Source of the DNA: a virus
Direction: 5' to 3' (one strand)
Length of the DNA: 39,639 nucleotides
IMG/VR virus record: IMGVR_UViG_3300046171_000070
Coordinates: 1 to 39,639 of that record
How positions within the stretch are numbered: position 1 is the first letter of the stretch; every line of letters begins with the position of its first letter. A program made the position numbers and the translations under genes. The notes under the pieces are model-generated. The model worked only from the letters and a program-made list of their open reading frames with translations. It had not been told where the DNA came from and made no database searches. This document shows, in pieces, positions 1 to 39,639 of this stretch.

Positions 1-29
1 TGGTGTTAACGATATAAAAAAATTTTTTG

Positions 30-53
30 CTACACTGCCCCGTGTGGTTTTTT
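30..53 (+). terminator. Intrinsic terminator, plus strand
   Basis: CTACAC (30-35) pairs with GTGTGG (42-47, one G-U) around the loop TGCCCC and is followed by six T. It would stop plus-strand transcription arriving from the small-terminase end once the genome is closed. The same element is conserved in the right copy of the repeat. Confidence 0.6.
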
Positions 54-121
54 GTGCAGTGGATCGCATGGAATAAAAAAAAAATAAAAAACATGGTAGC
101 CAGTGCGGAAAAATAGAAAAT

Positions 122-144
122 AAAAAACCCCACAATTTGCGGGG
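122..144 (-). terminator. Intrinsic terminator, minus strand
   Basis: Read on the minus strand, CCCCGC (144-139) pairs with GTGGGG (133-128) through one G-U wobble around a 5-nt loop, and six T follow (127-122). It lies directly downstream of the minus-strand gene at 172-357 and ends the leftmost minus-strand transcription unit. The wobble pair would be an A-C mismatch on the other strand, supporting the minus orientation. Confidence 0.75.
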
Positions 145-171
145 CGGGGTAGAGGCTGCGGAAAAATAAAA

Positions 172-357
172 TTAATTCCTGAACTGATTTGTGCAGTGTT
201 TCGGGGTGTTGTTTAATGTGCAATCTTTCATAAACTTATCGTAGCCAGTAAACCAGCTCGCAAAAATAAATGACGGAATAAAAATAACCATAGCAAAAAA
301 CGCTTTCGGGTTGTCGATTGCTCCAGCTCCTCGGGTTCGGGTTTTAGAATTTCTCAT
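172..357 (-). CDS. Small membrane protein in terminal repeat (left copy)
   Basis: A 61-residue protein with a basic N-terminus (MRNSKTRTRG), one hydrophobic segment (about residues 19-36, FFAMVIFIPSFIFASWF) and a polar C-terminal tail with two cysteines. It looks like a single-pass membrane protein; no family is recognised. The ATG at 357 is chosen; an in-frame TTG at 387 would add ten residues. The right repeat carries a variant (39412-39597) differing at about ten residues, so both copies are kept open. A terminator follows at 122-144. Confidence 0.6.
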   Translation of the reverse strand: MRNSKTRTRGAGAIDNPKAFFAMVIFIPSFIFASWFTGYDKFMKDCTLNNTPKHCTNQFRN

Positions 358-399
358 AATGTAAGTGTTTGGGGTGTGATACGGCAAGCAATAAAAAAA

Positions 400-609
400 T
401 TAAATATAATTAACATTCTCTTTGTCTATTGGATGTTGCCAAACTTTAAGACATGAATAATTAGGATAATTTTGTTTTTCCCTTTCTAGTTTTGCAAGTG
501 TTAATTTAATAGTTTCATCTAAAGTAAGATTTGGACTCCAATTACTGAAGTGCTTAAAAGTTTGAATAAAAAACTTTTTTTCATTTTCATGTGGTCTTGA
601 TAGTGACAT
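400..609 (-). CDS. Hypothetical small protein
   Basis: A 69-residue soluble, charged protein (starts MSLSRPHENEKK) with no recognised motif and no membrane segment. It sits between two other minus-strand small genes, in the same direction and with short gaps, so it is probably co-transcribed with them. Function unknown. Confidence 0.55.
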   Translation of the reverse strand: MSLSRPHENEKKFFIQTFKHFSNWSPNLTLDETIKLTLAKLEREKQNYPNYSCLKVWQHPIDKENVNYI

Positions 610-614
610 AATTT

Positions 615-692
615 TTAAACGTGATTAATAGTATTTTTTAAAAAGATGTAAATTAAAATAATTGTACAAATAAGAATAATAAAGCTAGACAT
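615..692 (-). CDS. Possible 25-residue membrane peptide
   Basis: ATG at 692 lies 2 nt downstream of the stop codon of the 695-1237 gene. The frame encodes 25 residues dominated by one hydrophobic stretch (SFIILICTIILIYIF) followed by a polar tail. The position suggests translational coupling, but AT-rich DNA readily gives hydrophobic frames by chance, so this is tentative. Confidence 0.3.
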   Translation of the reverse strand: MSSFIILICTIILIYIFLKNTINHV

Positions 693-694
693 TT

Positions 695-1237
695 TTATAA
701 CCCCATTGCCATAATTTTTTCTCCTATTTCCATTAATTGATTAAAAGATTCCTGGAGTAACAAATCCTGTAAATTCATTACTTGCTTATCAAAATCAAAA
801 TATCTTGAGGTTTTTGGAATATCTAAAAATAATTCATTAACTTTAACGGTCTTATAAATATTGTCTGTTTTATAAGCTAACCAGTTTTTAAACTCAATAT
901 CAAATAAATATTTGTATTCATCTGCAGAATCAAATTTTAAAAATTCTGTAATATCGTCATGTTTTTCTGATGTCAAAGTTTGATTTCTTTGCTCATAAGT
1001 TAAAACACTTAAGATTTCAAGACCATTTTTATTAATTTGTTTTTCTTGTTTCCAATTATAAGGAGTTGCAATATTGGATAAATCTCCCTTACTTAATAAA
1101 TTTCTTACTAACTTTTCATTAGTATAAAAATTTTCTAATATAAAACCCGTGTACTCTGGGTATCCGTCTTGATGACAGTAAACACTTTCAACCGTTCCAT
1201 CTTGGTTGAGAATTCCTATTCTTGATCTAGTAGACAT
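695..1237 (-). CDS. Hypothetical phage protein of the MSTRSRIG...HQDGYPE type
   Basis: A 180-residue protein. The N-terminal signature MSTRSRIGI followed by YCHQDGYPEYTG is a recurrent pattern in small phage and plasmid proteins (start MSTR, then a Y-x-H-x-DGYP motif), whose function is unknown to me. The rest is acidic and helical without recognisable catalytic residues. A good ribosome-binding site (AAAGGAG on the minus strand, 1246-1252) supports the ATG at 1237. Upstream, a TAAAAT -10-like hexamer and the TATTGTAGTA decimer (1320-1329) occupy the leader and promoter region. Confidence 0.75.
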   Translation of the reverse strand: MSTRSRIGILNQDGTVESVYCHQDGYPEYTGFILENFYTNEKLVRNLLSKGDLSNIATPYNWKQEKQINKNGLEILSVLTYEQRNQTLTSEKHDDITEFLKFDSADEYKYLFDIEFKNWLAYKTDNIYKTVKVNELFLDIPKTSRYFDFDKQVMNLQDLLLQESFNQLMEIGEKIMAMGL

Positions 1238-1319
1238 TGTTTAAACTCCTTTAAAATTTGGGTGATTTTTAATAGGCTTGTAGCCTGTACTCATTTTAAC
1301 ATAGATTTTTTTATTAAAC

Positions 1320-1329
1320 TACTACAATA
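1320..1329 (-). promoter_or_regulatory. TATTGTAGTA motif (candidate operator)
   Basis: One of four exact intergenic copies noticed of the decimer TATTGTAGTA (others at 6423-6432, 39177-39186 and 39193-39202). Here it lies on the minus strand upstream of the 695-1237 gene. A near copy with one mismatch is at 1456-1465. The 1238-1511 gap otherwise holds no gene I can support. Confidence 0.4.
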
Positions 1330-1511
1330 TTTAACTTTTTTTCTTATTTTAAAATCATTAGATTCTTAACTGTTTCATATTTCCAATTTAAAAACCTAGT
1401 CACTGACTTAATAAAATTTCTTTTTGTCTCGTTTTTGTCTCACTGTTTAAGATACTATTGTAATAACGTAGTAGCACCCGTAAAAAATTTAAAATCGTTC
1501 AAATTTTGCAT

Positions 1512-1543
1512 AAAAAAAGATCAGGTATTTTAACTCCTGATCT
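1512..1543 (-). terminator. Strong intrinsic terminator, minus strand
   Basis: On the minus strand AGATCAGG (1543-1536) pairs perfectly with CCTGATCT (1525-1518) over a 10-nt loop and runs into a tract of T (1517-1512). It follows the stop codon of the DUF932-like gene (1566) and separates it from the 695-1237 gene. Confidence 0.88.
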
Positions 1544-1565
1544 AGTTTTATTTGTTGTTAGCTTG

Positions 1566-2663
1566 TTAAATTGCTAAACATAGTTCTTTTGATTTATTTA
1601 AAATAGCATTTGCTTTACCATATAAATTATTTTCGGTTCTAATTCTTGCTTTTTCACTTTCACTTTTAATATTTTTACTTCCTGCTTGATGACTATAATA
1701 AAAACTTATTGCATTATTTAAACTATAAGCATTGCATCCGTTTTGATCTATTTCAGTTAAAAAATTATTTTTTATTTTTTCGGTTTGTACTAAATCCAAA
1801 TAAGTTTTTGGTCTTGATAATTTTAATTTTCTATCGGTTACAACTATTTTATTTTTCCATTCGTTTTGAAATAATTCTTTTATAGTTTCGTTTGCTTGTT
1901 CTAATGTTATTTGTTTTTGTGCCATGTATCGCCACTCTTGAATATCTTGATTAAATTGATGTTTATTAAAATCAATTATCTGCGGTAGTCGTTCCACTAA
2001 ACCTGTAATACTTTTTGTATGTTTAAAACTTAAATTTTCAGAATTTTTTACTTGTGCCATTTGGTTAAAACAAAACATTCTGAAGTCCAGAAGTGCCAAA
2101 GTGAACCCCACGCTTGAGTCCATTGATGTAATATAAGTAATTCGTCTTTTAATTGGATCATCTTTTAAAACATCCCCAATACAATCATTAATACAAGTAT
2201 TGATTACAAATCTTTTAGAATCTATATTCATTATTGACTCTATTGTTATTTTATCGCTGACTGATTCAATAACTTTTTTTATAGTATCTAGTTGTAAGAT
2301 TGTATATTCATTCTTAGGAATATTTAAAAGTTGCCCAGTACTATCATTAATAATTGCTTGATAGTCTTTTATTTCAATTAGTTCTTCATTATGATTTTTG
2401 TAAAATAAACCACTTGATTTTCTAGCTTTAAAATCTAAATTATTTGATTTCCAAATTTCGTCTATTGTTTGATCAGGTGTAATAATCTTGCTTCCTTTAT
2501 AAATAGTTTCATTAGAACTATTTTGATAACCGATTTTTTCGGCTGTTGTTTTGTTTGATTCTTCACTAGAAATATTAAAACTTCTATTTAAAGAATTGAT
2601 TAAATCTAATTGGTTTTGCATTTTTAAAATGTGGGTGTTTTTAATTCTGCTAATAAATAGCAT
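1566..2663 (-). CDS. DUF932-like plasmid/phage protein
   Basis: A 365-residue protein whose layout fits the DUF932 (phage/plasmid-like, TIGR03299-type) family. There is an early segment with DFKARKSSGLFY and the NDSTGQLL/YTILQ stretch, a middle ITYITSMDSSVGFTLAL segment with FRMFCFNQM, and a helical C-terminal part ending in an aromatic-rich motif near NAISFYYSHQAGS. Members are common on plasmids and phages and lack an established function. An in-frame ATG at residue 15 (2621) is an alternative start; neither has a clear ribosome-binding site. It is terminated by the hairpin at 1512-1543 and flanked upstream by the candidate origin region. Confidence 0.75.
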   Translation of the reverse strand: MLFISRIKNTHILKMQNQLDLINSLNRSFNISSEESNKTTAEKIGYQNSSNETIYKGSKIITPDQTIDEIWKSNNLDFKARKSSGLFYKNHNEELIEIKDYQAIINDSTGQLLNIPKNEYTILQLDTIKKVIESVSDKITIESIMNIDSKRFVINTCINDCIGDVLKDDPIKRRITYITSMDSSVGFTLALLDFRMFCFNQMAQVKNSENLSFKHTKSITGLVERLPQIIDFNKHQFNQDIQEWRYMAQKQITLEQANETIKELFQNEWKNKIVVTDRKLKLSRPKTYLDLVQTEKIKNNFLTEIDQNGCNAYSLNNAISFYYSHQAGSKNIKSESEKARIRTENNLYGKANAILNKSKELCLAI

Positions 2664-3025
2664 TACTAAAATATTACTCTATATATATATCATTTGCAAT
2701 CAATCCAAACATTTATATAATTAAGAAAATATTTTAACTAAGTATTTATACTCACAGTGTCCTGTGTGTGGAAAACTCACAGTGTCCTGTGGAAAACTTT
2801 TTTCTCAAAATTTCAGGAAAAATTTTTTCATATAGTCCACTGCACCTCAAAATTTTTGTATTATACCAGTGGGTTTCATCAAGAAAATATTTTCTCAGGT
2901 CAGGCAAAAAGTTAGCTTATGAAAGCAATTTTTCGGGTTTTTCAAATTAGACAGACAATCCAGTATGAAAGGCGATTTTTAAAATTCTGAGAATTATTAC
3001 TGAGAATAAAAACTGAGAATAATAA
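2664..3025. other. AT-rich intergenic region, candidate replication origin
   Basis: A non-coding gap of about 430 bp (to the start of the gene at 3097) between divergent units. A ~21-25 bp unit is duplicated at 2751-2796. Each copy contains CACAG-TGTC-CTGTG (2753-2766, 2778-2791), a small dyad, followed by TGTGGAAAA (2767-2775, 2788-2796). That is the complement of TTTTCCACA, the form I recall for cyanobacterial DnaA boxes. Beyond lie A/T-rich blocks, two CTCAAAATTT copies and the perfect palindrome AGAAAATATTTTCT (2882-2895). Origin function is inference. A 60-codon frame here (2768-2950, GTG start) is not convincing. Confidence 0.4.
2751..2796. repeat. Tandem duplicated unit with dyad and DnaA-like box
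   Basis: Two copies of CTCACAGTGTCCTGTG followed by TGGAAAA, 25 bp apart (dyads at 2753-2766 and 2778-2791). The first carries an extra TG. Such iteron-like duplications are typical of initiator or repressor binding sites. Confidence 0.6.
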
Positions 3026-3054
3026 TTGATAATTTACTAAAGTAATACTATAAT
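3026..3054 (+). promoter_or_regulatory. Sigma70-type promoter for the early plus-strand cluster
   Basis: TTGATA (3026-3031), 17-bp spacer, TATAAT (3049-3054). The predicted start is near 3061, giving a short leader with a ribosome-binding site TGAGGT (3085-3090) ahead of the ATG at 3097. It should drive the operon 3097-4831. Confidence 0.75.
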
Positions 3055-3096
3055 AAAAGTGTTCACTAATCCACAATTAATTAATGAGGTTAAATT

Positions 3097-3612
3097 ATGC
3101 CAAATTGGACATACAACAGAGTTAGAGTCAGGGGTGACGATTCTGAAAAAATAAAAGAAATTAAAGCACTATTTGAGGCTGAAAATCCTTTCAACGCTTT
3201 GATACCCGAACCACACTGGGAAACTACTCCTTTAACTAAAAAATACGCACAAGCCTATGCGTTTTCTGATCCTAGAGGAGATATTGGAGAACTACCAGTG
3301 CCACCCGATCCAGAGAAGCCTTATAGTTCTTGTACGTTTGCATCAACTGGTAGACAGGACGATAGATGGTACGATTGGCGAACTGAAAACTGGGGAACTA
3401 AGTGGGATATAAATGAAGTTGAATTTAATGAAGTCGATTCAGATTTTATTGAGTTTACTTTTAACACTGCTTGGTGTGCTCCCGAACCAATAGTCAATGA
3501 GTTACGTTCCAGATATGAATGTAAGGATGAAGAATCTTACAGCAATGGAAAGTATCTCAGTATATCGTGGCTCTACGAATTAGAAGGTGAAGAAGGGGTT
3601 GGTTATCTGTAA
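3097..3612 (+). CDS. DUF1281/Api92-like protein
   Basis: A 171-residue protein with the hallmark pattern of the DUF1281/Api92-like ferredoxin-fold family. It has an N-terminal MPNWTYNRVRVRG (MPNW-x-x-N-x-x-x-x-x-G), a central WYDWRTENWGTKWD block, and FTFNTAWCAPEPIV followed by an RYEC segment. The family is widespread on phages and mobile elements and its role is not established. First gene of the early plus-strand operon, with a good ribosome-binding site (TGAGGT, 6 nt before ATG). Its stop TAA overlaps the next start (TAATG). Confidence 0.8.
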   Translation: MPNWTYNRVRVRGDDSEKIKEIKALFEAENPFNALIPEPHWETTPLTKKYAQAYAFSDPRGDIGELPVPPDPEKPYSSCTFASTGRQDDRWYDWRTENWGTKWDINEVEFNEVDSDFIEFTFNTAWCAPEPIVNELRSRYECKDEESYSNGKYLSISWLYELEGEEGVGYL

Positions 3613-3806
3613 TGAAATACCAACAAAAACATCCAGAGTTTCCACTGGACAGTGCGTGGAGCGATCCAGATAAAAGACACACTTTTATTGAAGAGATTTC
3701 TGATCTAGCTTTCGGTGATGACACAATACAACGTGGTTTCACTATGGAAGAGGTTATTACTCGAATAAAGCTCTATTGTTATAGGTCTATAAATGAGTAT
3801 GACTAA
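3612..3806 (+). CDS. Hypothetical small protein
   Basis: A 64-residue acidic protein beginning MKYQQKHPEF. Its start codon shares one base with the preceding stop (TAATG), implying translational coupling. It overlaps the next gene by 14 nt. No domain recognised. Confidence 0.65.
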   Translation: MKYQQKHPEFPLDSAWSDPDKRHTFIEEISDLAFGDDTIQRGFTMEEVITRIKLYCYRSINEYD

Positions 3807-4143
3807 AGAAGAAGCTGAAGATTTTGTTTATAAGTGTCTGTTAGATAACGAATCCAAAGATGTTAAAGAAAGGCTATCCCGTAAACATATTACTGATATA
3901 CTTTCTGAAGATTTTGAGATTCCTACTTCTACGGCTTATAGATATTATCAAGATTCCTTTAATCTATACAAATGGCAACAGGCTAAACCCGATCCAGATA
4001 AAAAGATTAAAGATAACAAAGATACCATTTTAGATAATGTGTTAGATACTGCTGAAGCTGCACTGGCTGACGGAGATACTGTCTCATATTTTAAAGGTAT
4101 CGAATTATATTCAAAATTACTTACGAGGTTTAAAAAAGTATGA
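3793..4143 (+). CDS. Hypothetical protein with possible helix-turn-helix
   Basis: A 116-residue helical protein. Residues about 30-50 (HITDILSEDFEIPTSTAYRY) read like a helix-turn-helix, and the C-terminal half (TAEAALADGDTVSYFKGIEL) is a short helical hairpin. This layout resembles the small-terminase-like protein at 38715-39161 (HTH followed by a 'RGQLQTAAQILDSLGK' hairpin), so it may be a DNA-binding accessory or a distant relative; that is inference. ATG at 3799 is an alternative start. Next gene overlaps by 4 nt. Confidence 0.6.
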   Translation: MSMTKEEAEDFVYKCLLDNESKDVKERLSRKHITDILSEDFEIPTSTAYRYYQDSFNLYKWQQAKPDPDKKIKDNKDTILDNVLDTAEAALADGDTVSYFKGIELYSKLLTRFKKV

Positions 4144-4322
4144 TTCAACAAGAATACAAAGGTTTTGAAATCAATGAACTTTATGATTTACAGCAAAAAC
4201 CTTATTACAACATTGCTAAAGTTTTTAATAACGATCCATATTATGAAATATGGGGAACTGATTATAGAACTATAGATGATGCTAAAAAAGCAATAGATAA
4301 TGGAGAACTACCCCATGGCTGA
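4140..4322 (+). CDS. Hypothetical small protein
   Basis: A 60-residue protein (MIQQEYKGFEINEL...) that begins with an ATGA overlap on the preceding stop. The sequence EYKGFEI...YRTIDDAKKAID suggests a small beta-beta-alpha fold of the type common in short phage and bacterial proteins. No function can be assigned. Confidence 0.6.
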   Translation: MIQQEYKGFEINELYDLQQKPYYNIAKVFNNDPYYEIWGTDYRTIDDAKKAIDNGELPHG

Positions 4323-4512
4323 CTCCTTTTTACACAACCATCAATCTGCGTTGGATAGCCAACGTGAAGATGATGCAATTAATGATTTAAAAAATTCGGG
4401 TATATATCCCGATCCAGATGATGAGGAAATTTCTGTTGATGATGATGACTACGAACCAACGGATTTTGAAATGATGTCATCCTTTGGCACTAAATGGCAT
4501 GATTACTTATGA
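4315..4512 (+). CDS. Hypothetical acidic protein
   Basis: A 65-residue strongly acidic protein (DPDDEEISVDDDDYEP). The ATG at 4315 is preferred because GGAG (4302-4305) sits at proper distance inside the end of the previous gene; an ATG at 4300 is also in frame. Very acidic small phage proteins can mimic DNA or bind host factors, but nothing here proves it. The weak minus-strand terminator at 4389-4412 lies within it. Confidence 0.6.
   Translation: MADSFLHNHQSALDSQREDDAINDLKNSGIYPDPDDEEISVDDDDYEPTDFEMMSSFGTKWHDYL
4389..4412 (-). terminator. Weak intrinsic terminator, minus strand, inside a plus-strand gene
   Basis: On the minus strand TCGGG (4412-4408) pairs with CCCGA (4400-4396) over a 7-nt loop, followed after TT by a T-rich tract (complement of A-run 4389-4394). 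It is the best candidate to end the ssb-exonuclease transcript, which has no intergenic space of its own. The stem is short, so confidence is limited. Confidence 0.35.
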
Positions 4513-4661
4513 GTAACTCACAAAATACAAATCTATTAGAAAATTTTTATGAGGAAGCTTATGATCATTTTTCTAAAACACATCCAGATTGGAATGAAGA
4601 AAAACTCTGTTATGTAGCAGAGAAAAACGCTAAAAGAAGATTTGAGGAATTATCACAATGA
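4509..4661 (+). CDS. Hypothetical small protein
   Basis: A 50-residue protein (MSNSQNTNLLENFYEEAYDH...) whose ATG overlaps the preceding stop (ATGA at 4509-4512). It is mainly helical and charged. Part of the overlapping chain of early genes; no family recognised. Confidence 0.6.
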   Translation: MSNSQNTNLLENFYEEAYDHFSKTHPDWNEEKLCYVAEKNAKRRFEELSQ

Positions 4662-4831
4662 CTTGCGATCCATTCACTAACGAAGAGTTAGATCAACTGT
4701 ATGATCTAGCACGAGATAAACATGAAGAAGTTATGTGTGGAGATTGGGAAGCTGTTAAAACAGACATTGCCGATCTTCATGTACTTATGAGTAAATTAAT
4801 CTATGCCCAGAGAAAACTAGACGATAGCTAA
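4658..4831 (+). CDS. Hypothetical small protein, last gene of early operon
   Basis: A 57-residue helical protein (MTCDPFTNEELDQLYDLARD...) starting with an ATGA overlap. It ends 15 nt inside the 3' end of the convergent exonuclease gene (stop at 4817), so the two operons overlap tail to tail. The operon's terminator is downstream, within the exonuclease coding region (4885-4916). Confidence 0.6.
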   Translation: MTCDPFTNEELDQLYDLARDKHEEVMCGDWEAVKTDIADLHVLMSKLIYAQRKLDDS

Positions 4832-5659
4832 CTCTTTTAGTTGTTTGTGGTAGCGATCCACTCTATCTAAGAATATACTTTCTGATCCTCTCATTTCTAA
4901 TTCTGAGAGGATTTTTATTTGGGGTTTTCCGCTTCTGCGAGCTACTACAACTGCCCCGTATTTTGCTTGTATTCCTGTGAGACTCTTGAGACCCAAACTG
5001 TACGCTCCAAGTTGATGGCAGAATTGGTTTATCATGTCGTCTGACCTAGCTTCTTTAGCTGTTTTCCAATCTACTATGAATGGCCCTTTTCCATCTATAT
5101 CCAGTAGAGCGTCTGCTGTACCAGCAAATCCGAATCCTTCTTTGTAAACACTGAATTCAACTGCATGAATGGCCGTTACACGTTCCAATATGAATGATCG
5201 TAGACCTCTTGCGTAGCCTGACGCACTCCAGTTAACACGAGGTGCGGATTCGGCTGCTTTCTGGAGAGCCCATTGCGTAACTTTTTTCGGGCAACGTTCC
5301 AATCCATCATCACCTGTTCTCCATATACCTCGCTTATTTGCGTTTTGCCTGGAGAATTTGGCTGCCAGTTTGAGGATAAATTCTGCATTAGCGTGAGCCA
5401 GCCTTCCTCTTTCACAGGCAATATCACGTTCCAGAGGAGAGTCAGGTCTTTGTAACCATTTTTCAAGAGCATCTTTTGTATGGGGTTCTGCGGTTTCTTT
5501 TAGTATGTGTGTAACTGAGTGATATATATTGTCATTTCCATCACGGTAGACTCTGTACGGTCCACTATTATCTTGAATAAGAGTCCACTTTCTTAGAGAG
5601 GCTAGTGCGTTTTGTTTGTCTAGCGTTCCCATAAGTGGTGAATAAATACACGTTCCCAT
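4817..5659 (-). CDS. PD-(D/E)XK exonuclease (RecB/Cas4-like)
   Basis: A 280-residue nuclease of the RecB/Cas4-like PD-(D/E)XK superfamily. Visible motifs in order: ERGRLAHA with His89, Glu168 in AVEFSVYKEG, GTAD with Asp183, IVDWKTAK with Asp197 and Lys199 as the D-x-K core, and the Q-x-x-x-Y motif (QLGAY, residues 216-220). Such phage enzymes process DNA ends in replication or recombination. The ATG at 5659 is used; ATG at 5632 would remove nine residues, and neither has a clear ribosome-binding site. It follows the ssDNA-binding gene after a 124-bp gap filled by a structured RNA element. Its 3' part contains, antisense, the terminator of the convergent operon. Confidence 0.85.
   Translation of the reverse strand: MGTCIYSPLMGTLDKQNALASLRKWTLIQDNSGPYRVYRDGNDNIYHSVTHILKETAEPHTKDALEKWLQRPDSPLERDIACERGRLAHANAEFILKLAAKFSRQNANKRGIWRTGDDGLERCPKKVTQWALQKAAESAPRVNWSASGYARGLRSFILERVTAIHAVEFSVYKEGFGFAGTADALLDIDGKGPFIVDWKTAKEARSDDMINQFCHQLGAYSLGLKSLTGIQAKYGAVVVARRSGKPQIKILSELEMRGSESIFLDRVDRYHKQLKELAIV
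4885..4916 (+). terminator. Strong intrinsic terminator, plus strand, inside the exonuclease gene
   Basis: ATCCTCTCA (4885-4893) pairs perfectly with TGAGAGGAT (4904-4912) over a 10-nt loop, and TTTTTATTT follows. It lies 54 nt downstream of the last early plus-strand gene but within the minus-strand exonuclease coding sequence, where it encodes residues around KILSELEMRGSE. Confidence 0.85.
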
Positions 5660-5678
5660 AATTAATATACAGCAAAAT

Positions 5679-5772
5679 AAAAAAGAGTCAATGACTATCG
5701 GGACTTACACATACCTCAACTTAAAACCCCGAGGTAGGGAAAAAAGTATGATGCCCGAATAGTTTGACTCTT
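5679..5772 (-). ncRNA. Structured RNA element between ssb and exonuclease
   Basis: In the minus-strand transcript AAGAGTCAA (5772-5764) pairs with TTGACTCTT (5691-5683). Inside it ACTATTCGGG pairs with CCCGATAGT with one bulge, and an inner hairpin TACCTC/GAGGTA caps it. A T-rich tract follows at once (5682 downward). The element fills the 124-bp gap between the two genes, so it may act as an attenuator/terminator, a processing site or a cis-regulatory RNA. It matches no RNA family I can identify. Confidence 0.6.
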
Positions 5773-5783
5773 ATGAATGGCGA

Positions 5784-6386
5784 TTATTCAGCTTCTTTGA
5801 AAGGATCACCGCCATCTATCAGACGAGATAGATCAAATCCTTCATCTTGGGCTATATCCCATGCTTCGTCTACAGCTTTAGCCATAGCTTTTTTCTTTGG
5901 GGCAGCTTGCACAGTGTATCTTGTGTCTGTACCTTCTCCATCACGGGATAAGTAGAAATCACATTGAGTCATTGAATCTTCATAATCCTCTAATTGGCTT
6001 ATGTTATCCAGTGCTTGAGTAACTGTTTTTTGTGTCCATGAAAATACCTGTACACGTTCCATGTCGTAGTTATATACGGGAACTGCTTGAGCTATTTTGC
6101 AAGCTTCTGGACCTTTGCCATCTCGTGTAAGAGATCTAACAAAATCATCACCGAGTTTAACTGCAATGTCCTCGTTAGTTGGTTCTTCACTAAAACGGAA
6201 TGGTTTACGTTTTTGGGGATCGTTAACATCATTGCCCCATAGTTCATAGAACATGAAAGGCTCTTCTGCTAATAATGTAAAACGTACTTTTTGTCCGCTT
6301 TTAACACTTGATGGGTTCAAGTAATTGTCTTTTGTGCTAGCTGTTGAAGTAGCATCTTCTCTAGCTTTAGCTGAGATGAAAGGCAT
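5784..6386 (-). CDS. ssb: Single-stranded DNA-binding protein (phage type)
   Basis: A 200-residue protein. Residues about 30-60 (SGQKVRFTLLAEEPFMFYEL and the KRKPFRF strand) look like the start of an OB-fold. The remainder alternates charged and aromatic segments, and the C-terminus is acidic (DGGDPFKEAE), typical of SSBs that recruit partners through an acidic tail. Similar proteins accompany PolA-type replication modules in marine cyanophages (recognition from memory). It is first in a minus-strand unit with the exonuclease, driven by the promoter at 6424-6452, with a leader of roughly 30 nt lacking a clear Shine-Dalgarno sequence. Confidence 0.65.
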   Translation of the reverse strand: MPFISAKAREDATSTASTKDNYLNPSSVKSGQKVRFTLLAEEPFMFYELWGNDVNDPQKRKPFRFSEEPTNEDIAVKLGDDFVRSLTRDGKGPEACKIAQAVPVYNYDMERVQVFSWTQKTVTQALDNISQLEDYEDSMTQCDFYLSRDGEGTDTRYTVQAAPKKKAMAKAVDEAWDIAQDEGFDLSRLIDGGDPFKEAE

Positions 6387-6422
6387 AATGCGTGTTGGCT
6401 ATAGAAGCCTGAGTTGCCTTAC

Positions 6423-6432
6423 TATTGTAGTA
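6423..6432 (+). promoter_or_regulatory. TATTGTAGTA motif (candidate operator)
   Basis: Exact copy of the decimer also found at 1320-1329, 39177-39186 and 39193-39202. Here it covers the -10 element of the ssb promoter (complement of TACAAT, 6424-6429) and ends just before the -35 of the opposing promoter. A protein bound here would block ssb transcription and probably affect the other direction. Confidence 0.45.
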
Positions 6433-6452
6433 CATAGACAAATCAATGTCAA
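6424..6452 (-). promoter_or_regulatory. Promoter for ssb-exonuclease (overlapping divergent pair)
   Basis: On the minus strand: TTGACA (6452-6447, perfect), 17-bp spacer, TACAAT (6429-6424). The predicted start is near 6417, about 30 nt before the ssb ATG. It overlaps the plus-strand promoter by 18 bp. Confidence 0.8.
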
Positions 6453-6463
6453 TGGTATATAAT
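6435..6463 (+). promoter_or_regulatory. Promoter for the replication operon (overlapping divergent pair)
   Basis: TAGACA (6435-6440), 17-bp spacer, TATAAT (6458-6463, perfect). The predicted start is near 6470, about 60 nt before the primase-helicase ATG. Its -35 lies within the spacer of the minus-strand promoter, so polymerase cannot occupy both at once. Confidence 0.8.
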
Positions 6464-6467
6464 AAGA

Positions 6468-6499
6468 AAACCCTAAAGGGTGGAGTTCCTTCAGGGTTT
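6468..6499 (+). promoter_or_regulatory. 5' stem-loop of the replication mRNA
   Basis: AAACCCT (6468-6474) pairs with AGGGTTT (6493-6499). A competing small hairpin CCC-TAAA-GGG (6471-6480) is possible. The predicted transcription start falls at the left arm, so the mRNA would begin with this stem. It could stabilise the 5' end or be a protein-binding site; no T-tract follows, so it is not a plus-strand terminator. Confidence 0.5.
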
Positions 6500-6531
6500 C
6501 AACATATAGTCTACAGTAGGTATTGTAACAC

Positions 6532-8964
6532 ATGAGTAGTAAAAATTTCATCCCAGATATTCCTCTTAACTGGGTGACTTGCCCTATATATGCACAGGGG
6601 GTTTTGTTACCAAAACGTAACGAAGCTAGTCCAGATAGAGTGTCAGATGGGAAAGTTCCATTTGGTAAAGCGTGGAAGCAAGCATTAACAGTTGATGATT
6701 CAGCTTTAATGATTGAAAGAGAGCCAGATAAATTTAAGGCGATTGGTATTTTCACAGGACAGAAATCAGATGGTCTTGTGATATTTGACGTAGATAAGAA
6801 CTTGGGTGCTATCGAAAAGAAGTGGGGAAAGGATCTTAAAAACGCTCCAAAGGTTACTTCTCTTAGAAAAAATGCTGCTAAGTTTCTTTTTAAAGTGCCA
6901 GAGGATCTAGTAGGTGAAGTTGCATCTATTAGTCAGACTGCTGCTGGACATGAAGGCTGGGAAATATTATGGGGTGGTCAAGGTGTAGTGGCTGGTGAGT
7001 ATTATAAAGAAGGAGTTGGTAAAGGGGAATATACATTAGAGGGAAGTTTGTACGAAGTACCAGACGCTCCAGAGTGGTTGCTGTCTCGTATGAAGGATCA
7101 GTACAAGAAGAATAATAAAGATGTTGATGTTAAGTACACAGATAACAGGTGGAGTAAAAGAAGTAAAGAAGAAAGAGTTGCTATTGTTAGTGGCTGCTTG
7201 AGTGTTATCAGGTATAAAGGACCAAATAGTGAGGATTATTGGTGGGAAATAGGGGCAATGATAAACAATGAATTGCCTGGAATTGAAGGTTTGGAGTTGT
7301 GGACTGAGTGGAGTAGGCGAGATCCTGATTATGAACATTGTTGGGAAGATGGTTTAGATCCTTGTGCTGCTAGATGGTATGCGACTTGGAGGAATGACGG
7401 TGCGAGATACAATATGTCTCACCTGATTGAGTTGGCTGATGAAGTCGATCCAGAGAGAAAAAGATTTAAAGCTACTGGTTTAGATAAATTAATTGAAGAT
7501 GTAGAGGCTATACCTCTTAGATACAAAGAAGAGATACTGGATGGTGAGGATCTGATACAGAGATATACCGAGATTGACAATGATCCTAAGAATGAAAACC
7601 CTGCATTACATAACCAAGCGGTCCATAAATTAGCTATTGAAGCTAAACGTGGTAATGCTGCTGAGATTGAAAGGTTAGTTGATACCCATGAAATGTTTCA
7701 GAGGACTAAAGGGCAGAAGCCTTTGACTCCTGATGAGTTGGATGACACACCTTTTGAGTACTTGATTCCAGGATTATTGCCTAAACCTTGGACTTTGTTG
7801 GTTCATGCTGATGGTGGTACTGGTAAAACTGCTATGTGTCAGACAATAGGTAAACATATTGGACAGGGAAAAGCATTTAATGTTTATGGTGGTTTGGTTA
7901 ACGTACCAGTTGGTAAGGTTCTTTGGTTGAATGGAGATCAGAATGAAAGGATATTGCGTAGACAGATGAAGTTGATTGGTTGTGATAAAAATGTGAGGGT
8001 GGTTACTGAGTGGGATATGCAGTGGTACTCAAGATTTAAGAAGATGCAGAATAAGTATGCTTATGATTTGATAATTATTGATAGTTTGGATGGCTGTAAT
8101 GACAGTAATCCTTATGAAGAGAATAGAAGAGAGTATGCGTTACCTATTAAGAAACTTGTTAGACGTAATGGACAGGACTTTCCTGCTTGTTCGATCATAA
8201 TTATTCATCACAATACGAAGGAAGGTAAGTTTAGAGGTACATCTGCAATTAAAAATGCTGTAGATGAAACTTGGAATATGCGTAAGTTATCTTTGAATGA
8301 TGCTGCTGAGATGGGATTAACAGCAAATAGTCGTCTAGTAAGCGTTGAGAAGTCCAGAGAGGACCGTGAAGGGTTGAATATGATATTTACCCTGCTACCT
8401 GATTACACGTACTCTATAACCCCTGCTCCAGAGCGTACAGAAGAAGTTGTGGTAGACACTCCAAACAAACATACTTTGGATATATTGCGTTTTATGAGAA
8501 AAGAGAATAAGCCATTCTGCGTTAAAGATTTGGTTGAGCACGATACATTGGGTGGTGCTCATAGGAAACGAGCCATCATATATAGCTTAAATAAGTTAGA
8601 GGATCAGAAATTAATTAAAGAAGTAGACGTTCCAAAAGATATAAATAAAGGGGGTAGACCACCTAAATTTTATAAAGCTATTGGAAAAGAGTTACCTAAG
8701 TTATTTTCTTCTCTCCCGCGTGATATACCCCGTGAAGGTGTGTATAAACCTAATAATGTAGTTATTGGAACGGATTTGAATAACAAAGAGATTGGTATAA
8801 ACCCTAATTTTGTAAAAACCTCTGAAGAAGAAAATAGTTTATACAAAGAGGGAGTTTATACAAAACCGATTGTTAATGAAACCTCTTCCACTGGAACGGA
8901 AGAAGGTTTAAACACACAGTCCTCTGGGTATATAGAGGAAATGAACAAATTCTGGGAAAATTAA
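6532..8964 (+). CDS. Bifunctional primase-helicase (Prim-Pol + RepA-like AAA)
   Basis: An 810-residue replication protein. The N-terminal ~180 residues resemble the Prim-Pol (DNA primase/polymerase) domain: GIFTGQKSDGLVIFDVDKN with Asp86/Asp88, and EILWGGQGVVAGEY as the third motif. The usual SGG-x-H motif reads TSLRKNAAKFLF and lacks the histidine. A PriCT-like segment follows (about 220-305, YWWEIGAMINN, WTEWSRRDP). The helicase domain is RecA-like of the RepA/AAA_25 type: Walker A DGGTGKTA (427-434), Walker B YDLIIIDS (Asp517), IIIIHHNTKEGKFRGTSAI near 556. The C-terminus reads as a winged helix (around FCVKDLVEHD) plus a low-complexity tail. First gene of the replication operon. Confidence 0.85.
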   Translation: MSSKNFIPDIPLNWVTCPIYAQGVLLPKRNEASPDRVSDGKVPFGKAWKQALTVDDSALMIEREPDKFKAIGIFTGQKSDGLVIFDVDKNLGAIEKKWGKDLKNAPKVTSLRKNAAKFLFKVPEDLVGEVASISQTAAGHEGWEILWGGQGVVAGEYYKEGVGKGEYTLEGSLYEVPDAPEWLLSRMKDQYKKNNKDVDVKYTDNRWSKRSKEERVAIVSGCLSVIRYKGPNSEDYWWEIGAMINNELPGIEGLELWTEWSRRDPDYEHCWEDGLDPCAARWYATWRNDGARYNMSHLIELADEVDPERKRFKATGLDKLIEDVEAIPLRYKEEILDGEDLIQRYTEIDNDPKNENPALHNQAVHKLAIEAKRGNAAEIERLVDTHEMFQRTKGQKPLTPDELDDTPFEYLIPGLLPKPWTLLVHADGGTGKTAMCQTIGKHIGQGKAFNVYGGLVNVPVGKVLWLNGDQNERILRRQMKLIGCDKNVRVVTEWDMQWYSRFKKMQNKYAYDLIIIDSLDGCNDSNPYEENRREYALPIKKLVRRNGQDFPACSIIIIHHNTKEGKFRGTSAIKNAVDETWNMRKLSLNDAAEMGLTANSRLVSVEKSREDREGLNMIFTLLPDYTYSITPAPERTEEVVVDTPNKHTLDILRFMRKENKPFCVKDLVEHDTLGGAHRKRAIIYSLNKLEDQKLIKEVDVPKDINKGGRPPKFYKAIGKELPKLFSSLPRDIPREGVYKPNNVVIGTDLNNKEIGINPNFVKTSEEENSLYKEGVYTKPIVNETSSTGTEEGLNTQSSGYIEEMNKFWEN

Positions 8965-8967
8965 TTA

Positions 8968-9219
8968 ATGGATAGAAAGAGTATAGATGTGGTTATTTAT
9001 CAAGTTCCGAAATTTGAAGATAGTCCGATAGCTACCGTGCGATTTACAGAATACGATGGACACGGTAGAGCAGTAAAAGTTAACGAAGTTGATTATTGGG
9101 ATAAAGAATATTTTCATAGTCAAGTATTAGAGGCCGTTGGTTGTGGACTTGATGTTGCAATTTGTACACAAGAAAACATACGAATACTTCAAAAAAAGTT
9201 AAATAGTTGGATTAATTAA
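8968..9219 (+). CDS. Hypothetical small protein
   Basis: An 83-residue protein (MDRKSIDVVIYQVPKFED...) starting 3 nt after the primase-helicase stop, so probably translated from the same mRNA. Beta-rich N-terminal half, helical C-terminal half; no family recognised. A 42-bp gap with a small TACTG/CAGTA dyad separates it from the polymerase gene. Confidence 0.6.
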   Translation: MDRKSIDVVIYQVPKFEDSPIATVRFTEYDGHGRAVKVNEVDYWDKEYFHSQVLEAVGCGLDVAICTQENIRILQKKLNSWIN

Positions 9220-9261
9220 ACTACTGTGCTACAGTAACAAAACATATTCATAGGTTCTTCC

Positions 9262-11106
9262 ATGACCTCAACAATTACTAAACAAGAATATTCTGTTTAT
9301 TACGGAATAAAAGAATTAAAAAGATTACAGACAGCACATAGTCTGGCTTTTGATACAGAAACCTTACAACTACAACCAGAAGAGGGCAAACTAAGACTTA
9401 TTCAGTTGGGTTGTTATTCATCACGAACCATAGTGGTGATTGATTGCTTTGAACTAGAGCGAAGTGATTGGAACTATTTAGAAGAATTTTTCAGTAGTAC
9501 CAATAGATTTTGGTTAGCTCACAATGCTGTATTTGATATAGCTTGGCTACAGGAACAAGGCATACATATAAATGGTTTTGTTAGGTGTAGCATGATCGCC
9601 AGCAGACTACTTACCAATGGTATTCCACAGACTAAACACGGTCTGGATGCACTAGCTAAAAGACAGCTAAATGTAGAAGTATCTAAAGAACAACAGAAAT
9701 CTAATTGGGGTTTAGAAACACTATCTAAAGAACAGTTAACTTATGCTGCCAAAGATATTGAAATACTACTTGAGCTAGACAATGTACTAGATCAGAAGAT
9801 AAGACTAGGAAGATTAGAAAAAGCGTATGCACTTGAATGTCGGGCACTTCCAGCTATGGCTCAGATGTGGAGGATAGGGCTACCCTGGAATAGAGAAGAA
9901 CTAGAGCAGTGTCGTACAGATTATGAGGATGACATTAAAGAACTGGGTAATGAATTTATCAGAGAACTTGATAATGACTTACCAGTTGGAAAAAAGTTAC
10001 CTAGAAATGAAGATGGTACAGTTAATCTTCGTGCGAAAGACCAAGGTTCAGTAAGGTTAGGTACTAAACAGTATGCAGGATTCAATATAAAAAGCTCTAA
10101 ACAACTACTAGAAAAACTTGAATTAGTTCTTGGTTACACACCAGTGAATAAAGATGGTAAGCCTAGCGTTGCTAAAGATGCTTTGAAGAGTTGTGCTGCT
10201 GATTCTCCTACGATCCAAACACTTATGACTTGGAAACGTAGAGAAAAGCGTAGACAAATGATTGAGAGTATCTTAGATAAAATGTCCACTGATGGATATG
10301 TAAGAGCTTCATATATGCAGTTGGGTGCAGATACAGGAAGAATGTCCAGTATCAAGCCTAATAATCAGCAGATTCCTAGAGATTCTGAGTTTAGACAATG
10401 TGTACAAGCTCCTGAAGGTTGGAAAATAGTTGATGCTGACTTTTCACAGATGGAATTACGGTTGGCTGCTGCACTGGCTAATGATAAAAATATGATTGCT
10501 GCCTTTAAACGTGGTGATGATTTACATGATTACACCGCACAGCAGATGGGTTGCGATAGACAAATAGCCAAGTCAGCAAACTTTGGTCTGTTGTATGGTG
10601 CAGGAGCAGAAGGTTTGCGTAACTACGCTGGTAGTAGTGGTGTGATTATGTCATCAGATGAAGCTGCCAAGGTTCGAGACAACTGGCTCAATACATACAG
10701 TGGTATCAAAAGTTGGCAACAGGAGATGAATTATCTGGTACGTTCCACAGAGGGAGATGAGTGGCCTGAGACTAGGATTCCTGTTTCTAATATGCGTAGG
10801 TTTCTTAAAGGTGATCTTAACCGTGTAACTGTCAGATGTAACACACCCATACAAGGTGCTGGTGCAGCGATACTTAAATGTGCGTTGGGTAATTTATGGA
10901 CACAGGTTAAGGAAGCTGGTGAGGATAAAGTAAGGATTGCAGCAGCCGTTCACGATGAATTGCTTCTTTTAGTTAAGGAAGATATTGCAGATGAGTGGGC
11001 TCAAATTCTTAAAACTACAATGGAAAAAGCTGAAGCAAAATGGTTAGGTGAGATCCCTGCACTAGCTGAAGTATCTATTGGCGATAAATGGAGTGAGGTT
11101 CATTGA
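9262..11106 (+). CDS. polA: Family A DNA polymerase
   Basis: A 614-residue T7/PolI-type replicative polymerase. The 3'-5' exonuclease domain is intact: FDTET (Asp31, Glu33), HNAVFD (Asp92), YAAKD (Tyr161, Asp165). Polymerase motif A DADFSQMELR (Asp393), motif B RQIAKSANFGLLYG (Arg433, Lys437, Phe441, Tyr445) and motif C HDE (564-566) are all present. No 5'-3' exonuclease domain is attached, as in phage enzymes. Phe441 sits at the position of E. coli Phe762, which sets discrimination against dideoxynucleotides. It follows the primase-helicase in the replication operon. Confidence 0.97.
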   Translation: MTSTITKQEYSVYYGIKELKRLQTAHSLAFDTETLQLQPEEGKLRLIQLGCYSSRTIVVIDCFELERSDWNYLEEFFSSTNRFWLAHNAVFDIAWLQEQGIHINGFVRCSMIASRLLTNGIPQTKHGLDALAKRQLNVEVSKEQQKSNWGLETLSKEQLTYAAKDIEILLELDNVLDQKIRLGRLEKAYALECRALPAMAQMWRIGLPWNREELEQCRTDYEDDIKELGNEFIRELDNDLPVGKKLPRNEDGTVNLRAKDQGSVRLGTKQYAGFNIKSSKQLLEKLELVLGYTPVNKDGKPSVAKDALKSCAADSPTIQTLMTWKRREKRRQMIESILDKMSTDGYVRASYMQLGADTGRMSSIKPNNQQIPRDSEFRQCVQAPEGWKIVDADFSQMELRLAAALANDKNMIAAFKRGDDLHDYTAQQMGCDRQIAKSANFGLLYGAGAEGLRNYAGSSGVIMSSDEAAKVRDNWLNTYSGIKSWQQEMNYLVRSTEGDEWPETRIPVSNMRRFLKGDLNRVTVRCNTPIQGAGAAILKCALGNLWTQVKEAGEDKVRIAAAVHDELLLLVKEDIADEWAQILKTTMEKAEAKWLGEIPALAEVSIGDKWSEVH

Positions 11107-11189
11107 CCAGACAAGACCGTATAGATGCAGCCCAAAAACGCATCTTAGAATTGAAAACCTTAATCAAACACTGGACTAAAAAACAATGA
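11103..11189 (+). CDS. Possible 28-residue basic peptide (TTG start)
   Basis: A TTG at 11103 overlaps the polymerase stop (TTGA) and opens a 28-codon frame (TRQDRIDAAQKRILELKTLI...), a charged amphipathic helix. It ends in ATGA overlap with the next frame at 11186. The chained overlaps favour a real gene; the size and TTG start keep it tentative. Confidence 0.35.
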   Translation: MTRQDRIDAAQKRILELKTLIKHWTKKQ

Positions 11190-11359
11190 TTGGTATTTGT
11201 AAAAATGAAAACGGATGGTATATCTCCAAGCACAATAAACAGCTTGGAGTACAATACTACAAAACACTTATTGATGTAATGCCTGTAGCTTATGCAGAAG
11301 AATATAAGAGTAGACCTGATGAAGGATCTCTACAAAGAGATTCCGAAGGCAACTACTAA
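11186..11359 (+). CDS. Hypothetical small protein
   Basis: A 57-residue protein (MIGICKNENGWYISKHNKQL...) starting with an ATGA overlap on the preceding short frame. It overlaps the next gene by about 41 nt. No recognised domain. Confidence 0.5.
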   Translation: MIGICKNENGWYISKHNKQLGVQYYKTLIDVMPVAYAEEYKSRPDEGSLQRDSEGNY

Positions 11360-11495
11360 AGATATAGCTAGTATTATTGACTTTTTAAAACGAGCCAGAG
11401 AAGTCCGTACTGGTAAGTCTAAAAATAGGCGAGATGCCAGAAAAAAGTATGTGGAAAAGCAACTTGATAAAGCCGATTTGCCTTTTTGGTGGTAG
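11319..11495 (+). CDS. Hypothetical basic small protein
   Basis: 58 residues from ATG 11319 (MKDLYKEIPKATTKDIASII...), rich in Lys/Arg in the middle (KSKNRRDARKKYVEK). A purine-rich AAGAG about 8 nt before 11319 favours this start over the ATG at 11292, which would enlarge the overlap with the previous gene. Function unknown; the basic helix could bind nucleic acid. Confidence 0.5.
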   Translation: MKDLYKEIPKATTKDIASIIDFLKRAREVRTGKSKNRRDARKKYVEKQLDKADLPFWW

Positions 11496-11519
11496 AGTAG
11501 TACAAGAACAACATTGTAA

Positions 11520-11771
11520 ATGGCTCTAAGACACGGAAACAAAAGTTATTATCAGGTTCTAATCGACCCAAATAGAGCTGAACTTATCGAAAAGTCAGCC
11601 GAAAAGAAAGGTATAAAAGGTACTGCCTGGGTTAGAGAGGTAGCTTATGAAGCTTTGGAACGTGAATTTCCTAGTTCTGAATATAAAATTGCTGAAGCTA
11701 AAGACGAATTGATGTGGCGAGAATCGGTTCAAAGGAGAATTGATGGTCGTAAACCCAGTGCAAATAAGTGA
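11520..11771 (+). CDS. Ribbon-helix-helix-like small protein
   Basis: An 83-residue protein. Residues about 8-45 (KSYYQVLIDPNRAELIEKSA ... TAWVREVAYEALE) read as one beta strand followed by two helices, the arrangement of CopG/Arc-type ribbon-helix-helix DNA-binding proteins. It is a candidate transcriptional regulator and, with no other repressor recognised here, a possible ligand of the repeated TATTGTAGTA motif; that link is inference. Near the end of the replication-side plus-strand cluster; its stop overlaps the GTG of the next gene. Confidence 0.6.
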   Translation: MALRHGNKSYYQVLIDPNRAELIEKSAEKKGIKGTAWVREVAYEALEREFPSSEYKIAEAKDELMWRESVQRRIDGRKPSANK

Positions 11772-11995
11772 CACAAAAGTATTTAGTAGGCCAACGATTT
11801 GAAGTTGGTGACAGAGTTACACGAAAAACTATATTTTCTGGGACCGAAGATTTTGTAAAAAGATACGGGATGGTAAAAGAAGTTTTACTTAAAGAAAATA
11901 GGAAAGGTACAGCAACTTATTATTATCAGATTCTCTGGAACGATAGTAAATCAAGTGAACACGCACAACACACGTTAGTAAGAGCAATTTCTTAG
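11768..11995 (+). CDS. Hypothetical small beta-rich protein
   Basis: A 75-residue protein with GTG start overlapping the preceding stop (GTGA). The sequence VGQRFEVGDRVTRK ... GMVKEVLLKE ... YYYQILWND is patterned like a small SH3-like barrel. Its TAG stop directly abuts the TAG stop of the convergent gene at 11996, leaving no intergenic space. No good terminator seen here. Confidence 0.55.
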   Translation: MTQKYLVGQRFEVGDRVTRKTIFSGTEDFVKRYGMVKEVLLKENRKGTATYYYQILWNDSKSSEHAQHTLVRAIS

Positions 11996-12322
11996 CTACT
12001 TAGTGTACTTTTTTGTTACTGTTCTATATTTCCAATGCAGTTGAAGTTGCTCGATCCACCATATGACTCTATGTACTCCTGTATGTTTTCGTGTAGGTGT
12101 TTTTATAGCAGATAATCTTGACTCTAGTTCTATTACACGCATCATTGCAGTAGATAGCACAGCTTCAGCCCTTGCATGATTTTTCATTAGATCAATACAA
12201 AAGGCTTTTATTTGTTCTATATCTTCGCAAGCCCAAACTTCTCTGCATCTCATTTCGACTGCCAATTCTGTTTCGGGAGGCAGTTTACTACCAATCATTT
12301 TCATAAACCCATCGTCTTTCAT
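11996..12322 (-). CDS. Hypothetical cyanophage-type protein
   Basis: A 108-residue helical protein (REVWACEDIEQIKAFCIDLM is its most distinctive segment) of a type I associate with marine cyanophages; function unknown. Its ATG overlaps the stop of the upstream gene (ATGA at 12319-12322). It is the last of three short minus-strand genes lying between two plus-strand units. Confidence 0.6.
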   Translation of the reverse strand: MKDDGFMKMIGSKLPPETELAVEMRCREVWACEDIEQIKAFCIDLMKNHARAEAVLSTAMMRVIELESRLSAIKTPTRKHTGVHRVIWWIEQLQLHWKYRTVTKKYTK

Positions 12323-12501
12323 CGTGGTAAAGATGATACAGGTCTACCTGGGAATAACTGTTGTTCTAAAAAATCTACTGCTTGATCATCAAGATCATTA
12401 GAGGTTTGCTTGCAAATGGCTCGTAACAAATCCACAACTAACTGCTTGCAAGCTGACGTAGAGAGAAATTTTAGTAACAGAGGCTTTAAAAACTTTAGCA
12501 T
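12319..12501 (-). CDS. Hypothetical small protein with amphipathic N-terminal helix
   Basis: A 60-residue protein starting MLKFLKPLLLKFLS, an amphipathic or membrane-associating helix, followed by a helical segment with two cysteines and an acidic stretch (NDLDDQAVDFLEQQ). Overlaps the next gene by 4 nt. Proteins of this look recur in marine cyanophages near lysis or structural genes (from memory). Confidence 0.55.
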   Translation of the reverse strand: MLKFLKPLLLKFLSTSACKQLVVDLLRAICKQTSNDLDDQAVDFLEQQLFPGRPVSSLPR

Positions 12502-12535
12502 TTGTGTATGTTATCTATCCCAAACATACCAAAGA

Positions 12536-12697
12536 TTATCGGTTTTGGCCTTCTAATCTGCTAACCGCTTGCGATAACTGGTTTAATCTGTTGTAAATAT
12601 CTATTATGGTACGTTCTCTACGATTACTCATGTTTGACAAAACCATAACAAATGCGGTAGCTCCTGCTCCTAGTAAAGCTGCCTGTACTTCTGTCAT
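12536..12697 (-). CDS. Small single-pass membrane protein, possible holin or spanin-like
   Basis: A 53-residue protein: MTEVQAALLGAGATAFVMVL forms a membrane segment, followed by a basic patch (NRRERT) and a heptad-like helix (DIYNRLNQLSQAVSRLEGQ). The topology, one membrane helix plus coiled coil, fits small lysis-associated phage proteins, but no family was identified. AGGA lies about 10 nt upstream of the ATG at 12697. Divergent from the membrane-protein gene at 12745. Confidence 0.55.
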   Translation of the reverse strand: MTEVQAALLGAGATAFVMVLSNMSNRRERTIIDIYNRLNQLSQAVSRLEGQNR

Positions 12698-12744
12698 TTG
12701 CTTAAATTCCTAATTATGTCTAGTATGACTAATAAATCCTAGTT

Positions 12745-13140
12745 ATGACAGAAGAAGTCAAAAAAGGCCCACTCAAAAAACTCAAAGAAACTATTGAGGA
12801 TAAAGAGGAGCAACTTGCCTTTATCTCAGTTGTAGTAAGACTTGTTGTAGTCGGGTGGTCTGGTTTTATCGTCAGCCTAAACTACATCTCTATCCCAGGT
12901 TATACAAACGAGCCAAAGGATATAACTTTTCCTGCATCGCTTCTGACGGGAGCCCTAGCCAGCTTCGGTTTGGAGGGTGCGAAGAAAAGAGGTGATGGTA
13001 CGTTTAAACCTGATGAAAAACCACTAAACAAGAAAGAAGTTGAAGCGTTACTAGCACAACAGTCGGGTGGTTATCAAACAGTTAGAATAGAAACACCTAT
13101 AAAAATTATTGGTACTAAAGTAGTTGATCCAAAAAAATGA
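12745..13140 (+). CDS. Two-helix membrane protein, candidate holin
   Basis: A 131-residue protein with a charged N-terminus, a membrane segment (about 25-50, FISVVVRLVVVGWSGFIVSL), a second hydrophobic segment (DITFPASLLTGALASFGLEG) and a long charged cytoplasmic tail. Two membrane helices and a charged tail suit a class II holin. Its neighbours are exported proteins, so an envelope role is likely. The next gene begins with an ATGA overlap. Confidence 0.6.
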   Translation: MTEEVKKGPLKKLKETIEDKEEQLAFISVVVRLVVVGWSGFIVSLNYISIPGYTNEPKDITFPASLLTGALASFGLEGAKKRGDGTFKPDEKPLNKKEVEALLAQQSGGYQTVRIETPIKIIGTKVVDPKK

Positions 13141-13643
13141 AAAAACTTCTTCCATTCTTGTTTTTACTGTCAGCACCAGCTTATGCTGATATAACAAGTA
13201 AATTTACATCAAGCGTTAGCGTTAAAGTTGATGCTGCCATGACCCAAGGTACAAGAATTGGTGCGTCATATAGTGCTTCTGGAAGCAATATCGGGACAAG
13301 TAATACTAATGATCAGATTGGAGGACTTACTGTCAGCAATAATACTGTCAGTTTAACTGCTGGAAATTATTCAATAAATGGTTGTGGAGCTACACCAGCA
13401 GCTTGTGCAGATACATGGTCTTTATCAGAATCTTATACTGCTGCTGATACTATTCCAAGTAGCAATTCAAATATTACGGCTGGAACAGTTCCTAATTTTG
13501 GTAGCGTAATTTCTACAGCGAATGGAACTGGTGATGGCTTTGCAGGGGCTATTACATCTGGTCATGGAATTACAGGATTACATGAAGGTGGAGCAGGTTC
13601 TACAGTTACAGGTCAATTCGTAACGGAGCTAACTATAAGATGA
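13137..13643 (+). CDS. Exported protein with signal peptide
   Basis: 168 residues with a classic Sec signal peptide (MKKLLPFLFLLSAPAYA, cleavage after AYA). The mature part is Ser/Thr/Asn/Gly-rich and beta-patterned (e.g. SVSVKVDAAMTQGTRIGASY) with two cysteines near the middle. No enzyme motif is visible. Phage-encoded exported proteins can alter the host envelope or be displayed; similar sets occur in marine cyanophages as far as I recall. Overlaps the upstream membrane-protein gene by 4 nt. Confidence 0.7.
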   Translation: MKKLLPFLFLLSAPAYADITSKFTSSVSVKVDAAMTQGTRIGASYSASGSNIGTSNTNDQIGGLTVSNNTVSLTAGNYSINGCGATPAACADTWSLSESYTAADTIPSSNSNITAGTVPNFGSVISTANGTGDGFAGAITSGHGITGLHEGGAGSTVTGQFVTELTIR

Positions 13644-13646
13644 TCT

Positions 13647-14087
13647 ATGAAAAAACTCTTATTGTTGCTTTTGCTATATGTTGTACCTGTTAAATCACAG
13701 CCAGTTGTCCCAAATTTCACTACGGGAACACTCAGTAGCACCACGAATACAACCACTTCAATCAATGAGACTATCACTTCTACAGATTATCATGGTAATT
13801 CTTATGAGTATTCTGTTACTGGATTGGGAGTCACAACCAATGGATCAGTCGCTCCAAATACAACGAATGTTGATGGGACAGTAAATGGACAGAGTTATAC
13901 ATGGACAGGTTTAGATTTATCAAACGGAAACAAACCAGTGTTCAACCTAGCAAGTCCCAGTTCTGGCAACGCATTTCAATATACAGAAACCTATCGTGGC
14001 CCAGGTGGGGTTTCAAACGTAACAGTAATACAAAGAAATATAGAATCAACTTCAGTCGTCACAAGTACCTCAGTCTTCTCTCAGTAA
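13647..14087 (+). CDS. Exported protein with signal peptide
   Basis: 146 residues. Signal peptide MKKLLLLLLLYVVPVKS, then a Thr/Ser/Asn-rich beta-patterned domain (TTGTLSSTTNTTTSINETIT, YRGPGGVSNVTVIQRN). It begins 4 nt after the previous stop and is probably co-translated. Its 3' half overlaps the next frame (13901-14683) by up to 187 nt. Unknown function; likely periplasmic or surface-exposed in the host. Confidence 0.65.
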   Translation: MKKLLLLLLLYVVPVKSQPVVPNFTTGTLSSTTNTTTSINETITSTDYHGNSYEYSVTGLGVTTNGSVAPNTTNVDGTVNGQSYTWTGLDLSNGNKPVFNLASPSSGNAFQYTETYRGPGGVSNVTVIQRNIESTSVVTSTSVFSQ

Positions 14088-14683
14088 TACTGCTATCTCC
14101 TGCACAGGTCTTAGCTAATGCAGTAAGTCAGTCAAATAATGGCTCGGTTACGAATATGGCTATACAATCCTTAACAGGAAATATGACAACTAATCAATAT
14201 GGTGGAAACATAGTTTGCCAAGGGCCGACATTAACAATTAGTCCGTTCTCAACTTTTGGAGCGAACTATCAAAAACCTTATCGGGATTTTTATGAAACTC
14301 CTGTGTACGATCCAACAGATGCTAATGATGATGGCGTACCAGATAACCCAGGGAATATTCTTTACTATCAACAGAATTATTCTGGAACGAATAAGGATAG
14401 TTATGCTGCCAACTTTGGTATCTCTGCATCTTTTAGTATTCCATTAGATAGAGGATTACAAAATCAATGTAAAAGTGCAGCAGATACACAGATTAATATA
14501 CAAAAACAAGTACTGGAAAATAAACGATTAGATTGGCAGATTGCTCGGATTCGTGAATGTGGAAAGCTAAAACAAGAAGGTATTATGATTGCTAAATCCA
14601 GCCCATTTTTTGATGTTTGTAAAGATATTTATTTAGTACCAAAGGCTAATCAGGTATTACCACATACTCACAAAATAAAATAA
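13901..14683 (+). CDS. Exported protein, start uncertain
   Basis: The mature protein is clear: a signal-peptide core (HKYLSLLSVILLSPAQVLA followed by NA) at about 14048-14120, then a domain with an Asp-rich DPTDANDDGVPDN loop like calcium-binding repeats, a helical segment (QKQVLENKRLDWQIARIREC) and several cysteines. The only canonical start in frame is ATG 13901, which gives an odd ~45-residue basic extension read entirely inside the preceding gene. A non-canonical start (for example ATC near 14042) or a -1 frameshift from the preceding gene are alternatives. The stop overlaps the candidate small RNA at 14671-14747. Confidence 0.6.
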   Translation: MDRFRFIKRKQTSVQPSKSQFWQRISIYRNLSWPRWGFKRNSNTKKYRINFSRHKYLSLLSVILLSPAQVLANAVSQSNNGSVTNMAIQSLTGNMTTNQYGGNIVCQGPTLTISPFSTFGANYQKPYRDFYETPVYDPTDANDDGVPDNPGNILYYQQNYSGTNKDSYAANFGISASFSIPLDRGLQNQCKSAADTQINIQKQVLENKRLDWQIARIRECGKLKQEGIMIAKSSPFFDVCKDIYLVPKANQVLPHTHKIK

Positions 14684-14747
14684 GCAATAGGTCTTTCCCC
14701 CAGGGCGTTGGCTGCTCTCACAGCTCGATGAAGGGCCTATCGCTTAT
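14671..14747 (-). ncRNA. Candidate independent small RNA
   Basis: On the minus strand ATAAGCGATAGG (14747-14736) pairs with CCTATTGCTTAT (14691-14680): 12 bp with one G-U. Within it are a GCTG/CAGC hairpin and a CTTC/GAAAG pairing. A T-rich tract (TTTATTTTG) follows. A promoter (14752-14779) places the start at the first bases of the outer stem. The wobble would be A-C on the plus strand, supporting minus orientation. It overlaps the last codons of the 13901-14683 gene. It lies 3' of the minus-strand late operon, so it could also be that operon's terminator. Confidence 0.55.
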
Positions 14748-14751
14748 AAAT

Positions 14752-14779
14752 ATTATACACAGAATTTTGCAGTAGGCAA
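14752..14779 (-). promoter_or_regulatory. Promoter of the candidate small RNA
   Basis: Minus strand: TTGCCT (14779-14774), 16-bp spacer, perfect TATAAT (14757-14752). The predicted start is at about 14745-14747, exactly where the outer stem of the RNA begins. No minus-strand protein gene lies downstream within reach. Confidence 0.6.
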
Positions 14780-14801
14780 GCACGGGTATTAACTTGCCTA
14801 C
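14772..14801. repeat. 9-bp perfect inverted repeat over the small-RNA -35
   Basis: GTAGGCAAG (14772-14780) and CTTGCCTAC (14793-14801) are perfect inverted copies separated by 12 bp. The left arm covers the -35 of the small-RNA promoter. No T-tract follows on either strand, so an operator or an RNA stem in the 3' end of the late mRNA is more likely than a terminator. Confidence 0.65.
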
Positions 14802-14807
14802 CTAGAC

Positions 14808-14842
14808 ACCCTATTCTTCGCCAAAATAAACAGGGTTTTTTT
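14808..14842 (+). terminator. Probable intrinsic terminator, plus strand
   Basis: ACCCT (14808-14812) pairs with AGGGT (14832-14836), with a possible TATT/AATA extension, followed by seven T running into the stop codon of the convergent gene. It would end the exported-protein operon. The loop is long, so strength is moderate. Confidence 0.5.
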
Positions 14843-15476
14843 ATTCTACCTTATCTTTCTTTTTTGTGAGCTTTTTTACTATTTGTTTTACTAAAGGTTT
14901 GACTGCGTTAAGAAGTAATGGACTACTGGCAGCGACCAAGCCGATAACAGCAGTAGATACAAGAGTAGAAACTTCTGGAATGTACTGATCTTTAAATGGG
15001 ACGTTTTCATAAAGCGTTATACACTCAATTAAATCATCGCCTCTTTTATGTCCGATGACACGTTCCAATCGTTTTTCGTTACGAAAGTCTCCAACCTCTT
15101 GATTCGATTTACCAGGACAGGGTTCTAACTTTATTTCTTCTTTCTTTTCAGGTGTCTTGGGTATTTCAGGTGTTTTAGATTCTGGGATATCAGGTGTTGT
15201 TATTGGTTGTTCTTGCTTTTGCTCTACAAGCTCTATCCTTTTTCGGTCATAATTTATTGGAACGAAAGAAGGTATTTTTCCTTCTGGGCAGCTATAAAAC
15301 GCTCCATTAACATCATCTTCTATTATCTGTGTGTTTGTAACCGAAGCATCTCTATGCGTCTTTACGCAGCCTGGTAGATCAATATTAGGTAAAGGTACGT
15401 TTAATACGGGTAAAGGAGTATAAATATAATGATTAACAGTTGGAATCTCTGGAATTATAATCTCAGGTATCTCCAT
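14841..15476 (-). CDS. Hypothetical proline-rich protein with C-terminal membrane segment
   Basis: 211 residues, last gene of the late minus-strand operon. The N-terminal part is rich in IP/EIP/LP repeats (MEIPEIIIPEIPTV, LPVLNVPLPNIDLP). The centre has a PE/PK-rich linker (TPDIPESKTPEIPKTPEKKE), and the C-terminus has a hydrophobic segment (VSTLVSTAVIGLVAASSPLL) followed by a very basic tail. The linker-and-anchor layout suggests a virion or envelope-spanning protein. Similar proteins exist in marine cyanophages (recollection); function unknown. Its ATG overlaps the upstream gene by 14 nt. Confidence 0.6.
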   Translation of the reverse strand: MEIPEIIIPEIPTVNHYIYTPLPVLNVPLPNIDLPGCVKTHRDASVTNTQIIEDDVNGAFYSCPEGKIPSFVPINYDRKRIELVEQKQEQPITTPDIPESKTPEIPKTPEKKEEIKLEPCPGKSNQEVGDFRNEKRLERVIGHKRGDDLIECITLYENVPFKDQYIPEVSTLVSTAVIGLVAASSPLLLNAVKPLVKQIVKKLTKKKDKVE

Positions 15477-15684
15477 CTTCTACATCTCCTATAGAAATAA
15501 ACCAGCCATCTTCTCCAAATTTACCAGTTTCTACAATCTTAGGTTTTTTTACTTTTTTATCTAATTTTTCGTGATATTTTTTTATGTCATTATCTAGTTC
15601 TAAGTTAAATCTTTTCATTCTTAACCAATTAATTAATTTATCTATGTAATATTTAACTAATTTTTTTAAAAATCCAAATACCAT
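15463..15684 (-). CDS. Hypothetical basic protein
   Basis: 73 residues from ATG 15684 (MVFGFLKKLVKYYIDKLI...), beginning with an amphipathic basic helix that could associate with membrane, then KKVKKPK and an acidic C-terminus. ATG overlaps the TGA of the upstream zinc-ribbon gene. A TTG one codon upstream is the only alternative. Confidence 0.5.
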   Translation of the reverse strand: MVFGFLKKLVKYYIDKLINWLRMKRFNLELDNDIKKYHEKLDKKVKKPKIVETGKFGEDGWFISIGDVEDGDT

Positions 15685-15845
15685 CAATCAAAAGCATCTC
15701 GTTTCTTTAATATTTCTACTTCCGAAAAACATTTAGGACAGGATAAGTTGGTCATTATTGAAAATTCGGGATAACCATTCATGCCATCTTCGATATCAAT
15801 GTCACCACCTATTATTAATTCTGTATTGCACCAATAACAATTCAT
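15684..15845 (-). CDS. Small zinc-ribbon protein
   Basis: 53 residues with two C-x2-C pairs (Cys3/Cys6 in MNCYWC and Cys36/Cys39 in LSCPKC), the spacing of a zinc ribbon, and a short acidic linker. Translation is coupled on both sides: its ATG shares a base with the upstream TAA (TAATG) and its TGA overlaps the next ATG. Such proteins often bind nucleic acid or proteins; the role here is unknown. Confidence 0.6.
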   Translation of the reverse strand: MNCYWCNTELIIGGDIDIEDGMNGYPEFSIMTNLSCPKCFSEVEILKKRDAFD

Positions 15846-16114
15846 TAGAACTTAGGAAGTTTTGTTGTGGGTAGAGATGGGCCTGTCATATCAGGTAATC
15901 CTTGGTCTAACATCTTTGGCATAAGTCCTTGTACATTACCTAAGACTTCGTTCATTAATTTTGTTTTAAACTGTTCTGATGTTACATATTTATAACCAAA
16001 GTAGCTTCCACCGATGACAGATGACACCAAAACAAAGGAAACTATACTAAGAATGTTAGCTATTTTTTGAAACATGATAAAAGAAGCATTTTTAAAAGCA
16101 TTAATGCCTGTCAC
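15845..16114 (-). CDS. Membrane protein, unknown function
   Basis: 89 residues with a central membrane segment (IANILSIVSFVLVSSVIGGS) and a C-terminal region with a PKMLDQGLPDM and proline-rich end. The GTG start at 16114 has a GAAGG ribosome-binding site about 8 nt upstream; an internal ATG at 16075 is the alternative. If the latter is used, the gene starts back-to-back with the plus-strand frame at 16074. Confidence 0.55.
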   Translation of the reverse strand: MTGINAFKNASFIMFQKIANILSIVSFVLVSSVIGGSYFGYKYVTSEQFKTKLMNEVLGNVQGLMPKMLDQGLPDMTGPSLPTTKLPKF

Positions 16115-16205
16115 TATTATAACCTTCGCTGGAATCTGTGCATTAGCACCTCTCTACGTCACGATGGGGATAATGACAAGGCAGATGCAAGATAAGGTTA
16201 ATTAA
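16074..16205 (+). CDS. Possible small membrane protein on the opposite strand
   Basis: 43 residues (MIKEAFLKALMPVTIITFAG ...), one membrane helix with a charged start and a polar tail (MTRQMQDKVN). It fills the 87-bp gap between two minus-strand genes, overlaps the 5' end of one and shares the stop region TTAATTAA with the other. The topology is sensible, but no ribosome-binding site is visible and it stands alone on the plus strand, so it is tentative. Confidence 0.35.
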   Translation: MIKEAFLKALMPVTIITFAGICALAPLYVTMGIMTRQMQDKVN

Positions 16206-16381
16206 TCAGCAGCTTCGGCTGTATTAGTCTTTGCCCATTCGAGGTACTCTTGGTAGTCGGTGTTTCCTTCGTCTATTGGAATAAGTTTAACCTGTGAAGA
16301 AGTTTCTGTTTTTACACCATTTACTACCCCTCTTAATGGGTCAGTAATAAATTTGTAAATTGGGTCTGTTGGATATGCCAT
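16202..16381 (-). CDS. Small fibre-associated protein
   Basis: 59 residues (MAYPTDPIYKFITDPLRGVV ... DYQEYLEWAKTNTAEAAD). It directly follows the 390-residue fibre gene by 3 nt, the same position in which the two other small adaptor/chaperone-like genes follow their fibres. The ending DYQEYLEWA-K is common in small cyanophage tail-associated proteins (from memory). Confidence 0.6.
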   Translation of the reverse strand: MAYPTDPIYKFITDPLRGVVNGVKTETSSQVKLIPIDEGNTDYQEYLEWAKTNTAEAAD

Positions 16382-16384
16382 AGT

Positions 16385-17557
16385 TTAAAGCTCCGAAGAT
16401 GCAGCTATGTAGCCGCCTGTACTATTTTTTACATCAATAATTACGGATTGCCCTGCTGTGCCTGATACACTATTTACATATATTCCTGTACCTCTAGTAT
16501 TTTCTCCTGTGAATCCATTAAAGCTATTAAAATCAACACCATTAGGATAAGCTGCTGAAAAAGCTGCATAATTATTACCAGAAGCACTACCTTGATCTAT
16601 AGTAGGTGCTGCTCTCATTTCACAAAAAAATCTTATAAATCCATAAAGTTGTGAGCTAGTATATTGACATCCGATTGCTACTTTATTAGCACCTGTAACA
16701 GCATCTACGAATTTTTGATAATACCTCTGACATAAAGCAAGCTCTTGAGCAAATGACCTATGCTCAAACGAGGTCGCATGATCTGAAACTTCAACCTGTA
16801 ATCCTGTCATTTCCCAAGTACTTGCTCCTGCCGTGTACCATGTAGTTGCTTGGTCGGGAGTATGTGAACTACCTGCGGTTTCCCAAACATCTAAATTACG
16901 ACTTCCAGTATAATCTGTTCCGTAAAACATATAAAATTGAACTCTTAATCCTTCTCCATTATCAGTATTGAAAAGTAAATTAGCATTTCCAGGAATCGTT
17001 TTTGTTATTTTTGTCCAAGTATTATTTCCTGATGCTGTATAACTAAAGCAATAAGTTTTACTACCAGTATCATCTGCATATAATCTTACATAGAAAGTTT
17101 GATTTGTACTAACTTTTACCCAAAAAGAAACTGTAATATTACTAGAAGAAGAAAGATAATTCCAACCAGAAGTTGCCACATTTTGAGCTTCTATCTTTTG
17201 AAAACTATCAATATAACTATTATTATTTATTGTACCTGCTCCAGACATACTTATTTTTAAAGCTTTTCTAAAACCTAAAGTATAAGGAGTAGTTCCACTT
17301 GCAACATCAACTTGTGCTTGTGTTACTGTATTTCCTGTATTTCCGGAAGTATATTTAAATCTATCAACAGTATTATAGCCAGAAGATGTAGTTGACGTAC
17401 CACGTTGAGCCACTTGCATAGCTCCGTTAATTATTAAATTACGATTACTTAGGTTATTGGTAATGTTGGCAGTACACGTTCCATCAGAATTGTTGACAGT
17501 AATGGCAGCAGCACTAGCTCCTACCCCTTTTATCGAATTTACCTTGATCTCTGACAT
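16385..17557 (-). CDS. Tail fibre protein with carbohydrate-binding-like domain
   Basis: 390 residues. The N-terminus (MSEIKVNSIKGVGASAAAIT) is the attachment type seen in cyanophage fibres. From about residue 40 (NLIINGAMQVAQRGTS, DRFKY) to ATSFEHRSFAQELALCQRYY it matches a recurrent carbohydrate-binding-like fibre domain. The C-terminal ~110 residues are variable, Gly/Ser/Asn-rich and likely carry receptor specificity. Third fibre in the cluster, after two shorter ones. Confidence 0.75.
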   Translation of the reverse strand: MSEIKVNSIKGVGASAAAITVNNSDGTCTANITNNLSNRNLIINGAMQVAQRGTSTTSSGYNTVDRFKYTSGNTGNTVTQAQVDVASGTTPYTLGFRKALKISMSGAGTINNNSYIDSFQKIEAQNVATSGWNYLSSSSNITVSFWVKVSTNQTFYVRLYADDTGSKTYCFSYTASGNNTWTKITKTIPGNANLLFNTDNGEGLRVQFYMFYGTDYTGSRNLDVWETAGSSHTPDQATTWYTAGASTWEMTGLQVEVSDHATSFEHRSFAQELALCQRYYQKFVDAVTGANKVAIGCQYTSSQLYGFIRFFCEMRAAPTIDQGSASGNNYAAFSAAYPNGVDFNSFNGFTGENTRGTGIYVNSVSGTAGQSVIIDVKNSTGGYIAASSEL

Positions 17558-17559
17558 AA

Positions 17560-17919
17560 TTAACTAGGTACAGTAGGGAAAGTAACAGATGACATATCTA
17601 AATTACCACTTGAATCAAGTGCTGGCGATGAACTGGCTGGTAGATCACGCAAACTTTGACGATATGTTTTCCAAGCATCTGCAAGTGTTAAATCAGAACT
17701 AGCTCGCCAATCTGTAGCAGCTAATAATTTATCTCTTTCTACTCTTAATAATCTCATTCCTTCTGCATTAGTTAACCTTGTTACTTCAGCATCTATTTCA
17801 GATTCGGTTGGTTTTGTTTCGCTTTCAAGCCATGTTAAGCCAGAGTATTCTTCACCACTCCAAGTAAATTGTTTATTAGGTTTTAAACTAACTAATGCTT
17901 TTGTTTTTGTATAAATCAT
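17560..17919 (-). CDS. Tail fibre assembly chaperone-like protein
   Basis: 119 residues. The C-terminal half contains LRVERDKLLAATDWRASSDL and WKTYRQSLRDLP, the signature of small fibre-assembly/adaptor proteins that accompany tail fibres in many phages. Overlaps the preceding fibre gene (17916) by 4 nt and precedes the 390-residue fibre by 2 nt. Confidence 0.7.
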   Translation of the reverse strand: MIYTKTKALVSLKPNKQFTWSGEEYSGLTWLESETKPTESEIDAEVTRLTNAEGMRLLRVERDKLLAATDWRASSDLTLADAWKTYRQSLRDLPASSSPALDSSGNLDMSSVTFPTVPS

Positions 17920-18548
17920 GCTGCAATTTCCTCTAAAGTTATAGTTGATGTTCTTGGGTAATTACTATTGCTAACACTAATAGTAGCTCCAGAAGAAAGA
18001 AGTTGTACATGCATTTTGTAAGTTATAGCATTGCCAAGAGTATATGATGGCGAATCAAGATAAATAACCGCACTACTAGTATAATAATTTCCTTGGCCAA
18101 CACTATTTGCTCCAAGTATTATTCCAGCAATATCAGAAAATGAACCACTTGCAATTTGTCTAGCAACAATAAAAATTCCGACACTAGTGTTATTTGTTGT
18201 ATTATCAATATCAGTATCAAAACTAAAAGTAACTTTTATTTTACTGCTTGCAGCCGTTGGTGTGATAGCTTTGCTGTACCCAGTTACATCTGTATGACTT
18301 GTTGAAGTGCTTGTAAAAGTTGAAGGAAGTTGATGGCTAACAACTTGTAATAACTTTCCTCCTACATCCGCACCAAATTCAAGTTCTGCATTTGTTGCAC
18401 TATGGTTTGCACTTGCTACTTTTAAAACTTGACCAGCCGATCCACTTGTAGATGGTAATTTTAAAGTTACATCATTGGTAGGATTAGCCGCTGGACTATT
18501 TAAAATAGTGCCGTTACCTGATGCGTGTTTTAGTTTAATACTTGCCAT
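17916..18548 (-). CDS. Tail fibre protein
   Basis: 210 residues, N-terminal MASIKLKHASGNGTILNSPA followed by a short LPSTSGSAGQVLKV repeat typical of fibre shafts, then a beta-rich C-terminal domain starting GGKLLQVVSHQLP and ending STITLEEIAA. That domain is paralogous to the one in the 18865-19548 fibre (GGKILQVVQTQIL ... STITLMEVAA). Probable receptor-binding fibre. Confidence 0.7.
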   Translation of the reverse strand: MASIKLKHASGNGTILNSPAANPTNDVTLKLPSTSGSAGQVLKVASANHSATNAELEFGADVGGKLLQVVSHQLPSTFTSTSTSHTDVTGYSKAITPTAASSKIKVTFSFDTDIDNTTNNTSVGIFIVARQIASGSFSDIAGIILGANSVGQGNYYTSSAVIYLDSPSYTLGNAITYKMHVQLLSSGATISVSNSNYPRTSTITLEEIAA

Positions 18549-18550
18549 AA

Positions 18551-18865
18551 TTAACTAGGCTTGGGATTGTCGGTTTTAACTTTTTCACAAGCTGTATAGT
18601 ATGCTTCTAGTTTACTTGAATCTCCCTTACTATTCCAGTACATAGCATCTGCAAAGTCTCCCAAAGATGGATAAAGAGGTTGTCTTGTAGATTGATATGC
18701 AATAGCTGCTGCTTCAGTATTTAGTGTGGTTCTTGCAGCGTCTATATCAGATTGAACTAGAGTTACCTGAGTAACCCCATCATCTTTAAAAGCACCTACA
18801 TCATCTTGAATACTTTTAACTTCTGGATAAGCCTTATAAATAGCTTCATGGTCATAAATTGCCAT
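18551..18865 (-). CDS. Small fibre-associated adaptor/chaperone
   Basis: 104 residues (MAIYDHEAIYKAYPEVKSIQ ... YPSLGDFADAMYW). The YPSLGDFADAMYW-x-GD pattern recurs in small proteins next to fibre genes. It shares its start base with the upstream fibre stop and is followed 2 nt later by the next fibre. Confidence 0.65.
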   Translation of the reverse strand: MAIYDHEAIYKAYPEVKSIQDDVGAFKDDGVTQVTLVQSDIDAARTTLNTEAAAIAYQSTRQPLYPSLGDFADAMYWNSKGDSSKLEAYYTACEKVKTDNPKPS

Positions 18866-19548
18866 TATGCTGCTACCTCCATAAGAGTAATAGTTGAACA
18901 GCCACTACCAGAATAATTAAGTGTACCTGTGTGATATGCTGTTCTATTCATATAGACAGTTCCTTGTTGTGCTCTCCATTGAACTCTATAACTATGTTCT
19001 GCTGCTGATACTGCTGTATCTAAAGTGCTAACTGTTACTGAACGAAAGTCATAATAATTACCATAACTGGTCGTATGATAAGTCGAAGAAAATCCTTGAT
19101 TGGCTGTATATGTTGTATTTACAGTACTATACGCAATGTTATAACCTGTTCCGCCCACAAATCTTACTAGTTTTAAAAAACTTTCTCCACTTCCACTCAT
19201 TTTCATATCAACCATACAAAGTATTTTGTTAGAAGATGAAGAAGGTGTTATTGTTCTTACCAATGCTGTGTCAGCAAAACTTTGACTTGCAGTACTACTT
19301 GATGTAAGTATTTGTGTTTGCACTACTTGAAGAATTTTGCCACCACCTATTCCTGTTAGTCCCGAACCATCTCCTGTTAAACCACTATTTGTAATCGACA
19401 TTCTTTCAACACCACCAGTTGAAAACTTGATAGTGTCAGCAGAAGGGAAGCTTATTCCTGTATTTGTGTCATCTCCAACGACACTTGGTGCGGAAACTGA
19501 TCCAGCTACACCTTTAACACCAGTTGTTCCAGAAAGTTCTAAGCTCAT
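18865..19548 (-). CDS. Tail fibre protein
   Basis: 227 residues. N-terminal MSLELSGTTGVKGVAGSVS and a DTIKFSTGGVERMSITNSG shaft-like segment are recurrent in marine phage fibres. The C-terminal beta domain (GGGKILQVVQTQIL ... STITLMEVAA) is paralogous to that of the neighbouring 210-residue fibre. Confidence 0.7.
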   Translation of the reverse strand: MSLELSGTTGVKGVAGSVSAPSVVGDDTNTGISFPSADTIKFSTGGVERMSITNSGLTGDGSGLTGIGGGKILQVVQTQILTSSSTASQSFADTALVRTITPSSSSNKILCMVDMKMSGSGESFLKLVRFVGGTGYNIAYSTVNTTYTANQGFSSTYHTTSYGNYYDFRSVTVSTLDTAVSAAEHSYRVQWRAQQGTVYMNRTAYHTGTLNYSGSGCSTITLMEVAA

Positions 19549-19550
19549 AA

Positions 19551-20180
19551 TTAAAGAATAACAAATAAACTGCCAGAAGGCACAGTCACAGTAACTCCAC
19601 TATTTATAACAGGGCTTACTGTATGTGCATTTTTTCCAGAAGTAATTGTATAGTTTGTTGTTACGTTAGTATCTGATTCAAAGAACACTTCATCAGTTCC
19701 TCCTCCAGTAGCTCCAGCACCTCCACCAATAGCACCCCAAGCACCATTGTTATAGCCTTCAAACTGATTTAATGTTGAGTTATGTCTAAACATACCAACA
19801 GCAGCACTACCATCTCTCTGGGCTGTCGTACCAGAAGGTATCGTTAAACTAGACGTATAGTTATGAATTACTTTTCCTGTAAATGTAGACCCTGATAATG
19901 CTGCATGACCAAAGTTTGCTTCGTTTATTTTTCCTAAAACAACATAAGTTGCAGTATCACCTGAGACTGCTGTTGCTATTTTTAATTCATTAGTGGATGT
20001 ATTTATATGAGGTTGAAACTGAGCTATATTTGCTGCTCCTGATGGGTCGCTACTTCCAGAACTTAATGTTCTTAATGCTGTAAATATTTCATTTAATTTC
20101 GTACGAACTGCCGCACCCGTTCCATTGGCGGTATTGTAATTATTACCCGTTTCGCTGGTGGTCGAACCTGGTCTAGCCAT
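19551..20180 (-). CDS. Tail fibre/tip-associated protein
   Basis: 209 residues (MARPGSTTSETGNNYNTANG ...). A helical segment (AAVRTKLNEIFTALRTLSSG) then Gly/Thr/Ser-rich beta repeats, including a GMFRHNSTLNQFEGYNNGAW block common to phage fibre and baseplate-spike proteins. It follows J directly, so it probably links the tip to the fibres. Confidence 0.7.
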   Translation of the reverse strand: MARPGSTTSETGNNYNTANGTGAAVRTKLNEIFTALRTLSSGSSDPSGAANIAQFQPHINTSTNELKIATAVSGDTATYVVLGKINEANFGHAALSGSTFTGKVIHNYTSSLTIPSGTTAQRDGSAAVGMFRHNSTLNQFEGYNNGAWGAIGGGAGATGGGTDEVFFESDTNVTTNYTITSGKNAHTVSPVINSGVTVTVPSGSLFVIL

Positions 20181-20205
20181 CTAAAAAACAAATATTGATC
20201 TTATT

Positions 20206-23200
20206 CTAACTTGCTTTACCAAATCCGACAGCCTGATACGTGAAATTTCTATCAACTGAAGCATTTGAAGAATTTTTAAAGTGAACACTAAAACCCGTTC
20301 CAGAAACACTTGATATTTCAAAAAAGTCTCCAGACTGCATATTTTGTGCAGTAATACCGACAGAAGGTAAGCTACTATTTACACCACCAAGACCAGATGT
20401 TCCAGTAAAGAAGGGGCTTTGGAACGTGACTGCTTTTGCTGATGCTCCACTTGCTGTAGTTGCAAGACTCTGTTCTGTTCTTCTTTGCATAGAAGCTGTA
20501 TAACCTAGTTGGAAAACTCTAATATCCTGTGCTGGATCATCACTTGTTAGATTTACTTTAAACTGAAAACCTCTTCCTTTATAAGTTCCATTTGTAAAAG
20601 TCTGAAAACCAGAATAAGTAGGAGATCCACTATTAGGATTATCTTGAGTAACACGAACTAGCATTTCTGCGTTTACTTCAGTTGCAGTTAATCCTTCAAA
20701 GTCTCCTCTTGCGTCTAAATCTGGTATTGAATCAAATAAATCTGAAGGATAAAATGCTTCTGTTAAGAAATGACGTTTCAAATCAAGACTATACACATCT
20801 CCTAAATCTAAAGTAGTACTTCCTGGTGCTCCACCAAATTCATAAGTACCTAATGGTGCAATACCTCCTACATCATCAAGAGATGAAACTAAATCAAAAT
20901 CTGTAATACTATCAAATTGTCCTACACCAGTAAGATTTAAAGAATTTGTTGGGGCATCAAAAGCAACATTAGTTTTTGTTCCTTGAAATTTTGGAACATC
21001 TAAATCTTCTCTTCTTGTTTGGATTAATTTTGCATCAAGAGTATCGGGTAAGTCTAAAATTACACTTGCTTCACCAGCACTAAATCTACCCCCATCATCT
21101 TGAAATTTTAAAATATACTCTCCTTCAAGAAGTGGAACATCAGCAGAGGTTGTATTACCAGCTAATGCTTTTACTAAATCAGTAGCGTTAGAAAAAGATC
21201 CCGTTCCATCGGTCTTTGAAGAGTGTCTTACATAAACACGGCCACCATGAGTAACATCTAAATCTGTTGCTAAATTCCAGCGTAATCGTACTTGTTTATC
21301 ATTTATTGGTTCTCCCGTTAGTCCTGTGACATCAGCAGGAACAGCAGTTTTACCAACAGCATTAAAAGTATCACTAGCATCTGTAGCACTAGGTTCTAGA
21401 GCAGCATTTAAACTACGAACAGATACTTCATAAGCTCCAACCTGTGAGTTAACAATTTCAAAATCAGGACTACTGGTTGTAGTCGAGACAACATTATTAT
21501 CTTTAAATCTATAGTTAACTAAATAGTTTGAAACACCAGTTACAGGCTGCCATCTAACGATTAATTTAGATACAGGCTGGTTATTAATAAGAACTATCAC
21601 TTCATTAGCTGACAATCCACTAGGAGGAGGCTTAAGAAGATTTAAAGTTGTAATTTTTTGAACTGGAATTGGCTGATTATCTTCAATAAACGCATATTTT
21701 TCGTTTACATAAGCTAGTGCTGTTATTCCATAATTAATACCATCGACTTCTTCGACAGATATAACTCGGAAAGACTGAGCAGAAATAGTATCGTTTTCAA
21801 GTAACCAAACACTATTAGAATTTGGTGTCTGACTTAAAGCACTATCTAAAGTAATTATCTTGCCTGATATTGCAGTTACATTTTTAGTTTCAACTGTTCC
21901 ATTTGGTAGTATTACACTTAATTTAGGGTTGTTTTCAGCAGATAAATCAGTTGAATCTGAATCATCTACAGTTATTTGAGTAGTCGTAGCAGTATTAATT
22001 CTTCCTCCTCTTCTTACTCCTGATCTCCCTGGATCGGCAATGCTGACAATCGTTCCAGGTCTAACAACAATTCCTGATTCCATTGAAGCAGAAAAAGTTA
22101 CTACTTCTGTTTCTCTTTGTTCTGTAAATAATATTGCTTTTGCAAATCTTCTAGCTTGACCTCGACTTGTGCAACCTAATGCTTTTACTCTTTTAACGTG
22201 TAATCCATATTTATTTCTATAAGCTGACTCTGCTTCTACTTCTTCATAATCTAAATCTCTAGTTTCCATATTAAAATAGGAAACTGCAACTACTGTGCTT
22301 CTAGTTTTTAAGCTGCTACCTGTATAGCTGAATCCTTCGGGGCCAACATTAGACAAAGTAAATAAGTAACTAGGATCTTTAGGACTATCTTGAGTAAGAA
22401 GTAATGCCCCTTCAGACCAAATAGGCATACATCTCATTATTCCCGATAAAGTATTTATGACATCAAAAGCTTCTACACTTGATTGAATATTTATATTGCA
22501 AGCAAATCTAGCTTCCTGTCCATTAAATCCATCATCAACAAGTTCGTTAGAAAACTTACTTGCAGTTACAAATGAAAATAAATCTAAATTACTATCAATA
22601 ATATGATTACCTAATCCATACCTTGTATTAGTAATTAAATCTAAAAGTATTAAAGCAGGGCAAGTTGTCCATTGAGCAGCACCCATTACTCCATTAAAAA
22701 TATATCCAGTTGGATAAACTATTCTGCCAGTTTGTAAATCTACAGTTGGAGTTCCTGATGAGTTAGCTCCTGCACCTGGGATTCTTACTTTTACTCCTCT
22801 AACTCTAAACTTTCTAGCAGGAATCCTAGTAAAAAATTCTGAATCTAAACGCAACCTTGTGTAAGCACAGTCAGGATAAGTACTTGAATCATCTTCTAAT
22901 TCTGAAAAAGATTGCCAGATTAAATCTCTTGCTATTCTATCGGTACTATTTTCAGAGGTTTTTGTAACACGCACATCTACAGGATGAGCACCAGTAAGAG
23001 CAATTCTATATTCTCTGTTATAAGCATCTGCTGTTCTTCCTCTTATAGTGTCGGAGAGAACTGTAGTAAAACCTCCTCCGTTATATTGAATTTGAATATT
23101 AAAAGTAACTTGGGAACCATTTATATCTCCATCCTCTTCTAAAATTTGCAATGTAGGTACAGTAACAGTAACTTTTACAGCATCTAAATCAGTATTATTA

Positions 23201-24054
23201 GTAAGTTGTCTAGTTACAGGATTACCATTTGGTACTTCTACTCCCACATTAAAGACAGAAGAACTTCCCGAAACTTTAGACATTTTAGTTTGAGAACTCG
23301 TTCCAAAACGAACATCAAAGTCTATATTTTGATGATTAAATTCAACATTCTGTGGATTAGTTGAATCAGCAGTAGAAGCTAAAATAGGAGTATCGTCTAG
23401 GAAAATATCTTTCTTTGCAGCATTGAAATAAGCAGTAGTGCCTTTAGTTCTTCCTTCTTTTGAAGGACTTGAAAAACCTTCTATCTCACCTTCAGAAATA
23501 AGATCAAGTAAAGTAGCAAACTGTTTACTATGTAAATTATCTGGAGTAATAGTAGGAGGACTTCCACCTCCACCCTTGTTACCTCCTCCACCAGAACCAG
23601 CAATACTTGGCCCTAATCCAGCATTATGAACACGAATAGTATTAGCAATAAAAGTATGATGTCCTTCAACAGTTAAGTTATAGACAGTATGTTCTCCAAG
23701 TTCAGTACGTTTAACAATCGGTCTTAAGTGACCAAATTCATCAACTAAACAATCATCAGTCTTTAACGTGCCAATACCGACAAACGCATTAAATTGATTT
23801 AAAACCCAATGGTTTGGTGTTGCATCTAATTCTTTACCGCCCCATATTTTATATCTAGTAACAGATTCTTTTTCATGCTCATGTACTTTTAAAACTTTGG
23901 CATGATAAATAGTACCTTTATCATCGAAACTACAAACAATATCACCAACACTAATCTCTTTAATTAATTTAGTGCCACCTGGTATAGAAACAGGAGTATC
24001 ACCAGTAAAGCAACCTCCACCTCCTCCTGCTATGTACTTATTTGTATCCGTCAT
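20206..24054 (-). CDS. J: Tail tip/host specificity protein J with inserted Hint domain
   Basis: 1282 residues, the lambda J-type central tip protein. Recognisable J segments: HSKQFATLLDLISEGEIEGF just after the insert, FTRIPARKFRVRGVKVRIPG, QARRFAKAILFTEQRETEVV, and fibronectin-like domains from about residue 790. A ~130-residue Hint (intein-like) domain occupies residues 15-144 between two glycine-rich linkers: Cys15 in CFTGDTPV, DATPNHWVL with His82, and C-terminal HHTFIANTIRVHN ending at Asn144, followed by Ala145. No homing endonuclease is present. Overlaps the I gene by 4 nt. Confidence 0.9.
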   Translation of the reverse strand: MTDTNKYIAGGGGGCFTGDTPVSIPGGTKLIKEISVGDIVCSFDDKGTIYHAKVLKVHEHEKESVTRYKIWGGKELDATPNHWVLNQFNAFVGIGTLKTDDCLVDEFGHLRPIVKRTELGEHTVYNLTVEGHHTFIANTIRVHNAGLGPSIAGSGGGGNKGGGGSPPTITPDNLHSKQFATLLDLISEGEIEGFSSPSKEGRTKGTTAYFNAAKKDIFLDDTPILASTADSTNPQNVEFNHQNIDFDVRFGTSSQTKMSKVSGSSSVFNVGVEVPNGNPVTRQLTNNTDLDAVKVTVTVPTLQILEEDGDINGSQVTFNIQIQYNGGGFTTVLSDTIRGRTADAYNREYRIALTGAHPVDVRVTKTSENSTDRIARDLIWQSFSELEDDSSTYPDCAYTRLRLDSEFFTRIPARKFRVRGVKVRIPGAGANSSGTPTVDLQTGRIVYPTGYIFNGVMGAAQWTTCPALILLDLITNTRYGLGNHIIDSNLDLFSFVTASKFSNELVDDGFNGQEARFACNINIQSSVEAFDVINTLSGIMRCMPIWSEGALLLTQDSPKDPSYLFTLSNVGPEGFSYTGSSLKTRSTVVAVSYFNMETRDLDYEEVEAESAYRNKYGLHVKRVKALGCTSRGQARRFAKAILFTEQRETEVVTFSASMESGIVVRPGTIVSIADPGRSGVRRGGRINTATTTQITVDDSDSTDLSAENNPKLSVILPNGTVETKNVTAISGKIITLDSALSQTPNSNSVWLLENDTISAQSFRVISVEEVDGINYGITALAYVNEKYAFIEDNQPIPVQKITTLNLLKPPPSGLSANEVIVLINNQPVSKLIVRWQPVTGVSNYLVNYRFKDNNVVSTTTSSPDFEIVNSQVGAYEVSVRSLNAALEPSATDASDTFNAVGKTAVPADVTGLTGEPINDKQVRLRWNLATDLDVTHGGRVYVRHSSKTDGTGSFSNATDLVKALAGNTTSADVPLLEGEYILKFQDDGGRFSAGEASVILDLPDTLDAKLIQTRREDLDVPKFQGTKTNVAFDAPTNSLNLTGVGQFDSITDFDLVSSLDDVGGIAPLGTYEFGGAPGSTTLDLGDVYSLDLKRHFLTEAFYPSDLFDSIPDLDARGDFEGLTATEVNAEMLVRVTQDNPNSGSPTYSGFQTFTNGTYKGRGFQFKVNLTSDDPAQDIRVFQLGYTASMQRRTEQSLATTASGASAKAVTFQSPFFTGTSGLGGVNSSLPSVGITAQNMQSGDFFEISSVSGTGFSVHFKNSSNASVDRNFTYQAVGFGKAS
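23623..24012 (-). other. Hint/bacterial intein-like domain within J
   Basis: Codons 15-144 of J. Block A is C-F-T-G-D-T-P, block B contains T-x-x-H (TPNH), and blocks F/G are HTFIANTIRVHN. The residue after Asn144 is Ala, not Cys/Ser/Thr, so standard splicing chemistry lacks its last nucleophile. This is the arrangement of A/B-type bacterial intein-like domains, which cleave or splice non-canonically. Flanked by poly-Gly linkers (GGGGG before, GGGGNKGGGG after). Confidence 0.85.
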
Positions 24055-24707
24055 GCCTGTACCGCTTCTGTATCTACATCGCCACTAATAACAACGGAAC
24101 CTGTAAATATTTCACCATAAACAATCGGAACTGGAGTACCAGCCCTTGCTGTGTTTTGCGTTCCAGAGAAATTAAATGATATTTGTGGATTGTCTTCAAA
24201 GGAAGCCTGTTGGGTAGGATATAACATTTCACCAACACCATTTAAAACCATTCCAGCACCAATCGCACTTAAACCCGTACCGATAGCTGTTCCTAAAAGA
24301 CTACCAGCTACTCCAGTAGCTCCTACAAAAGGTACCGCTGACGCAGATCCAGCAGCTAAAGCTCCTCCAAAACTTTGAGTACCGAATAATCCTGCACCTG
24401 GAAAAAAGAATGACGCACCAATTAATAATCCTCCCAATAAAATATTTCTAAATCCACCACCTGCACCTGATATTACTGGAACGATATGAATATCCTGTTG
24501 TCCTATTGGATAATCTAATTCATCTTCATTAATCTCGTAATTCCCAATTTTTACTTGATAATGTTTAGGAGTCATATACTTTTCAACTTCTGGAAAATTA
24601 TTTACTAAAAAACTAACAGCTTGAGGTAAATTATGTACTTGCACTTCAAATTCTTTGTGGCCTATAAATTTAGCCAACTCTCCATACAATTTTAGTTTAC
24701 GCAACAT
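24051..24707 (-). CDS. I: Tail assembly protein I
   Basis: 218 residues, lambda I-like. An N-terminal ubiquitin-like region (MLRKLKLYGELAKFIG ... IHIVPVISGAGGG), then a glycine/alanine-rich hydrophobic stretch (about 85-165) and a C-terminal RAGTPVPIVYGE motif shared by I proteins. Needed for tail tip assembly with K and J. Sits between K and J with 4-11 nt overlaps. Confidence 0.85.
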   Translation of the reverse strand: MLRKLKLYGELAKFIGHKEFEVQVHNLPQAVSFLVNNFPEVEKYMTPKHYQVKIGNYEINEDELDYPIGQQDIHIVPVISGAGGGFRNILLGGLLIGASFFFPGAGLFGTQSFGGALAAGSASAVPFVGATGVAGSLLGTAIGTGLSAIGAGMVLNGVGEMLYPTQQASFEDNPQISFNFSGTQNTARAGTPVPIVYGEIFTGSVVISGDVDTEAVQA

Positions 24708-25401
24708 AACGATACCGCCCTCCTGTACATTTTAACAACCAAGGTGAGTATGGCTCTCTACAAGATAGTCTATCTGCTAAATGATGTAAAACATCTCCAT
24801 CTAAGAAAATAGCCACATGATTTAATCCTTGTCCAAAAATACTCATTGCTAAAACATCACCATTTATTAATTCTTCGTTTGGATCTAGTAATCTAAAACC
24901 CCTGCTAGGTAAATACCTTTCAAAAACAGGATCATTTAAGAAATCTTCTACTTTTGCTGGTCTTTTATAGTCTAATAATTCAATCCCTTTCTCTTCTTTA
25001 TACCAATCAATAACTAATGACCAACAATCTGTTATACCCCAAACCCATTCTCTTCCTAGTAATGGAGCTTTATAACCACTTGGTTCGCAGTAACCCCACT
25101 TTTCTGTTTTTGGATTAACAATATGCCAAGGTAAATTAGAATCTTCACAGCTAATCAAATCTGCCTGACTCGGAGTTGGAGGAGTAACTGGATGACTATG
25201 AACAATGCCTGTAATCTCACCAACAGAATCAGCCTTTACATAATCAACTGGATCGAGAACAAAACATTGATATGAAGTCATAGATAAATTATTACAGGGA
25301 TAATATCTTTCTTTACCTTTTACATTTAACAAAAGACCAACAGATTCTTTCGGATCTTCAACTTTTGCATGACTGAGAGCAGCTTCCTTCCAATCACTCA
25401 T
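24697..25401 (-). CDS. K: Tail assembly protein K (JAMM + NlpC/P60)
   Basis: 234 residues with two domains. The N-terminal JAB1/MPN-type metalloprotease core has HSHPVTPPTPSQAD (His-x-His ... Ser-x2-Asp). The C-terminal NlpC/P60 domain has ITDCWSLVIDWY (catalytic Cys) and LNHVAIFLDGDVLHH (catalytic His). This is the lambda K arrangement: tip processing and possibly peptidoglycan cleavage during entry. No separate endolysin is recognisable elsewhere. Overlaps L by 4 nt and I by 11 nt. Confidence 0.9.
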   Translation of the reverse strand: MSDWKEAALSHAKVEDPKESVGLLLNVKGKERYYPCNNLSMTSYQCFVLDPVDYVKADSVGEITGIVHSHPVTPPTPSQADLISCEDSNLPWHIVNPKTEKWGYCEPSGYKAPLLGREWVWGITDCWSLVIDWYKEEKGIELLDYKRPAKVEDFLNDPVFERYLPSRGFRLLDPNEELINGDVLAMSIFGQGLNHVAIFLDGDVLHHLADRLSCREPYSPWLLKCTGGRYRYVA

Positions 25402-26384
25402 GGCATAAACGTACCAATAGAAGGAAATAGTTGCTTAGTGCATACTCTTAAAGGGATTCTTATATTTGCCAGATCAAAAGAAGCAGCTAATTCAAATTGA
25501 ACAACGGCTCTATTTTCTGCTGATTTTCTATCTATTTTGTAAATTTGTTGAGGATATTCTGCTGTTGGATCAGGTGTTCCGTAAGGGTTTGATTGACTTG
25601 TAGAAGTTGAACTTGTTTGTTGTTGGATCGTATTTGGGTTATTCATTGTAATTGTATTTCCCATTCCATTACCATGAACGCTGCAATAGTATCTCAAATC
25701 ATTTGGTGCGGTTGGATATGCTGGCTGATAAGTTACTGTTGCCCCTGCTTGCCCTGGAGTTCCGCTTACTGTTGTAGTTTGTGCTCCTCCAGCATCAGAT
25801 TTTATTCTTAGTGGATGATTTGCATTTGTAGCATCTGACTGATTAAAAATATAAGTTGATGCACGTTTCATTGTAAGAACTGGATTCGTGCTTCCATTAA
25901 TAGCAAAATAATTAGAACCACCTACATTCACTACTGTTACTGTGTAAGTTACAGTTTCTACATCAGAAGGATCAGCAATAGTTGAAGTTGATGTAGTTGT
26001 TGTGGCTACAGGATCAAAATTTGCAGAGTCTAAAAATCTAGCTAAAGTTGTTCTTCTTTTTACTACCGCACCAGTAAGATCATTTCCAGGAGTTACCTGA
26101 TTTACGTTTAATAAAATAGCTGTAATTACATTGGTAACATTACTAATAGTTAGAGTGGGTCGAGGTAATTGACCATTTGCATATTTAAACCCATCAGCTT
26201 CCATTGGTATTGCAATATAAGTATTCCCATCCCAAATAATATTTCCATTATTAACTTCATTCGTACCAGCATGAAATCTATATGTAGTAGCCGATCCATG
26301 TAAAGCTGCATCTGTTGTTAGTTCAAACAACTCTATAAGTGAACCAGGATTTATTGCTTGGGTTTCAGATACAGGATTTGCCAT
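25398..26384 (-). CDS. L: Minor tail protein L with inserted cupredoxin-like domain
   Basis: 328 residues. Lambda L-type N-terminus (residues 10-125, including RPTLTISN and VVKRRTTLARFLDSANF) and a short L-type C-terminus (AENRAVVQFELAASFD, IPLRVC). Between them, residues about 140-250 form an extra domain with the spacing of a type I copper site: NHPL (His190) and YYCSVHGNGMG (Cys234, His237, Met241). The lambda-type C-terminal cysteine cluster is absent; the protein stops soon after Cys315. Located between M and K as in lambda. Confidence 0.8.
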   Translation of the reverse strand: MANPVSETQAINPGSLIELFELTTDAALHGSATTYRFHAGTNEVNNGNIIWDGNTYIAIPMEADGFKYANGQLPRPTLTISNVTNVITAILLNVNQVTPGNDLTGAVVKRRTTLARFLDSANFDPVATTTTSTSTIADPSDVETVTYTVTVVNVGGSNYFAINGSTNPVLTMKRASTYIFNQSDATNANHPLRIKSDAGGAQTTTVSGTPGQAGATVTYQPAYPTAPNDLRYYCSVHGNGMGNTITMNNPNTIQQQTSSTSTSQSNPYGTPDPTAEYPQQIYKIDRKSAENRAVVQFELAASFDLANIRIPLRVCTKQLFPSIGTFMP

Positions 26385-26725
26385 TAGGGTTCAAATACTT
26401 GTGTAAATGTTGCATTAATTCTATTTCGATCAAAACTAAATACTTCTTTAGTAAAAGAAGGACATACCCATTTAAAAGTAGTAGATGAATCTGGAGGAGA
26501 CCAATCAAAAGATGCTCCATCAACTTTTCTTGCTTCTAAAAATGTTTCAATTTCTCCTGCATCTTCATTGTCAACATTAAATGTAAGACTCCATTGCTTT
26601 GCTTTTTGATTTATACCAAATGTAAATCTTTGTTGGTAGCCATCACCAAACTGAACTGTTCTGGTATTAGTAATATCAGTTTTATTTGCAGAAAAAACAG
26701 GGTTATAACTAGGAAAAGTAGCCAT
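26384..26725 (-). CDS. M: Minor tail protein M
   Basis: 113 residues, lambda M-like. RTVQFGDGYQQRFTFGIN and the C-terminal FKWVCPSFTKEV...INATFTQVFEP are characteristic. Part of the tail tip between tape measure and L; overlaps both neighbours by a single base. Confidence 0.85.
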   Translation of the reverse strand: MATFPSYNPVFSANKTDITNTRTVQFGDGYQQRFTFGINQKAKQWSLTFNVDNEDAGEIETFLEARKVDGASFDWSPPDSSTTFKWVCPSFTKEVFSFDRNRINATFTQVFEP

Positions 26726-29424
26726 TATCTTAATAAACCTCCAGGTCTTCTTTGTTTTAATAATTCTGATTGTATCGCTGCTGAGATAGCCCTGCCAAGT
26801 TCTTTACTTTGTTGTTCATCACCTTGAACAGACGATCCAGAAGCATCTACATTTACGCTGATGTTTGTACTACCTCCTCCACCTAATTTATCATTAGGTA
26901 TTATTGTACCTGATCTTTTGGGTACGAATAATTCTGGGCCTTTCTCTCCCACTAATGATGGTTTACCTACAGGTGGATTTCCTCCACTTGCAAAACCTAA
27001 AAGTCCTCCAAAACCAGGTATTCCTCCCAAAATAGTGTTTACACCGAGTCTTATTAGACTTGAAGATAAATCGTTCAATATTGATTTTGCGGCATCACCT
27101 AAAGATTTTGTTCCTTGAATAGCCGCAACCAGATTATCACTAACACCAGAAGCAATAGATTCTCCAATTTTTTCAAAGGCTGTGCTTATATCAGTAGTTG
27201 CTTCATGTAATTTTACTGTTAATTCTACTGATCTCAGCTTTTCATCATTTACACCTTTTATAATATTTTTTTGTTCTTCTATCTTTGCATTTGCTATATC
27301 AATGTTTTCTTGTTCTTTTGTGTTAATTCCAAATCTTTTTTCTGCATTTTCTTTTATTCTATCTCTTTCTTTTGTTAACTGATCTAATGTCATGTCTAAG
27401 GTATCTCTTCTAAGATCAAATTCCTGTTGAACTTTAGACACCTTTTCAGCAAGAGCAGTCTTCATGGAGAGCTCATTTTGCTTTATTCTGTCTCTTAAAT
27501 CTATTTCTTCCTCTAATTGTTTTAATGTAATCTTCCCTTCGTTTACAGTAGCTCCAGCTTGTATTCTTGTTTTTTCTTCTGCTGCAAATATTTTTTCTTG
27601 TTTTGATAATCTTTCGTCATCTGCTCCCTGTCCAGAAACTCCAGATAGACCTTTAGCAAGACCTCCAAATCCAGCACCTCCAGGGGTAAATACCTGACCT
27701 ATTTTACCAAAAAATGTATTATTAATTGCATTATCTAGCTTACTAAAAAATCCTTGATTTTCCCTACGATCTAATAATCCTTGGGCTTCTTCATTACCTG
27801 TTCCTGCTGCTCCTGCCACTATATCTCTTGCTTCTCCTCTTTCCAAAGCTTCACTTAAACCTAAAACTTCATTTGTAAAATTAATTATTCTAGCTACTAC
27901 AGTCTGTAATTGAAGATTTAATTTAGCAAATTCTTGTGACATTAACCTACCTGTATTTGCAAATTTTTCAATAGCATCTACACCTCCTCGACCTATCTGC
28001 CTTGCCATGATTGCTGTAGCTGCGTTAAATGCAGCAGTCTTACCCTCAACTTGTTCTATTAATTTAATCTGTGCTTCTTGTGCAGACCCTTGCAATCCAA
28101 GGGCATCTGTTACGGCTTGTGTATTTTGAGTGAATGGACCAAGTGCATTACCTAATTCACTAATTCCATTCAAAAATCCTTGAATTTGTTGAACTATTGC
28201 TGTAGCTGCTATACCTCCTGCAAAACCACCCATGCCACCAAACATTCCACCGACACCACCACCTAAAGCACCCGCAGCAGCACCTATTGGACCTTGACCG
28301 AATAACAAAGGAAACGCACCACTTATTAAAGCACTTTCCATGTCAAAGCCCTTTGTAGCTCCGATAGATTGCATAAAACCCATTTTTGGGATTCCTCCAG
28401 CAAACCGACTTTGACCGCCAAAACCTCCTCCCTGTCCTGTTGCTCTCACTCTTGTATCTAACATTTCGGAACTAGGTAGAGCTAACATTCTTCCTCCCGA
28501 TCCCCTAGTTCTTGTCAATCCCTGCTGAAAGTCTTCAATTCTTCGACCAAATTTTCCAAAACTATCTCCTAATTTTCTCAATCTTGTAGCCTGAGTTGCT
28601 GACAACTTATTCTGCTTGTCTATAGCCTTATTTACTTTTATAGCTTGTCTATTTCTAATTCTTTCCGATCCAATTAACTTTTCATTTTCTTCAACACCTC
28701 TAGCTATAGCAGCATTTCTTCGTTTTTCAAATAATTCAGCTTTTTCAACTGATGTTGCGGTAAAGGAGGAAGTTATTCCTCCTGTTGGTCTACTTGATAA
28801 TTGTGAAGCAGTAGGTATTCTTTGTATTCCTCTATTCTGTATGTCCTTAGAACTTGGTAAACCCAGTAAATTATTCGGACCAGCACCTTTTCTTTGACTG
28901 TCAATAAATCCACCCATTCCTCCTGCTGCTTTATTAAAGCCACCAGATAGACGCAAAACATTTATTCTTTCCTGTGCAGTTAAAGTTTTCTGTGTTGCTT
29001 TTGCTACTTCGGTTTGAGCTTTTTGTTGTTTTTGTGTGGTTAATATTAATTTTTCAGCATTTTGAATTTTCTTCTTTTGTTCCTCAATAATTTTTCTGTC
29101 TTTACTTAAATTGTCATCTATGCTTCTACTCGCAACTTTTTTTAAAGCTGCCATTTCTTCTTCTAAAGTTACTCCAATTTTCTTTAGTTTGTTAGCTGCT
29201 CTTTGTGCTCTATTTATATTAGATAAAGCTGTATTTTGAAGTTTTAAACTAACTATTTCATCTTTTAATGGATCTTTAGTAGTTTTAGATCCTCCTGCAC
29301 CGCCTTTTAAATTTTTCTTATTTATTGCATTTACATTTTTACTTATACTGCTTAACTTCTTTTCTAATTGACTAATCGAGCCAAGATTCCGTACTTTTAC
29401 ATCTATCTCGGCTTTATATGCCAC
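26725..29424 (-). CDS. H: Tape measure protein
   Basis: 899 residues: coiled-coil N-terminal third (QLEKKLSSISKNVNAINKKN ...), a hydrophobic glycine-rich middle (about 370-420, GPIGAAAGALGGGVGGMFGG) that may cross membrane, further coiled coils (about 650-740), and a C-terminal LGFASGGNPPVGKPSLVGEK motif typical of tape measures. Length sets tail length. Position directly downstream of G/GT agrees. Confidence 0.92.
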   Translation of the reverse strand: MAYKAEIDVKVRNLGSISQLEKKLSSISKNVNAINKKNLKGGAGGSKTTKDPLKDEIVSLKLQNTALSNINRAQRAANKLKKIGVTLEEEMAALKKVASRSIDDNLSKDRKIIEEQKKKIQNAEKLILTTQKQQKAQTEVAKATQKTLTAQERINVLRLSGGFNKAAGGMGGFIDSQRKGAGPNNLLGLPSSKDIQNRGIQRIPTASQLSSRPTGGITSSFTATSVEKAELFEKRRNAAIARGVEENEKLIGSERIRNRQAIKVNKAIDKQNKLSATQATRLRKLGDSFGKFGRRIEDFQQGLTRTRGSGGRMLALPSSEMLDTRVRATGQGGGFGGQSRFAGGIPKMGFMQSIGATKGFDMESALISGAFPLLFGQGPIGAAAGALGGGVGGMFGGMGGFAGGIAATAIVQQIQGFLNGISELGNALGPFTQNTQAVTDALGLQGSAQEAQIKLIEQVEGKTAAFNAATAIMARQIGRGGVDAIEKFANTGRLMSQEFAKLNLQLQTVVARIINFTNEVLGLSEALERGEARDIVAGAAGTGNEEAQGLLDRRENQGFFSKLDNAINNTFFGKIGQVFTPGGAGFGGLAKGLSGVSGQGADDERLSKQEKIFAAEEKTRIQAGATVNEGKITLKQLEEEIDLRDRIKQNELSMKTALAEKVSKVQQEFDLRRDTLDMTLDQLTKERDRIKENAEKRFGINTKEQENIDIANAKIEEQKNIIKGVNDEKLRSVELTVKLHEATTDISTAFEKIGESIASGVSDNLVAAIQGTKSLGDAAKSILNDLSSSLIRLGVNTILGGIPGFGGLLGFASGGNPPVGKPSLVGEKGPELFVPKRSGTIIPNDKLGGGGSTNISVNVDASGSSVQGDEQQSKELGRAISAAIQSELLKQRRPGGLLR

Positions 29425-29474
29425 AATCCAAAAATATTATTTACTTTATTTTACATTAAATAAACTGATTAGCA

Positions 29475-30007
29475 CTATCTTCTACGTTTAATTTTATTAA
29501 ACTCTTTTTCTTGCTCTTCATTTACTACTTGGAAGTAAGCACTCCAGCCAATAAGTTCCTGCTCTGTCATTTCTCCAATCTCGTAGAGCGTTTTACCTAG
29601 TTCTTTGGCTACTGCGAACTTAAGCATCATCCAGTTATCTCTTTTTAACTGGCTGGCTAAGATTTTGGGTCTATTACTTCTTCCTCCTCTGCATTTATAA
29701 CTGCGAGCATAAGAGATTGTAGGTCACTGTCCTTAACTTCATTTTTAAGAACGTCTATTTCTCCTGGATTAAATAGCTTCGTTCCGTTTGCATCTAATGC
29801 TTTGTTTATTAATAATTGTAAAGCGAAAGCATTTGAGTCATCGCCTCTAGCCTGTTTTTGGGCTCTTTCTCGCTCTGCCATTGTTAATGGTGTTACAAAC
29901 ATCTCGAAAGTCGAACCATCGGATAGAGTTACTTGTTTTTTGATTGGTTCGAGATTTGCAGCTTTTTTAAGTCTGTCGAGAGCGTTCAATGTCGCCATAA
30001 GTTTCAT
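29475..30007 (-). CDS. GT: Tail assembly chaperone GT (made by -1 frameshift)
   Basis: Fusion of G residues 1-115 with a 62-residue T extension read in the -1 frame (ILASQLKRDNWMMLKFAVAK ... FNKIKRRR, stop at 29475-29477). The slip occurs on CCCAAAA (29669-29663, zero frame GAC-CCA-AAA-TCT) just before the G stop. The product would be 177 residues. As in lambda, G and GT bind the tape measure and recruit tail tube subunits. The T part has no independent convincing start apart from ATG-ATG at 29630. Confidence 0.85.
29631..29669 (-). promoter_or_regulatory. Programmed -1 ribosomal frameshift site
   Basis: Slippery heptamer C-CCA-AAA (29669-29663) in the zero frame of G, a 10-nt spacer containing the G stop codon, then a perfect 7-bp stem CCAGTTA (29652-29646) / TAACTGG (29637-29631) with an 8-nt loop. 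All parts of a tail-chaperone frameshift signal are present in order. Confidence 0.85.
29657..30007 (-). CDS. G: Tail assembly chaperone G
   Basis: 116 residues (contains PLTMAERERAQKQARG and an acidic end EEEEVIDPKS). It lies between the tail tube gene and the tape measure, where the lambda G gene sits. Most ribosomes should terminate at TAG 29659-29657; a fraction slip to give GT. ATG at 29998 is an alternative start. The strong terminator at 30041-30065 lies just upstream, so G transcription relies on readthrough. Confidence 0.85.
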   Translation of the reverse strand: MKLMATLNALDRLKKAANLEPIKKQVTLSDGSTFEMFVTPLTMAERERAQKQARGDDSNAFALQLLINKALDANGTKLFNPGEIDVLKNEVKDSDLQSLMLAVINAEEEEVIDPKS

Positions 30008-30040
30008 GTACTTTTCTATTAGTGTACTTCATTATGCAAT

Positions 30041-30065
30041 AAAAAACCTCGGATTGACCGAGGTT
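30041..30065 (-). terminator. Strong intrinsic terminator after the tail tube gene
   Basis: Minus strand AACCTCGG (30065-30058) pairs with CCGAGGTT (30052-30045) over a 5-nt loop, followed by six T. Placed between tail tube and G, it would lower expression of the downstream tail genes relative to the abundant tube protein. Confidence 0.9.
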
Positions 30066-30094
30066 CATAATAATTGATAACTACTAATATAGTA

Positions 30095-30844
30095 TTATGC
30101 AGATTTAGATAGATCGAATGTAGGAGCAGCACTAGGTCTGAACGCTATTTCTACAACCTGTCCGTCATCTGGGTTTACGTTGAAACTTGCAGAAGTAAGA
30201 ATAATGTCTGCCAGAATTGATCTACTTGCGTTTTGATCTACGTTAGCACCACTCATCTGACGATCAATGTACAATCTTACCTTTGCACCAGCTTGCTGAC
30301 GTTGGATAACATCTTCAACCATTCTACTGGATAGAAGTGTATCATCATCCGTTGAATAAACACTAGCAGAGCCACTACCATCAGCAAAACCTGAGATGAA
30401 GGTTCTAAACGGTGCAGTCTGAGTAACAGTTTGACCGATACTTGTTACGTCAATTTCTGCTCTGGTTATTTCAAAACTCCATTCTCTTACAGATCCAACA
30501 ACTAATGGTGTAGTAAATGTAATGCTTGCAAAAGTTCCTGCTGTAAAAGTAGGTGCTGCTGAAGCTGTTAATGCTGCTCCTCCTGCTGTTGCAGAAAGTG
30601 TCATAACACCAGTTGAAGCATCGTAAGTTTTTACAAAATGATCTCCTGCTGCAATACAGTTAGTTAATGTTGCTCCTGATGGATATGCAAGTGTTACTGT
30701 ATCGTTAACTTTGTAACCCAACTGAGATCCTACAGTAATGTTTCCTCCTGATGAAGGAAAAGCTGTAGCTGCAAGAGTTGTTACGCTTGTACCAGCAGGA
30801 GAATAGTATAACGCTCCCGAAGTACCCGATAGAACTGTAGCCAT
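30095..30844 (-). CDS. V: Major tail (tube) protein
   Basis: 249 residues, beta-rich, with the V-type segment SVREWSFEITRAEIDVTSIG and FRTFISGFADGSGSASVYST, followed by a second half ending in IILTSASFNVNPDDGQVVEI. Position between the tail terminator gene and G/GT matches siphovirus order. The 76-bp upstream gap contains a small hairpin (CGGGT/ACCCG near 30870) and no clear promoter; a strong terminator follows the gene. Confidence 0.88.
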   Translation of the reverse strand: MATVLSGTSGALYYSPAGTSVTTLAATAFPSSGGNITVGSQLGYKVNDTVTLAYPSGATLTNCIAAGDHFVKTYDASTGVMTLSATAGGAALTASAAPTFTAGTFASITFTTPLVVGSVREWSFEITRAEIDVTSIGQTVTQTAPFRTFISGFADGSGSASVYSTDDDTLLSSRMVEDVIQRQQAGAKVRLYIDRQMSGANVDQNASRSILADIILTSASFNVNPDDGQVVEIAFRPSAAPTFDLSKSA

Positions 30845-30920
30845 GATAAATGATTCTAAGGTTTGAACATACGGGTACTACCCGATATGTCTATAGGATA
30901 GCGTAAATTGATGAAAAGAT

Positions 30921-31376
30921 TCAAGGAGTTAACTGAGCTTGAAAATTTGTTTCTATTCTTGACACAAAGAAAGGGTATAGTCCTTTCCTGGATTCCTGTC
31001 CACCTTCTACTGATGTGAAACTCGGTCCATCAATTTGACCTGTGCGTACATAGACTCCACTTGTTGCTTTGGCTGTGTTGTCTAGAGTAGATAATGTTGT
31101 AAACGCTGTTCCCGCAAGGGTTTGGTTTCTAGCTGGTCCTTTATTCTTTTCAGTGCATACTCTTACAATTATTATTCCCCTTATATTATTATGAGATGAA
31201 GTAAGAGCAGTTTCAGTTGTTAGTCCAAACTTTATATTTATATGAATAAATTCATCTACGCTGTCTGATAAAACATTATAAAAATTATCAAAAAATACTG
31301 GAATTGCAGGACTTAACGCTCCATAATCAGTCTGAAAAGGTGTTTCAATGGCGGTTCGTACAGTTTGATAATTCAT
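30921..31376 (-). CDS. U: Tail terminator/completion protein (U-like)
   Basis: 151 residues (MNYQTVRTAIETPFQTDYGA ... FFVSRIETNFQAQLTP). Size, the TAIETPF beginning and position just before the tail tube gene fit the DUF4128-type tail terminator family that caps the tube at the neck. Overlaps the preceding gene by 4 nt. Confidence 0.75.
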   Translation of the reverse strand: MNYQTVRTAIETPFQTDYGALSPAIPVFFDNFYNVLSDSVDEFIHINIKFGLTTETALTSSHNNIRGIIIVRVCTEKNKGPARNQTLAGTAFTTLSTLDNTAKATSGVYVRTGQIDGPSFTSVEGGQESRKGLYPFFVSRIETNFQAQLTP

Positions 31377-31924
31377 TTTAGTCCTTCAAATACTCCTCTA
31401 AACGTAGTTTCTACTTCTTTTTGCATCCTACCGCCTTTTTGAGCATAGTCTGAAAACCAATCTAAAGGAGCAGTTGCTCTGTCTGGACCGTCACTACTTA
31501 CTGCTGATTCAGGTATTCCTCTTTTGGTTTCTCTAGTACCTCTTATTACATTATCGGGTTCAAAACCTGTAGGTGCAGGAATAAAATCTGCTAAATCTGC
31601 TGCTTGACTCGCATAATCAACCATATTTGTTATAGAAAAAACAGATTTACCTGAAACTAAAGCTCTTTTGACTGCACTTCTATTGGGCTTTATCTTAAAC
31701 TTTATTGGAGAAGGTAATCCAGCTTGTTGTGTTCCATCGGCTAAAACACCAAGTTGTTGGTTCTGTATAATCCAAGAATTAGCAAATCGACCTGTCCATA
31801 CTGGTCCAGCTTCCTGCATGGAGCTTATTACTTTTTCGGATGAACGAGCAGGAGCAGTAAAAGCAACTGCATAAGATACAGCTTTTATTTTTTCAATTAG
31901 TTTTGGGATTTCGTTTATAGGCAT
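31373..31924 (-). CDS. Head-tail joining/neck protein (HK97 gp10-like)
   Basis: 183 residues. GPVWTGRFANSWIIQN is the T-G-x-x-x-x-S-W motif of gp10/Z-like neck proteins, and VDYASQAADLADFIP the following conserved part. It sits between head-closure and tail-terminator genes as expected. Single-base overlap with the upstream gene. Confidence 0.75.
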   Translation of the reverse strand: MPINEIPKLIEKIKAVSYAVAFTAPARSSEKVISSMQEAGPVWTGRFANSWIIQNQQLGVLADGTQQAGLPSPIKFKIKPNRSAVKRALVSGKSVFSITNMVDYASQAADLADFIPAPTGFEPDNVIRGTRETKRGIPESAVSSDGPDRATAPLDWFSDYAQKGGRMQKEVETTFRGVFEGLK

Positions 31925-32301
31925 TATTGTGGTCGCCCCAATACTGTGTGGAGGATTGGTTGGTCGCCTCTGGATGTTTTTACGTCTACTATTCTTGCCA
32001 CTTTAGTTGCTCCTGCCTCTGTATATTGTATGCGATCTCTACTGTTTGGGAAGTAGTCTCCTAGCTCTGCGTTACCAAATATTATTTGTACGTCTGTTGT
32101 CTGGGATGTTGATTGAAATTCTGTGGCTGTGACGCTGGTTATCAATGCTTTCATAGATACGTTTGTGTCCGATCCACCTACTACACCTGTTGTTGCGTTG
32201 TAGGTTTGGGTTGTTGCAGCTTTTATGTAAGTTACGTCTATGCCGAACTGGTTTAGTAACTGTGCTGGTAAAGTTTTAAAGGTATCGTCTACAAATGACA
32301 T
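31924..32301 (-). CDS. Head closure/connector protein
   Basis: 125 residues, beta-rich (IDVTYIKAATTQTYNATTGV ... DVQIIFGNAELGDYFPNSRD). Pattern and place between the gp6-like adaptor and the gp10-like neck protein indicate a stopper/head-closure protein. Assigned mainly by gene order. Confidence 0.65.
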   Translation of the reverse strand: MSFVDDTFKTLPAQLLNQFGIDVTYIKAATTQTYNATTGVVGGSDTNVSMKALITSVTATEFQSTSQTTDVQIIFGNAELGDYFPNSRDRIQYTEAGATKVARIVDVKTSRGDQPILHTVLGRPQ

Positions 32302-32302
32302 A

Positions 32303-32833
32303 TTATCCTCGGACTGCTCTCATTTGGAAAGTTCCTGCTCCACCAATCATATAAGCTCCAAGATAACTTTGTAACCAAGGGTAAACATCCATAATATTAT
32401 TAACAGAACCAGTTCCCTGACTTGCAACATTATATTTAACAGCTAAATCTCCTAACTTTGCTTCTGCAATATTTCCATTTGTTCCTACATTTCCTGTCAT
32501 TGCATCGGTATCATTTGCTAATGCTCTCGCTAATTCATATTGTGCGTATTTAATATTATTTGGAATTGCAGAACAAGCTAGTTCTACATCATCTACCTGA
32601 TAATTATTTCTAGGAAACTTTAATGCCTGTCCATGATCACATCTATCTCCATAAAATACAAAGCTATCAATCCATCTGGTTGCTGCTATTAATGCTCGAT
32701 TCTTTTTGTCATCTTGCTTATTATCCCATTGCGTAGAACTTGGGACAGTTTCAAAGTATGCGTCTGCTTCAGCTAATGTAACATAGCTATTTGCACTCGC
32801 ACTTGATAGTGTTGCGTTTATAGTAGCTGCCAC
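32303..32833 (-). CDS. Head-tail adaptor (gp6/DnaT-like)
   Basis: 176 residues. NSYVTLAEADAYFET followed by KNRALIAATRWIDSFVFYGD and ALKFPRNNY is typical of the gp6-like (DnaT-like) head-tail adaptor family; the rest is helical. First gene downstream of the major capsid gene and its terminator. Confidence 0.8.
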   Translation of the reverse strand: MAATINATLSSASANSYVTLAEADAYFETVPSSTQWDNKQDDKKNRALIAATRWIDSFVFYGDRCDHGQALKFPRNNYQVDDVELACSAIPNNIKYAQYELARALANDTDAMTGNVGTNGNIAEAKLGDLAVKYNVASQGTGSVNNIMDVYPWLQSYLGAYMIGGAGTFQMRAVRG

Positions 32834-32870
32834 GATCTATAAAGTAATTTAGTTTTATTGTAGCGTAAAG

Positions 32871-32899
32871 AAAAAACCCCACCAATAATTGATGAGGTT
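32871..32899 (-). terminator. Strong intrinsic terminator after the capsid gene
   Basis: Minus strand AACCTCATCAA (32899-32889) pairs with TTGGTGGGGTT (32885-32875) with two G-U pairs over a 3-nt loop, followed by six T. It would make capsid mRNA more abundant than the downstream neck and tail mRNA. Confidence 0.88.
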
Positions 32900-32933
32900 C
32901 TTTACTGCTTTGCTTTGCAACTTAATAATACGA

Positions 32934-34013
32934 TTAATAAGTTGAAGTATCAAGAGGTGAGTTAACTGTTAACTGAACTAATGGAATTAAGTCAGCATCA
33001 TATGTTAATGCCCACTTGTTAGCTGTTGCTAAGTTCGCATTAGTTGGGTTGTCATCAGCAACATTCCACTTAGTACCCATAACGTGATAAGCACTATGGT
33101 AGTCAACTGACATAACATCCTGCTTAGAAAGAATGTTTCTTTCAGCTTCAATTCTTAGTGCTTGCTGATTACCTTCGAGGATTGTTCCTGAAGATGTTAG
33201 GTAGCAGAAGAACTCAGTTTGATGACCACTTGAACTAGATGGTGCAACTGTGTTAACAGCAGAGTCAACAACAACTGTACATCCAGCAAATTCACCAACG
33301 GCTCTATCGCTGATACCAACACCACCGCCACCCCAAGTGAGGTTTGTGCCTGTTGATAATGCAGAAGTAGAGAATGTTAACATACCAACCTGATAGAGGT
33401 AGTAAGCAACAGATGGATGAACGATTAGAAGATCAAGATCCTCTCCTCTTTCTCCAAGCAAGTTTCTTGCTCTTGCAATAGTTGAAGCTGTTAAAAAGTT
33501 AACTTCAGTAGCACTAGCACCAGCTTTTGCTACGTCCAACTTGTTAGCTGCTAATGCAGTTCCAAATAAACCAGCTAAATGTGAGAACAATCTAGCGTTG
33601 TTTAATTTGTTGATTGCATCTGCAAGTTGGTTTCTGATGTGACCCATTGGATCTTCACCAGCAGCCAAGATAGCAACATCATCTACAGCATAAGCAAATG
33701 CTCTATGACAGATAGTTGCAACCTGTGTACCTGTACCAATCTTCTGTGGTGTTAAGTAACCAGCAGTAGATGTTCCCCAGTTTGCAGCACCAGTAAGAAT
33801 TTCTTCTGTTGGAGCGATTGGGTTGAATTCTGGAACTTGGATTCTTGTTCCACCTTCTGTTGCATCAAGTAGTCCATTACGAGTAACAGCACCAGACTTG
33901 ATAAAAGCACTACGTTCTTTTATAGCTTCAGAAACGTAAGTACTAAAATTATTTCTCTTAACGACATCCGCTAATAGGACACCGCCAGAGTAATTCTGAA
34001 ACGGAGCAGCCAT
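32934..34013 (-). CDS. Major capsid protein
   Basis: 359 residues of the HK97-fold type resembling the phage gp13-like major capsid family: early LLADVVKRNNFSTYVSEAIK, GGTRIQVPEFNPI, QVATICHRAFAYAVDDVAIL, then LDLLIVHPSVAYYLYQVGML, and a C-terminal AERNILSKQDVMSVDYHSAY. No N-terminal protease or long delta domain is attached; a separate scaffold gene lies just upstream. Its leader carries two consecutive hairpins and an AAGG ribosome-binding site; a terminator follows. Confidence 0.9.
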   Translation of the reverse strand: MAAPFQNYSGGVLLADVVKRNNFSTYVSEAIKERSAFIKSGAVTRNGLLDATEGGTRIQVPEFNPIAPTEEILTGAANWGTSTAGYLTPQKIGTGTQVATICHRAFAYAVDDVAILAAGEDPMGHIRNQLADAINKLNNARLFSHLAGLFGTALAANKLDVAKAGASATEVNFLTASTIARARNLLGERGEDLDLLIVHPSVAYYLYQVGMLTFSTSALSTGTNLTWGGGGVGISDRAVGEFAGCTVVVDSAVNTVAPSSSSGHQTEFFCYLTSSGTILEGNQQALRIEAERNILSKQDVMSVDYHSAYHVMGTKWNVADDNPTNANLATANKWALTYDADLIPLVQLTVNSPLDTSTY

Positions 34014-34042
34014 TCAGATTTACCTTTTTTATGTTTGCGATA

Positions 34043-34082
34043 CCCTAATCACAGATAAGGGCATTAGTTTCACAGAAACTAA
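34043..34082 (-). promoter_or_regulatory. Twin hairpins in the capsid leader
   Basis: Minus strand: TTAGTTTC-TGT-GAAACTAA (34082-34064, perfect 8 bp), then 2 nt, then CCCTTATC-TGT-GATTAGGG (34061-34043, one mismatch). Both loops present TCTGTGA. They occupy the scaffold-capsid intergenic gap, just before the capsid start at 34013. Candidate mRNA stabilisation, processing or protein-binding site. Confidence 0.65.
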
Positions 34083-34808
34083 CTATTTTGTTTGAGCCTC
34101 CCTCTTCAGCACGGCTGAGAGTTCGGGGTTCTCATTCTCCATTATAAGCTGTTGAGTCAAATTGCCAGTCTTCCAAGGATTATCTGTTCCACCTGATACA
34201 TTTGAGATAGGACTAGGCTTTGCACCCATACCAGCAGCACTACTTGGTTTGAAATGATGTTCCCATCCACTACCAGGATTCTTGAGACTCGTGAGATAAG
34301 TACCTAAATCTTGTTCTACACCACCATTTAGTACCACAACCTTTCCTTCAGCGTTCTTTTGTAGTTTTCCCTGCAATAAAGATAGAGTTTGTTCTGCGTT
34401 TATCGCTCCAAGGTTACTAATAGCAGCAAGGGCTGTTGTTTTAGTAGAAGCTACTTCATTAGAAGTCTTCATTTCTTGTAGCTGTTGAGATAAGGTATTG
34501 ATCTGTTGATCTTTATCCTGTGCGGTTTTATTGGCTTCTTCCCAAAGAGTTTTCCATTGCCCTTGTTCTTCTAATTCTTTGGTACGTTTTTCTTCTTTTT
34601 GTTTATAAACATCGTCAAGTTTAGTTTTGATGCCTTGAAACTTTTCTTGTGCTTCAGCAGCTTCTTTTTGTGCAGCAGCTACTTTTGCTTCATATTCTGC
34701 TTTTACAGAATCTAAGTTTGGGGCTGTTGGTTGTGAAGGAGTTTCAGTCACGGACTGATCAGTAGGAGTCACAGACTCAGACTGAACTACTTTTTCTTCT
34801 ATTGCCAT
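34083..34808 (-). CDS. Capsid scaffold protein
   Basis: 241 residues, almost entirely charged coiled coil from about residue 30 to 115 (VKAEYEAKVAAAQKEAAEAQ ...), with an acidic Thr/Pro-rich N-terminus and a short C-terminal NPWKTGNLTQQLIMENENPE segment. The composition and the place directly upstream of the capsid gene identify it as scaffold. Confidence 0.85.
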   Translation of the reverse strand: MAIEEKVVQSESVTPTDQSVTETPSQPTAPNLDSVKAEYEAKVAAAQKEAAEAQEKFQGIKTKLDDVYKQKEEKRTKELEEQGQWKTLWEEANKTAQDKDQQINTLSQQLQEMKTSNEVASTKTTALAAISNLGAINAEQTLSLLQGKLQKNAEGKVVVLNGGVEQDLGTYLTSLKNPGSGWEHHFKPSSAAGMGAKPSPISNVSGGTDNPWKTGNLTQQLIMENENPELSAVLKREAQTK

Positions 34809-34811
34809 GAA

Positions 34812-34973
34812 TTATTCAGATAAGATGTTTGAGGACTTTTTTTTAGAAACTTTTTTAGTTTCTGTTTTTGGTTTAGCTGTTTCTACTAGAGTGGACTTAA
34901 CAGCAGGGATCTCTGCCAGTTCCCATTTGTATGTTCCATCTTCTTGAAGAACATGGTCTAAATGTTTGCCCAT
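34812..34973 (-). CDS. Hypothetical small protein between portal and scaffold
   Basis: 53 residues (MGKHLDHVLQEDGTYKWELA ...) with a lysine-rich tail (TKKVSKKKSS). It starts after the portal and ends 3 nt before the scaffold ATG, so it belongs to the head-assembly block. Function unknown. Confidence 0.6.
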   Translation of the reverse strand: MGKHLDHVLQEDGTYKWELAEIPAVKSTLVETAKPKTETKKVSKKKSSNILSE

Positions 34974-35006
34974 AATTTATATGTACTTAACTATCATTGT
35001 AACAAA

Positions 35007-35786
35007 TTATTCTGGTTTGACCTCATTTGCTGTTGGTAAAACTTCACCTTGTACCAAAATGTCTCTAAATTCTTCTCTATCTATGACTTGTTGATCAAAT
35101 AATGACGTTAAAGCGGTAATATCTTGTCCTATTAGTCTCTCAATATCAAAGTCTCTGCTTATTTTTACTTCTGGTGGCTCGATTCCAACATATTGGGCAG
35201 AGAGATTGAAGGCTTTTTGTAGTTTTTGCTCTAATTCCATGGATACCATTGCGAGCATGGAGTTTGTGTCTACTCGATCCAAGCGTCTAGCATCTGCTGA
35301 CTCTGCTACAAACTTCTGTTGTGATAATGTACTGATGCCTAATGTTGCCATTTGCATTTGTAATTCTTTTATTTCAGCAGATTGTGCTTCAAATGCACTA
35401 GAAGCTGGTTCAACATAGTAAACTTTGTTACCAGGTTGGGTAGCCATTGCGTAGTTTACAGATATAGCTAAATCTTTTGTCTGATCATCATATCCTTCCA
35501 TTACCAGCATTGGTTGAGATGCAACGTGCAAACTATGGATCAAATCAGCTTGTCTTTGATAATGTGCAAGATTGAGATATGCAATGTCTAATAAAGGTGG
35601 TTTACTTACTAAATTTTCAACTTTTCCAGAATAAACAGTAACTAACGGTATTTCACCTAATGAAAAACTACCTGATTCTGCTAATTTAAAGTCTTTTTCT
35701 CCAGCAGGACTAGCCATATTGCCAGCATAAGCACCACTATCTTCTTCATACATATCTTCTATTGTTTCTTTCTTTCCTAAAAACAC
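35007..35786 (-). CDS. Portal protein, C-terminal part (frame-interrupted)
   Basis: Downstream portion of a DUF4055-type portal: SLGEIPLVTVYSGKVENLVS, LLDIAYLNLAHYQRQADLIH, QPMLVMEGYDDQTKDL, SAEIKELQMQMATLGISTLS, ESADARRLDRVDTNSMLAMV. It continues the N-terminal part (35746-36450), but in another frame. One base too many in the A-runs of GGAAAGAAAGAAAC (about 35763-35777) explains the break. It probably has no start of its own; MFLGKKE is only the frame's first possible codon. Confidence 0.85.
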   Translation of the reverse strand: MFLGKKETIEDMYEEDSGAYAGNMASPAGEKDFKLAESGSFSLGEIPLVTVYSGKVENLVSKPPLLDIAYLNLAHYQRQADLIHSLHVASQPMLVMEGYDDQTKDLAISVNYAMATQPGNKVYYVEPASSAFEAQSAEIKELQMQMATLGISTLSQQKFVAESADARRLDRVDTNSMLAMVSMELEQKLQKAFNLSAQYVGIEPPEVKISRDFDIERLIGQDITALTSLFDQQVIDREEFRDILVQGEVLPTANEVKPE

Positions 35787-36450
35787 GGTAACGACCAGGT
35801 TCTATAACTCTCATCTGCTCATAAATCTTTTCACCAAAAGCACCATCAGGTAATACTGCTCTTTCAGCTATTCTTACTTGAGTTAAATTTCCATAATTAG
35901 ATTCTCTATCTAATCTCCAACCATAAATATTTGTAGGATCTATTTCGATCCAATATGGTCTACGATTCTGTTGACGCTCTTCAGCTAAACTCATTGCACC
36001 AGAAGGTGCAGGATAATCTACAAGTATATGACTTTGACCATAAGTTAATGAACACATCAATAATCTTCTTGCGTATTCATCTAAATCAGATTTGCAACCA
36101 TCGACATCCATCTTGAACATTTCTGTCCAGTATGGATCGCCTGTTAAAGTTATTGGTTTTCTTAATACAAGACCTGTGGCTGCTCTTATCAATCTTTGTG
36201 TAAAAGGACTAAATACTGATCTATTTACTCTTGCAAGATAAGCATCGTAATCTTCTCTAGGTTCTAGAGGTAGAAAGGCTTCGCTATTTTCTCTAAGATA
36301 TTCTGTTCCTTCACTTACAGCTTTCATTATTTCCCAACCCTTCACCATGTCCAATACTGCTCTGGTACGAACGAATGGACTATCGACACCCCCTACAGAA
36401 GATGATGCAGTAATACTTGTTTTTAATAATCCTGGGAGTGCGTAGGTCAT
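35746..36450 (-). CDS. Portal protein, N-terminal part (frame-interrupted)
   Basis: Upstream 234 codons of a DUF4055-type portal: MVKGWEIMKAVSEGTEYLRE, PREDYDAYLARVNRSVFSPF, LIRAATGLVLRKPI, DEYARRLLMCSLTYGQSHIL, and VIEPGRYRVFRKE, after which the frame runs into NNRRYV and a stop while the true continuation is one base out of phase. The intact protein would be about 475-480 residues. Ends in a 41-nt overlap with the C-terminal frame. Confidence 0.85.
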   Translation of the reverse strand: MTYALPGLLKTSITASSSVGGVDSPFVRTRAVLDMVKGWEIMKAVSEGTEYLRENSEAFLPLEPREDYDAYLARVNRSVFSPFTQRLIRAATGLVLRKPITLTGDPYWTEMFKMDVDGCKSDLDEYARRLLMCSLTYGQSHILVDYPAPSGAMSLAEERQQNRRPYWIEIDPTNIYGWRLDRESNYGNLTQVRIAERAVLPDGAFGEKIYEQMRVIEPGRYRVFRKERNNRRYV

Positions 36451-36453
36451 GAG

Positions 36454-36723
36454 TTACCACTTAGTTTTATTGGCCCAAAAAGCTGCCGACATTTTGCCTT
36501 TTGCTATATTTTTAGCATGACGAGCTTTAAAAGACCTACGCCTTGCTTTTTCTTTTTCGGTTTGGGGGTTTTTCCCTGCACCAGATACACCTTGTTGACC
36601 ATAGCGTATTAACTTTATTTTATCGCCTTCTTTCGCTAATACAACATGAGATTTCTTGGGGTGACTAGGAGTTCTTTTCGGTTTATTGTAGCCAGAAAAT
36701 TTTATACCTCTATAAGTAATCAT
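36454..36723 (-). CDS. Basic hypothetical protein
   Basis: 89 residues, very basic (MITYRGIKFSGYNKPKRTPS ... KGKMSAAFWANKTKW). The C-terminal KGKMSAA-x-WANK-x-KW ending is recurrent in marine cyanophages near packaging genes (recognition from memory). Overlaps the previous gene by 3 nt and precedes the portal by 3 nt. Possible DNA-binding or virion-internal role, unproven. Confidence 0.65.
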   Translation of the reverse strand: MITYRGIKFSGYNKPKRTPSHPKKSHVVLAKEGDKIKLIRYGQQGVSGAGKNPQTEKEKARRRSFKARHAKNIAKGKMSAAFWANKTKW

Positions 36724-36869
36724 TTGCCCATCCTCTCCATTGCCATTTCGTGAGCTTTTTTGAAGCTGAAACCATCACGCATCTTGCGTTTCATGTAATT
36801 CATGTGCCTATCGGTGTGATGTACCGAATGTTCTTCTAATTGTTTACGTTGTTTTGGTGTTAATCTCAT
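36720..36869 (-). CDS. Basic small protein
   Basis: 49 residues (MRLTPKQRKQLEEHSVHHTD ...), helical and basic, with a conserved-looking HHTDRHMNYMKRKMRDG centre. Overlaps both neighbours by 3-4 nt. Proteins beginning MRLTPKQR-K-LEEHS-HH occur in marine cyanophages as far as I recall; function unknown. Confidence 0.65.
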   Translation of the reverse strand: MRLTPKQRKQLEEHSVHHTDRHMNYMKRKMRDGFSFKKAHEMAMERMGK

Positions 36870-37132
36870 TTTTTCTTGCTTTTCGTCTTGGTTTTACGCT
36901 TATGTTGATATTGTATCTTCTTACTACTGGTTTTTTCACGTTTAAATTTAGTTTTCTCACTTTTTGACATCTCCCCTACAGTCTTAGGTGTCTTACTTGA
37001 GACACGTTTCTTTGGTCTACACGCTGGATATGCTCTTTTTTCTCCTTTCGTACGGCCACATGGTTTACCTGTTTTTATATCAACCCAGTTCTCTTTGAAC
37101 CAACGGGTCAGTCCACCACTACTTTTTGCCAC
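36866..37132 (-). CDS. Basic protein near terminase (DUF5872-like)
   Basis: 88 residues from GTG 37132 (MAKSSGGLTRWFKENWVDIK ...), with CGRTKGEKRAYPACRPKKRV and a lysine-rich tail. This GTG is preferred because the frame upstream of it duplicates coding capacity of the previous gene, which ends at 37119. The GGLTRWF-EEW-like start and the Cys/Lys-rich body are typical of DUF5872-like phage/algal-virus proteins. Role unknown. Confidence 0.65.
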   Translation of the reverse strand: MAKSSGGLTRWFKENWVDIKTGKPCGRTKGEKRAYPACRPKKRVSSKTPKTVGEMSKSEKTKFKREKTSSKKIQYQHKRKTKTKSKKK

Positions 37133-37283
37133 GTTTTGCTCCTGTACGATAAGTACCGCCACGTTTTTTGTACTCTCGTACAAGCCACGCATTAGCATAA
37201 GCACTTGGGTAGACCTTGAACTTACGCTTTGCTTCGGATTTTACTCTTGAATATAATGCTTTATTAACAGGAATGTTTGCCAC
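37119..37283 (-). CDS. Basic small protein
   Basis: 54 residues, GTG start at 37283 with an excellent ribosome-binding site (GGGAGG about 8 nt upstream). Sequence MANIPVNKALYSRVKSEAKR ... WLVREYKKRGGTYR; the SAYANAWLV-x-EYKKRGG pattern is familiar from marine cyanophages. Overlaps the next gene by 14 nt. Function unknown. Confidence 0.65.
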   Translation of the reverse strand: MANIPVNKALYSRVKSEAKRKFKVYPSAYANAWLVREYKKRGGTYRTGAKRGKK

Positions 37284-37338
37284 GCTTCTTACCTCCCTTC
37301 TTTTTCTTCTTCTTTTTCTTTGTAGTTGAGTGATACAT
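37264..37338 (-). CDS. Lysine-rich peptide
   Basis: 24 codons from ATG 37338: MYHSTT followed by a run of eight lysines, then GGKKRGKHSC. It overlaps the start of the next gene and contains that gene's ribosome-binding site, so it may serve partly as a coupled leader. Lys-runs come easily from A-rich DNA; moderate confidence. Confidence 0.4.
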   Translation of the reverse strand: MYHSTTKKKKKKKKGGKKRGKHSC

Positions 37339-37357
37339 AGTAAGAATTAGGTGGTTC

Positions 37358-38440
37358 TTAGTATATTCTAAACGAAGTTTGACCTAGTGTCTCTGGTTTT
37401 GCAAGATTAAATTGTTGGAGGCAGAGGTAGCCGAAAGCGTCAAATGCGTGGTCAACCCCAAGGTTTTTGTTAGGCATACCTGTGTTTGGAGCGTATGTGA
37501 GAGTGCGGAGGGATTTTATTAATTCTTTACAGCGTGGGTGGATTAAAGTTCGTCTTTCTCCTGCTGCGTCATATAGTGCTGTGTTTACGGATGTTACTTT
37601 GTCTCGTATTTTCCAGGGGGCTCTGGGAGATGACACAGTAAATCCGCTTCTGCGTAGGATAGTGTGGTCCGTTGAACCTACTCCTGATGTTTTTCTGGCA
37701 GCACCCGTGGGGTCGGGGCAAGCTATTACTCTGCGTTCCACACCATATCGGTTGGTTACTTCTTCTGCAAAATCCCAGGTTGTTGCTCCGCCCGTCATAA
37801 TTATTTCATCGAAGACGTAGAGGTATTCTTGGTAGCGGACTGCACAGATTCCGCAGAGTGGGTCTACGTTAAAGTCAACTCCCAGGAGTAGTGGGGCGAT
37901 GTTTATGTCCTCTGCTTCGGTAGAAATGTTGGAATCTGAAAAGGAGACTGCAACGAGACCAGTGAGATTCTCAAAGCTGGCTTCAAATTCCTGTTTGAAT
38001 GTTCTTATGTCCAGTTGGGATCTCGCTGCTTCGACTTCTTCTTTTGGTACGTTGCCCCCGTCTATTGTTGTGAAGCTCCAGCGTTTCCAATCACCTGATG
38101 TATCCTCTGGAACGTAGCACCATAAGTCGTAGAACCAGGAGGCTGTGCCATCTGGTGTTGATATGAAGAGTGCCCAGCCTTGTTTGTCTGCGAGGGCTGG
38201 TCTGATAACTTGGAACCAGACATCGGAATCCATGAAGGCTGCTTCGTCAAGTACTACTCCAGCGAGACTTCGGCCACGCAGGGTCATGGCATTTTCTGTT
38301 CCTTTGAGTTCGATTAGCGATCCATTAATTAGTTCGATTTTTAGGTCGGTTTCGTTTTTGGATGCTATCCATTGGGGTGGGATTAGTTTCTTTATTTCTT
38401 TCCAGGCTATGTCCTTTTGCCATGCGATAGGTTGGAGCAC
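37358..38440 (-). CDS. terL: Large terminase, C-terminal part (frame-interrupted)
   Basis: Contains the rest of the ATPase and the nuclease of TerL: DIAWKEIKKLIPPQWIASKN, RGRSLAGVVLDEAAFMD (Walker B with Asp-Glu), ALFISTPDGTASWFYDL (coupling motif), and nuclease acidic residues in LLLGVDFNVDP, VIACPDPTG and GVDHAFDAFGY. The true reading joins the N-terminal part at the AAAAGG run (38415-38418, minus strand), where one extra base breaks the frame between MAK and DIAW. Confidence 0.9.
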   Translation of the reverse strand: MLQPIAWQKDIAWKEIKKLIPPQWIASKNETDLKIELINGSLIELKGTENAMTLRGRSLAGVVLDEAAFMDSDVWFQVIRPALADKQGWALFISTPDGTASWFYDLWCYVPEDTSGDWKRWSFTTIDGGNVPKEEVEAARSQLDIRTFKQEFEASFENLTGLVAVSFSDSNISTEAEDINIAPLLLGVDFNVDPLCGICAVRYQEYLYVFDEIIMTGGATTWDFAEEVTNRYGVERRVIACPDPTGAARKTSGVGSTDHTILRRSGFTVSSPRAPWKIRDKVTSVNTALYDAAGERRTLIHPRCKELIKSLRTLTYAPNTGMPNKNLGVDHAFDAFGYLCLQQFNLAKPETLGQTSFRIY

Positions 38441-38615
38441 AGTAGAAGTAGGTTTCGCCTGGGCGGTTTATTGCTGCTTTTAGTAGTTCGATGCAGGATA
38501 AGTAGGATTTTCCGAATCTTCTGCCAGCTACCAGGACTCTGAATCTTTGTTCTGCGTTGAACACCTCCCCCTGTGCCCATCGGAGGGAGAGATTTTCGGC
38601 TGTTTTTGTGCTCAT
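38325..38615 (-). CDS. terL: Large terminase, N-terminal part (frame-interrupted)
   Basis: First gene of the late operon. MSTKTAENLSLRWAQGEVFN, then RFRVLVAGRRFGKSYLS (Walker A with Gly-Lys-Ser) and YFYCAPTYRMAK, after which the frame reads GHSLERNKE and stops. Removing one A from the run at 38415-38418 gives MAK-DIAWKEIKK and a continuous TerL of about 418 residues. Confidence 0.9.
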   Translation of the reverse strand: MSTKTAENLSLRWAQGEVFNAEQRFRVLVAGRRFGKSYLSCIELLKAAINRPGETYFYCAPTYRMAKGHSLERNKETNPTPMDSIQKRNRPKNRTN

Positions 38616-38714
38616 GTAGTAGAGATTAGCTTAAATTTTGACAAATTTCTGTGTTTTACTCGACTAAACTGTGTTTTTAGGGTTATTATTCAGATATAAG
38701 TAGCATTTTAGTCC

Positions 38715-39161
38715 GTGGCTGATTCTATTCTTCGTAACAATGGTCAATTTACATCCGAAAAAGCATTAAAGGATGGCAGAGTGTGTGGTAAGCGACAACC
38801 CGATGTGGTGATTGAAGCCAGGAGGCAGAAATTGTATCGAAGGCAGTTAGAAGGTATGACAACAAGACAGTTGGTTTTAGATCACGCATCCAAAGAGGGA
38901 ATTGGGGTGGAGACAGCGTGGAGTGATTGGAGAAAGGTTAAGCAGTGGAACGATGAAGATTGGGATAAGGATAGAGAGAAGATGGTGTCACGACTCCAGG
39001 GAATGAGAATGAAGTTATTTAACCAAGCTATTAAGAGAGGTCAGCTTCAAACTGCTGCTCAGATACTAGATTCACTTGGTAAAGTACTAGGCGAGAGTGT
39101 AGAAAACATCAATATTAACGCTCCACAGCTATCTATTAGCGTTGAAGATAAGAAAAAGTAG
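38715..39161 (+). CDS. terS: Small terminase-like protein
   Basis: 148 residues from GTG 38715. The N-terminal basic segment is followed by a helix-turn-helix-like block (MTTRQLVLDHASKEGIGVET) and a C-terminal helical hairpin (LFNQAIKRGQLQTAAQILDS, LGKVLGE) of the type seen in small terminases. It is the immediate divergent neighbour of terL, which supports the call; being on the opposite strand from the late operon is unusual. A terminator is only reached inside the terminal repeat. Confidence 0.6.
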   Translation: MADSILRNNGQFTSEKALKDGRVCGKRQPDVVIEARRQKLYRRQLEGMTTRQLVLDHASKEGIGVETAWSDWRKVKQWNDEDWDKDREKMVSRLQGMRMKLFNQAIKRGQLQTAAQILDSLGKVLGESVENININAPQLSISVEDKKK

Positions 39162-39190
39162 TTGACATTAGTGTGATATTGTAGTATTAT
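39162..39190 (+). promoter_or_regulatory. Strong sigma70-type promoter after terS
   Basis: Perfect TTGACA (39162-39167), 17-bp spacer, TATTAT (39185-39190). It begins right after the terS stop and points into the terminal repeat, where no plus-strand gene follows. The -10 is covered by the first of two TATTGTAGTATT repeats. Confidence 0.75.
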
Positions 39191-39204
39191 TATATTGTAG
39201 TATT
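39177..39204 (+). repeat. Tandem TATTGTAGTATT repeats (candidate operator pair)
   Basis: Two exact 12-bp copies at 39177-39188 and 39193-39204, 16 bp apart, spanning the -10 and start region of the promoter at 39162. Their first ten bases equal the motif at 6423-6432 and 1320-1329. Spacing of about 1.5 helical turns fits a dimeric regulator. Confidence 0.6.
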
Positions 39205-39292
39205 TTATAGCTTATGACTTGATTTATCAGTAGGTTCAGTGGTATTAACAATATAAAAAATTTTTTTGCTACACTGCCCCGTGTGGTTTTTT
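39197..39292 (+). ncRNA. Candidate short RNA of about 95 nt
   Basis: Bounded by the promoter at 39162-39190 and the intrinsic terminator at 39269-39292, with no open frame between them. The transcript would be AT-rich with little internal structure apart from the terminator stem. It may be a regulatory RNA or simply a promoter trimmed by a terminator. Confidence 0.35.
39269..39292 (+). terminator. Intrinsic terminator, plus strand (right copy)
   Basis: CTACAC (39269-39274) / GTGTGG (39281-39286) with loop TGCCCC and six T. It ends transcription from terS and from the promoter at 39162. Confidence 0.65.
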
Positions 39293-39361
39293 GTGCAGTG
39301 GATCGCATGGAATAAAAAAAAAAATAAAAAACATGGTAGCCAGTGCGGAAAAATAGAAAAT

Positions 39362-39384
39362 AAAAAACCCCACAATTTGCGGGG
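39362..39384 (-). terminator. Intrinsic terminator, minus strand (right copy)
   Basis: Same CCCCGC/GTGGGG stem with T-tract as at 122-144, downstream of the right-copy small membrane protein gene. Confidence 0.7.
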
Positions 39385-39411
39385 CGGGGTAGATGCTGCG
39401 GAAAAATAAAA

Positions 39412-39597
39412 TTAATTCCTGAACTGATTTGTGCAGTAATTCGGGGTGTTGTTTACTGTGCAATCTTCCATGAACTTATCGTAGCCAGTAAACCAGCTCG
39501 CAAAAATAAATGACGGAATAAAAATAATCATAGCAGTTAGGGCTTTTGGGTTGTTAATCGCTCCAGCTCCTCGGGGTTGGGTTTTAGAATTTCTCAT
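39412..39597 (-). CDS. Small membrane protein in terminal repeat (right copy)
   Basis: 61 residues from ATG 39597, variant of the 172-357 protein: the membrane segment and the TGYDKFM region are identical in large part, while about ten residues differ (for example K to E after TGYDKFM, and KH to NY near the end). An in-frame TTG at 39627 would extend it by ten residues. If the genome closes at this repeat, left and right copies are alleles of one gene. Confidence 0.6.
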   Translation of the reverse strand: MRNSKTQPRGAGAINNPKALTAMIIFIPSFIFASWFTGYDKFMEDCTVNNTPNYCTNQFRN

Positions 39598-39639
39598 AAT
39601 GTAAGTGTTTGGGGTGTGATACGGCAAGCAATAAAAAAA

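Follow-up and report, generated by a model that had tools for sequence, protein, structure and literature searches.

A likely small-RNA gene with its own promoter at a hypervariable site between convergent phage operons

Introduction

Is the folded sequence that lies between two convergent operons of a viral genome the gene for a small RNA, or a large terminator that happens to stand beside a promoter-like sequence? The original prediction, made without comparison to other genomes, favored the first answer, a small RNA transcribed from the minus strand by a promoter of its own and starting at its closing stem, and named as the alternative a terminator of the late operon with a chance promoter. 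Few phage small RNAs are known beyond a handful of model phages. As set out below, paired changes in relatives, the balance of G-U over A-C and the geometry of the -10 box support the first answer, without transcript data: the element is likely a promoter-driven gene for a structured small RNA that forms part of a new and modular family of phage RNAs; its transcription is inferred in the absence of RNA data.

Results

Two operons converge on the element

The window, which is the whole stretch of 39,639 nucleotides analyzed, is a 39.6-kb viral contig with a siphovirus-like plan: the minus strand carries the genes for terminase, portal, scaffold, major head protein and a J-like tail protein, the plus strand those for a primase-polymerase and DNA polymerase A. 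A phrog_848 and a phrog_570 gene flank the point where the two operons converge. Among named phages, phrog_848 relatives come almost exclusively from phages of Synechococcus or Prochlorococcus (443 records), from which we infer that the host is likely a marine picocyanobacterium; a host search for relatives of P0001 in 84,980 prokaryote species genomes returned none.

Three observations concern the genome at large. A near-identical direct repeat at both contig ends (42-133 and 39281-39373) suggests that the genome, of about 39.2 kb, is possibly complete and either circular or terminally redundant. The first ~146 residues of the J-like tail protein (20206-24054, minus strand) match the Pfam entries Hint, Intein_splicing and PT-HINT, and this tail tip protein may thus carry an N-terminal intein or autoprocessing domain. 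The phrog_650 gene (13647-14087) and the phrog_848 gene (13901-14683) share about 190 nt that are read in different frames, an overlap found in T4-like cyanophages too (PRAG_00053/00052, P-SSM3).

The features of the convergence region are as follows.

13901-14683, plus strand: phrog_848-family gene, known from cyanophages and of unknown function; it closes the plus operon and is the 'exported protein' gene of the original prediction
14671-14679, minus strand (read 14679-14671): U-rich 3' tail UUUUAUUUU (DNA TTTTATTTT), an imperfect U-tract read from the sequence; possibly a weak intrinsic terminator of the element, by inference only
14680-14747, minus strand: structured RNA element of class C, supported by a shuffle-tested fold and covariation
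14747-14736 with 14691-14680, minus strand: P1, the closing stem of the element, 12 bp with one G-U
14734-14729 with 14702-14697, minus strand: P2, inside P1
14728 / 14705-14703, minus strand: first 1x3 internal loop, after P2
14727-14726 with 14707-14706, minus strand: 2-bp helix between the two 1x3 loops
14725 / 14710-14708, minus strand: second 1x3 internal loop
14724-14720 with 14715-14711, minus strand: P3 with a GAGA loop
14743-14747, minus strand: predicted transcription start on the first bases of P1, inferred from the position of the -10 box
14752-14757, minus strand: -10 hexamer TATAAT; it lies 4 nt ahead of the outermost (A-U) stem pair and 6 nt ahead of AAGC
14774-14779, minus strand: -35 hexamer TTGCCT, lying in one arm of the hairpin at 14772-14801; its spacer to the -10 hexamer is 16 nt
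14772-14801, no strand assigned: second hairpin module, a perfect 9-bp stem whose minus-strand loop contains ACCCGTG; many relatives carry it, with or without the RNA element
14808-14841, plus strand: hairpin followed by T7, likely the terminator of the plus operon as inferred from sequence; its minus-strand reading begins 6 nt after TAGAAT
14843-14870, minus strand: second promoter-like sequence, CTCACA-16-TAGAAT; it overlaps the stop codon at the 3' end of phrog_570
14841-15476, minus strand: phrog_570-family gene of unknown function, the 3'-most gene of the minus (structural) operon

The stem, promoter hexamers, inner hairpin and T-rich tail of the original prediction are all where it placed them, and the 12-bp closing stem has the single wobble claimed for it, a G-U on the minus strand. 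The interval it gave, 14671-14801, also takes in the separate hairpin at 14772-14801; the T-rich tract holds as T-rich, not as a perfect U-tract; and the antisense overlap with the end of the exported-protein gene holds only in part, being limited to 4 nt of the stem plus the tail.

A longer repeat includes P1 (14680-14697/14730-14747). The minus-strand fold of 14671-14750 has an energy of -27.7 kcal/mol (z -3.59), equaled by none of 200 shuffles, and the covariance model R1 finds the element at 14676-14751 on the minus strand with 65.5 bits, the window being among its training sequences. A terminator scanner listed no Rho-independent terminator at the element; T-rich tails follow 97 of 239 stem units, against 863 of 4724 background windows (18%). 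None of three frames of the element holds a plausible small ORF, and a search for antisense targets within the phage itself gave a longest perfect complement of just 11 nt, made of A and T.

The fold recurs in a hypervariable array site

Relatives were collected as several hundred partly overlapping IMG/VR loci by way of the flanking proteins, together with 50 that hold a 17-nt core; since these sequences are related, the counts are not independent, and the module families were recognized partly by eye. About 40 related loci of marine phages share the class C fold, and in nearly all of them it stands between these two convergent genes. The significant class C matches lie in the phrog_570 gap and point in the same direction as phrog_570, with a sole exception: at L449:3296-3373, a class C element of 49.5 bits stands outside the gap, nested in a longer repeat-like sequence. 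On the unrelated phage loci searched the class C model gave no significant match; a 14-nt pattern scan brought in mostly unrelated contigs, of use as negative controls. The elements of L003, L004 and L151 are identical to that of the window, and those of L397 and L400 have the same core with altered bases near P2.

The gap between phrog_848 and phrog_570 is highly variable. Of 179 distinct loci, 47 have overlapping or abutting genes and lack any intergenic hairpin; most of the others carry one to several hairpin modules, and an array in L473 holds about six in ~470 nt, which runs from TTGACT-16-TATAAT to a stem with T7 (CTTATTTTTTT). That the locus is a hypervariable array site was missed by the original prediction. 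At least six structural families (A, B, C, D, E and G) occur there, besides the short hairpins with an ACCCGUG loop; three are exemplified here.

Family A: GAAGCUGUAGGCA...CUCUG..CGAAGAUGAUC
Family B: CUAACCACAGCUAACACUCCCUAGUUAG
Family C (window): typical member CAUCA...CNCUGCUCUGUUGGA

Downstream of phrog_570, L383, L386, L388 and L379 share a conserved intergenic sequence of ~180 nt, starting with GAACAACCAAAACC and ending with AGCAGTTGTTC; it seems to be a further RNA family that has a closing stem. At the same place L234, L393 and L398 have a purine-rich sequence starting CCAGTTCTTGATCGT..AACTGGCAAGCGAT, unlike the other modules.

Paired changes and wobble pairs point to RNA and to one strand

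In a class C alignment built without structural information (A5), 88.4% of cells are paired and 14 of 22 pairs show changes on both sides; covariation is 0.479, against 0.219 +/- 0.023 in shuffled alignments, and none of 500 shuffles reaches the real pairing, both-side pair count or covariation score. Moving the partner by 1-3 columns destroys the signal. The 29 distinct class C sequences give 88.3% paired cells and both-side changes in 16 of 22 pairs, in a set that was found by covariance model and aligned to fit the structure; in the shuffle tests of class C stem changes overall, 0-1 of 500 match. For class B, 98.7% of cells are paired and its covariation is reached by 0 of 500 shuffles; its core stays constant under unrelated closing stems (AAGCAAAGG/CCTTTGCTT vs GAGTATTGG/CCAATACTT). 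This covariation is evidence that the RNA secondary structure of both classes is under selection. The original prediction would have been refuted by homologues lacking compensatory changes in the stem; such changes are present, and it stands on this count.

The consensus folding energies of the two strands are nearly equal (-28.7 vs -29.1 for B, -28.8 vs -29.4 for C) and do not discriminate; the strand is thus assigned by orientation and by wobble pairs. Read on the strand of the arrays, the paired positions of classes B and C show G-U over A-C at 41:1, composed of 23:0 in class B, 13:1 in P2 and P3 of class C, and 5:0 in P1 of class C. A first count for class C gave 17:7, with P1 partly out of register; the 5:0 comes from hand-paired arms. 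The single wobble from which the minus strand had been predicted is thin evidence alone.

By eye, classes A to D have a small core in common, in which an A-U pair is followed by a 1x3 internal loop and then by 2 bp, usually with a hairpin, or by a helix. The 3' strand of the loop is C-rich (CUC, CCC, CAC or CGC). In class C the A-U pair is invariant (27 of 27), and the pairs that follow it covary.

The promoter places the predicted start on the closing stem

The promoter of the window, TTGCCT-16-TATAAT (14779-14752), agrees with the consensus at 10 of 12 positions. Taken alone it is not significant, as the region contains 16 promoter-like sites where 12.6 +/- 3.7 are expected; it gains significance from the comparison with relatives. 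Of 84 distinct cases in which a TANAAT box is followed by a stem of at least 8 bp within 25 nt, 56 have the stem starting 6-8 nt downstream of the box; with nine scrambled hexamers the share is 0-31%, and on the opposite strand it is 1 of 14. As these 56 cases comprise 24 different 5' arms, the fixed spacing is not the legacy of one inherited sequence. Sigma-70 promoters have their +1 about 6-8 nt after the -10 box, and the predicted RNA start therefore falls on the closing stem. That the promoter puts +1 at the 5' end of the RNA is a sequence prediction only, without 5'-end data, and the promoters are consensus matches only.

A box also overlaps the phrog_570 stop codon in ~100 loci; in 81 of about 100 such promoters it is preceded by CTGACA or CTTACA at a spacing of exactly 16 nt, and it occurs as TAGAAT, TATAAT, TAAAAT or TACAAT, with differing last amino acids. 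TANAAT at this stop is found in 0 of 47 loci without a gap, in 51 of 71 with arrays and in 36 of 37 with the second hairpin type; its absence where the genes overlap may partly be a coding constraint. Behind this second hairpin type, which ends in CTACTGC, a fresh TATAAT followed by the RNA is found in most loci that have an RNA, and loci without one go straight into phrog_848 with no box. As box and RNA are present or absent jointly, they are gained and lost as a unit.

Elements are exchanged and occur at other sites

Between the window and L151 all 68 bases of the element are identical, while DNA identity is 48% for phrog_848 and 69% overall for phrog_570. Similarity at 87% spans 14660-15148 (489 bp, on the phrog_570 side), which places a recombination edge close to the end of the RNA; the pattern is one of plain homologous recombination. 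Identical class B elements also stand behind different hairpins (L029, L037).

Two further sites carry elements in the same direction as the upstream gene. The second site, between a RusA-like gene and the gene of a 235-aa protein (MENQTK..EIPNLGG), holds class A or B elements in sense orientation behind TTGACA-16-TAGACT. The third lies directly after SSB and holds the class B core, also in sense, nested in a terminator-like GGGG..CCCC hairpin with a T-run (CCCCTTTTTT).

Second site, class A or B, interchangeable: L441:1545-1612, L446:4413-4480, L470:10271-10345
SSB site, class B core: L471:5830-5897 (minus strand), L444:374-441, L028:432-499

The L028 element has CAA instead of CCC as the 3-nt loop strand. 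Elements occupy one or two sites per genome and no dispersed copies are seen; the window has one copy.

No match among the RNA families searched

The search of Rfam that the original prediction had proposed matched no family: in Rfam 15 the window reaches no gathering score, ten relatives give no match at E <= 1, and four short stretches at E <= 10 give chance-level scores only. Neither the element nor a three-element array matched any of 50,697 phage records at the DNA level, and the exact 17-nt class B core is absent from the 84,980 prokaryote species genomes. Models R1 and R2 found no match in two T4-like cyanophages and a marine virus contig carrying phrog_848, a weak result without a positive control; two T4-like genomes without hits do not establish absence from that group. 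A Twister ribozyme, considered for the CUAACAC stretch of class B, was rejected for lack of Rfam support.

The CfrI antisense RNA of cyanophage S-PM2 (Millard et al. 2010, described in PMC12197685) is likewise a marine cyanophage intergenic RNA at the 3' end of a gene; it differs in being about 225 nt long and antisense to psbA, without a modular closed stem and without arrays. The wcaG, manA, PhotoRC-II and glnA RNAs (PMC2864571, PMC9964418) are structured and were found by covariation in marine metagenomes or cyanophages; unlike the element they are cis-regulatory, mostly in 5' UTRs of metabolic genes, and are in Rfam, where none matches the window. Lambda OOP and P22 sar (PMC12197685) are short phage transcripts of similar size, independent units with their own promoter; they pair antisense to phage mRNA, whereas here the gene overlap is a few bases and the fold is conserved. 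The small RNAs C and D of phage T4 are stable and structured, of unknown role, in a cluster of several RNAs, but they sit in a tRNA cluster and are processed with the tRNAs. The put RNAs of HK022 are structured and near the start of a phage transcript, but consist of two hairpins that act in cis on RNA polymerase; the position of the element antisense to the neighboring operon does not fit them. Phage small RNAs in a hypervariable modular array are not described in the open-licence literature searched, and we consider the RNA families of this locus, for which there are no transcript data, an undescribed group of swappable genes for folded small RNAs in marine phages.

Discussion

The main rival, which remains possible and may represent a second function, is that the elements are complex terminators or 3'-end stabilizers of convergent operons, without independent transcription. 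For it speak the place of the elements, where operons meet tail to tail, the AAGC...GCTT bases of the closing stems, the T-rich tails (97 of 239 units), the SSB-site element inside the GGGG..CCCCTTTTTT terminator, and the plus-strand terminator at 14808-14841. Against it, the elements are not present wherever operons converge, 47 of 179 relatives having no hairpin; the inner P2 and P3 with their 1x3 loops are kept by compensatory change and are unneeded in a terminator; only one strand has the -10 box at a constant 6-8 nt ahead of the stem; promoter and RNA are gained together; and some elements lie upstream of genes. The terminator with a chance promoter thus fares worse than the small RNA, on account of the loci without a hairpin and the joint gain of box and RNA.

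Less probable, and not to be excluded, above all at the second site, is an RNA acting in cis on the transcript that it begins, as a put-like antitermination signal or a leader. The elements do begin at the predicted +1, near where put RNAs lie, and those of the second site stand between promoter and downstream gene. However, at the main locus the transcript would enter the plus operon antisense, with nothing to express, and tandem arrays of unlike elements, ending in T-runs, do not suit this role.

An intergenic hot spot for mobile hairpin DNA (REP/MITE-like or attC-like) would explain presence and absence, exchange between relatives, the sharing of all 68 nt of an element where the adjoining phrog_848 genes have just 48% DNA identity, and several sites per lineage; this reading is very unlikely, as the terminal arms covary without conserved sequence, orientation is fixed with the operon, G-U is tolerated and A-C is not, genomes have one or two sites without dispersed copies, and the 87% similarity to L151 through 489 bp fits homologous recombination. 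A self-cleaving ribozyme or tRNA-like decoy, suggested by compact closed-stem units in processed-looking tandem arrays, is equally improbable, as no ribozyme or tRNA model matched.

For the small-RNA gene, the comparison supports structure at the RNA level, the -10 geometry, the strand, gain and loss, and exchange; transcription, termination, stability, action in trans and the partner are inferred only. The structural operon may also read through into the arrays and carry them as its 3' UTR. A host-type sigma-70 RNA polymerase would begin minus-strand transcription on the first bases of P1 and produce a transcript of about 70-75 nt, stopping in the U-rich tail. Both RNA ends would be locked in P1, which would shield the RNA from 5'-end-dependent decay. 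The RNAs would then act in trans as stable protein-binding RNAs, decoys or regulators, with a common partner, and the locus would be a cassette site for RNA exchange, probably under pressure from the host. A common protein partner is proposed because the common core recurs in otherwise unlike RNAs, and pressure from hosts or rivals because the turnover of modules is fast. The protein-binding role in trans is inferred only, with function and partner guessed, and we hold it to be clearly less likely than not.

A bolder reading, to which we give well under even credence, sees a dedicated RNA-cassette locus of many families built around the common 1x3-loop core, each starting at its closing stem and acting in trans as decoy or regulator against host factors. 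Its carriers would be marine, probably picocyanobacterial, phages, in which single or tandem RNAs are gained, lost and exchanged like protein-coding anti-defence islands.

As a small-RNA locus, the site offers six or more new RNA families, promoters included, that lend themselves to direct tests, and the rule that the RNA starts on its stem can be used to find further genes of this kind. In the biology of marine phages, it may represent an RNA-based counterpart of the phage anti-defence islands.
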